In this document: positions 1 to 64,000 of the stretch, piece after piece | Position numbering within the stretch: position 1 is the stretch's first letter | How the letters are laid out: every line of letters starts with the position of its first letter | Source of the DNA: Mycolicibacterium gilvum | GTDB taxonomy: Bacteria; Actinomycetota; Actinomycetes; Mycobacteriales; Mycobacteriaceae | Assembly: GCF_900454025.1 (NCBI RefSeq) | Contig: NZ_UGQM01000001.1 | Coordinates: forward strand, 5,146,001-5,210,000 | Direction: 5' to 3' | DNA: 64,000 bases | Notes under the pieces: model-generated | Databases searched by the model: none | What the model saw: only the letters and a program-made list of their open reading frames with translations | Told to the model about the DNA's origin: nothing | Made by a program: the position numbers and the translations under genes

Positions 1-2
1 GG

Positions 3-380
3 TTGATGCGTGCCATCGAGCCCGGCGGTCTGGTCGACCAACTCCTCGCCGAGGACGGTCTGGTCGATCGGCTGCTCGCCGAGGACGGCGTCGCGGACCG
101 GCTGTTCGCCGAAGGCGGGGTCGTCGACACGCTGACCGCGCGCAACGGCCCGCTCGAGCAGCTCGCGGCCGTCGCGGACACGCTGAACCGACTCGCTCCG
201 GGCCTGGAAGCCCTCGAGCCGACCATCGAAGCGCTGCGCGACGCGGTGATCGTGCTGAGCCAGGTGGTCAACCCGTTGAGCAACATCGCCGATCGCATCC
301 CGCTGCCCGGGCGCCGGATCCGTAACCGCCCGACGACCCGCCCGGTGCCCACGCAGCGGATCATCGAATCCGAGGAGTGA
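3..380 (+). CDS. C-terminal part of a conserved mycobacterial hypothetical protein
   Basis: This reading frame runs in from the left edge, so the true start is probably outside the window, although an ATG lies at position 6. The visible 125 residues begin with short tandem repeats built on L-L-A-E-D-G (LVDQLLAEDG, LVDRLLAEDG, VADRLFAEGG). A helical segment and a basic tail ending in PLPGRR and threonine/arginine-rich sequence follow. I recognise the layout as a conserved mycobacterial protein family without an assigned reaction. No catalytic motif, signal peptide or membrane segment is visible. It stops 6 bp before the convergent HNH gene. Confidence 0.6.
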   Translation: MMRAIEPGGLVDQLLAEDGLVDRLLAEDGVADRLFAEGGVVDTLTARNGPLEQLAAVADTLNRLAPGLEALEPTIEALRDAVIVLSQVVNPLSNIADRIPLPGRRIRNRPTTRPVPTQRIIESEE

Positions 381-386
381 CTCTCT

Positions 387-821
387 TCAGTACGATTGGC
401 CGTCGGCATAGCGTTGCCGGCGGTTGTAGCGACCCTTCCCCCAGTTTTTAGCTTTGTATGTCGGCAGCTGACTATCGCAGTTCGGACAGATCAGTCGCAG
501 ATTCTCGCGACGGTCGTTTTTCGGGTCCCCGTCGATGTGGTCGATGACCAGACCTAACGTCAGTCCGTTCCACAAGTTCTTCAGACCACAAATGGCGCAG
601 CAACCGCCTTGTTGGTCGTTCAGGTAGACGCGGACGTAATGCCGCTGATGCGACATCCCTCCACGGCAGACGCCTGTCTCAAGCCAGGCTCCCAACAGCA
701 GGCGGCGCTGATACGCCTGCTGACATGCGTTGCCGCAGAACACTTTCTGCTGACGCTTCTGAAGTTCGGCCCCACAACCGCGACACGCCCTTGCCACGCT
801 CCCGACGCTAGCCCTGAGCAC
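387..821 (-). CDS. HNH endonuclease with N-terminal Cys4 zinc ribbon (copy A)
   Basis: The protein is about 144 residues. It has an N-terminal zinc-ribbon pattern (CRGCG, then two more cysteines in FCGNAC) followed by an HNH nuclease core: CAIC, then VIDHIDGDP, then [14 protein letters not shown] followed by N and H-like residues with paired CxxC motifs is the standard HNH layout. I chose the GTG at 821 because GGGA lies 7 nt upstream. Longer readings would run antisense through the tRNA-Thr gene and produce a spurious peptide. A paralog sits on the other side of the tRNA, transcribed the opposite way. The role is unknown; a mobile or homing-like nuclease is an inference. Confidence 0.8.
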   Translation of the reverse strand: MLRASVGSVARACRGCGAELQKRQQKVFCGNACQQAYQRRLLLGAWLETGVCRGGMSHQRHYVRVYLNDQQGGCCAICGLKNLWNGLTLGLVIDHIDGDPKNDRRENLRLICPNCDSQLPTYKAKNWGKGRYNRRQRYADGQSY

Positions 822-874
822 CGACACATCCCGGGTGAGCCAGGCGATAGAATTCGGGGCGTCCTCACGGACAC

Positions 875-949
875 GCCTCCTTAGCTCAGTGGTAGAGCGT
901 TCGCCTTGTAAGCGGAATGTCATCGGTTCAATCCCGATAGGAGGCTCCA
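875..949 (+). tRNA. tRNA-Thr (anticodon TGT)
   Basis: A full cloverleaf can be drawn. The acceptor arm GCCTCCT pairs with AGGAGGC, the anticodon stem TTCGC pairs with GCGGA, and the T-loop TTCAATC is present. The anticodon TGT lies at 907-909 and reads ACA threonine codons. A T discriminator at 946 is followed by an encoded CCA at 947-949. HNH nuclease genes lie on both sides and point away from it. Confidence 0.95.
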
Positions 950-997
950 CCTTCCGGCGAGAGCCGGTTGTCGGCTGTTGACCGTAGCGTCTCCAGC

Positions 998-1402
998 GTG
1001 AGTCAGTGTCGCGGTTGCGGTCGCCCACTCCTGAAGCGCAGCCAGAAGATCTACTGCAGCACGTCGTGCCAGGCGGCGGTCCGCCGCGACGCTGCCGTCA
1101 AGCGATGGCTGGAATCGGGGGACGCGTGGGTCGACACCCGAAGCGGACACTACATTCGCCAGTATCTGTCCGCGGCCCAAGCGGGACGTTGCGCGATCTG
1201 CGAGGGCGACGGCGTGTGGCTCAACCTTCCGCTGACTTTCGTCGTCGATCACATCGACGGCAACCCGTCGAACAATCGGCGGGAAAATCTCAGGCTCATC
1301 TGCCCCAATTGCGACTCGCAGCTCTCGACGTACAAGGGCCGCAACCGCGGCAGCGGCCGACACTCCCGCCGTCAGCGGTACGCCGACGGCCAGTCCTTCT
1401 GA
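998..1402 (+). CDS. HNH endonuclease with N-terminal Cys4 zinc ribbon (copy B)
   Basis: The protein is about 134 residues and is a clear paralog of copy A across the tRNA. It has the same CRGCG zinc ribbon with CSTSC, the same CAIC / VVDHIDGNP / [16 protein letters not shown] core, and nearly the same C-terminus ([10 protein letters not shown]). I chose the GTG at 998 because it puts the first cysteine at residue 4. An upstream TTG at 968 would add about ten residues. The gene starts only 48 bp after the tRNA, so it may depend on the tRNA promoter or on sequences just after it. The nuclease target is unknown. Confidence 0.82.
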
Positions 1403-1494
1403 GCCCACGGCACTCGCTGCAGTTTCAACCTTCCCCGATCGCGGCAATACTCGATACCGGTCGATACGAAACCAACCTTGCGAAGGCGGAACTC

Positions 1495-3741
<2,247 letters not shown>

Positions 3742-4133
3742 TCTCCGACCCCTTCGCGGGACAGGACCGCAAAGCGCGAGAGGCGCGGGGGTGACGTTCG
3801 CGCGGGCCATCTGACCGACGGCGGTCAGGTTCGCCGACGCGCAGGCACGCCAGGTGTTGTACCGACCTCCCGCACCGACCGGCGCGGGGCAGGTCGTCGA
3901 CGTTGCCGCAGGGAACCAGACCGGCGAAAGGGCACCTCAACACCGGTCCGTCATGAGTCATCCGCATTTGCTGCGTCAGCATCCGGAGAGCGTTGTGACG
4001 CTGATTCCTCATGGTCACAGTAACGAAACGAAACCCGTGACGATTTAACCTTTTGCTCGCCGCCTTCCCGCCGATGCGATTGAATGGTCCACGACGACGG
4101 GGCGGTCATAGGTTGAATCGAAGGGAATCCAAG
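3742..4133. other. Intergenic region between the GH13 and DUF4185 genes
   Basis: About 390 bp carry no convincing gene. The region holds one clear hairpin (3811-3828) close to the GH13 stop, and near 4014-4044 an A-rich tract with repeated AACGAAA-like units that could be a promoter or regulator site for the secreted protein downstream. I could not assign a named operator. Confidence 0.45.
3811..3828 (+). terminator. Hairpin after the GH13 gene
   Basis: CTGACCG and CGGTCAG form a perfect 7-bp stem around a 4-nt loop, about 70 bp after the stop codon. There is no T-run, which is common for mycobacterial terminators. The function is inferred from position only. Confidence 0.4.
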
Positions 4134-6251
4134 GTGGCGGCATCGTATGTCGGTCGGGTCGGTGCGCTGGCCGTTGCGCTCGGCGTCGGATCGGCGGTAT
4201 TTGCAGGACAGGGCATGGCCTGGGCTGATGACGGTGCGTCGTCAGCCTCGAAACCCTCGGCATCAGCAACCTCGGGCGGCAACACCGCCGACACCCAGAG
4301 CACTACCACGAAGCCGGACGACGCCACCCAGACCGACGACGACACCGCCGACGACACGGCCACCGACGACTCCGCCACTGACACCGAGGAACCCGACGCC
4401 GAGGACCCCGACGTCGAGGAACCCGATATCGACAGTCCGCAGGTCGACACCGACAGTCCCGACGACGAGGTCGACGGCCCCGACGACGAGCCCGAGCCCG
4501 CTGCCGAATCCGACGACAGGACGCCGGCCAAGCCGGCAGGAAGGGCGCCGCGCGACACCGAACCGGAGGCCGCACCCGAGGCCGAGGTCGAAACGGGTAC
4601 TCAGCAGAGCGCCCAGACCTCTGAGCGCGACCCGTCGGACACGACAGCGACCCCCCGCGACACCGAGGACACTTCGGCACCGCAGACCTCGACGACGGTC
4701 ACGGTGGACGCCACCGCGGCCAAGGCCACGACGGGCACGGCGTCATCGACGCTCGCCGATCTGTCCACCACCGAGCAGGGTCCGCAGACTTCCGACGCGA
4801 AGCCGAACCTGATCACCGCGGTGGTCAACGTCGTCAACAGCATGATCGACTGGGCCCGGCAGAAGGCCGCGGCCGACCCGGGCGATGCGCCGCAACCGCC
4901 GTTCCTGTGGGCGCTGATGGCGATCGCGCGCCGTGAGCTCGACACCTTGTTCGCCGCACGCACCTCCAACTCGCCGCGCAGCAGCACGGCCGCATCGACG
5001 AGCCTCGCGCTGGGCGACGCGGCCACCGCAGCAGCCACCGCAGCGGCCACGACACCGCAACCGTTCCGGTCCCCGTGGCTGAACCCGCAGGTCAGCGCGT
5101 CGACGAAGTTCATCAGCTGGGTCACCGGCGCGTTCTACGACGGTGATTACGCCCTGCTGGCCAACACGCTGAAACGCTTCAACGTGTACGGCACCGATGT
5201 GGGCGTGATGTGGGACAACGGCATGGTCGACGACCCGTCCACCCCCGACATCGACGAACGGCAGGTCCTCATCGCCGTAGGCGACACCTTCGGCGGGCCG
5301 GGTATGACCGGCCGCCACATCTACAACTCGCTGTTCCGCAGCTCCGACCGCGACCTCGCCGACGGCATGACCATCCCTGATGGGGAGTGGTTCAACGGCA
5401 ACATGTTCGGCGGCGCCCCGCTCGATAAACCCGATCAGTCCCGTCCGATCATCGAGCGCCCAGCATGGCTGCCCGGCTCGGTGACGCTGATCCCGACCGC
5501 CGGTGTGTCCCTGCCGACCGAGGTCAGCGAGGACACCCCGTTCGGCACCATCCAGTACGTCAGCTTCATGTCGGTGACGAGATGGGGGCAGTCCGGCCGC
5601 TGGAGCACGAACTACTCGGGAATCGCGTACTCCACCGACAACGGCGAGAACTTCACCGTGGCGCCGTCGAGCGTGCGGTACAACTCGTTCTTCAGCGGTA
5701 ACCGCAACTTCCAGCAGTCGGCGTTCGTCAAGGGCGACGACGGCTACGTGTACATGTACGGAACCCCCAACGGACGCCAGGGGGCGGCCTACCTCGCCCG
5801 CGTCGCGCCCGAGGACATCCTCAACGCCTCCAAGTACGAGTACTACAAGAAGGCGTCGTCGGGTTGGTTCGGCGGCAGCCCGGCCCGCTGGGTGGGCAGT
5901 CCGTCCTCGGCGTCGGCGATCATCGGCAAGTCCGGCGGCCTGTTCGGGTTCACCAAGCCCGGTTACACCGTGAGCGAAATGTCGGTGCAGTACAACGAAT
6001 ATCTGAAGAAGTACATCGTGTTGTACGGCGATCAGTCCAACAACATCGTCATGCGCACCTCGGACACCCCCGAAGGGGGTTGGTCGGATGCGACCGTACT
6101 GATGCGGCAGCAGACCGGCGGCATCTACGCGCCGATGCTGCACCCGTGGTCGCCGTCGACGGAGGGCACCGGCTCGACGCTGTACTGGAACCTGTCGCTG
6201 TGGTCGGAGTACAACATCATGCTGATGGAGACCGACCTGTCGAAGATCTGA
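4134..6251 (+). CDS. Secreted DUF4185 domain protein with long acidic linker
   Basis: The product is about 705 residues. It starts with a signal peptide (GRVGALAVALGVGSAVFAG, cleavage likely after AWA). Next comes a roughly 170-residue low-complexity stretch very rich in Asp, Glu, Thr and Pro, then a C-terminal DUF4185 domain of about 380 residues with WDNGMVDD, GDTFGG, SGIAYSTDNGENF and MYGTPNGR. DUF4185 is a beta-propeller-like domain also found at the end of some PE/PPE proteins; its enzymatic activity is not established. I chose the GTG at 4134 because AAGGGA lies 7 nt upstream. The TTG at 4113 would add Arg/Lys residues that also suit a signal peptide. An extracellular or cell-wall location is inferred. 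Confidence 0.8.
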   Translation: MAASYVGRVGALAVALGVGSAVFAGQGMAWADDGASSASKPSASATSGGNTADTQSTTTKPDDATQTDDDTADDTATDDSATDTEEPDAEDPDVEEPDIDSPQVDTDSPDDEVDGPDDEPEPAAESDDRTPAKPAGRAPRDTEPEAAPEAEVETGTQQSAQTSERDPSDTTATPRDTEDTSAPQTSTTVTVDATAAKATTGTASSTLADLSTTEQGPQTSDAKPNLITAVVNVVNSMIDWARQKAAADPGDAPQPPFLWALMAIARRELDTLFAARTSNSPRSSTAASTSLALGDAATAAATAAATTPQPFRSPWLNPQVSASTKFISWVTGAFYDGDYALLANTLKRFNVYGTDVGVMWDNGMVDDPSTPDIDERQVLIAVGDTFGGPGMTGRHIYNSLFRSSDRDLADGMTIPDGEWFNGNMFGGAPLDKPDQSRPIIERPAWLPGSVTLIPTAGVSLPTEVSEDTPFGTIQYVSFMSVTRWGQSGRWSTNYSGIAYSTDNGENFTVAPSSVRYNSFFSGNRNFQQSAFVKGDDGYVYMYGTPNGRQGAAYLARVAPEDILNASKYEYYKKASSGWFGGSPARWVGSPSSASAIIGKSGGLFGFTKPGYTVSEMSVQYNEYLKKYIVLYGDQSNNIVMRTSDTPEGGWSDATVLMRQQTGGIYAPMLHPWSPSTEGTGSTLYWNLSLWSEYNIMLMETDLSKI

Positions 6252-6261
6252 TTCCGGGCAG

Positions 6262-6927
6262 CTAGGTGACGGGCACCTCGGGGATCGGACGATCCACGCC
6301 CGCCCCGGGACCGTCGAAATGCCACCATTCGCCGTCGTAGACGGTGAAGCCGCCCGCGGTCATCGCGTCCCGCAACCGCGCCCGGTTCGCCTGTGCCGCA
6401 ACGCTGACGCCCTCCGTGGCATAGGCCAGGCTGCGCGCGGTGAAATCGTCGAAGCCGGTGCCCATGTCGACGAGACGGTCGGCACGCGCCAGCGTCACGT
6501 CCACCGAGCGGCCCGCGACGTGGCTGCGGGCGTAGGGACCCGGCCGTGCCACCCACGCCGGATTCGGCACCACCTCGAACATCCGCGCCTGGACCGCGTG
6601 CGGCCGGTAACAATCCCAGAACACCAACCGTTCGCCACCGGCACGCAGCAGGCGCGCCGCCGTCGCCAACCCCCCGGCGAGCGACTCGTACACCAGGCAC
6701 CGCGCCGTAGGCGGGTAGAGCGGGATCCCGACGAAGTTGTTCGAGGTGGCGTACCGCAGATCGATCACCGCGTCGGGTACCACCGCGCGCACGTCGACGA
6801 ACCCGGCGGCGCGGGCCGCATCCGACAGCGGCGGTATCGGCGCCGCCGATCCGGTGGCCGACGAGCCCATCGTGGCCACCGCGGCCAGCACTCCAATGAT
6901 CAAGTACCGCAGCGTGAGAACGCTCAT
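6262..6927 (-). CDS. D-alanyl-D-alanine dipeptidase (VanX/DdpX, peptidase M15D), exported
   Basis: The 221-residue protein has an N-terminal hydrophobic signal (about residues 5-29). The M15D zinc site is complete: SHVAGRSVDV supplies His136 and Asp143, and EWWHF supplies Glu200 and His203. The substrate-binding arginine lies in DCYRPH near residue 108. The family hydrolyses D-Ala-D-Ala dipeptides. Outside vancomycin-resistance clusters such enzymes are thought to salvage peptidoglycan fragments, and no vanH or vanA partner is present here. It is divergent from xdhC with only 28 bp between starts. Confidence 0.88.
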   Translation of the reverse strand: MSVLTLRYLIIGVLAAVATMGSSATGSAAPIPPLSDAARAAGFVDVRAVVPDAVIDLRYATSNNFVGIPLYPPTARCLVYESLAGGLATAARLLRAGGERLVFWDCYRPHAVQARMFEVVPNPAWVARPGPYARSHVAGRSVDVTLARADRLVDMGTGFDDFTARSLAYATEGVSVAAQANRARLRDAMTAGGFTVYDGEWWHFDGPGAGVDRPIPEVPVT

Positions 6928-6943
6928 CGACTCAGCCTAGGCA

Positions 6944-6949
6944 TACACT
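6944..6949 (+). promoter_or_regulatory. -10 box of a leaderless xdhC promoter
   Basis: TACACT fits the TANNNT -10 pattern. It is followed by exactly six bases and then the GTG of xdhC at 6956, so the transcript would begin at the start codon. No ribosome-binding site is visible. A -35 box is not obvious. Confidence 0.55.
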
Positions 6950-6955
6950 GCGCTC

Positions 6956-8077
6956 GTGCGCGACATACTCGGGGAGTTGCTGGCGGTGTGGGAAGCGGGT
7001 GGCACCGCCGGGCTCTCCACCGTCGTGCGCACCATGAAATCCGCACCCCGGCCGCCCGGCGCAGCCATGGTGGTCTCCCCCGACGGCACGGTCGCCGGGT
7101 CGGTCTCGGGCGGATGCGTCGAGGGCGCCGTCTACGAGACGGCCAACGAGGTGATCACCGGCGGTGCGCCACATCTGCAGCGCTACGGCGTCAGCGACGA
7201 CGACGCGTTCTCGGTCGGCCTCACCTGCGGCGGCATCATCGACATCTTCACCGAACCGGTGTCGCGCAACACCTTTCCACAACTGAGAGACGTCGCCACC
7301 GCCATCGCCGAACACCGCGCCGTCGCGGTGGCCACGGTCATCGCGCATCCCGATCCGGCCCGGGTCGGGAGGCGCATCATCGTCGGAACGGATTCGCGGC
7401 AGGGATCGGTGGGGTCGCCGCGTGCCGATGACGCCGTGGCCGACGACGCGCGGGGCCTGCTGCTCGCGGGCCGGTCGGCTGTGCTGTCCTACGGGCCCGA
7501 CGGTCAGCGCCAGGATGCGGGCATGGAGGTCTTCGTCTCCAGTTACGCACCGCGACCTCGGATGCTGGTGTTCGGCGCCATCGACTTCGCTGCCGCGCTC
7601 GCGCACCAGGCCGCCTTCCTGGGCTACCGCGTCACCGTGTGCGACGCCCGCCCCGTGTTCGCGACCGAGGCGCGTTTCCCCGCCGCCGAAGAGGTCGTGG
7701 TCGACTGGCCGCACCGCTATCTCGCCGCGCAGGCCGACCTCGGACTGATCGACGCGCGCACCGCGATCTGCGTGCTGACCCACGACCCGAAGTTCGACGT
7801 CCCCGTCCTCGAGGTCGCGCTGCGCCTACCCGATGTCGGCTACATCGGGGTGATGGGGTCACGACGCACCCACGAGGACCGCATGTCGCGGCTCCGGGAA
7901 GCCGGACTCACCGAGACCGAACTCGCCCGCCTCGCCAGCCCTATCGGGCTGGATCTGGGCGCCAGGACACCCGAGGAGACCGCGGTGTCCATCGCGGCGG
8001 AGATCATCGCGCGCCGCTGGGGCGGAGGCGGCCGACCGCTGACCGAAACCGACGGTCGTATCCACCACGAGGCCTGA
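6956..8077 (+). CDS. XdhC/CoxI family molybdenum-cofactor maturation factor
   Basis: The 373-residue protein has an N-terminal XdhC_CoxI domain (SVSGGCVEGAVYE, LTCGGIIDIF) and a C-terminal Rossmann-like XdhC domain (MLVFGAIDFAAAL, ICVLTHDPKFDVPVLEVAL, GVMGSRRT). The family handles sulfuration and insertion of the Mo cofactor into xanthine-dehydrogenase-type hydroxylases. It is immediately upstream of the large Mo subunit, so it probably matures that enzyme. The GTG start appears to be leaderless. Confidence 0.88.
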   Translation: MRDILGELLAVWEAGGTAGLSTVVRTMKSAPRPPGAAMVVSPDGTVAGSVSGGCVEGAVYETANEVITGGAPHLQRYGVSDDDAFSVGLTCGGIIDIFTEPVSRNTFPQLRDVATAIAEHRAVAVATVIAHPDPARVGRRIIVGTDSRQGSVGSPRADDAVADDARGLLLAGRSAVLSYGPDGQRQDAGMEVFVSSYAPRPRMLVFGAIDFAAALAHQAAFLGYRVTVCDARPVFATEARFPAAEEVVVDWPHRYLAAQADLGLIDARTAICVLTHDPKFDVPVLEVALRLPDVGYIGVMGSRRTHEDRMSRLREAGLTETELARLASPIGLDLGARTPEETAVSIAAEIIARRWGGGGRPLTETDGRIHHEA

Positions 8078-8162
8078 ACACCGCCGTGAGACACAAGTGG
8101 TGGAAATGTCGCTCTCGGATGCGATAACGTCACTCTTCACAGCCCCAGGAGAGTGATCGCAC

Positions 8163-10520
8163 GTGACCGACGCCGATGTTCAAGCCGTCGACGCTGTTTC
8201 CCCGCGCTACGCCGGACAACGCGTCCCCCGGGTGGAGGACAGCCGACTTCTCACAGGTCAGGGTCGTTTCGTCGACGACATCTCCCGACCCGGGATGCTG
8301 CATGCCTGTTTCGTGCGCAGCCCGTTCGCGCGCGCGACGATCCGCGGCATCGACACGTCCGCCGCGCTCGCGCTGCCGGGTGTCCACGCCGTGTTCACCG
8401 CATCCGATCTGAACCCGGACGTGCGCGAGGCATGGCATGCGGTGGCCGGCAAGGACGTGCCGGACACCCCGCGTCCGCCACTGGCCGAGGGCGAGGTCAA
8501 GTTCGTCGGGGATCCGGTGGCACTCGTCGTCGCCGACAGCCGCTACCTCGCCGAGGATGCGGTGGATCTCGTCGAGGTCGACTACGAACCGCTGCCCGCC
8601 GTCGCCGACTTCCGCAAGGCCGTCGGCGGGGCGTCCGCGGGAGTCCCGGTGGTGCACGAGGCCTACCCGGACAATGTCGCGGGCGGCATGGGGGGCATGC
8701 CGCCCGACGAGGAGCTGTTCGCCACCGCGCCGCATGTCGTCGAGCAACACATCTATCAGCAGATGTACGTGCCGGTCCCGATGGAGACCCGTGGCATGGT
8801 CGTCGAATGGACGTCGTCGACCGACGAACTCACCATCTGGGCCTCCACGCAGACGCCCCATGAACTCCGTGCGTTCGCCGCGCGGCTTCTCGGAATCCCG
8901 GCCCAGGGCGTGCGCGTCATCATGCGCGACACCGGGGGCGCGTTCGGCCAGAAGGTCGTGCCGATGCGCGAGGACATGTGCATCCTGCTGGCGGCCCGCC
9001 GGGTGCCCGCGGCGCTCAAATGGATCGAGGACCGCCGCGAGAATCTGATGTCGGCGGGCCAGTCCCGCCACGTCGACGGAAAAGTACGGATGGCCTTCGA
9101 CGACGACGGCAAGATCCTGGCCGCCGACATCGATTTCATCCAGGACGTCGGCTCGTACCCGACCCCGTACCCGGTGCTGACCACCGCGGCCATCGGCATG
9201 TTCTTTCCCGGCCCGTACCGCGTCCCGAAGGCCAGCTTCAACTACAAGACCGTCTTCTCCAACACGCCCGGCCTGCACGCCTATCGCGGGCCGTGGCAGT
9301 ACGAGACCCTGACGCGGGAGATGCTTCTCGACTGCGCCGCCCGCAAGATCGGCATGGATCCCGTCGAGCTGCGACGCATCAACATCCTGCGGGGCGACGA
9401 GATGCCGTTCTTCAACCCGAACGGCATGCCGTACGACAACTGCGCTCCCGCAGACACTTTCGAGCAGGCAGTGAAGATCCTCGACCACGAGGGCTTCCGC
9501 AAGGAGCAGGCCGAGGCGCTGGCCGAGGGCCGCTACATCGGCCTCGGCTTCTCGGCCTACATCGAGCCCACCGGCGCGGCGACAGGCAATCTCGCCACCG
9601 AGGGCGCGACCGTCCGGATGGAGTCGACCGGAAAGATCAACGTCTACGTCAACGGCGGCTCGGCCGGCAACAGCATCGAGACCACCGTCGTGCAGCTCAC
9701 CGCTGACGCGCTGGGCGCCAACATCGACGACGTCGCGACGATCCAGGGTGACACCGCGGTGACCCCGTACGGCGCGGGCACCCAGGGCAGCCGCAGCGCG
9801 CCGATGACGGCGGGAGCGGTCAACGAGGCCGGGGCGATCCTGCGCACGCAGATCATCGCGATCGCGGCGCAGATCCTCGGCGTCGAGGCCGCCGAGATCG
9901 AGTTGGCGAATTCGCGGGCGAGTGTGCGCAGCGACCCCGAGAAGAGCGTCAGCTTCGCCGACATCGCGTACCGCTCGTACTACGACCCCGGCCAGCTCGG
10001 TGGCGTCTCCCCCACGCTGGAGGCCACCGCGCGTTTCAATTCGCAGGCGATGATCCACTGGGCCAACGCAACTCACGTGTGCACCTGCGAGGTCGACGTC
10101 GAGACCGGCCACGTGACGTTGACGCGGTACATCGTCAGCGAGGACGTCGGCCCGATGATCAACCCGAACATCGTCGAGGGCCAGGTCGCCGGTGGCACCG
10201 TGCAGGGCATCGGTGGTGCGCTGCTGGAGAAGCTCGCCTACGACGACGACGGCAACCCGGTCGCCTCCACGTTCGTCGACTACCTGCTGCCGACCGCGAC
10301 CGAGGTGCCGCCGATCGAATTCGGCCATGTCGAGATTCCCGGGCCCGGTGTGGGCGGTTACAAGGGAGCCGGAGAGGGAGGCGCGATCGGCTCGCCGCCG
10401 GCGGTCATCAACGCGGTCAACGACGCGCTGGCGCCGCTCGGGGTGACGCTGACCCAGTTGCCCGCCACCCCCGCCACGATCGTCGAGCTCATCGACGCCG
10501 CTTCGAGAAAGGACCACTGA
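8163..10520 (+). CDS. Molybdopterin-binding large subunit, xanthine dehydrogenase / CO dehydrogenase family
   Basis: The 785-residue protein carries the aldehyde oxidase/xanthine dehydrogenase a/b hammerhead (GQRVPRVEDSRLLTGQGRFV) and Mo-binding domains (DTGGAFGQK, GAGEGGAIGSPPAV). The active-site loop reads AYRGPWQ at residues 373-379. Form I CO dehydrogenases carry AYxCSFR and form II carry AYRGAGR, so this is neither and CO oxidation is not supported. The GTG start has AGGAGAG upstream. It belongs to an xdhC-L-G-M-S operon. The substrate is unknown; an aldehyde or aromatic heterocycle is plausible. The enzyme should be cytoplasmic, possibly held at the membrane by CoxG. Confidence 0.85.
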   Translation: MTDADVQAVDAVSPRYAGQRVPRVEDSRLLTGQGRFVDDISRPGMLHACFVRSPFARATIRGIDTSAALALPGVHAVFTASDLNPDVREAWHAVAGKDVPDTPRPPLAEGEVKFVGDPVALVVADSRYLAEDAVDLVEVDYEPLPAVADFRKAVGGASAGVPVVHEAYPDNVAGGMGGMPPDEELFATAPHVVEQHIYQQMYVPVPMETRGMVVEWTSSTDELTIWASTQTPHELRAFAARLLGIPAQGVRVIMRDTGGAFGQKVVPMREDMCILLAARRVPAALKWIEDRRENLMSAGQSRHVDGKVRMAFDDDGKILAADIDFIQDVGSYPTPYPVLTTAAIGMFFPGPYRVPKASFNYKTVFSNTPGLHAYRGPWQYETLTREMLLDCAARKIGMDPVELRRINILRGDEMPFFNPNGMPYDNCAPADTFEQAVKILDHEGFRKEQAEALAEGRYIGLGFSAYIEPTGAATGNLATEGATVRMESTGKINVYVNGGSAGNSIETTVVQLTADALGANIDDVATIQGDTAVTPYGAGTQGSRSAPMTAGAVNEAGAILRTQIIAIAAQILGVEAAEIELANSRASVRSDPEKSVSFADIAYRSYYDPGQLGGVSPTLEATARFNSQAMIHWANATHVCTCEVDVETGHVTLTRYIVSEDVGPMINPNIVEGQVAGGTVQGIGGALLEKLAYDDDGNPVASTFVDYLLPTATEVPPIEFGHVEIPGPGVGGYKGAGEGGAIGSPPAVINAVNDALAPLGVTLTQLPATPATIVELIDAASRKDH

Positions 10521-10522
10521 CG

Positions 10523-11248
10523 GTGGAACTGAACAACGAATTCCGGGTCGCGGTGCCGTCCGCGAAAGTCTGGGAGATGTTCACCGACGGCGAGCGGGTC
10601 GCGCCGTGTCTGCCCGGGGCCACGCTGCTGTCCACCGAAGGAGACACCTTCCACGGATCGGTGAAGGTGAAGGTGGGTCCGATCACCGTGTCCTACAAGG
10701 GCACTGCGACCTACAAGGAGAAGGACGCCGCCGGACAGCGGATCGTGCTGCGCGCCGAGGGCAAGGAGACCCGCGGCAGCGGGACCGCTGCCGCGACCGT
10801 GACCGCGCAGCTGAAGGACGAGGGTGACTCCACCCATGTCGCGATCGTCACCGACCTCGCGATCTCGGGGAAGGCCGCGCAGTTCGGCCGCGGTGTTCTC
10901 GCCGACGTCTCCGGCAATCTGATCGCCCAGTTCGCCCGCAGCCTGGAGGCCGAGCTGCTCGGCGGCGCGGCGCCGGCGTCCGCAGGCTCAGCAGCCGCGG
11001 CACCGACACACACGACGCAGGCGCCTAGCGCCGAAACCGCGGCGGCCGCAGCGCAACCGGGAGGCGACTCGGTCGATCTGCTCAAGGTGGTCGCGGTCCC
11101 GATGGCGAAGCGCTTCGCCCCGGTCCTCGTCGCCGCGACCGTCGCGGGTGCGGTCGGTTTCCTGATCGGCAGCAGGCGGCGGCGTAAGACACCCGCCGCG
11201 GTGCTCGCCGACGACCTGCAGGCCGTCCTGGCCCGGCTGCTGTCATGA
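10523..11248 (+). CDS. CoxG-like SRPBCC protein with C-terminal membrane anchor
   Basis: The 241-residue protein begins with a CoxG/SRPBCC fold (about residues 1-150: VPSAKVWEMFTD, CLPGATLL, GPITVSYKGTA, GRGVLADVSGNLI). An alanine/threonine-rich linker follows, then a single hydrophobic segment near 200-215 ending in RRRR. CoxG proteins recruit CO-dehydrogenase-type enzymes to the membrane in other bacteria. Its place between the large and FAD subunits supports the same role here. The GTG start is 2 bp after the coxL stop, and the end overlaps coxM by ATGA. Confidence 0.85.
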   Translation: MELNNEFRVAVPSAKVWEMFTDGERVAPCLPGATLLSTEGDTFHGSVKVKVGPITVSYKGTATYKEKDAAGQRIVLRAEGKETRGSGTAAATVTAQLKDEGDSTHVAIVTDLAISGKAAQFGRGVLADVSGNLIAQFARSLEAELLGGAAPASAGSAAAAPTHTTQAPSAETAAAAAQPGGDSVDLLKVVAVPMAKRFAPVLVAATVAGAVGFLIGSRRRRKTPAAVLADDLQAVLARLLS

Positions 11249-12147
11249 AAGCCGCCCCGTTCGCCTATCACCGCCCCGACACCGTCGCCGACGCGGTGTC
11301 GCTACTCGGCGAGTACGGCGACGACGCGAAAATCCTTGCAGGCGGCCAGAGTCTGGTCCCGATGCTGGCGATGCGGCTCACCCACTTCGAGAACCTGATC
11401 GACATCTCCCGCATCGAGGAGCTGCGCAACATCGAATTGCGCAACGGCGCGGACAGCTCCGTGCGGATCGGCGCCGGGACACCACATGCGCTGGTGGGCA
11501 TGGATGACGAAGTGGCCGAGTCGGTTCCGCTGTTGACACTGGCCACCCCGCACATCGGCCACTTCCAGATCCGGACCCGCGGCACCCTCGGCGGCGCGAT
11601 CGCGCATGCCGACCCCGCCGCGGAGTACGCGGCGGTGGCGCTGGCACTGGACGCAGAGATCGAAGCGACCTCCGGCCGCGGCACCCGTCGGATTCCGGCG
11701 GCGGAATTCTTCACCGGCCTGTGGGAGACCGCGCTGGCCTCCGACGAGATCCTGACCGCGGTGTCGTTCCCGGTCTGGTCGGGCCGGTGCGGTTTCGCGG
11801 TGCAGGAGTTCGCGCGCCGTCACGGCGATTTCGCGATCGCCGGCGCCACGGTCGCGGTGGCGCTCGACGAGGACGACACGGTCACCCGCTGCGGTATCGG
11901 CATGCTGGGCATGGGTTCGACTCCCGAACGCGGCACGGCGGCCGAGGCGGCGGTGCTCGGCCGGCCCGTCGCCGACATCACTGCCGAGGAGCTCGGCCGG
12001 CTGGCCGTCTCGACACTCCACGACATCCCGGCCGACCTGCAGGGTTCGGCGGCCTACCGCTCCAGGGTCTGCGCCACCATGGTGGCGCGGGCATGGTCGG
12101 AGGCAACCACTGCGGCGCGCCACACCACGGAGGCTCTCCATGCATGA
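11245..12147 (+). CDS. FAD-binding medium subunit (CoxM/CutM) of the Mo hydroxylase
   Basis: The 300-residue protein has the flavin motifs of this subunit: AGGQSLVPMLAMR near residue 32 and TRGTLGGAIAHADPAAEY near residue 110, followed by the CO_deh_flav_C domain. It passes electrons between the 2Fe-2S subunit and the acceptor. It overlaps coxG by 4 bp and coxS by 8 bp, which indicates translational coupling. Confidence 0.9.
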   Translation: MKAAPFAYHRPDTVADAVSLLGEYGDDAKILAGGQSLVPMLAMRLTHFENLIDISRIEELRNIELRNGADSSVRIGAGTPHALVGMDDEVAESVPLLTLATPHIGHFQIRTRGTLGGAIAHADPAAEYAAVALALDAEIEATSGRGTRRIPAAEFFTGLWETALASDEILTAVSFPVWSGRCGFAVQEFARRHGDFAIAGATVAVALDEDDTVTRCGIGMLGMGSTPERGTAAEAAVLGRPVADITAEELGRLAVSTLHDIPADLQGSAAYRSRVCATMVARAWSEATTAARHTTEALHA

Positions 12148-12613
12148 AATCCCTGTCGAGGTCTCGGTCAACGGGCGCCGCTACGCCGCGACCGTCGAGC
12201 CGCGGCTGACGCTGGCCGACTACCTGCGCGAGAAGTGCGGCCTCACCGGTACCCACCTGGGGTGCGAGCACGGAGCGTGCGGTGCGTGCACGGTGCTGCT
12301 CGACGGTCAGGCGGTGCGCGCATGCCTGGTGTTCGCGGTGCAGGTCGACGGCCAGGAGGTGACCACGGTCGAGGGCATCGCCGGCGAGAACGGTGAGCTC
12401 TCCCCCGTGCAGGCCGCGATGAAGGAGTGCCACGGGCTCCAGTGTGGTTTCTGCACACCGGGTTTCGTCACCAGCATCACCGCGTTGCTGCGCGACAACC
12501 CGACGCCGACGGACACCGAGATCCGCGAAGGGCTGTCCGGGAACTTCTGCCGGTGCACCGGCTACCAGGGCATCGTCAACGCCGTCAAACGTGCCGCCGA
12601 GACCACCGGGTAA
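12140..12613 (+). CDS. [2Fe-2S] small subunit (CoxS/CutS) of the Mo hydroxylase
   Basis: The 157-residue protein has both expected clusters. The plant-type ferredoxin site is CEHGACGAC followed by RACL, and the second is GLQCGFCTPGF with NFCRCTGYQG. It completes the L-M-S trimer. The stop is followed by a dispersed inverted repeat that separates it from the convergent SDR gene. Confidence 0.93.
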   Translation: MHEIPVEVSVNGRRYAATVEPRLTLADYLREKCGLTGTHLGCEHGACGACTVLLDGQAVRACLVFAVQVDGQEVTTVEGIAGENGELSPVQAAMKECHGLQCGFCTPGFVTSITALLRDNPTPTDTEIREGLSGNFCRCTGYQGIVNAVKRAAETTG

Positions 12614-12620
12614 CACACCC

Positions 12621-12683
12621 CGCCGAACTTGCATTCCAGCAGGCCCGCACTCGCACTTCTGCTGCGCGGACGCAATCTCGGCG
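12621..12683. repeat. Dispersed inverted repeat, degenerate copy 1
   Basis: The left arm begins CGCCGAACTTGCATTCCAGC. The right arm (12659-12683) is a decayed complement ending CAATCTCGGCG. It starts a few bases after the coxS stop and lies between convergent genes, as do the two better copies near 43.5 and 50.0 kb. The likely role is a bidirectional terminator. Confidence 0.7.
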
Positions 12684-12699
12684 CGCTGATTATTCGGCG

Positions 12700-13542
12700 T
12701 TATTCCGCGACGACGCCGCGCAGACCGTCCGCGCCGAAGAGCGGCTCCAGCATCCCGGACAGGTCCGGCCCACGACGCAGGCCGTGCCCGCCGTCGACGT
12801 TGATGACCTGGCCGGTGATGAAACTCGCTGCGTCACTGAGCAGGAACACCGCCAGGTTCGCGATGTCCTCGACCTCCCCGACGCGGGGCAGCGGCGTGCA
12901 CGCGGCGTAGTCGTCGCTGACCGCAGGTGTGTCGAGGATCGGGGCGACCATGTCGGTCTTCGTCAGTCCCGGCCGGATCCCGTTGACCCGCACCGACGAC
13001 GGGCCCAACTCGTCGGCCGCCACCATCATCAGGTGATCGAGTGCCGCCTTGGACGGTCCGTAGGCTCCGAACCACCGGTGGGTGTTGCTCGAGGCGATCG
13101 ACGAGATGCCGATGAACGCTCCGCCGCCACCGCGGACCATCTCGCGCGCCGCGTGCTTGAGGACGTACATGGTGCCGTTGACGTTCAGGTCGACGGTGTT
13201 GCGCCAGGCGGCGGAGTCGACCTGGGTGAGCGGACCGATGGTCTCCGAGCCGCCGGCGCTGTGCACGACCGCGTCGAGGCGGCCACGCCAGCCGGTCGCG
13301 GCCTGCACCAGGCGGGTCACCGCGTCCTCGTCGGTCACGTCGGCCGGTTCGTACATCACCTCGCCGGCGCCGTCGCCCGACTGGGCGGTGATCTCCTCCG
13401 CCGCGGCGGCGAGCTTGTCCGCGTTGCGCCCGGCCAGGACCACGTTGCCGCCGGAGGCGACCACCGCGGCGGCCACCCCCTTGCCGATCCCACTTCCGCC
13501 ACCGGTGACCAGCACGGTGCGATCCACCAACGAGAGCAGCAC
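12700..13542 (-). CDS. Short-chain dehydrogenase/reductase with KstR-type operator
   Basis: The 280-residue SDR has the cofactor motif TGGGSGIG near residue 14, the NAG-like VHSAGG, and catalytic Ser plus YGPSK near residue 165. The GTG at 13542 has GGAGG 5 nt upstream. A KstR-type site (13572-13585) lies about 30 bp upstream of the start, so the gene probably belongs to the sterol regulon even though it sits next to the Mo hydroxylase. The substrate could be a steroid or a hydroxyacyl-CoA. Confidence 0.82.
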   Translation of the reverse strand: MLLSLVDRTVLVTGGGSGIGKGVAAAVVASGGNVVLAGRNADKLAAAAEEITAQSGDGAGEVMYEPADVTDEDAVTRLVQAATGWRGRLDAVVHSAGGSETIGPLTQVDSAAWRNTVDLNVNGTMYVLKHAAREMVRGGGGAFIGISSIASSNTHRWFGAYGPSKAALDHLMMVAADELGPSSVRVNGIRPGLTKTDMVAPILDTPAVSDDYAACTPLPRVGEVEDIANLAVFLLSDAASFITGQVINVDGGHGLRRGPDLSGMLEPLFGADGLRGVVAE

Positions 13543-13571
13543 GGAAACCTCCGGTATCTAGGCCATATAAC

Positions 13572-13585
13572 TAGAACAGGTTCCA
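13572..13585. promoter_or_regulatory. KstR-type operator upstream of the SDR gene
   Basis: TAGAACAGGTTCCA matches the KstR consensus TNNAACNNGTTNNA at every fixed position. It lies upstream of the minus-strand SDR and just after the enoyl-CoA hydratase stop. Confidence 0.75.
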
Positions 13586-13593
13586 GTTATACG

Positions 13594-14490
13594 TCACGGC
13601 TCGTCGCGGCGGGACAGCTTTGGCGCGCCGAGTGTGCGCCAGTCCGGGACGTTCGGCGGGAGACCGACCGGATAGCGGTTCTCGTTGTACGCCGCCCAGT
13701 GCGCGTGGCCGAGTTCGTGGATGTGGAACGCGTGCCGCAACGCCTCCGTGAAGCCCATCGCGTCGCTGGCCGCGTTGACCGAGTCCTTCACCAGCAGCGC
13801 GGCCATCGTCGGGCGCTCGGCGATGCGGCGGGCGAATTCCAGGGTCTTGTCCTCCAGCTCGGCCCGCGGGAACACCTTCGAGACCATGCCGAGCCGGTGC
13901 GCCTCGTCGGCGTCGATCGCATCCCCGGTGAGCAGCAGCTCCTTGGCCTTGCGCGCGCCGAACTCCCACGGATGCGCGTAGTACTCGACACCCGGCATGC
14001 CCATCCGCACCGCGACCACGTCGCTGAACTTGGCGTCGTCGGACGCGACGATCAGGTCGCACGCCCAGATCAGCATCAGCGCCGCGGAGATCGCATTGCC
14101 CTGCACCTGCGCGATCGTGATCTTCCGCAGATCCCGCCACCGACTGGTGTTGTTGAAGAAGTAGTGCCATTCCTGCAGGTAGGTGCGTTCGATGACGGCG
14201 TCGCGGGTCGCGCCGTTGCACGTGAACGTGGGGTGCTGATCGGGACCGGGCGCCCGTTCGGCCAACGCCGCCTCGGAGCCGAGGTCGTGGCCCGCCGAGA
14301 AGTTCTTGCCGCGCGCGGCCAGGATCACGACCCGGACGACATCGTCGGCCTCGGCCCGTCCGAATGCCTCGTCGAGTTGCACCAGCAACGTCCGGGACTG
14401 GGCATTCTGGGCGTCGGGCCGGTTCAGCCATATCCGCGCGATCCTGCCCTCGTCGAGGGTCTCGTATGTCACCTGATCTTGGTCCGCCAC
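13594..14490 (-). CDS. Enoyl-CoA hydratase/isomerase family protein
   Basis: The product is about 298 residues with the crotonase fold: WLNRPDAQNAQ near the N-terminus, oxyanion-hole sequences GKNFSAGHDL and QVQGNAISAALML, then DLIVASDDAKFSD. The family hydrates or isomerises acyl-CoA double bonds. Starts are possible at GTG 14499 or GTG 14490; the latter gives MADQDQ and is taken here, though no clear Shine-Dalgarno sequence supports either. The substrate is unknown. It is divergent from the small gene before otsA. Confidence 0.82.
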   Translation of the reverse strand: MADQDQVTYETLDEGRIARIWLNRPDAQNAQSRTLLVQLDEAFGRAEADDVVRVVILAARGKNFSAGHDLGSEAALAERAPGPDQHPTFTCNGATRDAVIERTYLQEWHYFFNNTSRWRDLRKITIAQVQGNAISAALMLIWACDLIVASDDAKFSDVVAVRMGMPGVEYYAHPWEFGARKAKELLLTGDAIDADEAHRLGMVSKVFPRAELEDKTLEFARRIAERPTMAALLVKDSVNAASDAMGFTEALRHAFHIHELGHAHWAAYNENRYPVGLPPNVPDWRTLGAPKLSRRDEP

Positions 14491-14582
14491 ACGTTGCACA
14501 TTACGGCTGAAGTGTTACGTCCCGGCACCGGGCCCCAGCTCTGCGCACACCGCGGTTTGGACCGGTTGGCTAAGGTTGGCGT

Positions 14583-14750
14583 ATGCCAGCCAAACCTGAT
14601 CCCACCGAGATCGGCGACGTCGAGCCCATCGCCGACAGCACCGAGCGTCAGGCGCGCCGCGTGGTCGCCGCCTACGCCACCGACGCCGACGAATGCCGTG
14701 TCTTCCTGTCGATGCTGGGAATCGGACCGGCGAAGCTCGCCGACGCGTAA
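14583..14750 (+). CDS. 55-residue conserved protein upstream of otsA (Rv3489-like)
   Basis: This small ORF reads [13 protein letters not shown] and ends in [12 protein letters not shown]. Its stop TAA overlaps the otsA start (TAATG), which implies coupled translation. M. tuberculosis has a small gene, Rv3489, in the same place before otsA. No known domain is visible; the acidic and helical character suggests a small soluble protein. Confidence 0.8.
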
Positions 14751-16261
14751 TGACGGACCAGAGCGGTAACGGCGTCCGCTCCGGCTCGGCATCCGAAGCG
14801 CCTCCGTCGGCGAAGGCCGACTTCGTCGTGGTGGCCAACCGGCTTCCCATCGACCAGGTCAATCTGCCGGACGGCAGCACCGAGTGGAAGCGCAGCCCCG
14901 GCGGTCTGGTCACCGCACTCGAACCCCTACTCCGACGCCGCCACGGCGCGTGGATCGGCTGGCCCGGCGTCCCCGAGGACGCCGACGACCCCGACGCGTC
15001 CACCGAGCCGATCGAGCAGGACGGGATGACGCTCGTCCCGGTGCGGCTCAGCGCCGCGGACGTCGCCAAATACTACGAGGGCTTCTCCAACGCCACCCTG
15101 TGGCCGCTGTACCACGACGTCATCGTCAAGCCGACCTACCACCGAGAGTGGTGGGAACGCTACGTCGACGTGAACCGCCGGTTCGCCGAAGCCGCCGCCC
15201 GCACCGCAGCCGAGGGCGCGACCGTGTGGGTGCAGGACTACCAGCTCCAACTGGTGCCCAAGATGCTGCGGATGCTGCGCCCTGATCTGACGATCGGTTT
15301 CTTCCTGCACATCCCGTTCCCCCCGGTCGAGTTGTTCCTCCAGATGCCGTGGCGCACCGAGATCATCGAAGGTCTGCTCGGCGCCGACCTCGTCGGTTTC
15401 CACCTGCCCGGCGGCGCACAGAACTTCCTGATCCTGGCCCGCAGACTCCTCGGCGCGGTCACCTCACGCGGCAACGTGGGCGTGCGCTCCCGGTTCGGCG
15501 AGGTCCAGTTCGGTTTCCGGAAGGTCAAGGTCGGCGCGTTCCCGATCTCGATCGACTCCGCCGAGCTCGACCAGCACGCCCGCACCCGGGCAACCCGTCA
15601 GCGCGCCAAGGAGATTCGCGCCGAGTTGGGCAACCCGCGCAAGGTGCTGCTCGGCGTCGACCGCCTCGACTACACCAAGGGCATCGACGTGCGGTTGCGG
15701 GCGTTCTCCGAACTGCTCGAAGAGGGCCGCATCGATCCCGAGGACACCGTGCTGGTGCAGCTCGCCACCCCCAGTCGCGAGCGGGTCCAGAGCTACATCG
15801 AGATGCGCGAGGACATCGAGCGCCAGGTCGGCCACGTCAACGGCGAGTTCGGGAAGGTGGGCCACCCGGTGCTGCACTACCTGCACCGCCCCATCCCCCG
15901 CGAGGATCTCGTCGCGTTCTTCGTCGCCGCCGACGTCATGCTCGTCACGCCGCTGCGCGACGGTATGAACCTGGTCGCCAAGGAGTACGTCGCCTGCCGC
16001 CATGACCTCGGCGGCGCTCTCGTCCTGAGCGAGTTCACCGGCGCGGCAGCAGAATTGCGTCAGGCTTACCTGACCAATCCCCATCACCTCGAAGGGGTCA
16101 AGGACGCGATCGAGGCGGCGCTGAACCAGTCACCCGAAGAGGGCCGACGGCGCATGCGGGCGCTGCGCCGCCAGGTCCTGGCCCACGACGTGGACCGGTG
16201 GGCGCGGTCCTTCCTCGACGCGCTGGCATCGAGAGAACCGATCAACGAGGAGTCGCACTAG
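14750..16261 (+). CDS. otsA: Trehalose-6-phosphate synthase (GT20)
   Basis: The 503-residue enzyme transfers glucose from a nucleotide-glucose donor to glucose-6-phosphate, the first step of the OtsAB trehalose route. Family motifs are all present: [38 protein letters not shown] near residue 303 and [16 protein letters not shown]. Length matches mycobacterial OtsA (about 500). Longer readings exist, but the ATG at 14750 overlaps the preceding stop. An SDR follows directly at 16262. Synteny with Rv3490 anchors the map against M. tuberculosis. Confidence 0.96.
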
Positions 16262-17107
16262 ATGGGGACGTACGCGATCACCGGCTCTGCGTCGGGGATG
16301 GGCGCCGCGGCGGTGGCCCGGTTGCGCGCCGACGGGCACACCGTGATCACCGTCGACATCAAGGACGCCGACGTCGTCGCCGACCTCTCCACCGCCGACG
16401 GGCGGGCCGACGCCGCGGCGCAGGTTCTCGCGGCCTGCGCGGGCCGCCTCGACGGAGCGGTGCTGGCCGCCGGCCTGGGCCCGAGTCAGGGTGCCGACCG
16501 GTTGCGCCTCATCGGCGCCGTCAACTATCTCGGTGTCGTCGACCTGCTCACCCGGTGGCGTCCCGCGCTCGCCGTCGCACAGAACGCGAAAGTCGTTGTG
16601 GTCGGCAGCAATTCGACAACGACCACGCCGGCGGTGCCCAACCGTGCGGTGCGTGCGCTGTTGGCCGGCGACGTGGACAGAGCCCTTCGCGCCGTCCGGC
16701 TCTACGGACCCGGTAAGCCCGCGATGATGTATGCGGCGTCCAAGATCGCCGTCACCCGCTGGGCCAGGCGCACCGCGGTGCTGCCGGAGTGGGCGGGTGC
16801 CGGGATCCGGCTCAACGTCCTCGCACCCGGCGCCGTGATGACGCCGCTGCTGCAGGAGCAGCTCGACAACAAGCGTCAGGCCAGGTTCGTCGAGAAGTTC
16901 CCCGTCCCCGTCGGAGGCTACGGCGAGCCCGATCTGCTCGCCCGGTGGATGTGCTTCCTGCTCTCCGATGCGGCCGACTTCGTCTGCGGCAGTGTCATCT
17001 TCGTCGACGGCGGCACAGACGCGCTGTTCCGCGGCGACGACTGGCCGCGGCCGGTTCCGGTGCGCCGGATCGGTCACTACGTCAGGCGGTTCCTCGGCCG
17101 GAGCTGA
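16262..17107 (+). CDS. Short-chain dehydrogenase/reductase (3-alpha-HSD-like)
   Basis: The 281-residue protein has an SDR cofactor site TGSASGMG near residue 8, DIKDADVVADLS after beta-2, and catalytic YAASK near residue 158. The compact early part resembles bacterial 3-alpha-hydroxysteroid dehydrogenase/carbonyl reductases, which would fit the sterol neighbourhood, but this is only resemblance. The ATG follows the otsA stop without a gap. Its last 26 bp overlap tail-to-tail with the convergent epimerase-like gene. Confidence 0.8.
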   Translation: MGTYAITGSASGMGAAAVARLRADGHTVITVDIKDADVVADLSTADGRADAAAQVLAACAGRLDGAVLAAGLGPSQGADRLRLIGAVNYLGVVDLLTRWRPALAVAQNAKVVVVGSNSTTTTPAVPNRAVRALLAGDVDRALRAVRLYGPGKPAMMYAASKIAVTRWARRTAVLPEWAGAGIRLNVLAPGAVMTPLLQEQLDNKRQARFVEKFPVPVGGYGEPDLLARWMCFLLSDAADFVCGSVIFVDGGTDALFRGDDWPRPVPVRRIGHYVRRFLGRS

Positions 17108-18086
17108 TCCGCGCCGCCGCGAAGGACTCGACGATCGCGGCACGCGGCGAACGCCAGGACAGCCCGAGATCCTCTCTCGTCAGACTGTCGTCGGTCGGCG
17201 TCGCCGAGGTCAACAGCAATGCCGCCTCATAGCTGAGCCCGTCACCGAGCGGGATGTAGCGTCCCGCGACATCGGAGATCCGTCCCACCGCGAGAAGCGC
17301 TTTCGGCGACATCGGGATCCGCCGGACCGGCCGTTCCAGGCCCTCCTCCAACGCGTCGATCATCTCGTCGAACGTCAGCATCACACCGCCGCACACATAG
17401 CGGTGCGGTCCACGGCCGGGGCTCATCAGGCGGGTGTGCACGTCGGCGACGTCGCGGACATCGATCATCTGCATCCCGGCGCGGACTCGCGGTGCGACCC
17501 GCGCCCGCACGATCGGCGCCCAGCCGCGCTCCGTCACGCCTAAGGCCGTGCCACCGAATGCCGCGCCGACCACGCTCGACGGATAGGTCACCACCACAGG
17601 GGCGCCGGCGTCCTGCAACCGGCGCGCCGCGCGGTCGGCGTAACCCTTGGTCTTGGCGTAGCTGCTGCGACCGTCGGCGGTCGGCGAATCCGCCGAGATC
17701 ACACCGTTTTTCGGTGGGAACAGGGCACTGTAGCTGCTCACCGACACCACCGGGTCGAGGCCGAGGTCGACGGCCCGGGTCAGGATCTGTTCGGTCGCGT
17801 AGGCGTTGATGTCCCACATCAGCTGCGATCGCCGCTCGTCGGTGCCGACCACACCGGCGGCATGCAGCACCGCGTCCACACCGCTGAGCAGTTCGGTGAC
17901 CGTGGACTCCGAGCGGATGTCGCCGACCACCACCGAAACCTCACCGAGCGCGCGCAACCGGCCGATCACCGGCGCATCCTGCTCCTGGGGCAGGACCAGC
18001 AACCGGACGCTGTGCCCGGCTTCCAGTAGCGCACGCACCGTGTGGGCGCCGAGGTAGCCGATGCCACCCGTGACCGCGATATGAAT
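17082..18086 (-). CDS. NAD(P)-dependent epimerase/3-beta-HSD-like reductase with probable ATT start
   Basis: The extended SDR has a Rossmann motif TGGIGYLG, then VLHAAGVVG, an active-site serine in VSVSSYSAL and the YAKTKGY tyrosine-lysine pair. The first ATG/GTG/TTG in frame (GTG 18038) would delete the Rossmann glycine motif. Upstream, the frame remains open only to the mas4B stop at 18099. An ATT at 18086, preceded by GGAGGG, gives the complete fold beginning (M)HIAVTGGIGYLG. The gene follows the mce4-associated genes with a 12-bp gap and is likely co-transcribed. The substrate is unknown; a steroid or polyketide alcohol is possible. Confidence 0.75.
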   Translation of the reverse strand: MHIAVTGGIGYLGAHTVRALLEAGHSVRLLVLPQEQDAPVIGRLRALGEVSVVVGDIRSESTVTELLSGVDAVLHAAGVVGTDERRSQLMWDINAYATEQILTRAVDLGLDPVVSVSSYSALFPPKNGVISADSPTADGRSSYAKTKGYADRAARRLQDAGAPVVVTYPSSVVGAAFGGTALGVTERGWAPIVRARVAPRVRAGMQMIDVRDVADVHTRLMSPGRGPHRYVCGGVMLTFDEMIDALEEGLERPVRRIPMSPKALLAVGRISDVAGRYIPLGDGLSYEAALLLTSATPTDDSLTREDLGLSWRSPRAAIVESFAAARISSGRGTA

Positions 18087-18098
18087 GGTGCCCTCCAG

Positions 18099-18593
18099 TC
18101 AGATCGGGGTGATGTAGGCGATCAGCCACTTGCCGTCGACCTTCTTGTAGTCGACCCGCAGCCGGCTTCCGTCGTACACCGACTCCTTCGACTTATCGGT
18201 GACGGTGCGATTCATGTAGACCATCACCGACGCCGAGGTGCGGTGGGCGTCGAGCACTCCCGTGCCGACCGTGTGCGCCTGGCTGATCAGTTCCCGGTCG
18301 CGCGCCTGCGGAATGATCTCGTTGGTCACGCGGTCCTGGAACTCCTGGCGGTACTCCGGGGTCAACATCGGGTAGACCTCGGCGAAGGAACGCTCGACGG
18401 TCTGGTAGTCGAATCCGAAGACCCGCGGAATCTGCTCTTCGGCCAGCGCCGGCAGTTCCGCCCTGGCCTGCTGCTCGCCGTCGAGTTCCACGCCCTTCCA
18501 GTAAAGCCATCCGCCCACTGCCGAGAGCGCGACGAAGCCGGTCGCCAAGACGATGGCGACGGCGCCGATCACTTTGGCGAGCCCCTCGCGCAT
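18099..18593 (-). CDS. Mce-associated membrane protein (Rv3492c-like)
   Basis: The 164-residue protein has one N-terminal transmembrane helix (about residues 8-31) and an extracytoplasmic domain of the Mce-associated (Mas) family ending in DGKWLIAYITPI. Mas proteins stabilise Mce importers. The start overlaps the preceding Mas gene as TGATG. It is the ninth gene of the minus-strand importer unit in order from mce4A. Confidence 0.9.
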   Translation of the reverse strand: MREGLAKVIGAVAIVLATGFVALSAVGGWLYWKGVELDGEQQARAELPALAEEQIPRVFGFDYQTVERSFAEVYPMLTPEYRQEFQDRVTNEIIPQARDRELISQAHTVGTGVLDAHRTSASVMVYMNRTVTDKSKESVYDGSRLRVDYKKVDGKWLIAYITPI

Positions 18594-19267
18594 CAGTTGC
18601 CCCCGTCGGGGTATTTGAGGTCGTAAGCGGTCATGTGACCGTTGTCGTCCTCGTGGACGATGACCCGCATCCGGTAGGGCTCCGACGGCGCGTTGTTGCC
18701 GTCGAGATCGGTGACCGTCACCCGCACCGAGACCAATACCGCTGCGTTATCGGCGATCTCGTCGATCCGCTCCAGTGCGGCGCCGTTGATGACCGCCTCG
18801 GAGGTGGCGTTGGTGTCGCGGAAGAGCAGCTTGAGGTTCTCGACGTTGCCCTCCTGCGTCATCATCGCGCGCAACGGGCCGCTGGTGCCGTCGACGAACC
18901 GGTCGACGCTCTCGTCGATCGTGTTCTGGGTATAGCTGAACATGTTGACCACCGACTGCGAGGCCGTGTCGACGAAACGCTGCTCGCGCGCCTGCTCGGC
19001 TTCGATGCCGCGCTGCCGATCGACCATCAGCGCCGTCGCCACGGTCAGGGCCGCCACGGCCACCAGCGTGACGGCGATCGACACGACCGCGACCAGGCGC
19101 CGGTGCGCGCGGCGACGCGGTGGCGGTCCGACCGGCCGGACCGGTCGCGCCGGGGAGGTCCCTTCGACGCTGACGCCGGTCACCGCGGGCGGCGCATCGC
19201 TGGCCGGACCGGCGGCGCGCGACGCACGGCGGCGCACCCGCTGCGGCGGGGTTACTGACTCTTGCAC
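18593..19267 (-). CDS. Mce-associated membrane protein (Rv3493c-like)
   Basis: The 224-residue protein has a basic, proline-rich cytoplasmic N-terminus (about 55 residues), one transmembrane helix (VAVVSIAVTLVAVAALTVA) and a NTF2-like extracytoplasmic domain ending DLKYPDGGN. It starts at GTG 19267, 3 bp from the mce4F stop. Position and layout match Rv3493c of the mce4 operon. Confidence 0.9.
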   Translation of the reverse strand: MQESVTPPQRVRRRASRAAGPASDAPPAVTGVSVEGTSPARPVRPVGPPPRRRAHRRLVAVVSIAVTLVAVAALTVATALMVDRQRGIEAEQAREQRFVDTASQSVVNMFSYTQNTIDESVDRFVDGTSGPLRAMMTQEGNVENLKLLFRDTNATSEAVINGAALERIDEIADNAAVLVSVRVTVTDLDGNNAPSEPYRMRVIVHEDDNGHMTAYDLKYPDGGN

Positions 19268-19270
19268 TAC

Positions 19271-20968
19271 CTATACCTGCTTCGGCGCCAACATCAGATC
19301 CACCCAGTTCTCCGCGGGCGCGAGTTTGTCGGAGCCGGGCGCGTAGACGCCGACTCCGCCTGCCGGGTCGACGAACTTGCCGTTGTGATCGTAGGTCGCC
19401 ACCGAGGTGGAGCTGGCCAAGGGGGCCTCGGCGGGCAGCGGCGGGGCACCCGGTGCCGGAGCCGGTGCCGGAGCCGGCCCGGGCGCCGGGGGTGGCGCCA
19501 ACGGTGGGCGGCCGTACGGCGGGACCACGTGGTCGGGCGGCGAGAAGTACGGCCACGGCGCCGGCTGCGGGCCCTGCTCGTTGGGTGGCGTGGGCAACGG
19601 GAACGGCGCGTGCGGAGCGGGCCCGGGGCCCGGTGTGACCCCGGGGGGCAACTGCACCGACGGCGGACCCGGATCGGGATCGACCTGCGGCGGGATCATC
19701 GGGAACTTGTTCGGCGGCAAGATGTTCCGGCCGTCCTGGACCGGGGTGCCGACGGGGACGGGCGGCCCGCGCCACGGGTTGCTGCCGAGCGGCACGTACC
19801 CGCGCGGATCGCGGCAGAGCTGGATGGTGGGCGCACGTTTGCCGGGGAACTCCTGGCACGGGTAGTTACGGGCGCCGCGCACCACGCTCGGATCGTTCTG
19901 CGGCACCTTGCAGTACAGGTCCGTCGGCAGCTCGCGCAGGGTGGTGTCGGCCGGTGAGCGGATCTGCGTCGCCGGGATGAAGCCGGTCGCACACGGCGGT
20001 GGGTCCTGCAGGTGGATCTTGAAGTCCAGCTTGCCGCCCTCGTCGGTGGGCACGCCGCCGGCGACGGTGTTCAGCGCCGCGAGCAGCGCGGGGAAGACGA
20101 CCAGAGCGTGCTCCAGCGACTTGTTGTAGATCACGCCGATGCGGCCGAAGTTGGCCAGGTTGGCCGCCAGCATCGGGAAGGACGGCCGGATTCCGTCGAA
20201 CGTCTCGTTGGCCACCTCGGCCGCGCCCGGCACCGTCTGCAGCGTCGTGCGCAGCTGCGGGTCGGCGCCCGCGACCTCCGTGGTCAGCCGCCCCAGTCCC
20301 TCAGCGAGCGAACGGATGTCGTCACCGCTGCGGATCTGGGCGTCCAGGAAGGGGCCGGCCTGGTCGATGAGCTGGGCGACCTGCGGGTAGTTCGCGTTGG
20401 CCTCGTCGACGAGCAACCGCGACGACTGGATCAGCCGGGCCAGTTCGGGCCCGGATCCGTTGAATGCCTTGAAGGTCTCGTCGAGCAACTCCTGCAGCCT
20501 GCTGTCGCTCACGCTCTGCACCAGGGTGTCGGCCTCGGCCAGCAGGCCGGCGATGTCCTGCCCGATCGCCGTGCGGTCCAGGCCGATATCGGAGCCGTCA
20601 CGCAGCATCTGCTGCGACGCGTCCTCCGGCGGAACCAGGTCGATGTACTGCTCGCCGATCGCCGACACGCTCTTGACGGTCGCCGTCACGTTCTCCGGAA
20701 CCGGGGTGTCGCTGTTGAGCTGCATGCGTGCGACCACACTGTTGTCGGACAGGCCGACCGACTCGACATGGCCGATGGTGACGCCGCGATAGGTCACGTT
20801 CGCGTTCTGGTAGATCCCGCCGCCGGCCACGAAATTGGCCGTCACGTTGTAGGCGCCGATCCCGACCGCGGCCGGCACGTGCAGGTAGAACAGCGCCACC
20901 GCGCCCACGCTCAGGACGGTCACGATCGCGAAGATCGACAGCTGTATGCGGGTCAGGCGGTCCAGCAT
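19271..20968 (-). CDS. mce4F: Mce4F, substrate-binding protein of the sterol importer
   Basis: The 565-residue protein has an N-terminal membrane helix (IQLSIFAIVTVLSVGAVALF), an MCE domain (VTANFVAGGGIYQNANVTYRGVTIG, then YIDLVPP), a helical region and a proline-rich C-terminal tail of about 150 residues. MCE proteins form a hexameric tunnel that carries lipid through the envelope; mce4 imports cholesterol in M. tuberculosis. The ATG overlaps the mce4E stop (TAATG). The tail is richer in Pro/Gly/Ala than the rest of the operon. Confidence 0.95.
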   Translation of the reverse strand: MLDRLTRIQLSIFAIVTVLSVGAVALFYLHVPAAVGIGAYNVTANFVAGGGIYQNANVTYRGVTIGHVESVGLSDNSVVARMQLNSDTPVPENVTATVKSVSAIGEQYIDLVPPEDASQQMLRDGSDIGLDRTAIGQDIAGLLAEADTLVQSVSDSRLQELLDETFKAFNGSGPELARLIQSSRLLVDEANANYPQVAQLIDQAGPFLDAQIRSGDDIRSLAEGLGRLTTEVAGADPQLRTTLQTVPGAAEVANETFDGIRPSFPMLAANLANFGRIGVIYNKSLEHALVVFPALLAALNTVAGGVPTDEGGKLDFKIHLQDPPPCATGFIPATQIRSPADTTLRELPTDLYCKVPQNDPSVVRGARNYPCQEFPGKRAPTIQLCRDPRGYVPLGSNPWRGPPVPVGTPVQDGRNILPPNKFPMIPPQVDPDPGPPSVQLPPGVTPGPGPAPHAPFPLPTPPNEQGPQPAPWPYFSPPDHVVPPYGRPPLAPPPAPGPAPAPAPAPGAPPLPAEAPLASSTSVATYDHNGKFVDPAGGVGVYAPGSDKLAPAENWVDLMLAPKQV

Positions 20969-22128
20969 TACGGCGCCCCCTCGTGTTGCGTCGCGGTGCC
21001 CGGCGGAATCTTGAACGGATCCGCCGCCTGACCCGACAGGTTCGCCATCGCGCCGGTGAGGAAGTCGGGCGGATTGACGATCTCGTTCATCCGCTTCATG
21101 TTCGGGTCCAGTCCCAGCGACGTCGTGAACACCGATTCACCGACGCGGCGCAAAGTCAGGTCGAACGTCGTGTACACGTTCAGGTAGTCACCGCGCACCG
21201 CGTTGCGCAGGTACTTGTAGTGGAACGGGAACGTCGGCAGGAACTCGAGGTCCTTGATGAAGTAGTCCGCGTTGTCGTTGAGCGCCTTGATGACCGGGAA
21301 CAGGTCCTTGAAGTCCGCGGCGAAGTCGTCCTTGGTCTCCTGCAGGACCCGCGATGCGACCTCGGCGAAGCTGCGCAGCGCGGTGAACGCATCGACGAGT
21401 TGCGCCCGGTTGTCGTTGAGCACCTCCAGCGCCTCGGGCAGCGTGTCGAGCGTGCGGCCCAGGCTGTCCTTGCTGCCGGCCAGAATCCCGGCGAACCTGT
21501 TCAGTCCCTCGGCCGCGGCGATGATGTCACCGGTCTGCCGGTCCAGCGAGTCGGTCAGCTCGGCAAGCCGGGGAATCAGGCCCTCGAACGTGCCGGAACG
21601 CCCCACCACGGCGTTGTAGGTCTCGTCGGTGATGTCCTGCAGCGCACCGAGATTGCCCTTGTTGACCACCACGCCGAGCGAGGACAGCACCTGCTCGGTC
21701 GTCGGGTAGTTGGCCGTGTTGTCGATCGGGATCCGCGAACCCTCCACCAACTCGCCCGTTCCCGATCCGTCTGCGGGCGGGGCCAACTCGATGTGCTGCG
21801 AGCCGAGCAACGAGGTCTGGGCGACCTTGGCCGTCGCGTTGGCCGGTAGCTTCACGTTTCCGTCGAGGGAGAGCTGGACCTCGGCGAAGAAGGTGCCGTC
21901 CTCGCGCTGCACCGCCTCCACACCGGACACACTGCCCACGGTGACGTCGTCGACCATCACCGGCGAGTTCTGCGGCAGCGTGGACACGTCGGGCAACTGG
22001 ACGCTGACATCGAAGGAGCCGCTGCCGTGTCCGGCGGTGCCGGGCATGTTCAGCGAGTTCAGGCCACCGAACTGGCAGCCGCTCAGCAGCAGCGCGACCG
22101 ACGACACCCCGAGTACGCGACGGATCAT
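20968..22128 (-). CDS. mce4E: Mce4E lipoprotein of the sterol importer
   Basis: The 386-residue protein starts with a lipoprotein signal MIRRVLGVSSVALLLSGC; the lipobox cysteine is residue 18. An MCE domain (FDVSVQLPDVSTLP, VDDVTVGSVSGVE, HIELAPP) and a helical needle region follow. In all mce operons the fifth subunit is the lipoprotein (LprN in mce4). I chose the ATG at 22128 because it gives the lipobox and overlaps the mce4D stop by ATGA; longer readings lack sense. Confidence 0.95.
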   Translation of the reverse strand: MIRRVLGVSSVALLLSGCQFGGLNSLNMPGTAGHGSGSFDVSVQLPDVSTLPQNSPVMVDDVTVGSVSGVEAVQREDGTFFAEVQLSLDGNVKLPANATAKVAQTSLLGSQHIELAPPADGSGTGELVEGSRIPIDNTANYPTTEQVLSSLGVVVNKGNLGALQDITDETYNAVVGRSGTFEGLIPRLAELTDSLDRQTGDIIAAAEGLNRFAGILAGSKDSLGRTLDTLPEALEVLNDNRAQLVDAFTALRSFAEVASRVLQETKDDFAADFKDLFPVIKALNDNADYFIKDLEFLPTFPFHYKYLRNAVRGDYLNVYTTFDLTLRRVGESVFTTSLGLDPNMKRMNEIVNPPDFLTGAMANLSGQAADPFKIPPGTATQHEGAP

Positions 22129-23504
22129 CGGCCCGCCTCCGCCGGTCCGGGCGCAGCGGGTGCGGCGGGCGCCGGCCCCGTCTCGGGGCCACCCGCGTGC
22201 GAGGTGGACGCCTCGGCGCCCTCGGCGGGAACCAGCAGCGACGTCAGGTCCGCATCGGGTGCGACCTTGGGTGGCGTCACGCCCGGGGCGTTCTGCCACT
22301 GCAGGTACGGAACCGGGGTCTCGGCCTTGGCCTCGGTGGCCGGGGTGTCGTAGATGATCTGCCCCTTGTAGGCCGTGATGCTGTTGATCGGATGGAACAG
22401 CAGCGGCGGATAGTTCATCGTGATGCGCTTGAACACCGGGCCCATCCGCTGACGGCAGATCTCGGCGCGCTTGTAGTTGTCGGGGGTGGCGGCGGCGTCG
22501 AACGTACCGCCGCAGATGAACTGCACGGGGTTGGCGAAGTTCGGCAGCGTCAGCAGCCCGCCGACGGTGCCCTGCGCCGGGTTGTAGATGTTGTAGAAGT
22601 TGCTCAGCCCATTGGGCGTGATGTGCAGGATCTGTTCGATGTCGTCACTGTGCTCGGTCAGCAGGTTCGTGAAGTCGGTGAGACGGTTGACCTGTCCGAT
22701 CAGCGCCTCGTTGCTCTCGCCGAGGAAGCCGCGCACGTCGGTGAGCGCCTGGTTCAGCGTGCCCAGTGTGATGTCGAGATCGGTGGTGGCATCGGCGAGG
22801 ACCTGGGACACCGACGCGACGTGATTGGAGAACTGCACGATCTGCTCGTTGCTGCGCGACAGCGCGTCGACGAGGATCTGCAGGTTACGGATCGTGCCGA
22901 ACAGGTCGGCCCGGGAATCCCCGAGCCGCCCCGCGGTCTGCGAGAGTTCACGCACCGCGCTGCGGAAGGTGTCACCGTTGCCGTCGAAAGTGTCGGCGGC
23001 CTGGTTCACGACGTCGGTCAGCGGCCCCCGCACCGAGTCCTCGTTCGGCCCGAGTTGGGTGCTCAGCTGCGTCAGTTGCTCTTTGACCTCGTCCCACTCG
23101 ACCGGAACGGCGGTGCGGTCGAGCCCGATCTCGGCACCGTCGGCCAACACGGCGCCACCGGTGTAGGCGGGGGTCAGCTGAATGAACCTGGCCGACACCA
23201 GGTTCGGCGAGATCACCAGCGCCTCGGCCTCGGCGGGCAGCTTCACGTCGCTGTCGATCGTCATCGTGATCTTCACGTCGTTGGCGCGGGGATCGATCGC
23301 GTCGATCGTGCCGACCGGCACACCGACCACGCGCACGTCGTCGCCGGGGTACAGCCCCACCGCGGACGTGAAGTACGCCGTCACCTTCTGCCCGGTGCGG
23401 CTCGGCCACACCAGGTACGCGCCGATCGCCAGGACGGCGACGAGCACACAGATCAGCACCGGCCGTAACCAGCGGCTGCGTGTCACCGAGTTCTCCTGTG
23501 TCAT
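22125..23504 (-). CDS. mce4D: Mce4D, sterol importer subunit
   Basis: The 459-residue protein has an N-terminal transmembrane helix (LRPVLICVLVAVLAIGAYLVW), an MCE domain (VTAYFTSAVGLYPGDDVRVVGVPVG, RFIQLTP), a helical region and a Pro/Ala-rich tail. It forms part of the MCE hexamer in the envelope. Starts and stops overlap neighbours by 4 bp on both sides. Confidence 0.95.
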   Translation of the reverse strand: MTQENSVTRSRWLRPVLICVLVAVLAIGAYLVWPSRTGQKVTAYFTSAVGLYPGDDVRVVGVPVGTIDAIDPRANDVKITMTIDSDVKLPAEAEALVISPNLVSARFIQLTPAYTGGAVLADGAEIGLDRTAVPVEWDEVKEQLTQLSTQLGPNEDSVRGPLTDVVNQAADTFDGNGDTFRSAVRELSQTAGRLGDSRADLFGTIRNLQILVDALSRSNEQIVQFSNHVASVSQVLADATTDLDITLGTLNQALTDVRGFLGESNEALIGQVNRLTDFTNLLTEHSDDIEQILHITPNGLSNFYNIYNPAQGTVGGLLTLPNFANPVQFICGGTFDAAATPDNYKRAEICRQRMGPVFKRITMNYPPLLFHPINSITAYKGQIIYDTPATEAKAETPVPYLQWQNAPGVTPPKVAPDADLTSLLVPAEGAEASTSHAGGPETGPAPAAPAAPGPAEAGR

Positions 23505-24559
23505 GGGGACTTCGGCCTCAGGATCATCCGCTCCGAGATGTAGCCACGGAGCATGTCGGACAGGCTGTCAGGCAGCTTGCCCGGCTGGAAGTAGGTGTCG
23601 AGCAGCACCTCGGCGATCGGCGCCGGCGGCAGACCGTAGAGGTTGATCTGGAATCCGGGGCCCGATCCGACGACCTCGCCGAGCGCCGTCGCGTAGGCCG
23701 GCAGTCGCTTGAGGGCTTCGCCGATGTGCTCGCGACGCTCCAACAGGTTGTCCAGCACCAGGTTCAGCTTCTCCAGCGCCGGCTTGAACTCGCGCCGGTT
23801 GTCGGCGACGAAGCCCGAGATCTGGGTGGCGACGTCGTCGATGCCGGCGATCAGGTTGCTCAGCGCCTGACGTCGCTCGTCGAGCGCGGCGAACAGCAGA
23901 TTGCCGTCGGTGATCAGCTGATTCACCTGACCGGATCGCTGTGCCAGCGTGTCGGACACGTTCTTGGCACGCGCGAGAAGCTGATCGAGAGCCTCGTCGC
24001 GCTTGTTCAGACTGCGCGACAGATTGGTGACGCCGTCGAGCGCGCTGCGCAGATGCGGGGTCGCGTCTTTGAGCGAGTCGGTCAGCGTCTGCAGAGCCAT
24101 CTCGAACTGCGGCTTGTCGAGTTCACCGACGTTCTGTCCGAGATCCTGCAGCGCGGTGTTCAAGGTGTACGGCGTGGTGGTCCGACCCAGCGGGATGACG
24201 GTGGATTCGCCGTTGCCCTTGGGCGTGACGGCCAGCGACTTCTCACCGAGCACCGTGTCGGTCTTGATCGCGACCAGCGACTGGTCCCCGACCTTGACCT
24301 CGCGATTCACGGTGAAGGTGATCTTGGCGGCGTCGCCGGCGAGCTCGACGGAGTTGACCTTGCCCACGTTGATCCCGGAGACGTTCACATCGTTGCCGGG
24401 GGTGATGCCGCCGGCATCGGCGAAGTACGCCTCGTACGCCTTGCCCTGGGGGAAGAACGGCAGGCTGGAATACCCGAAGGACACCAGTACCAGGCAGGCG
24501 ACCAACGCGATGCCGAAGATGCCGGTGCGCAACGGATTCGAATCATCGGGCCTAGCCAT
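23501..24559 (-). CDS. mce4C: Mce4C, sterol importer subunit
   Basis: The 352-residue protein starts at ATG 24559 (MARPDDSNP), which overlaps the mce4B stop by 8 bp. It has one membrane helix (IFGIALVACLVLVSFGY), an MCE domain (AYFADAGGITPGNDVNVSGINVGKV) and helices. A longer reading from 24598 would overlap mce4B far more and is rejected. Confidence 0.94.
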   Translation of the reverse strand: MARPDDSNPLRTGIFGIALVACLVLVSFGYSSLPFFPQGKAYEAYFADAGGITPGNDVNVSGINVGKVNSVELAGDAAKITFTVNREVKVGDQSLVAIKTDTVLGEKSLAVTPKGNGESTVIPLGRTTTPYTLNTALQDLGQNVGELDKPQFEMALQTLTDSLKDATPHLRSALDGVTNLSRSLNKRDEALDQLLARAKNVSDTLAQRSGQVNQLITDGNLLFAALDERRQALSNLIAGIDDVATQISGFVADNRREFKPALEKLNLVLDNLLERREHIGEALKRLPAYATALGEVVGSGPGFQINLYGLPPAPIAEVLLDTYFQPGKLPDSLSDMLRGYISERMILRPKSP

Positions 24560-25583
24560 CTTCGGAACACCTCCCCTTGCTCGGATCCGGCGGACCACCG
24601 AACGGAACCAGAATGTCGCTGCCCGCCGGTCCGTTGATCTTCAAGCGGGTCGAGCAGTAGAAGATGTTGAAGAACGAGCCGTAGGCACCGAGGGCGTTGA
24701 GCCGCAGATAGTTCTCGGCCAACGGCTCGATGACCTTGTTGACGTCGGCCTTGCGCTCGTCCATCCGCTGCGCGAACGGCCGCACGTTCTCGATGACGCC
24801 CTGGATGGGCCGGCGCGACGTCTCCAGCATCTCGGTCAGGTCGTTCTCGGCGGTCGCCAGCGGACCGATGGCACCGGCGATCGGATCGCGGCCCTCGGCC
24901 AAGCCCGTGATGAGCTTCTGCAGCTGATCGACGCTGGCGTCGAACTCGGCGCCCTTCTCGTCGACGGTGCCCAGCACGGTGTTGAGGTTGGTGATGACGT
25001 CGCCGATGAGCTGGTCGCGCGCAGCGAGGTTCTGGGTGAACGCGCTGGTGCTCGACAGCATCGCCGCGAGCGCCCCGCCCTCACCCTGCAGGAGCTCGAT
25101 GACGGCGCTGCTGATCTCGTTGACCTTGGCGCCGTCCAAACCCTTCACCACCGGCTTGAGCCCGCCGAGCAGGGCGTCGAGATCCAGCGCGGGCTCGGTG
25201 TTGACGACGGTGCCGCCCGGCGGCAGCTTCACGAGATCTCCAGGGCCCGAGGTGATTTCGAGGTACCGATCGCCGACGAGGTTCTCGTAGCGGATCACGG
25301 CCTTGGTCGAGGTGTAGAGCTGGTAGCGCTCGTTGACGGTGAACTCGACCTCGACGGAGTTGTCGGGATTGAGGCTGAGCCCTTCGACGGTGCCCACGGG
25401 GATGCCGGCGATGCGGACGTCCTGTCCCGTCTTCAGCCGCGACGCGTCGGTGAAGGTCGCCCGGTACTTGTCCTCGGCGGCGAACCGGAACTCACCGAAC
25501 ACCACGATCAGCGACGCGGCGACCATCAGCATCACCACCGTGAAAATGCTGACGCTGACCAGGGTTCGTCTTTCGCGATTCAC
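24552..25583 (-). CDS. mce4B: Mce4B, sterol importer subunit
   Basis: The 343-residue protein starts at GTG 25583, overlapping the mce4A stop by one base (TAGTG). A membrane helix (SIFTVVMLMVAASLIVVFG) leads into the MCE domain (YRATFTDASRLKTGQDVRIAGIPVG, YLEITSG) and a helical segment. The C-terminus carries a cysteine pair (FYCSTRL ... GRCSEDG), typical of MceB subunits. Confidence 0.94.
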   Translation of the reverse strand: MNRERRTLVSVSIFTVVMLMVAASLIVVFGEFRFAAEDKYRATFTDASRLKTGQDVRIAGIPVGTVEGLSLNPDNSVEVEFTVNERYQLYTSTKAVIRYENLVGDRYLEITSGPGDLVKLPPGGTVVNTEPALDLDALLGGLKPVVKGLDGAKVNEISSAVIELLQGEGGALAAMLSSTSAFTQNLAARDQLIGDVITNLNTVLGTVDEKGAEFDASVDQLQKLITGLAEGRDPIAGAIGPLATAENDLTEMLETSRRPIQGVIENVRPFAQRMDERKADVNKVIEPLAENYLRLNALGAYGSFFNIFYCSTRLKINGPAGSDILVPFGGPPDPSKGRCSEDG

Positions 25584-26785
25584 TAGAAGTCGTCCCTTTC
25601 CGCATACGCGCCGTTGAACAGGAACTGCAGCGTCGACGGCGCGTCGAATTGCAGCTCGGTGTTCGGCTGGTACGGGACATAGGCGTTGTCGGTGACCAGG
25701 AACGGCGTGCGGTACCAGGAACCGCCGTACTGCTTGCTCGGAACATCGGGCAGACCACGGCAATTCGGGCCGCCGGACGCGTTGACGATCGGCAGGCTCT
25801 CGGGGTAGGTGTACGCCGGCGAGCCGGGCAGGAAGTTCGACGACACGAACAGACCCGGCCGGATGCCGCCGATGATCGGGGCGAAGCGGTCGATCGCGGC
25901 CGCGGTGCCCCGCAGCGTGCATCCGATCACCGGGGAGTACTCGCCGGCGACCTTGAGCGGCGCGCGCAACCGCTGCACTGCGGCGATGTAGTCGTCGGCC
26001 GCCGGTTCGAACGTCGCGGTGCCGTTGTTGGCCAACCCCGTCGCCGCCAGCAGCGCCGCATTCAGGTTGTCCTGCTCGTCGACGATGGTCTGGCTGATGG
26101 CTGGTGCGTTGTCCAGGATGCGGGCCAGATCCGGGCCGGCGTCGCCGTAGATGTCGGCGACCACCGCGGTGCGGCGCAGATCTTCCTGCAGCGCGGGCAG
26201 TTTCGGGTTGAGCTGGCTGGTGTAGTAGTTCAGGCCCGACAGCAACGCCCCGACGTCATCGCCGTGGCCGCGCATACCTTCACCGAGTGCCGACAGCGTG
26301 CCGTTGAGCTTGATCGGATCGATCTTCTGCAGCAGGTCGGTCAAGGTCTGGAACAACGTGTTGACCTCGAGCTGCACGTCGTCGGCCTTGACCTCGGTGC
26401 CCGGGCGCAGCGGCTGGCCGCTCGGGTCCTCGGGGGCCAGGAACTCTACCGACTTCGCACCGAAGATCGTGGTGCCGCCGATCCGCACCGGCGCATCGCC
26501 CGGGATGTAACGCATGTCGTCGCGGTTGATCGCGAGCGTGAGTTTGGCGGCGTTGCCGGCGTATTCGATCGATTCGACCTTGCCGACCTGGATACCGCGG
26601 TACTTGACCTTGGCGTCGACGTCCATGACCAGGCCGGCGCGCGGCGAAAGCACCGTCACCTTGTCCGTCGGGGTGAACGCCGCCGTATAGGAAAGGTAGG
26701 TGAACACGACAGCGGCAAGAACCAGCGCAGCGAGGATCGCCGCAGCGATCCTCACATGACTGCGCTTGGCGTCACCGTCGCTCAT
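25583..26785 (-). CDS. mce4A: Mce4A, first MCE subunit of the sterol importer
   Basis: The 400-residue protein has an N-terminal membrane helix (AAAILAALVLAAVVFTYLSY), an MCE domain (VTVLSPRAGLVMDVDAKVKYRGIQVG), and a long helical part. Mce4A of M. tuberculosis is reported in cholesterol uptake. The ATG at 26785 lies 13 bp after the yrbE4B stop. Confidence 0.95.
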   Translation of the reverse strand: MSDGDAKRSHVRIAAAILAALVLAAVVFTYLSYTAAFTPTDKVTVLSPRAGLVMDVDAKVKYRGIQVGKVESIEYAGNAAKLTLAINRDDMRYIPGDAPVRIGGTTIFGAKSVEFLAPEDPSGQPLRPGTEVKADDVQLEVNTLFQTLTDLLQKIDPIKLNGTLSALGEGMRGHGDDVGALLSGLNYYTSQLNPKLPALQEDLRRTAVVADIYGDAGPDLARILDNAPAISQTIVDEQDNLNAALLAATGLANNGTATFEPAADDYIAAVQRLRAPLKVAGEYSPVIGCTLRGTAAAIDRFAPIIGGIRPGLFVSSNFLPGSPAYTYPESLPIVNASGGPNCRGLPDVPSKQYGGSWYRTPFLVTDNAYVPYQPNTELQFDAPSTLQFLFNGAYAERDDF

Positions 26786-26798
26786 CGTGTTCCTTCCC

Positions 26799-27641
26799 TT
26801 ACCCGGAGAGGTTGAAGTTGCCGGACGCGCCGTAGACGGCGAGCGAGATCATCAGCACGATCGTGACCACGACGATGAGCGAGGTCCGAACCGCCTGACC
26901 CACCGCGATACCGACGCCGACCGGACCGCCGGAGGCGTTGTAGCCGTAGTAGGTGTGCACGAGCATCACCGCGATCGACATCACGATCGCCTGGAGGAAC
27001 GACCACAGCAGGTCACTCGGAACCAGGAACGTGTTGAAGTAGTGGTCGTAGAGACCGGCGGACTGGCCGTTGATGTAAACGGTCGTGAAGCGGGCCGCGA
27101 AGAACGCGGCCAGCACCGAGAGCGCATACAGCGGAACGATCGCGATCAGCCCCGCGATGAGCCGCGTCGACACCAGATACGAAACCGCATGCACCGCCAT
27201 CGCTTCCACGGCGTCGATCTCCTCGGCGACCCGCATCGCACCCAACTGTGCCGTGGCACCGGCGCCGATGGTCGCCGCGAGTGCGATACCCGCGATCACC
27301 GGAGCCACGATGCGCACGTTGAGGAACGCCGACAGGAAGCCGGTGAGCGCCTCGATGCCGATGTTGCCGAGCGAGGAATAGCCCTGCACGGCGATGACGC
27401 CACCCGATGCCAACGTCATGAACGCCGCGACACCGACGGTGCCGCCGATCATCACGAGCGCGCCGGTGCCCATGGACATCTCGGCGATGAGCCGGATCGT
27501 CTCCTTGCGGTAGCGGGTGATCGCGTTCGGGACGTAGCGGAACGTCTCGCCGTAGAACAGCGCCTGCTCTCCCACGGTGTCCACCGCACGCGGGAACACC
27601 CGCAGCATGCGGCGGAATCGAACTGTCGCGTCGTAGCTCAT
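26799..27641 (-). CDS. yrbE4B: YrbE4B permease (MlaE family)
   Basis: The 280-residue integral membrane protein of the MlaE/YrbE family has five to six hydrophobic segments, among them TGALVMIGGTVGVAAFM and VAPVIAGIALAATIGAGATAQLGAMRV. The EEIDAVEAM loop couples to the MceG ATPase. It pairs with YrbE4A as the inner-membrane permease below the Mce hexamer. MceG is not in the window, as expected. Confidence 0.95.
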   Translation of the reverse strand: MSYDATVRFRRMLRVFPRAVDTVGEQALFYGETFRYVPNAITRYRKETIRLIAEMSMGTGALVMIGGTVGVAAFMTLASGGVIAVQGYSSLGNIGIEALTGFLSAFLNVRIVAPVIAGIALAATIGAGATAQLGAMRVAEEIDAVEAMAVHAVSYLVSTRLIAGLIAIVPLYALSVLAAFFAARFTTVYINGQSAGLYDHYFNTFLVPSDLLWSFLQAIVMSIAVMLVHTYYGYNASGGPVGVGIAVGQAVRTSLIVVVTIVLMISLAVYGASGNFNLSG

Positions 27642-27657
27642 GATCCTGCGCTCACCG

Positions 27658-28422
27658 CTACCTCACCAGCACTCTCACGCCGATCGCCGTCATGATCACG
27701 TTGATCACGAACAGGCAGATGAACGCGTAGACGACGGTCTCGTTGACGGCGTTGCCGACGCCCTTGGGCCCGCCCTTGACCGTCAGACCCCGGTAGCACC
27801 CGACGAGACCCGCGACGACACCGAACAGCAGCGCCTTGATCTCGGCGAGGATGAGTTCGGGCAGGCCCGTCAGCACCGTCAGCCCGTTGATGAACGAGCC
27901 GGGGTTGACCCCCTGAAGGAACACCGAGAACACGTAACCGCCCGACAGTCCGATCAGGCAGACCAGACCGTTGAGCAGAAGCGCGACGAAGGTCGAGGCG
28001 AGCACGCGCGGGACGACGAGCCGCTGGATCGGGTCGATGCCGAGCACGCGCATCGCGTCGATCTCCTCGCGGATGGTCCGCGCGCCGAGGTCGGCACAGA
28101 TCGCGGTCGCGCCCGCGCCGGCGACGACGAGCACCGTCACGACGGGGCCGAGCTGGGTGATGGTGCCGAACGCGGTACCCGCACCGGAGAGGTCGGCGGC
28201 GCCGATCTCCCGCAACAGGATGTTGAGGGTGAAGGCGACCAGCACCGTGAACGGAATCGCGACCAACAGCGTCGGGACCAGGGAGACGCGGGCGATCATC
28301 CAGGTCTGTTCGAGGAACTCCCGGAACTGGAACGGGCGGCGGAACGTCTTGACGAACGTGTCCAAGGACATTTCCACGAACCCGCCCACGGCCCGCGCAG
28401 GCGCCGCAAGCTGTTCGATCAA
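27658..28422 (-). CDS. yrbE4A: YrbE4A permease (MlaE family), first gene of the mce4 operon
   Basis: The 254-residue permease starts at TTG 28422 (MIEQLAAPARAVGGF), a start that aligns with my recollection of M. tuberculosis YrbE4A. It has the conserved AGAGATAICADLGARTIREEIDAMRVLGIDP coupling region and several membrane helices. The promoter lies about 120 bp upstream, which leaves an untranslated leader. Confidence 0.94.
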   Translation of the reverse strand: MIEQLAAPARAVGGFVEMSLDTFVKTFRRPFQFREFLEQTWMIARVSLVPTLLVAIPFTVLVAFTLNILLREIGAADLSGAGTAFGTITQLGPVVTVLVVAGAGATAICADLGARTIREEIDAMRVLGIDPIQRLVVPRVLASTFVALLLNGLVCLIGLSGGYVFSVFLQGVNPGSFINGLTVLTGLPELILAEIKALLFGVVAGLVGCYRGLTVKGGPKGVGNAVNETVVYAFICLFVINVIMTAIGVRVLVR

Positions 28423-28545
28423 CCTCGGCTCCGTTCTCGGGACGGGAAGGTGGCACTCGGCAGGCGGAACGTGTGGCGAAGTGCCGGCGACGCACCGCCC
28501 GCGTCGTTACCTACTATGGATTAAGCGTGGCTCTTAGTGAGCCGG

Positions 28546-28578
28546 ATCATACTAACTAGAACGTGTTCGCAGTGTCAA
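28546..28578 (-). promoter_or_regulatory. mce4 operon promoter with KstR-type site in the spacer
   Basis: On the minus strand a perfect TTGACA -35 box (28578-28573) is followed by an 18-nt spacer and TAGTAT as the -10 (28554-28549); TATGAT at 28551-28546 is an alternative. The KstR-type site TAGAACGTGTTCGC (28557-28570, one mismatch at the last consensus base) fills the spacer, so bound repressor would cover the polymerase site. Confidence 0.75.
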
Positions 28579-28644
28579 AGACGCCGTATTCCGGGCTGAA
28601 CTCTTAATTTACGCTGCTCACAGCCATTGTGACGCAGGTCATTC

Positions 28645-28658
28645 TAGAACGTGTTCTA
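28645..28658. promoter_or_regulatory. Perfect palindromic KstR-type operator between hsd4A and yrbE4A
   Basis: TAGAACGTGTTCTA is fully symmetric and fits TNNAACNNGTTNNA. A TAGAAT -10-like element (28646-28641, minus strand) overlaps it, so a second, more distal mce4 promoter is possible. It lies 75 bp from the weaker site in the proximal promoter. Confidence 0.8.
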
Positions 28659-28688
28659 GCTGGATTCGGGTGCGGGACGCACAAACCG

Positions 28689-29597
28689 TCAGACCGGGTC
28701 CCCGAGCCCCATCGCCGCCGAAAAGCTCCGACCGGGATCTCTCTCAGCAAAGTAGCCCTGCAAAGTCCCCGACAACGCTGACGGGTCCCAGGCATCGCCG
28801 TCTGCGCTGAACTGCCGCTCCGCCGTCGGAGCCGCAATCAGGGTGACAGTCGGACCATAAACGATGAACAGCTGCCCGTTGACCCCTTCGGACGCCGGAG
28901 AAGCTAAGAATCGGACAAGGTTCACGACATGCTCGGGCGACAGCGGATCGACCGCACCGTCGGCAAGCTCCGGAGCGTCACCGAACACCCCGGCGGTCAT
29001 CGCCGTGCGCGCCCTCGGCGCGATCGCGTTCGCCCGTACCCCGAAGCGCTCCAGCGCACGGGCGGCCGACAACGTCAGCGCCGTGATACCGGCCTTGGCC
29101 GCGCCGTAGTTGGGCTGGCCGACGGGGCCGGACAGACCGGCCTCCGAGGAGGTGTTGATGATCCGCCCGTAGATGGTGCCATCCCCCTCCTTGGCTTTCG
29201 ACCGCCAGTAGGTGGCGGCGTTGCGGGTCAGCAGGAAGTGCCCGCGCAGATGCACCGCGATGACGGCGTCCCACTCCTCGTCGGTCATGTTGAACAGGAT
29301 GCGGTCGCGCGTGATCCCGGCGTTGTTCACCACGATCGCGAGACCGCCGAGGCCGTCGGCGGTCTCGACGAGCTCGTCGGCGGTGGATCGCTGGCTGATG
29401 TCGCCGGCTACCGCGACGCCCTTGGAGCCGGCCGACGAGATCTCGTCGAGCACATCGGACTTGTCGAGTGCCGCAGCCATGTCGTTGACGACGACGGTGG
29501 CACCCGCCTTGGCCAGGCCGATGGCCTCCGCGCGGCCGAGGCCCGCGGCTGCACCGGTGACGACGGCGACGCGGCCGGACAGATCATTCTGGGTCAA
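28689..29597 (-). CDS. hsd4A: Hsd4A-like 17-beta-HSD / steroid hydroxyacyl-CoA dehydrogenase (SDR)
   Basis: The 302-residue SDR has TGAAAGLG near residue 15, NNAG near 91, and catalytic Ser-YGAAK near 165. It matches Rv3502c in sequence character and position directly upstream of mce4. The family oxidises 17-beta-hydroxysteroids and 3-hydroxyacyl-CoA steroid side-chain intermediates. It is separated from yrbE4A by about 190 bp holding two KstR-type sites, and follows fdxD on the same strand, so it is likely transcribed from the fdxD promoter. Confidence 0.9.
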   Translation of the reverse strand: MTQNDLSGRVAVVTGAAAGLGRAEAIGLAKAGATVVVNDMAAALDKSDVLDEISSAGSKGVAVAGDISQRSTADELVETADGLGGLAIVVNNAGITRDRILFNMTDEEWDAVIAVHLRGHFLLTRNAATYWRSKAKEGDGTIYGRIINTSSEAGLSGPVGQPNYGAAKAGITALTLSAARALERFGVRANAIAPRARTAMTAGVFGDAPELADGAVDPLSPEHVVNLVRFLASPASEGVNGQLFIVYGPTVTLIAAPTAERQFSADGDAWDPSALSGTLQGYFAERDPGRSFSAAMGLGDPV

Positions 29598-29610
29598 CTT
29601 GCTACTACCT

Positions 29611-29802
29611 CTAGTCGTGTCGGATCAGGGCGGCGCGAGGGCATTCGGCGACGGCCTGGTCGGCCACCGCCTCCTCCGACTCGGGCACGGGGTCGGCCTT
29701 GACGACGGCATAGTCGTCGTCGTCGAGCTCGAACAGGTCGGGGGCTATTCCGACGCAGACGGCGTTGCCCTCGCAACGGTCGCGATCCACTTCCACTCGC
29801 AT
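29611..29802 (-). CDS. fdxD: 3Fe-4S ferredoxin FdxD
   Basis: The 63-residue ferredoxin has cysteines at 10, 16 and 54 (C-x5-C and CP) as in single 3Fe-4S ferredoxins, plus an acidic middle (LFELDDDDY). The ATG at 29802 has GGAGGAT 6 nt upstream; longer readings are not supported. It sits where Rv3503c does. It may serve the nearby P450s or other oxidoreductases as electron donor, which is inferred. Confidence 0.9.
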   Translation of the reverse strand: MRVEVDRDRCEGNAVCVGIAPDLFELDDDDYAVVKADPVPESEEAVADQAVAECPRAALIRHD

Positions 29803-29877
29803 CAGATCCTCCTTCGTCCGGGCTGCCGGTCCGATCATGCCGGGCTCACAGTGTGACACCACTCTGGACCCCAACAC

Positions 29878-29891
29878 TAGAACGTGTTACA
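29878..29891. promoter_or_regulatory. KstR-type operator between fdxD and fadE26
   Basis: TAGAACGTGTTACA matches TNNAACNNGTTNNA. It lies in the divergent gap of fdxD (minus) and fadE26 (plus) and can control both. TAGTGT at its edge is a -10 candidate for the fdxD direction. Confidence 0.85.
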
Positions 29892-29972
29892 ACCGGGGAA
29901 CACCCGAGGTGCGCCTGCACGACCCGGGGCTGCCCCCGAACCCAGGCTCTGAAGACAAGTGAGGACGACGCG

Positions 29973-31154
29973 ATGCGGATCGGCTACACCCCCGAGCAGG
30001 AGGAGTTGCGTCGCGAACTGCGGTCGTACTTCACCAAGCTCATGACCCCCGAGCGCGCCGAGGCACTGGCCGCCAGCGACGGCGAGATGGGCCGCGGCAA
30101 CGTCTACCGCGAGACCGTCGCGCAGATGGGCAAGGACGGCTGGCTGACGCTGTCGTGGCCCGAGGAGTTCGGCGGACAGGCCCGCCCGCCGATGGACGGG
30201 CTGATCTTCAACGACGAGGCCGCGATCGCCAACGTCCCCGTTCCGTTCCTGACGATCAACAGCGTCGCGCCGACGATCATGCACTTCGGCACCGAGGAGC
30301 AGAAGAAGTTCTTCCTGCCGCGGATCGCCAAGGGAGACCTGCACTTCTCGATCGGGTACTCCGAACCGGGCGCCGGCACCGACCTCGCGTCCCTGCGCAC
30401 CACCGCGGTGCACGACGGTGACGACTACGTGATCAACGGCCAGAAGATGTGGACCAGCCTGATCGCCTACGCCGACTACGTGTGGCTGGCCGTGCGCACC
30501 AACCAGGAAGCCAAGAAGCACCGCGGCATCTCGATGCTCATCGTGCCGACGACCGCCGAGGGCTTCTCCTGGACACCGGTGCACACCGTCTCCGGTGTCG
30601 ACACCAGCGCCACCTACTACCAGGACGTCCGGGTGCCGAAATCGGCACTGGTCGGCGAGGAGAACGGCGGCTGGAAGCTCGTCACCAACCAGCTCAACCA
30701 CGAGCGCGTCGCGCTGGTGTCCGCTCAGCCGATCTTCGTCGCCCTCAACGGCGTCCGCGAGTGGGCGCAGAACACCAAGGACGTGCACGGCAATCGGGTG
30801 ATCGATTCCGAATGGGTGCAGCTGAACCTTGCCCGCGTGCACGCCAAAGCCGAAGTCCTCAAGCTGATCAACTGGGAACTCGCCTCCTCGACCGACACCG
30901 CCCCGTCACCGGCGGACGCGTCGGCGGCCAAGGTGTTCGGCACCGAACTGGCCACCGAGGCCTACCGCCTGCTGATGGAGGTGCTGGGCACCGCCGCCAC
31001 GTTGCGCACCAACTCCCCGGGGGCGGTGCTGCGGGGCCGCATCGAGCGGATGCACAGGTCGTGCCTGATCCTGACGTTCGGCGGCGGTACCAACGAGATT
31101 CAGCGTGACATCATCGGCATGGTCGCCCTCGGCCTGCCCCGAGTGAACCGGTAA
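29973..31154 (+). CDS. fadE26: Steroid acyl-CoA dehydrogenase subunit FadE26 (ChsE4-like)
   Basis: The 393-residue acyl-CoA dehydrogenase has an N-terminal helical domain, the FAD/substrate middle domain (IGYSEPGAGTDLASLRT, KMWTSLIAYADYVWLAVR) and a C-terminal helical domain with FGGGTNEIQRDIIG. In M. tuberculosis FadE26 and FadE27 form a heterotetramer that dehydrogenates the C26-CoA cholesterol side chain. FadE27 follows 9 bp later. The ATG at 29973 has GAGGA upstream. Confidence 0.93.
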   Translation: MRIGYTPEQEELRRELRSYFTKLMTPERAEALAASDGEMGRGNVYRETVAQMGKDGWLTLSWPEEFGGQARPPMDGLIFNDEAAIANVPVPFLTINSVAPTIMHFGTEEQKKFFLPRIAKGDLHFSIGYSEPGAGTDLASLRTTAVHDGDDYVINGQKMWTSLIAYADYVWLAVRTNQEAKKHRGISMLIVPTTAEGFSWTPVHTVSGVDTSATYYQDVRVPKSALVGEENGGWKLVTNQLNHERVALVSAQPIFVALNGVREWAQNTKDVHGNRVIDSEWVQLNLARVHAKAEVLKLINWELASSTDTAPSPADASAAKVFGTELATEAYRLLMEVLGTAATLRTNSPGAVLRGRIERMHRSCLILTFGGGTNEIQRDIIGMVALGLPRVNR

Positions 31155-31163
31155 GGAATCCCC

Positions 31164-32273
31164 ATGGACTTCACCACCACCGAAGCCAGCGAGGACCTCG
31201 GCGGCCTCGTGCGGACGATCACCGAATCGGTGTGCACGCCGGAGCATCAGCGCGAACTCGACGGGCTCGGTCCCGACGCCGGCGGCCGGTTCGACAAGAC
31301 GCTGTGGAGCAAGCTGATCGACGCCGATGTGCTGTCGACGACGGCTCCGGAGTCGGTGGGCGGCGGCGGTTTCGGCGTTCTCGAAGAGGTCGCGGTGCTG
31401 GTGGCGCTCGGCCGCCAGCTCGCCGCGGTCCCGTACCTCGAATCCGTGGTGCTGGGCGCGGGTGCGCTCGCGCGGTTCGGGGCCGACGGACTCCAGCAGC
31501 AGTGGGCGGCACCGGCCGTCACGGGCGACAAGGTGCTCACCGTCGCACTCGACGGCGAGATGGGCGAGGGCCCGGTGCGCGCCACCACCACCGCCGACGG
31601 CGTGACCTTGACCGGGACCAGGACCCAGGTCCCGTTCGCCGTCGGCGCAGACGCGTTCCTGGTGCCGGCCGAAACCGATTCCGGTGTCGCGGTGTTCCTC
31701 GTCGCCGCAGCCGACGCCGGAGTCACGGTGACCCCGCTGGACACCACCGGCCACGGCAGCGTCGCCGCGCTGGACCTGCAGGGCGTCGGCATCACCGGCG
31801 ACCGTCGCGTCGGCGGCTCCGAGGTGCTCGACTGGCTGGTCACCCGCAATGCCCTGGCGCGCAGCGCCTATCAGCTCGGTGTGGTGGAGCGGGCGCTCGA
31901 GTTGACCGCCCAGTACGCCCGCGAACGCGAACAGTTCGACCGGCCGATCGGCAGCTTCCAGGCGGTGTCGTCGCGCCTGGCCGACGGCTACATCGACATC
32001 AAGGGCCTGCGGCTGACCGTGACGCAGGCCGCGTGGCGGGTGTCGGAGGATCTGCCCGCCGACGTCGACGTCGCCAGCGCCGCGTTCTGGGCCGCCGAAG
32101 CCGGCCACCGGGTGGCGCACACCGCGGTGCATGTGCACGGGGGTGTCGGTATCGACATCGACCATCCGGTGCACCGGTACTTCCTGGCCGCCAAGCAGAC
32201 CGAGTTCGCGGTCGGCGGGGCCACCGGGCAGCTGCTGCGCATCGGCCGCGAGCTGGCCGACACCCCGGCCTGA
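31164..32273 (+). CDS. fadE27: Steroid acyl-CoA dehydrogenase subunit FadE27 (ChsE5-like)
   Basis: The 369-residue ACAD-fold protein is the partner of FadE26. It shows the C-terminal helices YAREREQFDRPIGSFQAV and HVHGGVGIDIDHPVHRYF, but a reduced middle domain compared with homotetrameric enzymes. That asymmetry is characteristic of the two-subunit steroid dehydrogenases. Spacing to both neighbours is under 10 bp, so it is in one operon with fadE26 and fadD17. Confidence 0.92.
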   Translation: MDFTTTEASEDLGGLVRTITESVCTPEHQRELDGLGPDAGGRFDKTLWSKLIDADVLSTTAPESVGGGGFGVLEEVAVLVALGRQLAAVPYLESVVLGAGALARFGADGLQQQWAAPAVTGDKVLTVALDGEMGEGPVRATTTADGVTLTGTRTQVPFAVGADAFLVPAETDSGVAVFLVAAADAGVTVTPLDTTGHGSVAALDLQGVGITGDRRVGGSEVLDWLVTRNALARSAYQLGVVERALELTAQYAREREQFDRPIGSFQAVSSRLADGYIDIKGLRLTVTQAAWRVSEDLPADVDVASAAFWAAEAGHRVAHTAVHVHGGVGIDIDHPVHRYFLAAKQTEFAVGGATGQLLRIGRELADTPA

Positions 32274-32280
32274 CGGCACG

Positions 32281-33819
32281 GTGACCGCACCCGCACCGAC
32301 CGTCTCAGCGCTGCTGTCGGCCCTGTCCGACGTCGACGACCGGGGCGTGCACTCGATCGATCCCGGAAGCGCGGTCACGTCGTTCATCAGCTGGCGCAAC
32401 CACATCCGCGACGGCGCCACGCTGGCGTCGGCGTTGCGGTCTCGCCTGGACCCCGACCGACCCGGCCATGTCGGCGTCCTGCTGGGCAACACCCCGTTCT
32501 TCGGCACGGTGCTGGCCGCCGCGGCGCTGTCGGGCATCGTGCCGGTCGGACTGAACCCGACCCGCCGCGGTGATGCGCTGAGGCGCGACGCCGACCACGC
32601 CGACTGCCAGTTCGTCCTGGCCGACGCCGAGAACGTCGCACAGTGCGGCGGCCTTTCGGGACTCGACGTCATCGACGTCGAGTCGGAGGCCTTCGCCGAG
32701 GAGCTGTCCGCCCACCGCGGCGCGGACGCCGGGTTCATCGAGCCCGATCCCGAAGATCTGTTCATGCTGATCTTCACCTCGGGCACCAGCGGTGACCCGA
32801 AGGCGGTGCGGTGCACACACGAGAAGGTCGCGCTCCCCGGGCTGATGCTCGCCGAACGCTTCGGACTGGGGCCGGCGGACACGTGCTATCTGTCGATGCC
32901 GCTGTTCCACTCCAACGCGATCATGGCGGGGTGGGCTCCTGCCGTCGCCGCGGGGGCGTCGATCGCGTTGCGGCGCAAATTCTCGGCGTCGCAGTTCATT
33001 CCGGACATCAGGCGCTTCGGCGCGACCTACGCCAACTACGTCGGCAAACCGCTGTCCTACATCTTGGCCACGCCACAGCTTCCCGACGACGCCGACAACC
33101 CGTTGCGCATCGCCTACGGAAATGAAGGCGCCCCAAGGGATCTCAGCAGGTTCGCCGAACGGTTCGCGGTCCGGGTCGTCGACGGCTTCGGGTCCAGCGA
33201 GGGCGGAGTGTCGATCGCACGCACCCCTGACACCCCCGAAGGCGCACTGGGACCGCTGACCGGCGGCGTCACCATCCTCGACGTCGATACCGGCGCCGAA
33301 TGCCCGCCCGGCGTGATCGGCGAGTTGGTCAACACCGACGGCCCGGGCCAGTTCCGCGGATACTACAAGGATCCCGAAGCCGAAGCCGACCGGATGCGCG
33401 GCGGGATCTACCACAGCGGTGACCTCGCCTACCGCGACGAGGACGGTTACGCGTATTTCGCCGGGCGACTGGGCGACTGGATGCGTGTCGACGGGGAGAA
33501 CATCGGCACCGCGCCGATCGAGCGAATCCTGATGCGCTTTCCCGGAGTGGCCGAGGCGGCGGTCTATCCGATACCGGACCCCGCCGTCGGCGATCAGGTG
33601 ATGGCCGCCCTCGTGATGTGCGAGGGCGCTCCGTTCGAAGCTGCCGCGTTCACCGAGTTCCTCAGCGCACAAGCCGATCTCGGCCCGAAGCAGTGGCCTC
33701 GATTCGTCCGCGTCGCACCGGCACTCCCCCGCACCGAGACGTTCAAGGTGCTCAAGCGCCGACTCTCCGCCGAGGGGGTCGACTGCCCGGACCCCGTTCA
33801 CCCGATCGTGCGGCCGTGA
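32281..33819 (+). CDS. fadD17: Steroid-CoA ligase FadD17
   Basis: The 512-residue adenylate-forming ligase has the P-loop-like FTSGTSGDPKAVRCTHEK near residue 165, GFGSSEGGVS near 305, YHSGDLAYRDEDGYAYFAGR near 380 and a C-terminal lysine region (ETFKVLKRRL). FadD17 of M. tuberculosis activates steroids with shortened side chains. It sits after fadE26/27 exactly as Rv3504-Rv3506. The stop overlaps the next ligase by GTGA. Confidence 0.9.
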   Translation: MTAPAPTVSALLSALSDVDDRGVHSIDPGSAVTSFISWRNHIRDGATLASALRSRLDPDRPGHVGVLLGNTPFFGTVLAAAALSGIVPVGLNPTRRGDALRRDADHADCQFVLADAENVAQCGGLSGLDVIDVESEAFAEELSAHRGADAGFIEPDPEDLFMLIFTSGTSGDPKAVRCTHEKVALPGLMLAERFGLGPADTCYLSMPLFHSNAIMAGWAPAVAAGASIALRRKFSASQFIPDIRRFGATYANYVGKPLSYILATPQLPDDADNPLRIAYGNEGAPRDLSRFAERFAVRVVDGFGSSEGGVSIARTPDTPEGALGPLTGGVTILDVDTGAECPPGVIGELVNTDGPGQFRGYYKDPEAEADRMRGGIYHSGDLAYRDEDGYAYFAGRLGDWMRVDGENIGTAPIERILMRFPGVAEAAVYPIPDPAVGDQVMAALVMCEGAPFEAAAFTEFLSAQADLGPKQWPRFVRVAPALPRTETFKVLKRRLSAEGVDCPDPVHPIVRP

Positions 33820-35489
33820 GGGACCTGCGCCGCACCGATGTGGCGACGATGCTCCTGGACCGGGCGGGCGACCAGCATCTCGGTGTGCTCACCCGCGAAC
33901 GGGACTGGACGTGGGACCAGGTGGTCCGGGAGTCCGCCGCGCGGGCGTCTCTGGCCACCCGCCTCCTCGACGGCGTGCCCGGGCCCTTCCATGTCGGGAT
34001 CCTGCTTGCGAACGTGCCGGACTTCGTCTTCTGGCTCGGTGGTGCGGCACTGGCCGGCGCCACCGTCGTGGGGCTCAATCCCACCCGGGGCACAGCCGAT
34101 CTCGCCGCCGACATCCGGCACGCGGACTGCCGGCTCATCGTCACCGACTCCGTGGGCGCGCAACGGTTGCGTGGCATCGGTCACGGCGTGCCCGATGACC
34201 GGGTGCTGGTCGTGGACGATCCCGAGTATCGGCGGGCGCTTGAGGCGTGTGCCACCGAACCCGCCGTGGCCGCGGGTGTCGGCGCCTCCTCGCTGTTCCT
34301 GCTGCTGTTCACCTCGGGGACCACCGGGGCGTCGAAGGCCGTCAAGTGCAGCCAGGGGCGTCTGGCCAGGATCGCGTATGTCGCGACCGAGAAGTTCGGC
34401 CATCACCGCGGCGATGTCGACTACTGCTGCATGCCGCTGTTCCACGGCAACGCGCTCATGGCGTTGTGGGCGCCGGCACTGGCCAACGGTGCGACGGTGT
34501 GCCTGACGCCGTCCTTCTCGGCATCCCGGTTCCTGTCCGACATCAGGTATTTCGGCGCGACGTTCTTCACCTATGTCGGCAAGGCACTGGCCTACCTGAT
34601 GGCCACCCCCGAGCAGGCCGACGACTCGGACAACACCCTCACCCGCGGATTCGGCACCGAGGCCTCGCCCGAGGACCAGGCCGAGTTCCGCCGCCGGTTC
34701 GGCGCGGAGCTTCACGAAGGGTACGGCTCCAGCGAGGGCGGCGCGCTGGCCACCCCGGACCCTGCAGCACCGGCGACCGCGCTCGGCAGGCCGGCCCACG
34801 AGGACGTGGTGGTCGTCGATCCGGCGACGCTGAAGCCCTGTGCCCCAGCGGTTCTCGACCCCCGGGGCCGGGTCACGAATGCTGACGACGCCATCGGCGA
34901 GATCGTCGATCGGCGCGGCGCCAGGGACTTCGAGGGCTATTACCGCAACGACGCCGCGGACGCCGACAGGGTGCGCAACGGCTGGTACTGGTCGGGCGAT
35001 CTGGGCTATGTCGACCGCGACGGGTTCCTGTACTTCGCGGGGCGCAGGGGTGACTGGATCCGGGTGGACGGTGAGAACACCTCGGCGCTGACGATCGAGC
35101 GGGTGCTGCGCAGGCACCCCGAGGTGATCGCGGCGGCGGTCTACGGTGTGCCGGATCCGCGGTCGGGCGATCAGGTGATGGCCGCCGTCGAGGTCGCCGA
35201 ACCCGGATCCTTCGACATCAACGCGTTCGTGGACTTTCTCGTAGGCCAGGACGATCTGGGCGCCAAGGGTTTTCCCAGGTTGTTGCGGGTGTCGGCGCGC
35301 CTGCCCGCGACCGGGTCGAACAAGGTGCTCAAACGGGAACTGCAGACGCAGCGCTGGCACACCGACGAGGCCGTGTACCGATGGTCGGGCCGGGGACGTC
35401 CGCGGTACCGCTTGATGACCGCCGACGACCGCGCCGCGCTCGACGAGGAGTTCGTGACACACGGAAGGGCCCACCATGGCACCACTTGA
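33816..35489 (+). CDS. Second FadD17-type acyl-CoA ligase, tandem paralog
   Basis: The 557-residue ligase resembles FadD17 (FTSGTTGASKAVKCSQGR, YGSSEGGALATP, YWSGDLGYVDRDGFLYFAGR, TGSNKVLKRELQ) but has an insertion before the GD motif and a longer C-terminus. It starts at GTG 33816, overlapping fadD17 by 4 bp. Such adjacency indicates tandem duplication with divergence of substrate. It precedes the KstD-like and KshA genes in one transcription unit, so it may activate a particular steroid acid. Confidence 0.85.
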   Translation: MRDLRRTDVATMLLDRAGDQHLGVLTRERDWTWDQVVRESAARASLATRLLDGVPGPFHVGILLANVPDFVFWLGGAALAGATVVGLNPTRGTADLAADIRHADCRLIVTDSVGAQRLRGIGHGVPDDRVLVVDDPEYRRALEACATEPAVAAGVGASSLFLLLFTSGTTGASKAVKCSQGRLARIAYVATEKFGHHRGDVDYCCMPLFHGNALMALWAPALANGATVCLTPSFSASRFLSDIRYFGATFFTYVGKALAYLMATPEQADDSDNTLTRGFGTEASPEDQAEFRRRFGAELHEGYGSSEGGALATPDPAAPATALGRPAHEDVVVVDPATLKPCAPAVLDPRGRVTNADDAIGEIVDRRGARDFEGYYRNDAADADRVRNGWYWSGDLGYVDRDGFLYFAGRRGDWIRVDGENTSALTIERVLRRHPEVIAAAVYGVPDPRSGDQVMAAVEVAEPGSFDINAFVDFLVGQDDLGAKGFPRLLRVSARLPATGSNKVLKRELQTQRWHTDEAVYRWSGRGRPRYRLMTADDRAALDEEFVTHGRAHHGTT

Positions 35490-37068
35490 GAGCCCAGGCG
35501 AGAAACCTACGACCACCTGGGACGAGGTCACCGACGTCCTCGTCGCCGGATCGGGCGCCGGCGGGGTGACCGGCGCGTACACCGCGGCCCGCGAGGGACT
35601 CGACGTGATCCTGGTGGAGGCCACCGAGAAGTTCGGCGGCACCACGGCCTATTCGGGCGGCGGCGGGATGTGGTTCCCGTGCAATCCGGTTCTGATGCGC
35701 GCCGGCGTCGACGACACCATCGAGGATGCGCTGGAGTACTACACATCCGTCGTCGGGGACCGCACACCGCGGGCGCTGCAGGAGACCTACGTCCGCAGCG
35801 GTGCACCGCTGGTCGAGTACCTGGAAGCCGATGAGCTGATCAACTTCTCGCTGTTGCCGTGGCCCGACTACTTCGGTGCGGCGCCCAAGGCGAGGGCCGA
35901 CGGCATGCGCCACATCGCCGCCAAACCGTGGAAGGTGGCCGCCGCGCCGCATCTGCGGGAACTCGTCCGCGGGCCTCTCGACTCCGACCGGCTCGGCGCC
36001 CCGCAGCCGGACGACTACTTCGTGGGCGGCCGCGCGCTGATCGCGCGTCTGCTGGCCGCCGCGCAGCGCCATCCGAACTCGTCGGCGAGGCTGAACACCG
36101 CGCTGGTCGAGCTGGTCGTGGAGGACGGTGCGGTGGTCGGGGCCGTCGTCGACGCCGACGGCGAGCGCCGCTCCATTCGGACCCGGCGCGGAGTCCTGCT
36201 CGCCGCAGGGGGTTTCGAGCACAACGACGACATGCGAGCACGCTACGGAGTGCCGGGCAGCTCCCGGGACACCATGGGGCCGTGGGGTAATCGCGGGCTC
36301 GCACACCAGGCCGGCATCGCGGTCGGCGCCGACACCGACCTGATGGACCAGGCGTGGTGGTCCCCCGGACTGACACACCCGGACGGGACGTCGGCATTCG
36401 CGTTGTGGTTCACCGGCGGCATCTTCGTCGACGACCACGGCAGGCGGTTCGTCAACGAGTCGGCGGCCTACGACCGGCTCGGTCGTGCCGTCCTGGCGGC
36501 CGTGGACGACGGTCGGGTCACCCTGCCGTTCTGGATGATCTACGACTCCGCGGGGGACAGAGACGGGGTCGTACCTCCCGTCAAGGCCACCAACGTGTCG
36601 ATGGTGGAGCCCGAGAAGTACATCGCTGCGGGGTTGTGGCGCAGCGCGGACACCCTCGAGGAGCTTGCAGTCCAGATCGGTGTGCCGCCGGACAATCTCG
36701 TCGATTCGGTGGCTCGCTTCAACGACTTCGTCCGCCGTGGTGTCGACGAGGATTTCGGTCGCGGCGACGAACCCTACGACCGCGCGTTCTCCGGCGGTGT
36801 ACCGCCGCTGTACGCGATCGAGAAGGGGCCTTTCCACGCCGCCGCGTTCGGGGTCTCCGATCTGGGCACCAAAGGCGGATTGCGTACCGATACCGCTGCG
36901 CGCGTCCTCGACCGGGCGGACAATGTGATCCCGGGGCTGTACGCGGCCGGCAACACGATGGCCGCGCCCAGCGGCACCGTCTATCCGGGCGGCGGCAACC
37001 CGATCGGTACCAGCATGGTCTTCAGTCACCTGGCCGTGCTGGACATGGTGAAAGGAACCACACCGTGA
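35476..37068 (+). CDS. KstD-like 3-ketosteroid delta-1-dehydrogenase, FAD dependent
   Basis: The 530-residue flavoprotein has an N-terminal dinucleotide motif VLVAGSGAGG (residues 21-30), GGTTAYSGGGGMWFP, and a C-terminal YPGGGNPIGTSMVFS segment that carries the conserved Tyr-Gly catalytic neighbourhood of KstD. The enzyme introduces the C1-C2 double bond in ring A. It is followed by kshA in a GTGA overlap; together the two reactions open ring B. It is distinct in position from kstD Rv3537, so is probably an additional isoenzyme. Confidence 0.87.
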   Translation: MAPLESPGEKPTTTWDEVTDVLVAGSGAGGVTGAYTAAREGLDVILVEATEKFGGTTAYSGGGGMWFPCNPVLMRAGVDDTIEDALEYYTSVVGDRTPRALQETYVRSGAPLVEYLEADELINFSLLPWPDYFGAAPKARADGMRHIAAKPWKVAAAPHLRELVRGPLDSDRLGAPQPDDYFVGGRALIARLLAAAQRHPNSSARLNTALVELVVEDGAVVGAVVDADGERRSIRTRRGVLLAAGGFEHNDDMRARYGVPGSSRDTMGPWGNRGLAHQAGIAVGADTDLMDQAWWSPGLTHPDGTSAFALWFTGGIFVDDHGRRFVNESAAYDRLGRAVLAAVDDGRVTLPFWMIYDSAGDRDGVVPPVKATNVSMVEPEKYIAAGLWRSADTLEELAVQIGVPPDNLVDSVARFNDFVRRGVDEDFGRGDEPYDRAFSGGVPPLYAIEKGPFHAAAFGVSDLGTKGGLRTDTAARVLDRADNVIPGLYAAGNTMAAPSGTVYPGGGNPIGTSMVFSHLAVLDMVKGTTP

Positions 37069-38195
37069 GCGGTGCAGCGACAGACGTCCGCCATATCGAC
37101 ACGGGTCAGGCCATGACGCGATTCGCCCGCGGATGGCACTGCCTCGGGCTCGCGGATTCGTTCCGTGACGGAGCGCCCCACGGCATCAACGCGTTCGGCA
37201 CCATGCTGGTCGTCTTCGCCGACTCCCGCGGCAACCTCGCGGTACTGGACGGCTACTGCCGCCACATGGGCGGCAACCTCGCCCAGGGCACCATCAAGGG
37301 CGACGAGGTCGCCTGCCCGTTCCACGACTGGCGCTGGGGCGGCGACGGCAGATGCACGCTCGTCCCCTATGCCAAACGCACCCCCCGCCTGGCCCGCACC
37401 CGCGCCTGGCACACCACCGAGGTCAACGGCCAGCTTCTGGTGTGGCACGACCCGGAGGGCTCCGCCCCTGCCACCGAACTGATTCCGCCGACGATCGAGG
37501 GTTACGACGAGGGACGCTGGTCGCCGTGGCAGTGGAGTTCGGTGCTCATCGAGGGCGCGCACTGCCGCGAGATCGTCGACAACAACGTCGACATGGCGCA
37601 CTTCTTCTACATCCACCACGCGTACCCGACGTACTTCAAGAACGTCATCGAAGGACACACCGCCAGCCAGTTCATGGAGTCCAAGCCGCGGCCGGACTTC
37701 ACGCCCAACCCGGAAAAGCTCTGGGAAGGAACGTATCTGCGGTCGGAGGCAACCTACTTCGGACCGGCGTACATGATCAACTGGCTGCACAACGACCTCG
37801 CGCCGGAGTTCACCGTCGAGGTCGCGCTGATCAACTGCCACTACCCGGTGACCCATTCGTCGTTCATGCTGCAGTGGGGCGTGGCCGTCCAGGAGATGCC
37901 GGGCCTTCCCGCCGACAAGGCCGAGAAGCTGGCGTCGGCGATGAGTCGCTCGTTCGGTGAGGGCTTCCTCGAAGACGTGGAGATCTGGAAGAACAAGTCA
38001 CCGATCGAGAACCCGTTGCTGACCGAGGAGGACGGGCCGGTGTACCAGCACCGCCGCTGGTACCACCAGTTCTACGTCGATGCCGCCGACGTCACCGCGG
38101 ACATGACCGACCGCTACGAGCAGGAGGTCGACACCACCCACGCCAACGTGTTGTGGCAGCGGGAGGTCGACGAGAACATGGCCGCGCGGGGGTAA
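37065..38195 (+). CDS. kshA: KshA, oxygenase of 3-ketosteroid 9-alpha-hydroxylase (copy 1)
   Basis: The 376-residue Rieske oxygenase has the cluster ligands Cys65, His67, Cys84 and His87 (CRH ... CPFH), and the mononuclear iron motif DNNVDMAHFFYIHH. It hydroxylates steroids at C9 with the reductase KshB, which is not in the window. The GTG start overlaps the kstD-like stop. A second kshA (52010) shares a strikingly similar Rieske-coding stretch. The ligase-KstD-KshA order suggests a dedicated branch for certain steroids. Confidence 0.93.
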   Translation: MSGAATDVRHIDTGQAMTRFARGWHCLGLADSFRDGAPHGINAFGTMLVVFADSRGNLAVLDGYCRHMGGNLAQGTIKGDEVACPFHDWRWGGDGRCTLVPYAKRTPRLARTRAWHTTEVNGQLLVWHDPEGSAPATELIPPTIEGYDEGRWSPWQWSSVLIEGAHCREIVDNNVDMAHFFYIHHAYPTYFKNVIEGHTASQFMESKPRPDFTPNPEKLWEGTYLRSEATYFGPAYMINWLHNDLAPEFTVEVALINCHYPVTHSSFMLQWGVAVQEMPGLPADKAEKLASAMSRSFGEGFLEDVEIWKNKSPIENPLLTEEDGPVYQHRRWYHQFYVDAADVTADMTDRYEQEVDTTHANVLWQREVDENMAARG

Positions 38196-38205
38196 ACCAC
38201 CGAAA

Positions 38206-39798
38206 TCACAAGGGGGACGCCAGCGACGGCACCACGGCCTCGATCAGATGCGGGCCGGGTTCGGCGAAGGCGGCGCTCAATGCGGCCGCCAGGTCCTCGG
38301 CCGTCGTGACGCGGCGGCCCGGAACCCCCATCCCCTCGGCGATCTTCACGAAATCGATGGTCGGACTGCCGAGGTCGAGAAGCTGCGAGGCACGGGGACC
38401 GGGAGCCTCGGCGTTGGCCGCACCGACGCGGAGCAGCTCGAGCCGCAGGATGTCGTAGGCGCCGTTGGCGAAGATCACCGTGGTCACATCGAGGTTCTCG
38501 CGGGCCTGGGTCCACAGGGCGGACACGGTGTACATCGCCGAACCGTCCGCCTGCAGCGACACCACCGGACGGCCCGGCGCCGCGATCGCCGCCCCGATCG
38601 CGGCCGGCATTCCGTAGCCGATCGCACCCCCGGTCAGCGTCAGCACATCGTGGGCCGGGGCTCCCGCGGTCGCCGACGCCACCCCTATTCCCGCGGTGTT
38701 GGATTCGTCGACAACGACCGCACCTTCGGGGAGAAGCGCACCGATCACCGCGGCCGCGGAGAACGCGGTGAGGTGTCCCGTCGGCATGTCCGGGCGCGCC
38801 GACGGCGCCACCTGCACGCGGGTGTCGGAGGTCAGTTCGTCGGCGAGTGCCTCCAGCGCGGCGGTCGCGCCGAGATGTTGTGCCAGCGTGTGCACTTCAC
38901 ATCCGGGCGGTACCAGGCTGCTCGCGCGGCCCGGGTAGGCGAAGAAGGACACCGGAGCGGCCGCACCGGCCAGGATCAGATGCTCGGCGCCGCGGAGTTG
39001 CTCCTCGGCGGCCTCGGCGAAGTACGCGAGCCTCTCGACCGCCGGGACACCCGCACCGCGCTGCAGCCGGGCCGGAAACGTCTCGCACAGCACCCGGGCA
39101 CCGGTCGCCTCGGCGATCCGCGCGGCGGCCGAGAGTCCCGGCATGCGGGTGGCGTCACCACCGATCAGCAAGATCGTCGGCGCGCCGGAGTTCAGCACAT
39201 CGACCGCATCGCGGACCGCGTCCTCGTCGGAAGCGACCGGCTCGACCTCGGGCGGGAACGGATCGGGAACATGGTCGCTCCGCAAGCTCCGCTCCGCCGG
39301 TTCCCCGTCGCTCCAGGAGACGTCGGCGGGCAGGATCAGCGTGGAGACGATGCCCGCCCGGCTGGCGGTCACCGCATCCACCGCGTCCACGGCGATGTCC
39401 CCGCAGTCGAGGGTCCGGCGCGTCCAGCCGGACACGGTCCGCGCGAGGGCGTCGATGTCGGATTCCAGCGGTGCGTCGTACTGCTTGTGATACGTCGCGT
39501 GGTCTCCGACGACCACCACCATCGGCACATGGGCCCGCCGGGCGTTGTGCAGATTCGCCAACCCGTTGCCCAGCCCCGGCCCGAGATGCAGAAGCACGGC
39601 CGCCGGGGTGCCGGTCATCCGTGCGTAGCCGTCAGCGGCACCGGTGGCCACGCCTTCGAACAACGTCAGGACACCGCGCATCCGCGGCACCGCATCGAGT
39701 GCGGCCACGAAATGCATCTCCGAGGTGCCCGGATTGGCGAAGCACACCTCGACGCCGTGGTCGACGAGGGTGGTCAGCAGAGAGTAGGCGCCGTTCAC
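38206..39798 (-). CDS. Thiamine-diphosphate-dependent acetohydroxyacid-synthase-like protein (ilvX-like)
   Basis: The 530-residue ThDP enzyme has the catalytic Glu in LFEGVATGAADGYAR near residue 47, and the cofactor motif ADGSAMYTVSALW with downstream N in FANGAYD near residue 440. It resembles Rv3509c (ilvX), which lies in the same chromosomal interval in M. tuberculosis. Neither IlvN-type regulatory subunit nor other branched-chain genes are near, so valine/isoleucine synthesis is doubtful. Start taken at GTG 39798. It follows the nitronate-monooxygenase-like gene by 20 bp in the fadD19 operon. Confidence 0.8.
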   Translation of the reverse strand: MNGAYSLLTTLVDHGVEVCFANPGTSEMHFVAALDAVPRMRGVLTLFEGVATGAADGYARMTGTPAAVLLHLGPGLGNGLANLHNARRAHVPMVVVVGDHATYHKQYDAPLESDIDALARTVSGWTRRTLDCGDIAVDAVDAVTASRAGIVSTLILPADVSWSDGEPAERSLRSDHVPDPFPPEVEPVASDEDAVRDAVDVLNSGAPTILLIGGDATRMPGLSAAARIAEATGARVLCETFPARLQRGAGVPAVERLAYFAEAAEEQLRGAEHLILAGAAAPVSFFAYPGRASSLVPPGCEVHTLAQHLGATAALEALADELTSDTRVQVAPSARPDMPTGHLTAFSAAAVIGALLPEGAVVVDESNTAGIGVASATAGAPAHDVLTLTGGAIGYGMPAAIGAAIAAPGRPVVSLQADGSAMYTVSALWTQARENLDVTTVIFANGAYDILRLELLRVGAANAEAPGPRASQLLDLGSPTIDFVKIAEGMGVPGRRVTTAEDLAAALSAAFAEPGPHLIEAVVPSLASPL

Positions 39799-39818
39799 AC
39801 CTGTCGTTATACGCCCGA

Positions 39819-40940
39819 TCAGTTGTCGCGAATAGCGTCCAGCCGCGTGGAGGCCTCGTCGAATCCGCTCACCAGCTCGGCGATGATGTCGGCAACGGGC
39901 CGGATCTCGTTCATCCGGCCGACGATCTGGCCCACCGGCATCGCGACGGTGGTCGGGTCGCTGGATTCGCTCATCCGCTGATGGGCCTCGCTGACAAGGA
40001 TGTTCTGCAGCGGCATCGGCAACGGCTCGGGCGCGCCCTCGGCGTCCCAGGCGTCGGTCCACCGGCTCTTGAGCAGCCGCGCGGGCTTACCGGTGTAGAT
40101 GCGACGGCGCACGGTGTCGGCCGAGGTGGCCTTCAACATGGCTTCCTGGATCACCGAGCGACCAGATTCCAGCCGAACACCGAGGTCGTACTCCGCCGAG
40201 GTCAGAAACGCCGAGCCCATCCAGACACCCTGTGCGCCAAGGGCCAGGGCCGCCGCGACCTGCCGGCCGGTCCCGATGCCGCCGGCGGCCAGCACCGGCG
40301 CCCTGCCGTCAAGAGCATCGACGATCTCCGGCCACAACACCATCGACCCGATCTCACCGGTGTGCCCGCCCGCCTCATGCCCCTGGGCGACGACGATGTC
40401 GACACCGTTCTCCACATGGCGCAGAGCGTGTTTCGGCGAACCCGCCAGGGCCGCCACGGGTACGCCCGCCTCATGCACCTGGTCGATGACGTCCTTGGGC
40501 GGTGATCCCAGCGCGTTGGCGATCAGCTTGATCGGATGCTTGAGCGCAACCTCGACGTGGCTGCGGGCGACCGAATGCAGCCATCCCAGAACACCTTCGG
40601 AGCGTTCCTCATCCTCGGGCAGCGGCGGGACGCCGAGATCGGCGAGGGTCTTGTCGACGAACTCGCGGTGTTCGGCCGGGATCAGCTTGTTGATGTCGAC
40701 CGACGTGCCCTCGGTCGGAACCTTCGCGGGCATCACGATGTCGACACCGTACGGCTTGCCGTCGGTGTTGGCGTCCATCCACTGCAGGACGTTCTCCAGG
40801 TCGTCGGCATCATTGAATCGCACACACCCGAGCACACCGAGCCCACCGGCCTTGGTCACCGCCGCGGCGACCTTCTCCGACGGGGTGAAGACGAAGATCG
40901 GGTACTCGATGCCGAAGCGATCGCAGAGTTCGGTACGCAT
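39819..40940 (-). CDS. Nitronate monooxygenase-family flavin (FMN) oxidoreductase
   Basis: The 373-residue TIM-barrel flavoprotein has family features: GGLGVLGCVRF near residue 33, AQGHEAGGHTG near residue 180, VLAAGGIGTGRQVAAALALGAQGVWMGSAFL near 215. The NMO family includes enoyl reductases and the steroid-pathway protein IpdC; this gene is not in the IpdC position, so the reaction stays open. Its ATG overlaps the fadD19 stop by one base (TGATG). Confidence 0.82.
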   Translation of the reverse strand: MRTELCDRFGIEYPIFVFTPSEKVAAAVTKAGGLGVLGCVRFNDADDLENVLQWMDANTDGKPYGVDIVMPAKVPTEGTSVDINKLIPAEHREFVDKTLADLGVPPLPEDEERSEGVLGWLHSVARSHVEVALKHPIKLIANALGSPPKDVIDQVHEAGVPVAALAGSPKHALRHVENGVDIVVAQGHEAGGHTGEIGSMVLWPEIVDALDGRAPVLAAGGIGTGRQVAAALALGAQGVWMGSAFLTSAEYDLGVRLESGRSVIQEAMLKATSADTVRRRIYTGKPARLLKSRWTDAWDAEGAPEPLPMPLQNILVSEAHQRMSESSDPTTVAMPVGQIVGRMNEIRPVADIIAELVSGFDEASTRLDAIRDN

Positions 40941-42589
40941 CAGTTGGCTCCCACGTGTTTGGCGTGCACCTCATCGGCCGGACGTTCCTCGGTGGTGTCC
41001 TTGGCCCAGCGGTAGTCCGGCTTGCCCGCCGGCGACCGCTTTATCTCGTCGACCAGCCAGAGACTGCGCGGCACTTTGTATCCGGCGATCTCCTTGCGCA
41101 CGAACGCATCGAGATCCGCCAGGGACGGACGCGCGCCGTCGCGGGGATGCACGACGGCGGCGACGTGCTGACCGAAGCGCGGATCCGGGACACCGACCAC
41201 CAGCGCGTCGAACACATCGGGGTGCCCCTTCAGGGCGGCCTCGACCTCTTCGGGGTAGATCTTCTCGCCACCGGAGTTGATCGACACCGAGCCACGGCCG
41301 AGCATCGTCACGGTGCCGTCCGCCTCCACCTCGGCGTAGTCGCCCGGGATCGCGTACCGCACGCCGTTGTAGGTCCGGAAGGTCTCGGCGGTCTTCTTCT
41401 CATCCTTGAAGTACCCGACCGGGATGTGTCCGCACTTGGCGATGACACCCCGCTTGCCCGAGCCGGGCTCGACCTCGTTGCCGTCCTCGTCGAGCACCTT
41501 GGTGTTCTTGTCGATCGTCACGCGCGGACCGCCGGTGTGCGACTGCCCTTTCGCGACGATGCTGGTGCCACCGAAGCCGGTCTCCGACGACCCGATGGAG
41601 TCGGTGATGATCCGGTTGGGCAGCAGCTCGAGGAACTTCTCCTTGATGCTGGTGGAGAACAGCGCCGCGGTGCTGGCCAACAGGAACAGCGACGACAGGT
41701 CGTAGGTGTTGCCTTCCTCCTGATGCGCCAGCAGTGCGTCCAGCAGCGGGCGGGCCATCGCGTCACCGGTGAAGAACAGCAGGTTCACCTTGTGCTCGTG
41801 GATCATCCGCCAGATCTGGTCGGCGTCGAACTCCGGTGTCAGCACGACGGTGTGGCCGGAGAACAGCGCCATCCACGTGGCCGACTGCGTCGCACCGTGG
41901 ATCATCGGCGGGATCGGCAGCCGGACCATCGGGGGGTTGTCGACCGCGGCCTTGGACAGGTCGTACTCGTCGGCGATCGGTTCACCGGTCGCGAAGTCGG
42001 TGCCGCCGAACAACACCCGGTAGATGTCCTCGTGGCGCCACATCACGCCCTTGGGGAACCCGGTGGTGCCGCCGGTGTAGAGCAGGTAGATGTCGTCCTC
42101 GCTGCGGGGACCGAAGTCCCGCTCGGGCGAACCCTGCTCCAGCGCCGCGTTGAACTCGACGCCACCGTAGCGCTCGTAGTCGTCGTCGCTGCCGTCTTCG
42201 ATCACCAGGATCGTCTTCACCTTCGGCGTCTCAGGAAGCACGTTGGCCACGCGGTCGGCGTAGCGGCGTTCGTGCACCAGCGCGACCATGTCCGAATTGT
42301 CGAAGAGGTACTTCAGCTCACCCTCGACATAGCGGAAGTTGACGTTGACCAGGATCGCGCCGGCCTTCACGATGCCGAGCATCGCGATGACGATCTCGTT
42401 GCGGTTGCGGCAGTACAGGCCGACCTTGTCGTCCTTCTTGACGCCCTGGTCGAGGAGGTAGTGGGCAAGGCGGTTGGCCTTCTCCTCCAACTGCGCGTAG
42501 GTCAGCTGTTCGTCACCGGTGATGATGGCGACACGGTCAGGCACGGCGTCGATGGCGTGCTCGGCAAGATCGGCGATGTTCAGGGCCAC
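40940..42589 (-). CDS. fadD19: Steroid-CoA ligase FadD19
   Basis: The 549-residue acyl-CoA ligase shows LLYTGGTTGFPKGVMWRHED near residue 175, IGSSETGFGGTS near 325, PGDYAEVEADGTVTMLGRGS near 420, and KSPAGKPDYRW-like C-terminal lysine region. FadD19 activates the C26 carboxylate of cholesterol side chains. The GTG start lies exactly 6 nt after a TAGTTT -10 box, so it is leaderless. The KstR-type site lies in its promoter, shared with divergent echA19. Confidence 0.93.
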   Translation of the reverse strand: MALNIADLAEHAIDAVPDRVAIITGDEQLTYAQLEEKANRLAHYLLDQGVKKDDKVGLYCRNRNEIVIAMLGIVKAGAILVNVNFRYVEGELKYLFDNSDMVALVHERRYADRVANVLPETPKVKTILVIEDGSDDDYERYGGVEFNAALEQGSPERDFGPRSEDDIYLLYTGGTTGFPKGVMWRHEDIYRVLFGGTDFATGEPIADEYDLSKAAVDNPPMVRLPIPPMIHGATQSATWMALFSGHTVVLTPEFDADQIWRMIHEHKVNLLFFTGDAMARPLLDALLAHQEEGNTYDLSSLFLLASTAALFSTSIKEKFLELLPNRIITDSIGSSETGFGGTSIVAKGQSHTGGPRVTIDKNTKVLDEDGNEVEPGSGKRGVIAKCGHIPVGYFKDEKKTAETFRTYNGVRYAIPGDYAEVEADGTVTMLGRGSVSINSGGEKIYPEEVEAALKGHPDVFDALVVGVPDPRFGQHVAAVVHPRDGARPSLADLDAFVRKEIAGYKVPRSLWLVDEIKRSPAGKPDYRWAKDTTEERPADEVHAKHVGAN

Positions 42590-42595
42590 GGCTCT

Positions 42596-42624
42596 AAACT
42601 AGAACGTGTTACATTTCCAGACAA
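42596..42624 (-). promoter_or_regulatory. Leaderless fadD19 promoter with KstR-type operator
   Basis: The -35 TTGTCT (42624-42619), a 17-nt spacer and the -10 TAGTTT (42601-42596) place the first transcribed base at the GTG of fadD19 (42589). The operator TAGAACGTGTTACA (42600-42613) overlaps the spacer and -10. On the plus strand TACATT (42610-42615) can serve as -10 for echA19. Confidence 0.8.
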
Positions 42625-42659
42625 GTCTGTGGCATCGACGCTGGAAGGCGGATCAATTC

Positions 42660-43469
42660 GTGAGCGACGAACAAAACTCAGAAAAGGGTCCCGACGCCCT
42701 CGTCGAACAGCGGGGCCACACCCTGATCGTCACGATGAACCGGCCGGAAAAACGCAATGCGCTCTCCGCCGAAATGATGCAGATCATGGTCGAGGCCTGG
42801 GACCGCGTCGACTCCGATCCCGAGATCCGCAGCTGCATCCTGACCGGCGCCGGCGGGGCGTTTTGCGCGGGCATGGACCTCAAGAAAGCGGACAGCCAGG
42901 CACCCGGGGACTCGTTCAAGGACGGCAGCTACGACCCGTCCAAGATTCCCGCGCTACTCAAGGGCCGCCGCCTGACCAAGCCGCTGATCGCCGCGGTCGA
43001 GGGCGCCGCGATCGCCGGCGGCACCGAGATCCTGCAGGGCACCGACATCCGGGTCGCCGGCGAGAGCGCGAAGTTCGGCGTTTCGGAGGCCAAGTGGAGC
43101 CTCTACCCGATGGGAGGTTCGGCCGTCCGTCTGGTCCGCCAGATTCCTTACACCGTCGCCTGCGACATCCTCCTCACAGGACGCCACATCAGCGCGGCCG
43201 AGGCCAAGGAGTTCGGACTGATCGGGCACGTGGTTCCCGACGGGCAGGCGCTGACCAAGGCGCTGGAGATCGCCGAGGTCATCAACGGCAACGGCCCCCT
43301 CGCGGTGCAGGCCATCCTCAAGACCATCCGTGAGACCGAGGGCATGCACGAAGAAGAGGCCTTTGGGCCCGACACCGCCAACGGCATCCCGGTGTTTCTC
43401 TCCGAGGACTCCAAGGAGGGTCCGAAGGCGTTCCTGGAGAAGCGCAAGCCGGTCTGGAAGCTGAAGTAG
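42660..43469 (+). CDS. echA19: Enoyl-CoA hydratase EchA19 of steroid side-chain oxidation
   Basis: The 269-residue crotonase-fold protein has [24 protein letters not shown] near residue 65, and [21 protein letters not shown] near residue 115. EchA19 hydrates the enoyl-CoA formed on the cholesterol side chain. I chose the GTG at 42660 because GGCGGA lies 7 nt upstream; the earlier ATG-like reading begins inside the operator. Synteny with Rv3515c-Rv3516 is conserved. It ends at a perfect inverted repeat. Confidence 0.93.
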
Positions 43470-43475
43470 GCACTC

Positions 43476-43538
43476 CGCCGAACTTGCATTCCAGCAGCGG
43501 AAGTTCGAGAAGACGCCTGCTGGAATGCAAGTTCGGCG
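43476..43538. repeat. Dispersed inverted repeat, perfect copy 2
   Basis: Two perfect 22-bp arms (43476-43497 and 43517-43538) beginning CGCCGAACTTGCATTCCAGC flank a 19-nt loop. It lies between the convergent echA19 and cyp142 stops and can form a strong hairpin on either strand. It is the reference copy for the three found here. Confidence 0.92.
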
Positions 43539-43541
43539 CTG

Positions 43542-44753
43542 TTAGCTCAGCACCTTCGCTGTGGGCGTGAACACCACCGGCATCGACTCCAGACCGCTGA
43601 CGAAGTTGGCCGGCCGCAGCGGCAGCATGTTCTCGTCGGCGAGCCTCAGGTCGGGCAGACGCTGCACGATCTTGCCGAGCATGAGTTTGAGCTCGAGGCG
43701 GGCCAGCTGATTGCCCAGGCAGAAGTGCGTGCCGAAACCGAACGCCACGTGACTGTTCGGGTCCCGGTGGATGTCGAAAGACTCCGGGTTCTCGAAAACA
43801 CTCTCGTCAAAGTTCGCCGATTCGAACATCAACATGATCTTCTCGCCCGATTTCAGGGCGGTGCCGTGGAAGTCGGTGTCGGCGGTCAGGGTCCGGCACA
43901 TGTTCTTCACCGGCGACGTCCAGCGCAGCATCTCCTCGATGGCGCCGGGAAGCAGGTCCGGCTGGGCTACTACCTGGCGCCACTGATCCTGGTGTCGCAG
44001 AAGCTGTTCGGTGCCTCCCGACAGCGTGTGCCGGGTGGTCTCGTCGCCACCGATGAGGATCAGCAGCGTTTCGAACACGATCTCGTCGTCGGACATCCGT
44101 GAGCCCTCGACCTCGGCGTTGACCAGGATCGAGAACAGGTCGTCACGGGGGTTGGACCGCCGGTCCGCGATCACCTCCATGGTGAACGCGGTGTAGGCGG
44201 CGAACGTGTCCATCAACTTCTGGATGGTCTGCTCGTCCACGGTGGACGACAGCCCGCACACCAGGTCGTCGGACCACGTCAACAACATGTCGCGTTCCTC
44301 GGGGAGCACACCCAGCATGTCCCCGATCACCGCCATCGGCAGCGGTGCGGCGATGTCGCCGACGAAGTCACACTCACCGCGCTCGCAGACCGCGTCGATC
44401 AGTGTGTCGCAGAGCTTTTCGATCGACGGCACCTTGTCCATCACGCGTTTGCGGGTGAAGCCGGAGTTGACCAGCTTGCGGCGCAGCAGATGCGCGGGAT
44501 CGTCCATGTCGATCATGTACGGCATGCCCGGCTGGTCGGGCCGGATTCCACCGGTACTGGAGAACAACTCCGGGTTGCGCTCGGCGTCGAGCACGGCCTG
44601 ATACGTCGTCGCCGCAGCCAGTCCGTTGCGATCCCGGAACACCGGCTGATTCGCGCGCATCCACGCGTAGGCGGCCCGCGCGGCGGTGCCGTCGGCGTAG
44701 AAGTTGCCGTCAGCCAGATCGACGTCCAGCCCGGTCTCAACAGTGGATGTCAT
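43542..44753 (-). CDS. cyp142: Cytochrome P450 CYP142, cholesterol side-chain C26 hydroxylase
   Basis: The 403-residue P450 has the I-helix LILIGGDETTRHTLS near residue 235, the ExxR in EEMLRW near 276, and heme ligand Cys345 in FGFGTHFCLGNQLA. CYP142 oxidises the terminal side-chain carbon of cholesterol/cholestenone to the acid that FadD19 activates. The position next to echA19/fadD19 agrees with Rv3518c. The ATG overlaps the preceding gene stop (TAATG). Confidence 0.93.
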   Translation of the reverse strand: MTSTVETGLDVDLADGNFYADGTAARAAYAWMRANQPVFRDRNGLAAATTYQAVLDAERNPELFSSTGGIRPDQPGMPYMIDMDDPAHLLRRKLVNSGFTRKRVMDKVPSIEKLCDTLIDAVCERGECDFVGDIAAPLPMAVIGDMLGVLPEERDMLLTWSDDLVCGLSSTVDEQTIQKLMDTFAAYTAFTMEVIADRRSNPRDDLFSILVNAEVEGSRMSDDEIVFETLLILIGGDETTRHTLSGGTEQLLRHQDQWRQVVAQPDLLPGAIEEMLRWTSPVKNMCRTLTADTDFHGTALKSGEKIMLMFESANFDESVFENPESFDIHRDPNSHVAFGFGTHFCLGNQLARLELKLMLGKIVQRLPDLRLADENMLPLRPANFVSGLESMPVVFTPTAKVLS

Positions 44754-45487
44754 TATGCTCCTACGATTTTGGCGTCAGCGAAGGTCATGTCGACGTTGGC
44801 TGCCGAACTCGACACCAGCGCGCGTTTGGGCAAGCCTAGGGACGAAAGCTCGGCCGCGTAGGGATGTTCGCCGAGTCGGAGCGAGACACCTCCGGGCCGG
44901 TAGCGCACCCCCGAGAGCACCATCTGCCCTTCCGTTTCGCGGGTGACACCGTCGAGATGCGAGTACGTCGAATGCACCTGCGGACGTGATCCGAACGCCG
45001 AAGGCATCGGGATCCCGGGCGCGAAGTCCATGCTCACCGCGTGGCGGCCGTCGATGCTGACGTCGAACCCGAACTGCCGTCCGTGGCGAATGGTGAAATC
45101 CGCCATCACCTTCGGGTAGCCCCAGATCGTCCGGCCGGCCTCCAGGGTGAACGACTGGTCGACCGGTAGGTGGTGCACGAACGCGCCGGCCGACTGCAAC
45201 GCCCGTAACCCCGTTGCTTGAGAAGGAGATGTGCCCGGCGGGTTCACCATGATGTTGGTGCCGTACTCGTAGTACTGGCCGAGATCGGTGTCCTCGTAGC
45301 GCATCAGCATCAGCACGGCCAGGGCGCGACGGTTGCCGCGGCCGAATCGGCATACCCGCAGTCCGCTGTAGTCGATCATCCGCTGCGCTGCGGCGGCGTC
45401 CACGACGAACATCGCGGTGTGCTGGTGGGCACGGCGCACCCGCACCGGCATGGTGAGGACGGTTCCGGCGATGGTGTGTTGTGTCAC
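44753..45487 (-). CDS. Acetoacetate decarboxylase-fold conserved protein (Rv3519-like)
   Basis: The 244-residue protein shows an acetoacetate-decarboxylase-like fold: YYEYGTNIMVNPPG, TLEAGRTIWGYPKVMADF and VLSGVRYRPGG. It corresponds to Rv3519 next to cyp142. Enzymatic activity is unproven. I chose the GTG at 45487 (MTQHTIAGTVL) because it precedes the conserved part; a longer ORF would begin inside a palindrome-like site. Confidence 0.82.
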   Translation of the reverse strand: MTQHTIAGTVLTMPVRVRRAHQHTAMFVVDAAAAQRMIDYSGLRVCRFGRGNRRALAVLMLMRYEDTDLGQYYEYGTNIMVNPPGTSPSQATGLRALQSAGAFVHHLPVDQSFTLEAGRTIWGYPKVMADFTIRHGRQFGFDVSIDGRHAVSMDFAPGIPMPSAFGSRPQVHSTYSHLDGVTRETEGQMVLSGVRYRPGGVSLRLGEHPYAAELSSLGLPKRALVSSSAANVDMTFADAKIVGA

Positions 45488-45498
45488 ACCGCACAATC

Positions 45499-45512
45499 TA
45501 GAGCGTGCGCTA
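45499..45512. promoter_or_regulatory. Palindrome-like site, possible degenerate KstR operator
   Basis: TAGAGCGTGCGCTA keeps the flanks and centre of the KstR site but has G/C changes in the AAC and GTT half-sites, so it does not satisfy the consensus. It lies 12 bp upstream of the Rv3519-like start. It may be a site for another TetR-family regulator. Confidence 0.35.
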
Positions 45513-45545
45513 GACACTCGGCAAGGAAGTGTCTAGTCGGATGTC

Positions 45546-46577
45546 CTACACGAGGTCGGCGAGGTCGCGGATCTGCTCGGGGGATCGTGCGCCGACGACC
45601 ATCATCGTGACGCCGGCGGCTTCCCACGCCGTGATCTGCTCCTTGACGTACGCCAGATCGCCGACAATCGCCGAGTCGTCGACCAGCTCGTCGGGAATCA
45701 CCGTGGCCGCTTCGTCCTTGCGGTCACTGCGGAACAACCGGGTCACGTCGTCGACGACCTCGGCATAGCCCATCCGGCGATACACGTCGGCGTGGAAGTT
45801 GGTGTCTTCGGCGCCCATTCCGCCCATGTAGAGCGCCAGGTGCGGCTTCATCAGCTCCATGATCGCCGGCCGGTCGTCGGTGACGACGACCTGTGCCGTC
45901 GCGCAGATCTCGAACGTCTCCCGGGTACGACGCGCGCCGGGACGGGCGAATCCCTCGTCGAGCCACTCGTTGTACATGCCCGCGATGCGCGGCGAATAGA
46001 AGATCGGCAGCCACCCGTCGCAGATCTCGGCGGCCAGCGCGACGTTCTTGGGTCCCTCCGCGCCGAGCATCACCGGGATGTCCGAGCGCAGCGGGTGGGT
46101 GATCGGCTTGAGGTTCTTGCCCAGACCCGTGGTGCCCTCGCCGGTCAGCGGCAGCGGGTAGTGCGGCCCGTCGCTGTGGACCGGGGCCTCCCGCGCCCAG
46201 ACCTGCCGCAGGATGTCGACGTACTCCCGCGTGCGGGCCAACGGCTTCGGGAACTTCGCTCCGTACCAGCCCTCGACGACCTGCGGACCGGACACCCCGA
46301 GCCCGAGGATGTGCCGTCCTCCGGACAGGTGGTCGAGCGTCAGCGCGGCCATCGCGCACGCGGTCGGCGTGCGCGCCGACAGCTGGATCACCGAGGTGCC
46401 CAGGCGCATCCGGGTGGTCTCGCGCCCCCACCACGCCAGCGGGGTGTAGGCGTCCGAGCCCCACGCCTCGGCCGTGAAGACGGTGTCGAAGCCCGCCCCC
46501 TCGGCGGCTGCGACGAGCTCGGCGTGGTTCTCCGGTGGCTGAGCGCCCCAATATCCGAGCTGCAAACCCAACTTCAT
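45546..46577 (-). CDS. LLM-class F420-dependent oxidoreductase (Rv3520c-like)
   Basis: The 343-residue luciferase-like TIM barrel starts MKLGLQLGYWG and carries SARTPTACAMAALTLDHLSGGR, GLGVSGPQVVEGWYG and VMLGAEGPKNVALAAEICDGW. These are typical of F420-dependent dehydrogenases of mycobacteria. The ATG at 46577 has GGAAGG upstream. The KstR-type site at 46625 lies upstream. The substrate is unknown, but cholesterol-regulon membership suggests a steroid intermediate. Confidence 0.87.
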   Translation of the reverse strand: MKLGLQLGYWGAQPPENHAELVAAAEGAGFDTVFTAEAWGSDAYTPLAWWGRETTRMRLGTSVIQLSARTPTACAMAALTLDHLSGGRHILGLGVSGPQVVEGWYGAKFPKPLARTREYVDILRQVWAREAPVHSDGPHYPLPLTGEGTTGLGKNLKPITHPLRSDIPVMLGAEGPKNVALAAEICDGWLPIFYSPRIAGMYNEWLDEGFARPGARRTRETFEICATAQVVVTDDRPAIMELMKPHLALYMGGMGAEDTNFHADVYRRMGYAEVVDDVTRLFRSDRKDEAATVIPDELVDDSAIVGDLAYVKEQITAWEAAGVTMMVVGARSPEQIRDLADLV

Positions 46578-46624
46578 GCCAGCCGTCCTTCCGGGCCACC
46601 GGGCCCGCTTCTTGAAACCATTCT

Positions 46625-46638
46625 TAGAACCTGTTCTA
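46625..46638. promoter_or_regulatory. KstR-type operator between Rv3520c-like and DUF35 genes
   Basis: TAGAACCTGTTCTA is a near-perfect palindrome and fits TNNAACNNGTTNNA. It serves the minus-strand F420 oxidoreductase and the plus-strand DUF35-ltp4-ltp3 unit. The plus-strand GTG (46648) lies only 9 bp away and has no ribosome-binding site, which suggests leaderless transcription. Confidence 0.85.
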
Positions 46639-46647
46639 CTCGATGCC

Positions 46648-47646
46648 GTGACCACCAGCCAAAGCAGCCCGGTGCAGATCGACCCGCATGAGCCGCCGCT
46701 TTCTGCGCCGTTGAAGCTCGCATTCGACTACACCCGTTCAGTAGGACCGCTCCTCGGTGACTTCTTCACCGCGCTGCGTGAGCGGCGCATCGTCGGGGTT
46801 CGCGGATCGGACGGCAAGGTGCTCGTCCCGCCGGCCGAATACGACCCCGTCACCTGGGAGCAATTGACCGAGATCGTACCGGTGGCCAGTGTCGGGACGG
46901 TGCTGTCCTGGACGTGGCAGCCCCAGCCGCTGCCGGGGCAGCCGCTGGACCGTCCGTTCGCCTGGGCGCTGATCAAGCTCGACGGCGCGGACACCCCGCT
47001 GCTGCACGCCGTAGATGTGGGAGACGCGGGTTCGGAATCCATCAGCACCGGCGCCCGGGTGCACGCGCACTGGATCGACGAGCCGGTCGGTGCGATCACC
47101 GACATCGCCTACTTCGCCCTCGGCGACGAGGCGGAGGACGTCCCGCCCGCCCCGGAGGGCCTCGATCCCGTGACGATGGTCGTATCACCGTCCGCCATCG
47201 AGATCCAGCACACCGCTTCGCTTCCCGAGAGCACGTTTCTGCGTGCACTGGAGCAGGGCACGCTGCTCGGCGCCCGCAGCGGCGAAACGGGTAAGGTGTA
47301 CTTCCCCCCGAAGGAAGCGGACCCCGCCACGGGCCTGGAACTCAACAACTTCGTCGAGCTGCCCGACAAGGGCACCGTGACGACGTTCGCGATCATCAAC
47401 ATCCCCTTCGCCGGTCAGCGGATCAAGCCGCCGTATGTGGCCGCCTACGTCCTGCTCGACGGCGCCGACATCCCATTCCTGCACCTGGTCACCGAGATCG
47501 ATCCGTCCGAAGTCCGGATGGGCATGCGGGTGCAGGCCGTTTGGAAACCCGAGGAGGAGTGGGGCCTCGGCATCGACAACATCGATTACTTCCGGCCGAC
47601 AGGCGAACCCGACGCCGACTACGACACCTACAAGCACCACCTGTAG
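46648..47646 (+). CDS. DUF35 OB-fold acyl-CoA-associated protein, tandem DUF35 (Rv3521-like)
   Basis: The 332-residue protein contains two DUF35/OB-fold units. Each has a charged helix (LRERRIVGVRGSDGKVLVPP and LEQGTLLGARSGETGKVYFPP) followed by OB strands (GTVLSWTW, GTVTTFAIIN). DUF35 proteins partner SCP2-thiolase-like Ltp enzymes in steroid side-chain aldol cleavage. The cysteine zinc ribbon of other DUF35 proteins is not visible. It heads an operon with ltp4 and ltp3. The GTG at 46648 is preferred; GTG 46672 is an alternative. Confidence 0.85.
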   Translation: MTTSQSSPVQIDPHEPPLSAPLKLAFDYTRSVGPLLGDFFTALRERRIVGVRGSDGKVLVPPAEYDPVTWEQLTEIVPVASVGTVLSWTWQPQPLPGQPLDRPFAWALIKLDGADTPLLHAVDVGDAGSESISTGARVHAHWIDEPVGAITDIAYFALGDEAEDVPPAPEGLDPVTMVVSPSAIEIQHTASLPESTFLRALEQGTLLGARSGETGKVYFPPKEADPATGLELNNFVELPDKGTVTTFAIINIPFAGQRIKPPYVAAYVLLDGADIPFLHLVTEIDPSEVRMGMRVQAVWKPEEEWGLGIDNIDYFRPTGEPDADYDTYKHHL

Positions 47647-47661
47647 ACAGGAACCTCACTC

Positions 47662-47700
47662 ATGACCAATCAGCGAGAAGCGAAGCGAGATCGCGCATGA
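47662..47700 (+). CDS. Possible 12-codon leader ORF before ltp4
   Basis: MTNQREAKRDRA ends in a TGA that overlaps the ltp4 ATG (ATGA). An AGGA lies about 10 nt upstream of its ATG, while ltp4 itself has only a weak GAGA. It may couple translation of ltp4 to upstream ribosomes. Chance occurrence cannot be excluded. Confidence 0.3.
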   Translation: MTNQREAKRDRA

Positions 47701-48752
47701 CAGACGTCGCAGTGGTCGGGTTCGCCCATGCACCCCACGTCCGCCGCACCAACGGCACCACCAACGGCGTCGAGATGCTGATGCCGTGTTTCCGCGAGCT
47801 CTACAGCGAACTCGGCCTGGAGCAGACCGACATCGGCTTCTGGTGTTCGGGATCGTCGGATTACCTTGCCGGGCGGGCCTTCTCGTTCATCTCGGCGATC
47901 GATTCGATCGGTGCGGTCCCACCGATCAACGAATCGCACGTCGAGATGGACGCCGCCTGGGCACTGTACGAGGCCTACATCAAGATCCTGACCGGCGAGG
48001 TCGAGACCGCTCTGGTGTACGGGTTCGGGAAGTCGTCGGCCGGCACACTGCGCCGGGTCCTGGCGCTACAGACCGACCCCTACACGGTCGCGCCGCTGTG
48101 GCCCGACTCGGTGAGCATGGCCGGTCTGCAGGCCCGCTTCGGTCTCGACTCCGGCAAGTGGACCGCCGAGCAGATGGCGCGGGTGGCGCTCGACGCGCTG
48201 GCCGCCTCTCCGCGGGTGGATCGTCTGGAACCCGGCAACAATGTCGAGGAGCTGCTGGACCAGCCGTACTTCGCAGAACCGTTGCGCCGCCACGACATCG
48301 CGCCGATCACCGACGGCGCGTCGGCGATCGTCCTCGCCGCGGGAGACCGCGCCCGCGAGCTTCGCGAGCGCCCGGCCTGGATCACCGGCATCGAGCACCG
48401 CATCGAGACACCGGTTCTCGGCGCCCGCGACCTGACGACGTCGCCGTCGACGGCGGCCTCGGCGGCCGCGGCGACCAACGGCGACCCGGGCTCGATTGAG
48501 ATCGCCGAGCTGTACGCACCGTTCAGCCATCAGCAGCTCATCCTCACCGAGGCGATCGGTCTGGGCGAGAACACGACGATCAACCCCTCCGGTGGCGCCT
48601 TGGCCGCGAACCCGATGTTCTCGGCCGGCCTGGAGCGGATCGGCCTGGCGGCGCGCCACATCTTCGAGGGCAACGCCTCCCGTGTGCTGGCCCACGCGAC
48701 GAGCGGGCCTGCGCTGCAACAGAATCTGGTCGCCGTCTTGGAAGGTAAGTAG
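47697..48752 (+). CDS. ltp4: Thiolase-fold lipid-transfer protein Ltp4 (SCP2-thiolase-like)
   Basis: The 351-residue thiolase-fold protein is Rv3522-like. It has FWCSGSSDYLAGR, ITDGASAIVLA and AELYAPFSHQQL; the usual final catalytic segment reads HATSGPALQQN without a tyrosine. Related Ltp aldolases use tyrosines for retro-aldol cleavage of side chains. It sits between the DUF35 gene and ltp3, so it probably forms a complex with both. The ATG overlaps the mini-ORF stop. Confidence 0.86.
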   Translation: MTDVAVVGFAHAPHVRRTNGTTNGVEMLMPCFRELYSELGLEQTDIGFWCSGSSDYLAGRAFSFISAIDSIGAVPPINESHVEMDAAWALYEAYIKILTGEVETALVYGFGKSSAGTLRRVLALQTDPYTVAPLWPDSVSMAGLQARFGLDSGKWTAEQMARVALDALAASPRVDRLEPGNNVEELLDQPYFAEPLRRHDIAPITDGASAIVLAAGDRARELRERPAWITGIEHRIETPVLGARDLTTSPSTAASAAAATNGDPGSIEIAELYAPFSHQQLILTEAIGLGENTTINPSGGALAANPMFSAGLERIGLAARHIFEGNASRVLAHATSGPALQQNLVAVLEGK

Positions 48753-48754
48753 CC

Positions 48755-49939
48755 ATGGCCAAGAAACTCGCCGCCGTTCTGGGGACCGGACAGACGAAGT
48801 ACGTCGCCAAGCGCAAAGACGTGTCGATGAACGGACTCGTGCGCGAGGCGATCGACCGCGCACTCGACGATGCCGGCGTGACGCTGGCCGACATCGACGC
48901 CGTGGTCGTGGGCAAGGCTCCGGACTTCTTCGAGGGCGTCATGATGCCCGAGCTGTTCATGGCCGATGCGACCGGCGCCACCGGCAAGCCGCTGATCCGT
49001 GTCCACACCGCAGGCTCGGTCGGCGGTTCGACGGCGATCGTCGCCGCCAGCCTGGTGCAGTCCGGCAAGTACCGGCGCGTGCTGACGATGGCGTGGGAGA
49101 AGCAGTCCGAGTCCAATGCCATGTGGGCGCTGAGCATTCCGGTGCCGTTCACCAAGCCGGTCGGCGCGGGCGCCGGCGGCTACTTCGCTCCGCACGTGCG
49201 CGCCTACATCCGCCGTTCCGGCGCACCGACCCACATCGGCGCGATGGTCGCGGTCAAGGACCGCCTCAACGGCGCCAAGAACCCGCTGGCCCATCTGCAT
49301 CAGCCCGACATCACCCTGGAAAAGGTGATGGAGTCTCCGATGCTGTGGGATCCCATCCGCTACGACGAGACCTGTCCGTCCTCCGACGGTGCCGCGGCGT
49401 TGGTGATCGGTGACGAGGCCAGCGCGGATGCCCGGGTGGCGGAGGGACATCCCGTCGCCTGGATCCACGCCACCGCACTGCGTACCGAACCGCTGGCCTA
49501 CGCCGGACGCGATCAGGTGAACCCGCAGGCCAGCCGCGACGCGGCGGCCGCACTGTGGAAGTCGGCGGGCATCAGCAGCCCGATCGACGAGATCGACGTG
49601 GCCGAGGTATACGTGCCGTTCTCGTGGTACGAGCCGATGTGGCTGGAGAGCCTCGGGTTCGCCCCCGAGGGTGAAGGCTGGAAGCTCACCGAGGCGGGTG
49701 AAACCGCCATCGGCGGGCGTATCCCGTTCAACCCGTCGGGCGGTGTGCTGTCGTCTAATCCGATCGGCGCCTCGGGCATGATCCGGTTCGCCGAGTCGGC
49801 GATCCAGGTGATGAACAAGGCCGGCGAACACCAGGTCCCGAACGCACGCAAGGCCCTGGGCCATGCGTACGGCGGTGGCGCGCAGTACTTCTCGATGTGG
49901 GTGGTCGGCTCAGACAAACCAGGGGACAAGCCCGCGTAA
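48755..49939 (+). CDS. ltp3: Thiolase-fold lipid-transfer protein Ltp3 (SCP2-thiolase-like)
   Basis: The 394-residue thiolase-fold protein is Rv3523-like. It has VHTAGSVGGSTAIVAASLV at the nucleophile position (Gly/Ser in place of Cys), SSDGAAALVIG, AEVYVPFSWYEP and the C-terminal HAYGGGAQYFSMW. Tyrosines are present in both the VYVPF and HAYGGG motifs. Classic thiolase chemistry is unlikely without a cysteine; aldolase chemistry is inferred. Only 2 bp separate it from ltp4. Confidence 0.87.
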   Translation: MAKKLAAVLGTGQTKYVAKRKDVSMNGLVREAIDRALDDAGVTLADIDAVVVGKAPDFFEGVMMPELFMADATGATGKPLIRVHTAGSVGGSTAIVAASLVQSGKYRRVLTMAWEKQSESNAMWALSIPVPFTKPVGAGAGGYFAPHVRAYIRRSGAPTHIGAMVAVKDRLNGAKNPLAHLHQPDITLEKVMESPMLWDPIRYDETCPSSDGAAALVIGDEASADARVAEGHPVAWIHATALRTEPLAYAGRDQVNPQASRDAAAALWKSAGISSPIDEIDVAEVYVPFSWYEPMWLESLGFAPEGEGWKLTEAGETAIGGRIPFNPSGGVLSSNPIGASGMIRFAESAIQVMNKAGEHQVPNARKALGHAYGGGAQYFSMWVVGSDKPGDKPA

Positions 49940-49945
49940 CGCACC

Positions 49946-50008
49946 CGCCGACATTGCGCTCCGGCAGGACCGCACTCGCGAAAGTCCTGCTGGAATGCAA
50001 TGTCGGCG
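49946..50008. repeat. Dispersed inverted repeat, copy 3
   Basis: Arms of 25 bp (49946-49970 and 49984-50008) match except for two positions, and the loop contains CCGCACTCGC as in copy 1. It fills the gap between convergent ltp3 and the TetR gene. Its second arm ends directly at the TetR stop codon. Confidence 0.88.
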
Positions 50009-50587
50009 TCAGTGTCGGTAGCCGCGCCAGACCGCGCGGACCAACCCGTCGATCGCGCGGTCGTCGAGCGGGGGCATCCCGAGCACCAGCCGGTAGTACG
50101 GCGGGGACACCACCGCGTCGACCACCACCTCGACGTCGACGTCGTCGCGCAACTCGCCGCCCTCGACCGCATCCCGAACGGTCGCGGCCACCGCTGCCCT
50201 CCGGGGAGCGATCCACTGGTCGCAGAGCGCCTGCTGGATGGCGGGATCCGACGCCGACGCCGCAATCACGTTGCGCAGCAACGGGCCGACAGTCGGATCG
50301 ACCAGTATCGCGTTCAGCGCGCAGACGTGGTGGACGACGGCTTCCACCGACGTGCTCCCGGGCGGGCGGGTGATCGAGTCCCGGACCGAGTCGAGAAGTC
50401 CCTCCAGGACGATCGCCGGTGCCGAAGGCCACCACTTGTAGATCGTCGTGCGACTGACCTCGGCACGTCGCGCGATCGCCTCGACGCTCGCCGCCGCGGG
50501 CCCGCCGGCCAGCGCCAGTTCGGCCGCGGCGGTCAGCACGGCGCTGCGCACCGCCTCACTGCGGGGTCGTCCACGGCGACTGGCCAC
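50009..50587 (-). CDS. TetR-family repressor next to an MFS transporter
   Basis: The 192-residue regulator has an N-terminal HTH (VEAIARRAEVSRTTIYKWWPS) and an all-helical ligand domain. It lies 4 bp downstream of the MFS gene on the same strand, so it is in its operon. The most likely operator is the 19-bp palindrome over the MFS promoter. The inducer is unknown. There is no equivalent in the M. tuberculosis cholesterol cluster, so the pair looks inserted. Confidence 0.85.
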   Translation of the reverse strand: MASRRGRPRSEAVRSAVLTAAAELALAGGPAAASVEAIARRAEVSRTTIYKWWPSAPAIVLEGLLDSVRDSITRPPGSTSVEAVVHHVCALNAILVDPTVGPLLRNVIAASASDPAIQQALCDQWIAPRRAAVAATVRDAVEGGELRDDVDVEVVVDAVVSPPYYRLVLGMPPLDDRAIDGLVRAVWRGYRH

Positions 50588-50591
50588 GGGG

Positions 50592-51854
50592 TCAGCTTAT
50601 TGCCGGAGTCCGTCTCAAGCCGGTGACCGCCACCGCGAGGCAGCCGACGGCGGCGACGGCGCCGAAGCCGAACATCGACGGATAGCTCGCGTAGTCGGAC
50701 AGGAACACCATCGCCGCGGGCACCCCGAAGCCCAGGTAGCACAGGCTGTAGAACACCGCGGTCAAACCCGCGAGATCGTCGGGCGTCGCGATCCGCTGAA
50801 TCTCCAGCAGGCCGGCGACCAACGCCATTCCGTAGCCGGCCCCGAGGACGGCGGCAGCCACCACGGTGGCCCAGATCGTCAACGATGCGGAGGCCCATGC
50901 CGCCAACGCCATGCCGGCCGCGACCAGCCCCAGCGCGACGACCACACCGAGCGCTCCCCTGGACAGCAGGCTGCGGCCGAGGTGCTGCACGCCGAAGGCG
51001 ACGCCCAGGGTCACGGCGCACAGCAGCGCCGAGAACGCGATGGGGGCGGCGGCCACGTGTTCGGTCATCAGTGCGGGCAGCACGGCGTAGGCGGACGCGC
51101 CCGCCCCGAACACCCACGGCGCGAGGGGGACCACCACGAGCAGGAACCGTCGGTGCGACGCGCCGGGGATCGCGAGGTCGGTCCACCACGAGTTCGCCGC
51201 CGGCCGCACCGAGACCGAGCGCGCGCGGGTCTCGGGAGCGGAGAGCAACAGCACCGCCGCGGCGACTGCCATGGCGACGTTGATCGCGTAGGGCAGCACC
51301 GTGGGAGCGGGGCCCCACTGCGCGAGCACTCCGGCGACCGCCGCGCCCAACCCGAAGCCGGCGGTCAGGCTCATCGCGGCACGACGCGCGCCGGCGTCAC
51401 CCACGCCCCACGGCGGGCTGGACAGTTCCTTGATCCAGCTGCCACCGACGGCCATCGCGAGCCCGAGGGCCAGACCGCTGAACACCCGGCCGACGCCGAG
51501 CAACCAGGCCGAGTCGGCACCCACCGCGAGGATGAGCGAACCGATGGCCGCGAGCAGCGGGGCGGGCAGCATCAGCGGCCGTCGACCGAAGCGATCCGAC
51601 AGCGGCCCGCCGATCAGCAGCGCGGGCACGATCCCCAGCACATAGGCGAACAGCAGCAGGTCGACCGTCAGCGCCGAGAAACCGTCGTCGAGGCGATACA
51701 TGACCAGGAGCGGGGTGAACTCGTTTCCACCCCACGCGATCGCGAAGGTCGCGAGCGCGACAGCGATCCACCCGCGGGCCCTGCGACCTGCCCCGATCGT
51801 GGCCGGTCGGTCGAGCCCGGCCGTCGCGGCGCCTCCGCCAGAATAAGTGGACAC
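50592..51854 (-). CDS. MFS transporter
   Basis: The 420-residue protein has about 12 hydrophobic segments and the MFS loop motif GGPLSDRFGRRP near residue 85. I take the GTG at 51854 because TATAGT (51867-51862) lies 7 nt upstream, implying leaderless transcription; GTG 51863 overlaps the -10. Drug efflux or uptake of an aromatic or steroid acid are both possible. It is divergent from the kshA gene at 52010. Confidence 0.82.
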   Translation of the reverse strand: MSTYSGGGAATAGLDRPATIGAGRRARGWIAVALATFAIAWGGNEFTPLLVMYRLDDGFSALTVDLLLFAYVLGIVPALLIGGPLSDRFGRRPLMLPAPLLAAIGSLILAVGADSAWLLGVGRVFSGLALGLAMAVGGSWIKELSSPPWGVGDAGARRAAMSLTAGFGLGAAVAGVLAQWGPAPTVLPYAINVAMAVAAAVLLLSAPETRARSVSVRPAANSWWTDLAIPGASHRRFLLVVVPLAPWVFGAGASAYAVLPALMTEHVAAAPIAFSALLCAVTLGVAFGVQHLGRSLLSRGALGVVVALGLVAAGMALAAWASASLTIWATVVAAAVLGAGYGMALVAGLLEIQRIATPDDLAGLTAVFYSLCYLGFGVPAAMVFLSDYASYPSMFGFGAVAAVGCLAVAVTGLRRTPAIS

Positions 51855-51864
51855 TTTGTCCACT
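51846..51864. promoter_or_regulatory. Palindromic operator over the MFS-TetR promoter
   Basis: Two perfect 8-bp arms (AGTGGACA and TGTCCACT) flank a 3-bp centre. It covers the end of the -10 box TATAGT and the predicted transcription start of the MFS gene, so bound TetR would block initiation. Confidence 0.75.
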
Positions 51865-51965
51865 ATATAAGCGAGCGCAAGTGGGTACCCGTCTCGACGG
51901 GAGTGGCATCGGCAACATTCTTCGCAGGTGAACGCGTATTGGATTGCGCCCCGGCGGGGCAAAAC

Positions 51966-51979
51966 TGTAACGTGTTCTA
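51966..51979. promoter_or_regulatory. KstR-type operator upstream of the second kshA
   Basis: TGTAACGTGTTCTA matches TNNAACNNGTTNNA. It lies 31 bp upstream of the kshA GTG. The MFS-TetR operator is 100 bp away, so the two divergent units have separate control. Confidence 0.82.
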
Positions 51980-52009
51980 GTTAGAAGCCAACAACTGGGG
52001 AGGCCCAAG

Positions 52010-53161
52010 GTGAGCACCGACACGGCTGGCATTCGCGAGATCGACACCGGAGCGCTGCCCGACCGGTACGCCAGAGGCTGGCACTGCCTCGGTCCGGTCA
52101 AGAACTTCACCGACGGCGAACCACACGGCATCGAGATCTTCGGGACCATGCTGGTGGTCTTCGCCGACTCGCAGGGCGAATTGAAGGTCCTCGACGGCTA
52201 CTGCCGCCACATGGGCGGCAACCTCGCCCAGGGCACCATCAAGGGCGACGAGGTCGCCTGCCCGTTTCACGACTGGCGCTGGGGCGGCGACGGCAAATGC
52301 AAGCTCGTCCCCTATGCCAAACGCACCCCCCGCCTGGCCCGTACGCGTGCCTGGCACACCGACGTCCGCGGCGGTTTGCTCTTCGTCTGGCACGACCACG
52401 AGGGCAATCCTCCGCAGCCGGAGGTCCGCATCCCGGAGATCCCGCAGTGGTCGAGCGGCGAGTGGACCGACTGGAAGTGGAACACGATGCTGATCGAGGG
52501 CTCCAACTGCCGCGAGATCATCGACAACGTCACCGACATGGCGCACTTCTTCTACATCCATTTCGGCTTGCCGACGTACTTCAAGAACGTCTTCGAAGGG
52601 CATGTCGCCAGCCAGTATCTGCACAACGTCGGCCGCCCCGACATCAACGACATGGGCACCGCCTACGGTGACGCGTCCCTGGACTCCGAGGCCAGCTACT
52701 TCGGCCCGTCGTTCATGATCAACTGGCTGCACAACACCTACGGCGACTTCAAGGCCGAGTCGATCCTGATCAACTGTCACTATCCGGTGTCGCAGGACTC
52801 GTTCGTCCTGCAGTGGGGTGTGATCGTGGAGAAGCCCCAGGGCCTCGACGACAAGACCACCGAGAAACTCGCCGATGCGTTCACCGACGGTGTCAGCAAG
52901 GGCTTCCTGCAGGACGTCGAGATCTGGAAGCACAAGACGCGTATCGACAACCCCCTGCTGGTCGAAGAAGACGGCGCCGTCTACCAGATGCGCCGTTGGT
53001 ACCAGCAGTTCTACGTCGACGTCGCCGACGTGACGCCGGAGATGACCGACCGCTTCGAGATGGAAGTCGACACCACGGTGGCGAACCAGAAGTGGAACGT
53101 CGAGGTCGAGGAGAATCTCAAGGCGCGCGAGGCCGAGAAGACGGAGCAGCCGGCGACATGA
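52010..53161 (+). CDS. kshA: KshA, oxygenase of 3-ketosteroid 9-alpha-hydroxylase (copy 2, Rv3526-like)
   Basis: The 383-residue Rieske oxygenase has Cys65, His67, Cys84, His87 and the mononuclear iron motif DNVTDMAHFFYIH. It has the M. tuberculosis position (before the Rv3527-like gene), so it is the likely ortholog of Rv3526, while copy 1 at 37065 is extra. Start GTG 52010 is preceded by GGGGAGG. Downstream of the Rieske domain the two copies differ much more. Confidence 0.95.
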   Translation: MSTDTAGIREIDTGALPDRYARGWHCLGPVKNFTDGEPHGIEIFGTMLVVFADSQGELKVLDGYCRHMGGNLAQGTIKGDEVACPFHDWRWGGDGKCKLVPYAKRTPRLARTRAWHTDVRGGLLFVWHDHEGNPPQPEVRIPEIPQWSSGEWTDWKWNTMLIEGSNCREIIDNVTDMAHFFYIHFGLPTYFKNVFEGHVASQYLHNVGRPDINDMGTAYGDASLDSEASYFGPSFMINWLHNTYGDFKAESILINCHYPVSQDSFVLQWGVIVEKPQGLDDKTTEKLADAFTDGVSKGFLQDVEIWKHKTRIDNPLLVEEDGAVYQMRRWYQQFYVDVADVTPEMTDRFEMEVDTTVANQKWNVEVEENLKAREAEKTEQPAT

Positions 53162-53640
53162 GCCGCCCACCGGATGTGGACCGCCTCGCCAGATCGATGC
53201 TCCTGCTGCACGGTCACGACGACGAGGGTCATGAACACGGCCACACTCCGGCTCCGACCGAGAGCAGGCCCGGATCCTGGCGCAAGGCACCGGATTTCAC
53301 GTCAGACCCGGATCGGGCCGCGGCCGTGCGCGCAAGCAGTCAAGCCGACCGCGAGCGCTACCTCAACTCTGGACTCGCGTCGGTGGACTGCCGGTTCTGT
53401 CACGTCTCTGTCAAGGTGAAAAAGCTCGGTCCCGCACACACGTCCGTGCAGTGGACACGGGACGCGACGCAGCGCTGCGCGCATTTCACCGAGATCCGGG
53501 ATGCCGGCGGCGATCCCGCCCGCTCACCATCCTGCCCGCGGCTGGCCGACAGCATCAGGCACGCGGTGGCCGAGGGCTGCCTGGAGGAATACTCCAGCGC
53601 TCCATCGCCCGGCGACGGCGAGCCGTCTACAAGCCCCTGA
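53158..53640 (+). CDS. Conserved mycobacterial protein next to kshA (Rv3527-like)
   Basis: The 160-residue protein has a His-rich N-terminal stretch (HGHDDEGHEHGH) and cysteines in VDCRFCHVSVKVKKLG plus QRCAHF and PSCPRL, suggesting metal binding. It starts inside the kshA stop (ATGA), so it is translationally coupled. The function is unknown. Its last 14 bp overlap tail-to-tail with the sulfotransferase-like gene. Confidence 0.78.
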   Translation: MSRPPDVDRLARSMLLLHGHDDEGHEHGHTPAPTESRPGSWRKAPDFTSDPDRAAAVRASSQADRERYLNSGLASVDCRFCHVSVKVKKLGPAHTSVQWTRDATQRCAHFTEIRDAGGDPARSPSCPRLADSIRHAVAEGCLEEYSSAPSPGDGEPSTSP

Positions 53641-54784
53641 ACCGTTCCTGAACTTGCTCGGCGGTCAGACCGTAGTCCGCCAGCGAGTACGTGTGTTTCG
53701 GGGCGCGGGGGCCCTTCTTGCTCTGTTCGTGGGTGTTCACCACCGCGTCCCGGGCGGCGTCGGTGAACTCGATGCCGAAGGCACGGTAGATGTCGTCGAC
53801 CGCGCCGACCGGGTCGTTGATCAACGCGAAGTAGTCCAGGTCGTAGAACTGCGCCGGATCATGTTTGGCGCGTTCGGCATTGAACAGTTCGAGACCCCGC
53901 GACCATGTCTCCATGGAGTCGGCGCCGATGACCTCGCCGGTGAAGGTGTTCGACCACCCCTCGGTGGTGTGCTGCGCCAGCGAGCACATCGACGCCATGA
54001 TGGTCTCGGCAGGCCGGTGGCACTGCACGACCAACGCGTCGGGGTAGGTGGCGAACAATGCGTCGAGCGCGAACAGGTGGCTGGGATTCTTGAGCACCCA
54101 ACGCTTTTCGCGGTCGTTGAGCCCGATCAGCTGAAGGTTGCGCCGGTGCCGCTGATACGGCTTCGTCCAGTCCTGCTGCGCCAACCACCGTGAGTACGTC
54201 GGCACGTGCGCGAGCGTCTCGTAGGACACCGAATGCAGCGACTGTCGCAGGAGCTGCCAGCACTCCTCGACCTCGTCGGCGGTCATGAAGTGCAGGCCGG
54301 TGTAATCCGGATTCTCTTCGTGCGCCTTGGTGAACTGTGCGTCGAGCTGCTGGAAAACCGGGTTCTCGGACCAGGTTTCGCGGGGCGGGCGCGGCTGCGG
54401 GAACTCCGCCAGCCACAGTTCGAGGCCCTGGTTACGGGGGTCGGCGGCCAGCAGGCGATGCACCGCAGTCGTTCCCGTGCGCGGCAGGCCGGTCACGAAG
54501 ATCGGGCGCTCGATCGCCACGTCGGCGTGCTCCGGATACTGCTTGAAGGCCGCCTCCGACACGAGCCTGGCCACCAGTGCGTTCCTGGCGAAGAACCGTT
54601 GCATCTTGCTGCCGAGTTCGGTCAGGTCGGCGTCGCGCTGGTAGGACTCCAGCAACACGGCGAGCGCCTCGCGGTAGTTGTCGTCATCGGAACCGAAATC
54701 GTCGAGACCGCAGGCCTTCACGGCAGAAGCGTGCAGATCCTCGACGGTACCCACGTCGGTTCTCGGGGTGTGCGCGCTCATCAT
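53627..54784 (-). CDS. Sulfotransferase-family protein (Rv3529c-like)
   Basis: The 385-residue protein has the 5'-phosphosulfate loop FVTGLPRTGTTAVHRLL near residue 95 and VLKNPSHLFALD near 230, followed by VVQCHRPAETIMASMCSL for the 3'-phosphate. These are typical of Stf-like PAPS sulfotransferases. It is Rv3529c in the cholesterol regulon. The acceptor is unproven. Starts at 54784 or 54781 (ATGATGA) overlap the SDR stop. Confidence 0.86.
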   Translation of the reverse strand: MMSAHTPRTDVGTVEDLHASAVKACGLDDFGSDDDNYREALAVLLESYQRDADLTELGSKMQRFFARNALVARLVSEAAFKQYPEHADVAIERPIFVTGLPRTGTTAVHRLLAADPRNQGLELWLAEFPQPRPPRETWSENPVFQQLDAQFTKAHEENPDYTGLHFMTADEVEECWQLLRQSLHSVSYETLAHVPTYSRWLAQQDWTKPYQRHRRNLQLIGLNDREKRWVLKNPSHLFALDALFATYPDALVVQCHRPAETIMASMCSLAQHTTEGWSNTFTGEVIGADSMETWSRGLELFNAERAKHDPAQFYDLDYFALINDPVGAVDDIYRAFGIEFTDAARDAVVNTHEQSKKGPRAPKHTYSLADYGLTAEQVQERFRGL

Positions 54785-55572
54785 GCCTTGAATTCCCCAC
54801 AGTTGACGTCCAGAGCCTGACCGGTGATACCGCTGGACAGGTCGCTGGCCATGAACAGGATCGCCGACGCCACCTCGTCCTCGGTGGGCAGCCGCTTGAG
54901 GTCCGAGGCCGCCGCGGTCGCCTTGTAGATCTCGTCGACGGTGGTGCCGTACTTGCCGGCCTGATGGGAGAAATAGGACTCCAGCGTTCCGCCCCAGATG
55001 TAGCCGGGCAGCACGGAGTTCACCCGGATCCCCTGATCGCCCAGTTCCGTGGCCAGCGTCTGCGACATCGCCAGGAGCGCCGACTTGGCCATCTTGTACG
55101 CGCCGTACTTGGCCTGCGAGTGGCGCACGACCATCGAGTTCACGTTCACCACCGCGCCGTTGGCCTCGGCGAGCGCGGGTGTGAAGGCCTGCACCATGCG
55201 CAGCGCACCGAACACCGTCAGCTCGATCGCGTCCCGCATGTGCTCGAAGGTGGTGTTGGCGAACGGCTTCATCGACGGCACCCGGAAGGCGTTGTTGATC
55301 AGCACATCGACCTTGCCGTACGCCTTCAGCGACTCCTCCACGAGATTGGCCACCTGCGCCTCGTCGGTGATGTCGGTACCCACGGACACGGCGCGCCGGC
55401 CCAGATCAGTGATCTGTGTGGCGACATCCTCCAGCCGCTCGACCGTGCGCGCGGCCAGCACCAGGTCAGCGCCGGCCTCCGCGCACCGGCGGGCCAGCGT
55501 GGTGCCCAGCGCGGGTCCGACCCCACTGATCACGACGACCTTGTTCTCCAGCAGCGGAAGCGCTCCCGACAT
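54781..55572 (-). CDS. Short-chain dehydrogenase/reductase (Rv3530c-like)
   Basis: The 263-residue SDR has an unusual cofactor loop SGVGPALG in place of TGxxxGxG, NNAF in place of NNAG, and catalytic Ser plus YGAYKMAK near residue 158. It lies in the Rv3531c-Rv3530c-Rv3529c operon. The cofactor-loop variation is shared by its expected orthologs, so it need not indicate loss of function. The substrate is probably a steroid or acyl-CoA alcohol. Confidence 0.85.
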   Translation of the reverse strand: MSGALPLLENKVVVISGVGPALGTTLARRCAEAGADLVLAARTVERLEDVATQITDLGRRAVSVGTDITDEAQVANLVEESLKAYGKVDVLINNAFRVPSMKPFANTTFEHMRDAIELTVFGALRMVQAFTPALAEANGAVVNVNSMVVRHSQAKYGAYKMAKSALLAMSQTLATELGDQGIRVNSVLPGYIWGGTLESYFSHQAGKYGTTVDEIYKATAAASDLKRLPTEDEVASAILFMASDLSSGITGQALDVNCGEFKA

Positions 55573-55573
55573 G

Positions 55574-56701
55574 TCAGCCCACCATTCTTTCGCCGATCTG
55601 CTTCTGGCGCAGAGCGATCCGCGTGCGCCAGTCCTCCTCCGAGATTGTGTTCGAGTCGTGGTACGGCAGCGCCGACGCGACGTCGTCGACGTGCACCAGC
55701 TCGACGGTCGGCCCGTCGGCCGCCGTCATCTCGCGCGACACCCGCTGCCAGCGGAACTGCAGAAAACCCTTGCGATGCCCCAGGGTCTCGACCCAGTTCG
55801 TCACCCCGGGATTGCGGTCGGAGACCACGATGCGGATCTTGTCGTCCGGATCCGCCTGCGCCTGAGTGCCGTTCAGCGACGTCTGGTGGTTGATGTAGTC
55901 GAGCGAGATGTACCACAGGCTGCCCAACTGGAAGCCGAGATACGGCGCGTCGGTGACCGGCAGCGTGACGATCAGCGCCTGGTCCTCCGCCAGATCGAAC
56001 TGGCCGGCCGACGAGTACTGCGTCGCGAGGCCACCGGGTGTGAGCCGGGGCGCCACCATCGTGTTGGGCGGGCTGTCGTTGTAGAACCACTGCGGAAACT
56101 GCAGCCAGGTCTTGACCCGCTGCACGAGTTGCTTGCCGGCGACCGTGTAGCGCTTCTCGATGAGCTCGCGGGTCAACGGCGGCGGAGCCGTGCCCGCGGT
56201 GTCGGTGCGCGCGATGGCGAACGTGCCGCGCTGGGCCGACCAGTCGTTGTATACCTCGCGGATCACCAACTGCGAGGGCACCGCAGGGGTGAACCGCCAT
56301 TCGAACGTTCCGTCGGCGGCGATGTCGAGCTTGCGGTCGTCGAACGCGGTGTCGCTGTCGGGTACGACCTCGTCGGTGTACTCACCGCCGAGCAGCTGGA
56401 AGCTCACATCTGTGGTGGTACCGCGCCGCCCGGTGACGACGTACTCGTGGCCGGGCTGCACCCGGGTGCCGAAGTACATGGTGTCGGGGTTGTCGAGACC
56501 CATCTTGGTGAACGGACCCGTGCCACTGTGCAGGAACGGGTGATCGCGGTCGTAGTCGAACGCGACGTGCGTACACGCGGCGATGCAGCCCGCGAGGTAC
56601 TGCAGGCCCTCGAGGAGATCTGCCTCGGATTCGATGAACGGAGCGGCCGAGACGAGTTCCTCGGCTTCGGCGATGGCGTCGGCGAGTGGCTGTGCGAACA
56701 C
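55574..56701 (-). CDS. DUF1214-domain protein (Rv3531c-like), leaderless
   Basis: The 375-residue protein has a helical N-terminal half and a C-terminal DUF1214-like part with YLGFQLGSLWYISLDYINHQ, VVSDRNPGVTNWVETLGHRKG and FLQFRWQRV. The reaction is unknown. GTG 56701 lies 6 nt after TAGTTT, so the transcript would be leaderless. It heads the operon Rv3531c-Rv3530c-Rv3529c. The KstR-type site covers its promoter. Confidence 0.84.
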   Translation of the reverse strand: MFAQPLADAIAEAEELVSAAPFIESEADLLEGLQYLAGCIAACTHVAFDYDRDHPFLHSGTGPFTKMGLDNPDTMYFGTRVQPGHEYVVTGRRGTTTDVSFQLLGGEYTDEVVPDSDTAFDDRKLDIAADGTFEWRFTPAVPSQLVIREVYNDWSAQRGTFAIARTDTAGTAPPPLTRELIEKRYTVAGKQLVQRVKTWLQFPQWFYNDSPPNTMVAPRLTPGGLATQYSSAGQFDLAEDQALIVTLPVTDAPYLGFQLGSLWYISLDYINHQTSLNGTQAQADPDDKIRIVVSDRNPGVTNWVETLGHRKGFLQFRWQRVSREMTAADGPTVELVHVDDVASALPYHDSNTISEEDWRTRIALRQKQIGERMVG

Positions 56702-56707
56702 AGTCTG

Positions 56708-56736
56708 AAACTAGAACCTGTTCTACCGAGAGTCAA
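56708..56736 (-). promoter_or_regulatory. Leaderless Rv3531c-like promoter with KstR-type operator
   Basis: The -35 TTGACT (56736-56731), a 17-nt spacer and the -10 TAGTTT (56713-56708) precede the GTG by six bases. The operator TAGAACCTGTTCTA (56712-56725) lies in the spacer and touches the -10. The arrangement is the same as that of fadD19. Confidence 0.82.
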
Positions 56737-56752
56737 TATATCGACCGTGCTG

Positions 56753-56781
56753 GTTCATATTTGGAACGGTGAGGCTATAGT
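56753..56781 (+). promoter_or_regulatory. Leaderless IclR promoter with short inverted repeat
   Basis: TATAGT (56776-56781) lies six bases before the ATG at 56788. GTTC and GAAC half-sites separated by seven bases (56753-56767) sit in the -35/spacer region, which is a plausible autoregulatory IclR box. The half-sites are short, so the operator call is tentative. Confidence 0.5.
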
Positions 56782-56787
56782 TCCGGC

Positions 56788-57696
56788 ATGAGCGTGCCGG
56801 TTCAACCCGGTCGGGCGTCGCCGCCCACCGACCGTGTGGTCCAGATCCTGGACTTCCTGGCATCCAGACCGACCGAGCGGTACGGAGTTTCGGATCTGGC
56901 CAGACGTGTCGGGCTGAGCAAACCGACCTGCCTGGGCATCGTCACCTCGCTGACCGAGGCGGGCTACCTCGTCCGCGATCCCGCCGACAAGACCTACCGA
57001 CTCGGTCCGTCGTTGATCACGCTCGGTCACCGGGCCCAGGAGTCGATGCGGGTCAGCCCCGCCGCGCGGGACCACCTGCGCCGGCTGTCGGCGCGGTACG
57101 GTGCCACCGCCGCGTTGTCGGCCGTGGTCGACGATCGGATCACGCTGCTGGACCTCGTCGCCCCGACGGGCGCCAGGCCCGGTGTCGAGGTGGGCCAGAG
57201 CTATCCGTTCGCGCCGCCGGTAGGCCTGATGTTCGTGCTGTGGGATGACGAGGCCGAACAGGACTGGCTCAGAAGGCAACCCACGATCCCACTACGCACC
57301 GACACCGAACGTCTGAAGAGGGTGGTCGCGTCGTGCCGCGCAGACGGATACCTCGTCGAGAGGCAGACCCCGGGCGGGCGGCGGCTCTATGCACTGATGG
57401 CCGGTATGCCCACCGAACTGCCCGACGAGTTGCGGGCCCTGCTGGGTGAACTGGTCTCCGACATCGGGGAGCGGGTGTATCTGCGGGAGGAGAGTTCCGG
57501 GCGCCGAAAGCACGACATCAGCGTGATCTCCGCCCCGGTGTTCGATCACTACCAGCGACAGGTCATGGTCACCTCGATGCACATCGGAAAAGCTCTGACG
57601 GACAACGAGATCAGTGAGCGCGCTCGCGCGGTCGTGGCGGCCGCCGACGCGGTGACCGCTCAACTCGGCGGCATGAGGCCGCGCGACCCGGCCTGA
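56788..57696 (+). CDS. IclR-family transcriptional regulator
   Basis: The 302-residue regulator has an N-terminal winged HTH (VSDLARRVGLSKPTCLGIVTSLTEAGYLV) and a C-terminal IclR effector domain. Its target may be itself, the convergent P450 or the adjacent Rv3531c-like operon. The gene ends 4 bp from the P450 stop. It marks the left edge of an accessory block between Rv3531c and hsaF. Confidence 0.88.
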   Translation: MSVPVQPGRASPPTDRVVQILDFLASRPTERYGVSDLARRVGLSKPTCLGIVTSLTEAGYLVRDPADKTYRLGPSLITLGHRAQESMRVSPAARDHLRRLSARYGATAALSAVVDDRITLLDLVAPTGARPGVEVGQSYPFAPPVGLMFVLWDDEAEQDWLRRQPTIPLRTDTERLKRVVASCRADGYLVERQTPGGRRLYALMAGMPTELPDELRALLGELVSDIGERVYLREESSGRRKHDISVISAPVFDHYQRQVMVTSMHIGKALTDNEISERARAVVAAADAVTAQLGGMRPRDPA

Positions 57697-57700
57697 ACCC

Positions 57701-59149
57701 TCAGCCTCCGGAGAGCCGCTGTAGGGAGATGGGCAGGCCGTCGGCGGGCGTGGGGCCCGTACCCCAGGTCATCAGCGGCCGGTATCCGGGCGCCACGCGC
57801 CAGCGAAAATGGCGCAGCAGTTGGTGCATCACCAGCTTGACGTTCATGTCGGCGAACTGCTGACCGATGCATTTGTGCACACCGCCCCCGAACGGGGCGA
57901 ACGCATAGCGGTGCACGGCCGCGACGTCGCCACCCCCGAGGAATCGACCCGGGTCGAACCGGTCCGGATCCGGCCACCAGTCGGCCAGGCGCATCGACGC
58001 GTAGACGTTGATCGCGACCTGGGTCTTGCGGGGGATGTAGTGCCCGCATACCTCGGTGTCGGTGACCGTCTGCCGGAACAGCGTGCCCGCCGGGGCATAC
58101 ATGCGCAGGATCTCCTTGAACGCGACATCCAGCAGCGGATAGGCGCCGTCCAGATCCGCCAGGCCCAGTCCGTCGCCGGCGTCGGCCTCGTCCCGTAACG
58201 CGTCCTGCCAGCGTAGATTTCGGCCGAGTTCGTATACCAGCATGGAGATCGCGATGGCGCTGGTGTCATGAGCGGCCATGAGCAGGAAGATCATGTGGTT
58301 CACGATGTCCGCGTCGCTGAAGCTGTCTCCGTCCTCACTGCGACTACGGCACATCATCGAGAACAGGTCGGCACCGGTTCCGGCTCGCCGCTCGGGGATC
58401 TGCGCGGCGAAGTACCGTTCCAGACGTTCCCGGGCGCGCAGGCCGCGCGCCCACGTCCCACCGGGGACGTCGGCGCGGATCATCGCCTGCCCGCCGCAGA
58501 CGGTGTCGTGGAAGTCCGACGAGAGGCGGTCGGCCTCCGCACCCAGGACAGCACCGACGAAGACCTCGGCCGCCTGGTCGAGAAGCAGCTTCTTCACGGC
58601 GGTATAGAACGGAAACCCCGCAGCTGTAGGCCAACTCGTGACCGTACGGGAGATACCGGGTCGCATCAGCGTCAGATACCCGTCCAGCGCGCTCCGGGTG
58701 AAGGCCTGCTGCATGATGCGGCGATGGTCGCGATGTTCCTCGAAGTCCAGCAGCATGATGCCGCGGTGGAAGAACGGACCGATCACCGGCGCCCATCCCC
58801 GCGTGCTGGAGAACGCCTTGTCCCTGTTGATCCACGCCGTCTCCAGCGCCTCGGGACCCATCAACTGCACGACGCGGAAGCCGATTCCGCCCGCCCAGGA
58901 GACCGGTCCGAAACGCTCATAACGTTCGCGGGCGAACTCCAGGGGCTCGACGAACGTGCTGAGGAGGTGCCCGAGCACGGGGAATCCGTAATTGCCCAGC
59001 ACCGGCTTCAACTCCGACCCCGCCGGTGGACGGCTCAACGGCCGCACCCGACTGGGATAGCGCGATGTCACCGAGGCCGCCGCGGACTGGAAACGCAATG
59101 TGGCCGACGCCGCCGGCAAGCCGGGCAACGACTGCGGCAAGGCACTCAT
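57701..59149 (-). CDS. Cytochrome P450 of unassigned family
   Basis: The 482-residue P450 has the I-helix LMAAHDTSAIA, ExxR in KEILRMYAP, and heme ligand Cys427 in FAPFGGGVHKCIGQQFA. The ATG at 59149 has GGAGC 6 nt upstream; the longer reading crosses the TetR operator and is rejected. The His in the I-helix (AHDT rather than AGxDT) is unlike CYP142. A divergent TetR gene lies upstream. The substrate is unknown. Confidence 0.87.
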   Translation of the reverse strand: MSALPQSLPGLPAASATLRFQSAAASVTSRYPSRVRPLSRPPAGSELKPVLGNYGFPVLGHLLSTFVEPLEFARERYERFGPVSWAGGIGFRVVQLMGPEALETAWINRDKAFSSTRGWAPVIGPFFHRGIMLLDFEEHRDHRRIMQQAFTRSALDGYLTLMRPGISRTVTSWPTAAGFPFYTAVKKLLLDQAAEVFVGAVLGAEADRLSSDFHDTVCGGQAMIRADVPGGTWARGLRARERLERYFAAQIPERRAGTGADLFSMMCRSRSEDGDSFSDADIVNHMIFLLMAAHDTSAIAISMLVYELGRNLRWQDALRDEADAGDGLGLADLDGAYPLLDVAFKEILRMYAPAGTLFRQTVTDTEVCGHYIPRKTQVAINVYASMRLADWWPDPDRFDPGRFLGGGDVAAVHRYAFAPFGGGVHKCIGQQFADMNVKLVMHQLLRHFRWRVAPGYRPLMTWGTGPTPADGLPISLQRLSGG

Positions 59150-59181
59150 GGCACAGCTCCTGATCCGGCGTTTCCGTACTT

Positions 59182-59201
59182 CTGGTACGAGAACGTGCCA
59201 G
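59182..59201. promoter_or_regulatory. Palindromic operator between P450 and TetR genes
   Basis: CTGGTAC and GTGCCAG (one mismatch) flank a 6-bp centre. It lies 33 bp from the P450 start and 57 bp from the TetR start in their divergent gap. The spacing is usual for TetR autoregulation. Confidence 0.65.
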
Positions 59202-59257
59202 ACTGATCCGATGATGTCAAGGCTCCTCGCCGCCTGCGCGAATGCGAGCATCGTCGG

Positions 59258-59914
59258 GTGACTGACGCACCGCGACGCACCTACGGCGGCCAGAGCGCTG
59301 ATGCACGCCGCCTGGCCCGGCGTGTGCGTCTGCTCGACGCAGCGATCGAGGTGATCGCCGACGACGCGTGGCGCACGGTCACCGTCGACCGCCTCTGCGC
59401 CGATGCCGGGCTGAACAAGAGGTACTTCTACGAGAGCTTCGCGACCCTCGACGACGTCGCCGCCGCCGCCGTCGACGACATCGCCGACGACGTCCGCACC
59501 GCGACGGTCAACGTGGCAGCCCATCGGGCCGACGAACCACTGGATCAACAGGCCCGGGCCGTCGTCGACGCGTTGGTGCGGGCGCTGGTCGAGGACCCCC
59601 GGCGCGGGCGCATCCTGCTCGGCGGTCTCGCGGGTTCGGTTGCGCTGCACGAGCACCGAGGCGCGGTGATGCGCGGGCTGACCGCCGTGCTGGTGTCGCA
59701 TGCCCGCAGCGTGCACGGCGTCGAGCTGGAGAAGGACCCCCTGGCCGAGGTCGCTCCGGCGTTCATCGTCGGCGGCACCGCCGACGCGATCCTCGCCTAC
59801 CTGGACGGTCGCGCAAGGATGTCTCTCGACAGCCTCGTCACCGCCCTGACCACGCTGTGGCTCATCACCGGAAACGGTGCCGCGGAGGTGGCACGCCACC
59901 GGCTCGACGGCTGA
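59258..59914 (+). CDS. TetR-family repressor divergent from the P450
   Basis: The 218-residue regulator has the HTH region VTVDRLCADAGLNKRYFYESF and a helical ligand domain. It probably controls the P450 from the palindrome at 59182. Its start is GTG 59258. The gene is followed by a strong hairpin. Confidence 0.86.
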   Translation: MTDAPRRTYGGQSADARRLARRVRLLDAAIEVIADDAWRTVTVDRLCADAGLNKRYFYESFATLDDVAAAAVDDIADDVRTATVNVAAHRADEPLDQQARAVVDALVRALVEDPRRGRILLGGLAGSVALHEHRGAVMRGLTAVLVSHARSVHGVELEKDPLAEVAPAFIVGGTADAILAYLDGRARMSLDSLVTALTTLWLITGNGAAEVARHRLDG

Positions 59915-59924
59915 CGAAGCAACA

Positions 59925-59961
59925 CGTGCCGTGCCTGCGCGGTCATCGCAGGCACGGCACG
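59925..59961. terminator. Bidirectional hairpin between TetR and hemophore genes
   Basis: Perfect 15-bp arms (59925-59939 and 59947-59961) flank a 7-nt loop in the gap of two convergent genes. The stem is GC rich. It can terminate both transcripts, even without T-runs. Confidence 0.8.
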
Positions 59962-59983
59962 CGGGTGCATCAGATGGCCGCTA

Positions 59984-60475
59984 TCAGGGGGTCGGCGCGG
60001 CCGGCGTCTCGGGCGTGACGCCCGGGGCCGTGGCCGGAGGGATCACCTCAGGGGCCTGCGGTGCTGCCGGAACCTCGGAAACGCCCAGGGTCGACACCGC
60101 CTGGGCGATCGGCGTCGGCTCCACCTTCAGTCCGCACAGGGTCTCCAGGGCACTGGCGGGCTGGTGAATCGCCTTCAACTGCTTCTCCACCTGCGGGTTC
60201 TGCTCGAAGTACGCCGCGTAGGCGGTCTGCGCCTCCGGTTGCGGCTGAACCGAGATCGCGGTGAGCGCCTCGTTGGTCTGAGGGTTGGCCGCCAGGTAGG
60301 CACCCTCGGAGGCGGCGACGGTGCTGACGGTTCCGGCGACGTTGCTCGCGGAACACTCGGGAGCCGGTTGAGCACCGGCCACCGGGGCGACGATCGCCGC
60401 GGTACCGAAAGCGAGCAGGCCGCCGGCGAACATTCCGAACAGGCCGCGGCGCACAGTGGTCACGGACGCGTTCAT
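59984..60475 (-). CDS. Secreted hemophore-family (MHB domain) heme-binding protein
   Basis: The 163-residue protein has a signal peptide (about residues 1-35, cleavage after AGA) and a small helical domain with two cysteines (PECSASN and LETLCGL) typical of mycobacterial hemophores. A proline/alanine-rich tail follows. Heme binding is inferred from family; the exact heme ligand is not identified. It is related in layout to Rv0203. Confidence 0.8.
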   Translation of the reverse strand: MNASVTTVRRGLFGMFAGGLLAFGTAAIVAPVAGAQPAPECSASNVAGTVSTVAASEGAYLAANPQTNEALTAISVQPQPEAQTAYAAYFEQNPQVEKQLKAIHQPASALETLCGLKVEPTPIAQAVSTLGVSEVPAAPQAPEVIPPATAPGVTPETPAAPTP

Positions 60476-60628
60476 CGAATCACTCCTTGAAGTCTGCGGT
60501 CAGACGGTCCGTGCAGGGCTAACCCGTCCGGCGCGTGACCAAACCCGTCGGCGACCCCACACCCGCCGTGGCGACCGGCATCATCACAGGTCAAAACTAG
60601 TGGCTGGGGCCCGCGAAAAATTGCTCCC

Positions 60629-62767
60629 TCACGCCGTCGCTGCCACAGCGAACGGCAGAACCTGCACCGCTCCGGCTGCGCGCACCACCCGCGCCGCCAT
60701 CGTGATCGTCCAGCCGCTGTCGGCCAGGTCGTCGACCAACAGCACGGGCCCTCCGACCTGAGCCATCAGCGCCGGGTCCGGGGCAGAGAACGCCCCGTGC
60801 AGAGCCGCCACCCGATACGCGGAATTCGACGCCGTCACCGGCCTCCGATCCGGCGCATACCGCAGCACTCCGAGATCGGTGAGCCGACCCAGCTCGGACA
60901 ATCTGCGCGCGAGCGACGAGATGAGCTGCGGATGGGTGTCGGAGTCGACGGCCATCACCGCGGACGGTCGGGTCTCCCAATCCCAGGAGGCAAGCACCTT
61001 GACCGCCGCCTGCACCACCTCCTCGGGCGCCTCGGCGTCCTCGGCGTCCAGAAGTCGGCGCAGTCGGGCGCCCCAGCCGAGGTCGGTGAGCCGACCGATG
61101 ACACGTCCCGGCGCCGGACCGTCGGTGATCTTTCCGCTGAGATCGATGCCCAGCTTCGCCAGCCCCGTCGGCCACTGCTTACGCGGAGCCAACACCACAC
61201 CGGGGCGCATCAGCCGTTGCCGGGAGTCCTCGGCGACCGCCGCATCGACCCCGGACTCGTAACGACTGCCGACGCAGTTGTCACACCGCCCGCACCGCTC
61301 CCCGTCGCGCAGACCGGGATCATCGAGCTGGCGCCGCAGAAACACCATTCGACACTCGGCGGTGCTCTGGTAGTCGAGCATCGCCTGCTGCTCGCGGCGG
61401 CGCGCCTCGTCGAGGGTCCGGTACCGCGGCTCGTCGTAGCTCCAGGGCTGACCCGTGCTGATCCACCCGCCTTTCACCCGGCGCACCGCACCGTCGACGT
61501 CGAGCACCTTGAGCACCATCTCCAGCCGGGAGCGCCCGAGATCCACCAGGGGTTCGAGTGCCGCAGTGGACTGTGCCCGATCGGACTCCAACGCGTCAAT
61601 CACGTTGCGCACCATGGCTTCCGAGGGGAACGCCACCGACGCGAAGTACCGCCACACATCCTGGTCCTCGTGGCCGGGCAACAGAACCACCTCGGCGCTG
61701 TCCGTCGAGCGGCCGGCGCGTCCGACCTGCTGGTAGTACGCGATCGGCGACGACGGCGCACCGAGGTGGACGACGAACCCCAGGTCGGGTTTGTCGAAAC
61801 CCATTCCCAGCGCAGACGTGGCGATCAGCGCCTTGACGCGGTTGGCGAGCAGATCGCCCTCCAGCTGTTCACGCTCGGCGGCTTCCGTCGCCCCCGTGTA
61901 GGACGCGACCTTGTGTCCGTGTTCGGCGAGCAGCGCTGCCACATCGTTGGCCTGGGCGACCGTCAGCGTGTAGACGATTCCCGACCCGGGCAACGAACCC
62001 AATTGCGAGACAAGCCATGCCGCACGCTGAGCCGGGTTGCCCGCCTTCACCACCGACAGCCGCAGCGACTCCCGGTCGAGCCCACCGCGCAACACCAGCG
62101 TGTCGTGCTCGCTTTCGGGTCCACCCACGCCGAGCTGCGCGGCGACGTCGGCGACCACCCGGTCGTTGGCCGTCGCGGTCGTCGCCAGCACCGGCACGTC
62201 GGCACCGAGGTCGGCGATCAGCGTGCGGATGCGCCGGTAATCGGGGCGGAAATCATGTCCCCAGTCGGATACGCAGTGCGCCTCGTCGACGACGACCAGA
62301 CCTGCGTCATCGGCGAGCGCCGGCAGCACCTCGTCACGAAAGTCGGGATTGTTCAACCGTTCCGGGCTCACCAGCAGCACGTCGAGCTCGCCGCGTCGCA
62401 CCCTGTCGTGAATGTCGGACCAGTCCGTCACGTTGCTGGAGTTGATGGTCGCGGCGTGCACTCCCGCCCGCTCGGCTGCGGCGACCTGGTTGCGCATCAG
62501 AGCCAGCAGCGGCGACACGATCACCGTCGGACCGTGGCCCGCGGCACGCAGGAGTTTCGCCGAGATGAAGTAGACCGCCGACTTGCCCCAACCGGTGCGC
62601 TGCACCACCAGCGCGCGGCGCCGGTGCACCACCAGCGCCTCGATCGCCGTCCACTGGTCGTCGCGCAGGACCGCGTCCGGACCCGCCAATTGTTCGAGGA
62701 TCGCCTGCGCGTCAGCTCTGGTCGCCGTCGCCTTCGCGACTGCAGGGGAATCGTTCATGAGGCCCAT
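60629..62767 (-). CDS. RecQ-family helicase fused to a phosphoribosyltransferase-like domain
   Basis: The 712-residue protein has RecA-like helicase domains (QRTGWGKSAVYF, VVVDEAHCVSDWGHDFRPDYR, TTATAND, ATSALGMGFDKP, QQVGRAGRS), a zinc-binding Cys4 near residue 480 (CRM..., CGRCDNC) and a RecQ C-terminal region. The last 100 residues hold VLLVDDLADSGWTITMAARV, the PRPP-binding motif of type I phosphoribosyltransferases. The start is ATG 62767 (AGG 6 nt upstream) or 62758. DNA repair is likely; the role of the PRTase-like domain is not known. Confidence 0.85.
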   Translation of the reverse strand: MGLMNDSPAVAKATATRADAQAILEQLAGPDAVLRDDQWTAIEALVVHRRRALVVQRTGWGKSAVYFISAKLLRAAGHGPTVIVSPLLALMRNQVAAAERAGVHAATINSSNVTDWSDIHDRVRRGELDVLLVSPERLNNPDFRDEVLPALADDAGLVVVDEAHCVSDWGHDFRPDYRRIRTLIADLGADVPVLATTATANDRVVADVAAQLGVGGPESEHDTLVLRGGLDRESLRLSVVKAGNPAQRAAWLVSQLGSLPGSGIVYTLTVAQANDVAALLAEHGHKVASYTGATEAAEREQLEGDLLANRVKALIATSALGMGFDKPDLGFVVHLGAPSSPIAYYQQVGRAGRSTDSAEVVLLPGHEDQDVWRYFASVAFPSEAMVRNVIDALESDRAQSTAALEPLVDLGRSRLEMVLKVLDVDGAVRRVKGGWISTGQPWSYDEPRYRTLDEARRREQQAMLDYQSTAECRMVFLRRQLDDPGLRDGERCGRCDNCVGSRYESGVDAAVAEDSRQRLMRPGVVLAPRKQWPTGLAKLGIDLSGKITDGPAPGRVIGRLTDLGWGARLRRLLDAEDAEAPEEVVQAAVKVLASWDWETRPSAVMAVDSDTHPQLISSLARRLSELGRLTDLGVLRYAPDRRPVTASNSAYRVAALHGAFSAPDPALMAQVGGPVLLVDDLADSGWTITMAARVVRAAGAVQVLPFAVAATA

Positions 62768-62800
62768 CGTGCCTGCTGGGTCTGACGGCGGCACGCGCCG

Positions 62801-63463
62801 TCAGTGGACGATGAGCCAGATCGCTGCGAAATGGCACGCCGCTGCTGCGACGGTGAACGCATGAAAGAACTCGTGGTGGCCGAAAGTCGCAGGCCACGGA
62901 TTCGGCCATTGCACGCCGTAGAGGATCGCACCCAGGTTGTAGAGCACACCGCCGGCGATCAGGAGCGCGACCACCGTGGCGCCCGCACCGTGAAGCAAAG
63001 CGTCGGCAAACCAGATCGCGACGTACCCCAGCATCAGATACAACGGGATGCCCACCCACCGCGGCGCCGACGGCCAGCACATCTTCAGGGCCACGCCGGC
63101 CAGCGCGCCCGCCCAGACCATCGTCAGCACCTCGGCGCCGACCCCGGGCGGAAGGGCGAGTACGGCCAACGGCGTGTAACTCGCCGCGATGAACAGGAAG
63201 ATCACCGAGTGGTCGAGTCGCATCATCCACTTCTCGGCCTGCGGTGATCCCCACTCGACGCGGTGGTAGGTGGCACTGACGGTGAACATCGCCACGACAC
63301 CGGCGACGTACACCGAGGCCGCCCACCCAGCGCGCTCCGACGGCGACATCCAGGCGCCCTGGACCAACGCGACACCCGCGAAGACGGCCACGACGGCCGA
63401 CACCAGATGTATCCACCCGCGCGCGCGGGGCCGCCGGGCGATGCCGTCGACAACCGGGTCCAA
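62801..63463 (-). CDS. Hemolysin III / PAQR family membrane protein
   Basis: The 220-residue protein has seven hydrophobic segments and the PAQR signature residues: SATYHR near residue 63, DHSVIFLFIAASYTP near 85 and FGHHEFFHAFTVAAAACHF near 195. The histidines and aspartate are the presumed metal site. The TTG start at 63463 is weakly supported; no ATG or GTG lies in frame upstream. It shows no link with the neighbours. Confidence 0.83.
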   Translation of the reverse strand: MDPVVDGIARRPRARGWIHLVSAVVAVFAGVALVQGAWMSPSERAGWAASVYVAGVVAMFTVSATYHRVEWGSPQAEKWMMRLDHSVIFLFIAASYTPLAVLALPPGVGAEVLTMVWAGALAGVALKMCWPSAPRWVGIPLYLMLGYVAIWFADALLHGAGATVVALLIAGGVLYNLGAILYGVQWPNPWPATFGHHEFFHAFTVAAAACHFAAIWLIVH

Positions 63464-63577
63464 GGGGATGGGCCCAGTCAGTGCATCGCCGTTGATCAGG
63501 ACATCTCCGATGTGTGGGCGAGCCGCGGGTCGTCACCGCGAAACCGGGGCGTGTCGCACCGGCGCAGGCGAATGGTA

Positions 63578-63599
63578 GCGCCCGGCGATGTGCCGGCGC
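63578..63599 (-). terminator. Hairpin after hsaF
   Basis: GCGC-CGGC arms with a one-base bulge flank a 5-nt loop just after the hsaF stop. It separates the hsa genes from the hemolysin-III gene. Confidence 0.45.
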
Positions 63600-63601
63600 G
63601 A

Positions 63602-64000
63602 TCAGGCGCGCGTCGCCTCGGCTTCCTGTTCGCGCTTGATCTCCAGCGCGATGTCGATCAGCTGGTCCTCCTGGCCGCCGATCAGCTTGCGCTGACCCGC
63701 GCGGTGCAGAAGCTGGTGCGCAGGCACACCGTAGCGCTCCGACTGACGGATCGCGTGCTTGAGGAAGCTGGAGTACACACCCGAGTAACCCATGATCAGC
63801 GCGTTGCGGTCCAGCAGGCATTCGGCCGGCATCGCAGGGGCGACGACCTCCTCGGCCGCATCGGCGATGTCGAAGAAGTCGATGCCCGTCTTGACGCCGA
63901 TCTTGTCGAACACGCCGATGAGCGCCTCGACCGGCGCGTTGCCGGCGCCCGCGCCGAACCGGCGGCACGAGCCGTCGATCTGCTTGGCGCCCGCGCGCAC
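63602..64000 (-). CDS. hsaF: 4-hydroxy-2-oxovalerate aldolase HsaF, C-terminal part
   Basis: The fragment (132 residues) is cut by the right edge; the N-terminal TIM barrel is outside. It carries the family stretch [12 protein letters not shown] and the C-terminal communication domain ([27 protein letters not shown]) that contacts the acylating dehydrogenase HsaG. HsaF cleaves 4-hydroxy-2-oxo acids of cholesterol ring degradation. Position corresponds to Rv3534c. Confidence 0.92.

Follow-up and report, generated by a model that had tools for sequence, protein, structure and literature searches.

A putative homing-type cassette of an HNH endonuclease gene and a recoded tRNA-Thr(UGU) gene in Mycolicibacterium

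In Mycolicibacterium gilvum two HNH nuclease genes lie on either side of a tRNA-Thr gene and are transcribed away from it. The first-pass annotation of this DNA saw here an inverted gene pair that might be a homing-like element, which raises the question of what the mobile unit is and what it does to the tRNA. The window, i.e. the whole stretch of 64,000 nucleotides that was analysed, carries the following features at this locus:

3-380, plus strand: UP, a conserved upstream reading frame, the locus anchor in relatives and the host marker
387-797, minus strand: HNH-L, L-type nuclease gene, 136 aa, GTG start at 797
805..826, minus strand: PafBC/RecA-NDp-like promoter motif of HNH-L, strict form, start codon 7 nt beyond
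875-949, plus strand: tRNA-Thr(TGT), a recoded allele (ARAGORN; Rfam RF00005, 69 bits)
899..917, plus strand: anticodon arm of this tRNA (nt 25-43), the most variable stretch in carriers
969..990, plus strand: PafBC/RecA-NDp-like promoter motif of HNH-R, loose form only, start codon 7 nt beyond
998-1402, plus strand: HNH-R, R-type nuclease gene, 134 aa, GTG start at 998
1495-3741, plus strand: TreS-like gene (TIGR02455, 881 bits)

The outward arrangement of the two nuclease genes around the tRNA was confirmed at 387..1402. HNH-L and HNH-R are indeed paralogs (54% identity over 150 columns, E 4e-54), and their alignment bears out the common Cys4 ribbon, the HNH core beginning with DHIDG and the nearly identical C-terminus. 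The equal-looking distances to the tRNA did not hold up: the gaps measure 77 bp on the HNH-L side and 48 bp on the HNH-R side because the starts were corrected to GTG 797 and GTG 998, which were chosen by the conserved promoter motif and its spacing to the start codon. Both proteins score above the HNH_3 (PF13392) cut-off of 24.8 bits (28.4 bits for HNH-L and 34.0 bits for HNH-R, on frames longer than the corrected genes). A Pfam or NCBIfam match at E 0.01 was not found for UP. ARAGORN, run on the candidate tRNA places, found one tRNA-Thr gene each for CGT, GGT and TGT in the genome, and no tRNA gene at a weak candidate place (L415) of the same genome. The source genome also holds another pair of HNH domains, convergent and separated by about 1.0 kb (G000:C1:4097814-4097936, plus strand, and 4098963-4099085, minus strand; L004 and L001); no tRNA was found in the stretches around them.

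Some HNH match was found in 96 of 198 same-genus genomes, and the locus was tabulated in 167 of the 198. A full-length HNH gene, defined by at least 115 aligned residues and in some cases with in-frame stops or frameshifts (e.g. G144), was present at 80 of these loci; 13 had fragments only and 74 had none, including G071, which was counted as HNH-free with a short HNH fragment present. Outside these counts are 12 further partial HNH matches, at other places or in genomes beyond the 167. All 80 loci with a full-length HNH contained tRNA-Thr(TGT), and in 75 of them the HNH gene was located 3' of it on the same strand; in G020 the distance was 1.7 kb. A similar linkage was seen in named loci from genome contigs. 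In the best 80 of 167 candidates, tRNA-Thr(TGT) lay 5' of the HNH gene within 1.5 kb in 79, on the same strand in 77 and on the opposite strand in 2, and the 80th had the tRNA elsewhere in the stretch. The named loci with tRNA-Thr(TGT) include six Nocardia and two Nocardioides records. The 167 same-genus loci showed these layouts (signs denote strands; HL and HR, HNH-L and HNH-R), others being rarer:

UP+ tRNA+: empty, 63 loci
UP+ tRNA+ HR+: R-type, 46 loci
UP+ HL- tRNA-: L-type, 17 loci, with a different tRNA body that starts GCCGCG
UP+ HR- tRNA-: inverted R, 6 loci
HL- tRNA+ HR+: window layout, 2 loci (G000 and G141)
HL- tRNA_L- HR+: G090

The window layout is therefore far from fixed, being found at 2 of 167 loci in a same-genus comparison that does contain signs of insertion. 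Most carriers have a single HNH gene; the unit is one HNH plus one tRNA, and the pair is a rare double. G000, G141 and G090 look like double insertions that have kept opposite tRNAs. The homing-like element proposed in the first-pass annotation thus stands insofar as it is tied to the tRNA, given its patchy presence, the 13 fragment-only loci, the insertions into tRNA genes and the horizontal spread of the L type described below, but the inverted pair is not the element. At L040, L016, L041, L058-L060 and L062, HNH-L or its fragment (detected by the HR query in L059) lies convergent with and 3' of a recoded tRNA on the plus strand; no clear trace of an L tRNA was found at these loci.

The state of the tRNA gene differed with the presence of the nuclease. 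Ordinary tRNA-Thr(TGT), defined as lying within 2 differences of one or the other of two common forms, was found at 60 of the 73 HNH-free loci with a readable tRNA, at 0 of 13 fragment-only loci and at 4 of 80 full-length-HNH loci. The remaining 76 carriers have more than 2 differences, and the window allele has 9 compared to the nearer common form. The other 13 HNH-free loci contain 6 inverted L tRNAs and 7 R-type variants with at least 3 differences (only 3 and 5 in two of these). When carrier and HNH-free loci were matched by host-marker distance, the carrier tRNA was more derived in 33 pairs, less derived in 2 and equal in 5. These pairs are not independent, and the independent version is provided by tree-based pairs: 18 independent pairs on supported branches gave ∼10.8 with the association, 0.0 against and 7.2 ties (median p 0.001), on a quickly built tree of the upstream region with 160 rows and many weak branches. 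The four carriers with an ordinary tRNA are G027, G144 (frame-shifted), G156 and G179, so recoding is not always needed.

In a smaller, hand-picked set of loci, variability peaked in the anticodon stem. Among 44 distinct 72-nt alleles, all five anticodon-stem pairs are kept in 34, the T and acceptor stems in all 44 and the anticodon loop CTTGTAA in 43. The changes in the anticodon stem of carriers are compensatory and mostly keep pairing. The same arms recur in many hosts, and 20 distinct anticodon arms occur in carriers compared to 7 in HNH-free genomes (72-nt alleles). With the window tRNA-Thr(TGT) as query, 138 of 198 genomes matched at E 1e-12, 15 of these with at least 95% identity. The control tRNA-Thr(GGT) gave a match in all 198 genomes; among 150 matches listed 102 were at 100% and 48 at 99%, and the best E value was 1e-28 or lower in 193 genomes and weaker in G032, G041, G127, G162 and G193. 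A less clean control was tRNA-Leu(TAA), with matches in 193 of 198 genomes: 149 were at 95-100% among the 150 matches listed, 44 same-genus genomes had weaker ones (to E 2.7e-9), and 5 more had none.

Direct traces of insertion were found at L-type loci. Here, the resident ordinary tRNA-Thr gene is in pieces, the break falling in its anticodon arm, and its 5' part sits between UP and HL. Such 5' pieces comprise nt 1-39 (G051), 1-45 (G134), 1-26 (G065) and 1-24 (G046, G048, G131); they occur in 6 of 19 L-tRNA cassettes, in one orientation, and all score above the best of 20 shuffles. A 3' part of the tRNA is found beyond the L tRNA in G134, G051, G131 and G046, as well as in the HNH-free G060 and in G094, which has an HNH fragment. 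Comparison with element-free alleles that are otherwise collinear placed the insertion sites. G134 and G017 are 93.4% identical over 1448 bp up to tRNA nt 45, where a 690 bp insert is followed by nt 28-73. G051 breaks at nt 39 relative to G058; after a 648 bp insert, homology resumes from nt 27 through the end of the tRNA and beyond. G046 and G131 both break at nt 24 relative to G061 and resume at nt 34 and 28, respectively. The L cassette, an HNH gene with a different tRNA-Thr(UGU) gene, is inverted within the resident gene, and the inserts are mostly HNH plus tRNA. The overlap, near nt 28-39, could reflect duplication of the target, or it could be tRNA sequence that arrived with the cassette. 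For the L type, an integrase-type island at the tRNA 3' end was rejected on the grounds of insert size (648-690 bp), position in the anticodon arm and content.

R-type loci have a different boundary. In all 10 pairs compared, the similarity between HNH-free loci and loci with an R-type HNH gene or a fragment of it ends at the 3' end of the tRNA (-2 to +8 bp); in 9 of the 10 it does not return within the stretch compared. A 3' piece (about nt 50-75) follows HNH-R in 3 of 56 R-tRNA cassettes (G152, G144, G158); beyond these three scars, R-type loci are presumed to have arisen by insertion. In the window and in 12 other double or odd loci, the best scores for tRNA scars were at or barely above those of shuffles, and none was clear. 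The HNH-free G074 (L294) has a partial second tRNA-Thr (nt 23-72) shortly after a whole one, possibly a scar.

The L tRNA was found at 95-100% identity in 27 genomes and at 86% in G090. The 138 genomes with an R-type match include none of those with an L tRNA; therefore the resident gene is gone or in pieces. On the best locus tree the L tRNA requires at least 16 changes, often amid relatives with the ordinary gene. Synonymous divergence (dS) was below half of the host-marker dS in 15 of 210 HL pairs and in 0 of 378 HR pairs, which shows recent transfer for some L pairs and not for R; the reverse, a host dS below half of the HNH dS, was seen in 100 of 210 HL and 86 of 378 HR pairs. In a smaller, hand-picked set of 28 R carriers, HNH-R distance correlated with host-marker distance (r 0.43) and not with distance of the tRNA allele (r 0.07; r 0.04 given the host, p 0.31, partial Mantel test). 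Transfer of HNH-R together with its tRNA allele as a unit is thus unsupported. G101 (L319), which has an L tRNA and no HNH, and G086 (L334), which has the ordinary gene, have flanks of 96% and 93% identity with about 286 and 229 bp, respectively, differing between them, as expected from a local swap. As to the origin of the tRNA, a phage tRNA-Thr as direct donor was not found; the best whole-length phage matches for three query tRNAs were at 83-85%.

The nuclease genes have a promoter motif of their own. In the first batch of loci, with 61 HNH genes aligned at the N-terminus, TGTCRG-N10-TANNN(T/C) was located upstream of 60 and the strict form TGTCRGT-N9-TANNNT upstream of 44. The start codon follows 6-8 nt 3' of the motif in 54 of the 55 genes placed, and this spacing suggests that the HNH transcripts are leaderless. 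The consensus of RecA-independent damage promoters is given as tTGTCRgtg-8 nt-TannnT in the cited part of PMC5656591, and PafBC works via this type of motif according to the cited part of PMC6789036. The HNH promoter motif agrees with this consensus, for HNH-R of the window only loosely, and DNA-damage induction via PafBC is therefore a plausible prediction for these genes. Within the 64-kb window the strict motif occurs once, before HNH-L; the loose motif occurs at the HNH-L site, at the HNH-R site and at 45666 on the minus strand, away from the HNH genes.

The proteins appear to be maintained as functional nucleases. The ribbon and the HNH motif are whole in 51 of 52 proteins and the median dN/dS is 0.17 for HR (227 pairs) and 0.16 for HL (97 pairs), which shows selection for function. 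Library matches are to DNA endonucleases (PHROG HNH families, PADLOC 'HEase'), and the fold of a structure model with a mean pLDDT of 79 resembled the Cas9 HNH domain and PacI only weakly (E 0.014 and worse). Several marks of a free-standing homing endonuclease are seen here: its catalytic motif is conserved and evolves under purifying selection, its presence is sporadic, some copies have decayed, and it has spread horizontally (the last shown for the L type only). Such a protein would be expected to cut the element-free allele and to spare its own. A defence system was rejected, with 'HEase' the best PADLOC model and ZorE and PtuB matching more weakly. So was a group I intron homing endonuclease: the tRNA is contiguous, and RF00005 was the only Rfam family at gathering cut-offs in window positions 1-5000.

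The family extends beyond the genus. A profile of 16 HNH proteins matched 53 of 301 family genomes. Twenty loci were scanned. The 7 close matches, 2 of them same-genus, are neighbours of tRNA-Thr(TGT); the 13 distant ones belong to three other actinobacterial genera and are neighbours of tRNA-Leu(TAG). These 13 (L353-L365) represent a distinct HNH subfamily marked by an IDTSHF stretch in the protein; its genes, in some cases in tandem, immediately precede tRNA-Leu(TAG), and the tRNA is unusually variable. No clear half-tRNA scar was found at the tRNA-Leu loci. In the genus g28, when the HNH search and the tRNA search are set side by side, all 18 genomes have the HNH gene with a tRNA-Leu(TAG) match just downstream; the adjoining tRNA-Leu has 78-100% identity to the query, and another tRNA-Leu is at 86% in all 18. 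In viral contigs, a tRNA was present in the stretch around 77 of 78 HNH relatives, within 50 bp in 39 and within 300 bp in 68, compared to 12% (50 bp) and 44% (300 bp) for random placement in the same viral loci. These phage relatives (L117-L194) sit in tRNA arrays, often beside tRNA-Ser(TGA), tRNA-Arg(TCT) or a SeC-type tRNA. Half-tRNA copies near phage HNH genes reached a score of at least 18 in 5 of 78 cases and in 0 with one shuffle each. One plasmid record, from Curtobacterium, has a relative 124 bp after tRNA-Thr(TGT) within a tRNA array.

Taken as a whole, these data are probably best explained by a homing endonuclease that disrupts a tRNA gene present in single copy and provides a substitute resistant to it. 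The linkage, the recoding, the L-type insertion into the tRNA gene, the replacement and the promoter motif can be read from the sequences themselves. The HNH gene and the tRNA-Thr(UGU) gene would form a small mobile cassette, in which the HNH protein acts as a free-standing homing-type endonuclease directed at the anticodon arm of the ordinary tRNA-Thr(UGU) gene, itself single-copy. The cassette would enter the resident gene at the break and thereby destroy it. The substitute tRNA-Thr(UGU), with a rewritten anticodon stem in the R type or a different body in the L type, should escape the enzyme. The host would then rely on the cassette tRNA, and later loss of the HNH gene would leave an altered or inverted tRNA, as in the HNH-free L-tRNA loci. 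Expression from a PafBC-like, probably damage-induced promoter, with a probably leaderless start, could time the nuclease with recombination repair. The window itself may represent one R cassette (tRNA and HNH-R) plus an L-type HNH that has lost its tRNA. The scheme is weakest with regard to the four carriers with an ordinary tRNA, the vertical pattern of the R type, and the scars, which are rare and absent in the window. The seven HNH-free genomes with R-type variants, the uncorrelated HNH-R and tRNA-allele distances and the pairs with a host dS below half of the HNH dS also count against it.

Other readings of the same data were considered. The nuclease could be a stress toxin that cuts the tRNA-Thr transcript, with the recoded tRNA as its immune partner. 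This is unlikely, even though the recoding lies in the tRNA body with stems mostly still paired and the promoter looks damage-induced: the resident gene of L-type loci is physically split at the anticodon arm, which needs a DNA event, and the library and weak fold matches are to DNA endonucleases. The divergence of all ten R-type pairs at the tRNA 3' end, nine without resumed homology, and the way HNH-R tracks host phylogeny would also fit an integration hot spot in the tRNA 3' region, where the HNH gene is a passenger and tRNA differences follow lineage. However, L-type insertions are found in the anticodon arm and not at the 3' end, these genomes show hardly any variation in tRNA-Thr(GGT), the association of tRNA and HNH holds in independent pairs, and tRNA-Leu(TAG) shows a comparable linkage to a different HNH subfamily. 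We regard this reading as less probable still.

The least probable of the three is that the nuclease cuts its neighbouring tRNA gene and faulty repair diversifies the anticodon stem, without any spread between genomes. It would account for the 20 different arms of carriers against 7 in HNH-free genomes and for the uncorrelated HNH and tRNA alleles of R carriers, but hardly for identical, mostly paired arms that recur across many hosts, nor for L cassettes that bring a nearly constant, different tRNA into many lineages, with horizontal spread seen in some HL pairs.

The nearest known mechanisms to the proposed break-and-replace cassette, as far as the cited passages go, are SegB (PMC2988022, PMC13096335) and tRNA introns (PMC3984707). 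SegB of phages T4 and T6 is described there as a free-standing GIY-YIG homing endonuclease in the phage tRNA region, linked to inheritance (T4) or amplification (T6) of that region. It resembles the HNH cassette in being a free-standing endonuclease gene that adjoins tRNA genes; it differs in belonging to another nuclease family and to a phage tRNA region instead of a single-copy host tRNA, and these passages describe no tRNA that takes over from a broken resident gene. In the tRNA introns of PMC3984707, as cited, an endonuclease-bearing element likewise invades the anticodon region of a tRNA gene, but function is rescued by splicing, whereas no intron was found here and a second complete tRNA gene replaces the broken one. 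HNH genes accompany horizontally acquired tRNA genes in mycobacterial and mycobacteriophage arrays, where a role in tRNA diversity was proposed (cited parts of PMC5966550 and PMC6582537); the former points to Pope et al. 2014 for the part of HNH genes in producing the tRNA diversity of cluster M phages. These arrays contain many tRNAs, and the cited parts describe no single tRNA-Thr cassette, HNH-linked recoding or split resident genes. A description of the HNH/tRNA-Thr cassette was not found among the literature matches listed, a search whose scope mostly excludes subscription journals.

Homing elements usually preserve the function of their target, by splicing or by an intergenic position. 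The HNH cassette is a minimal element that appears to destroy and replace a single-copy tRNA gene. Synthetic cleave-and-rescue drives are engineered to break an essential gene and to supply a recoded, uncuttable copy; the HNH cassette, in contrast, would be natural and bacterial, with L-type inserts of 648-690 bp. On balance we favour the view that it represents a natural break-and-replace drive of bacteria, in which a damage-induced HNH nuclease with specificity for a single-copy tRNA gene, at its anticodon arm, would be mobile together with a recoded tRNA, sister subfamilies would act on other tRNAs (tRNA-Leu(UAG) in other actinobacterial genera and several in phage arrays), and turnover would be forced upon otherwise frozen host tRNAs. 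If true, host survival would be bound to the element, which would be a natural counterpart to engineered rescue drives and would explain why one threonine tRNA is variable and another nearly constant in the same genomes. The origin of odd actinobacterial tRNA alleles thereby becomes testable in laboratory strains.
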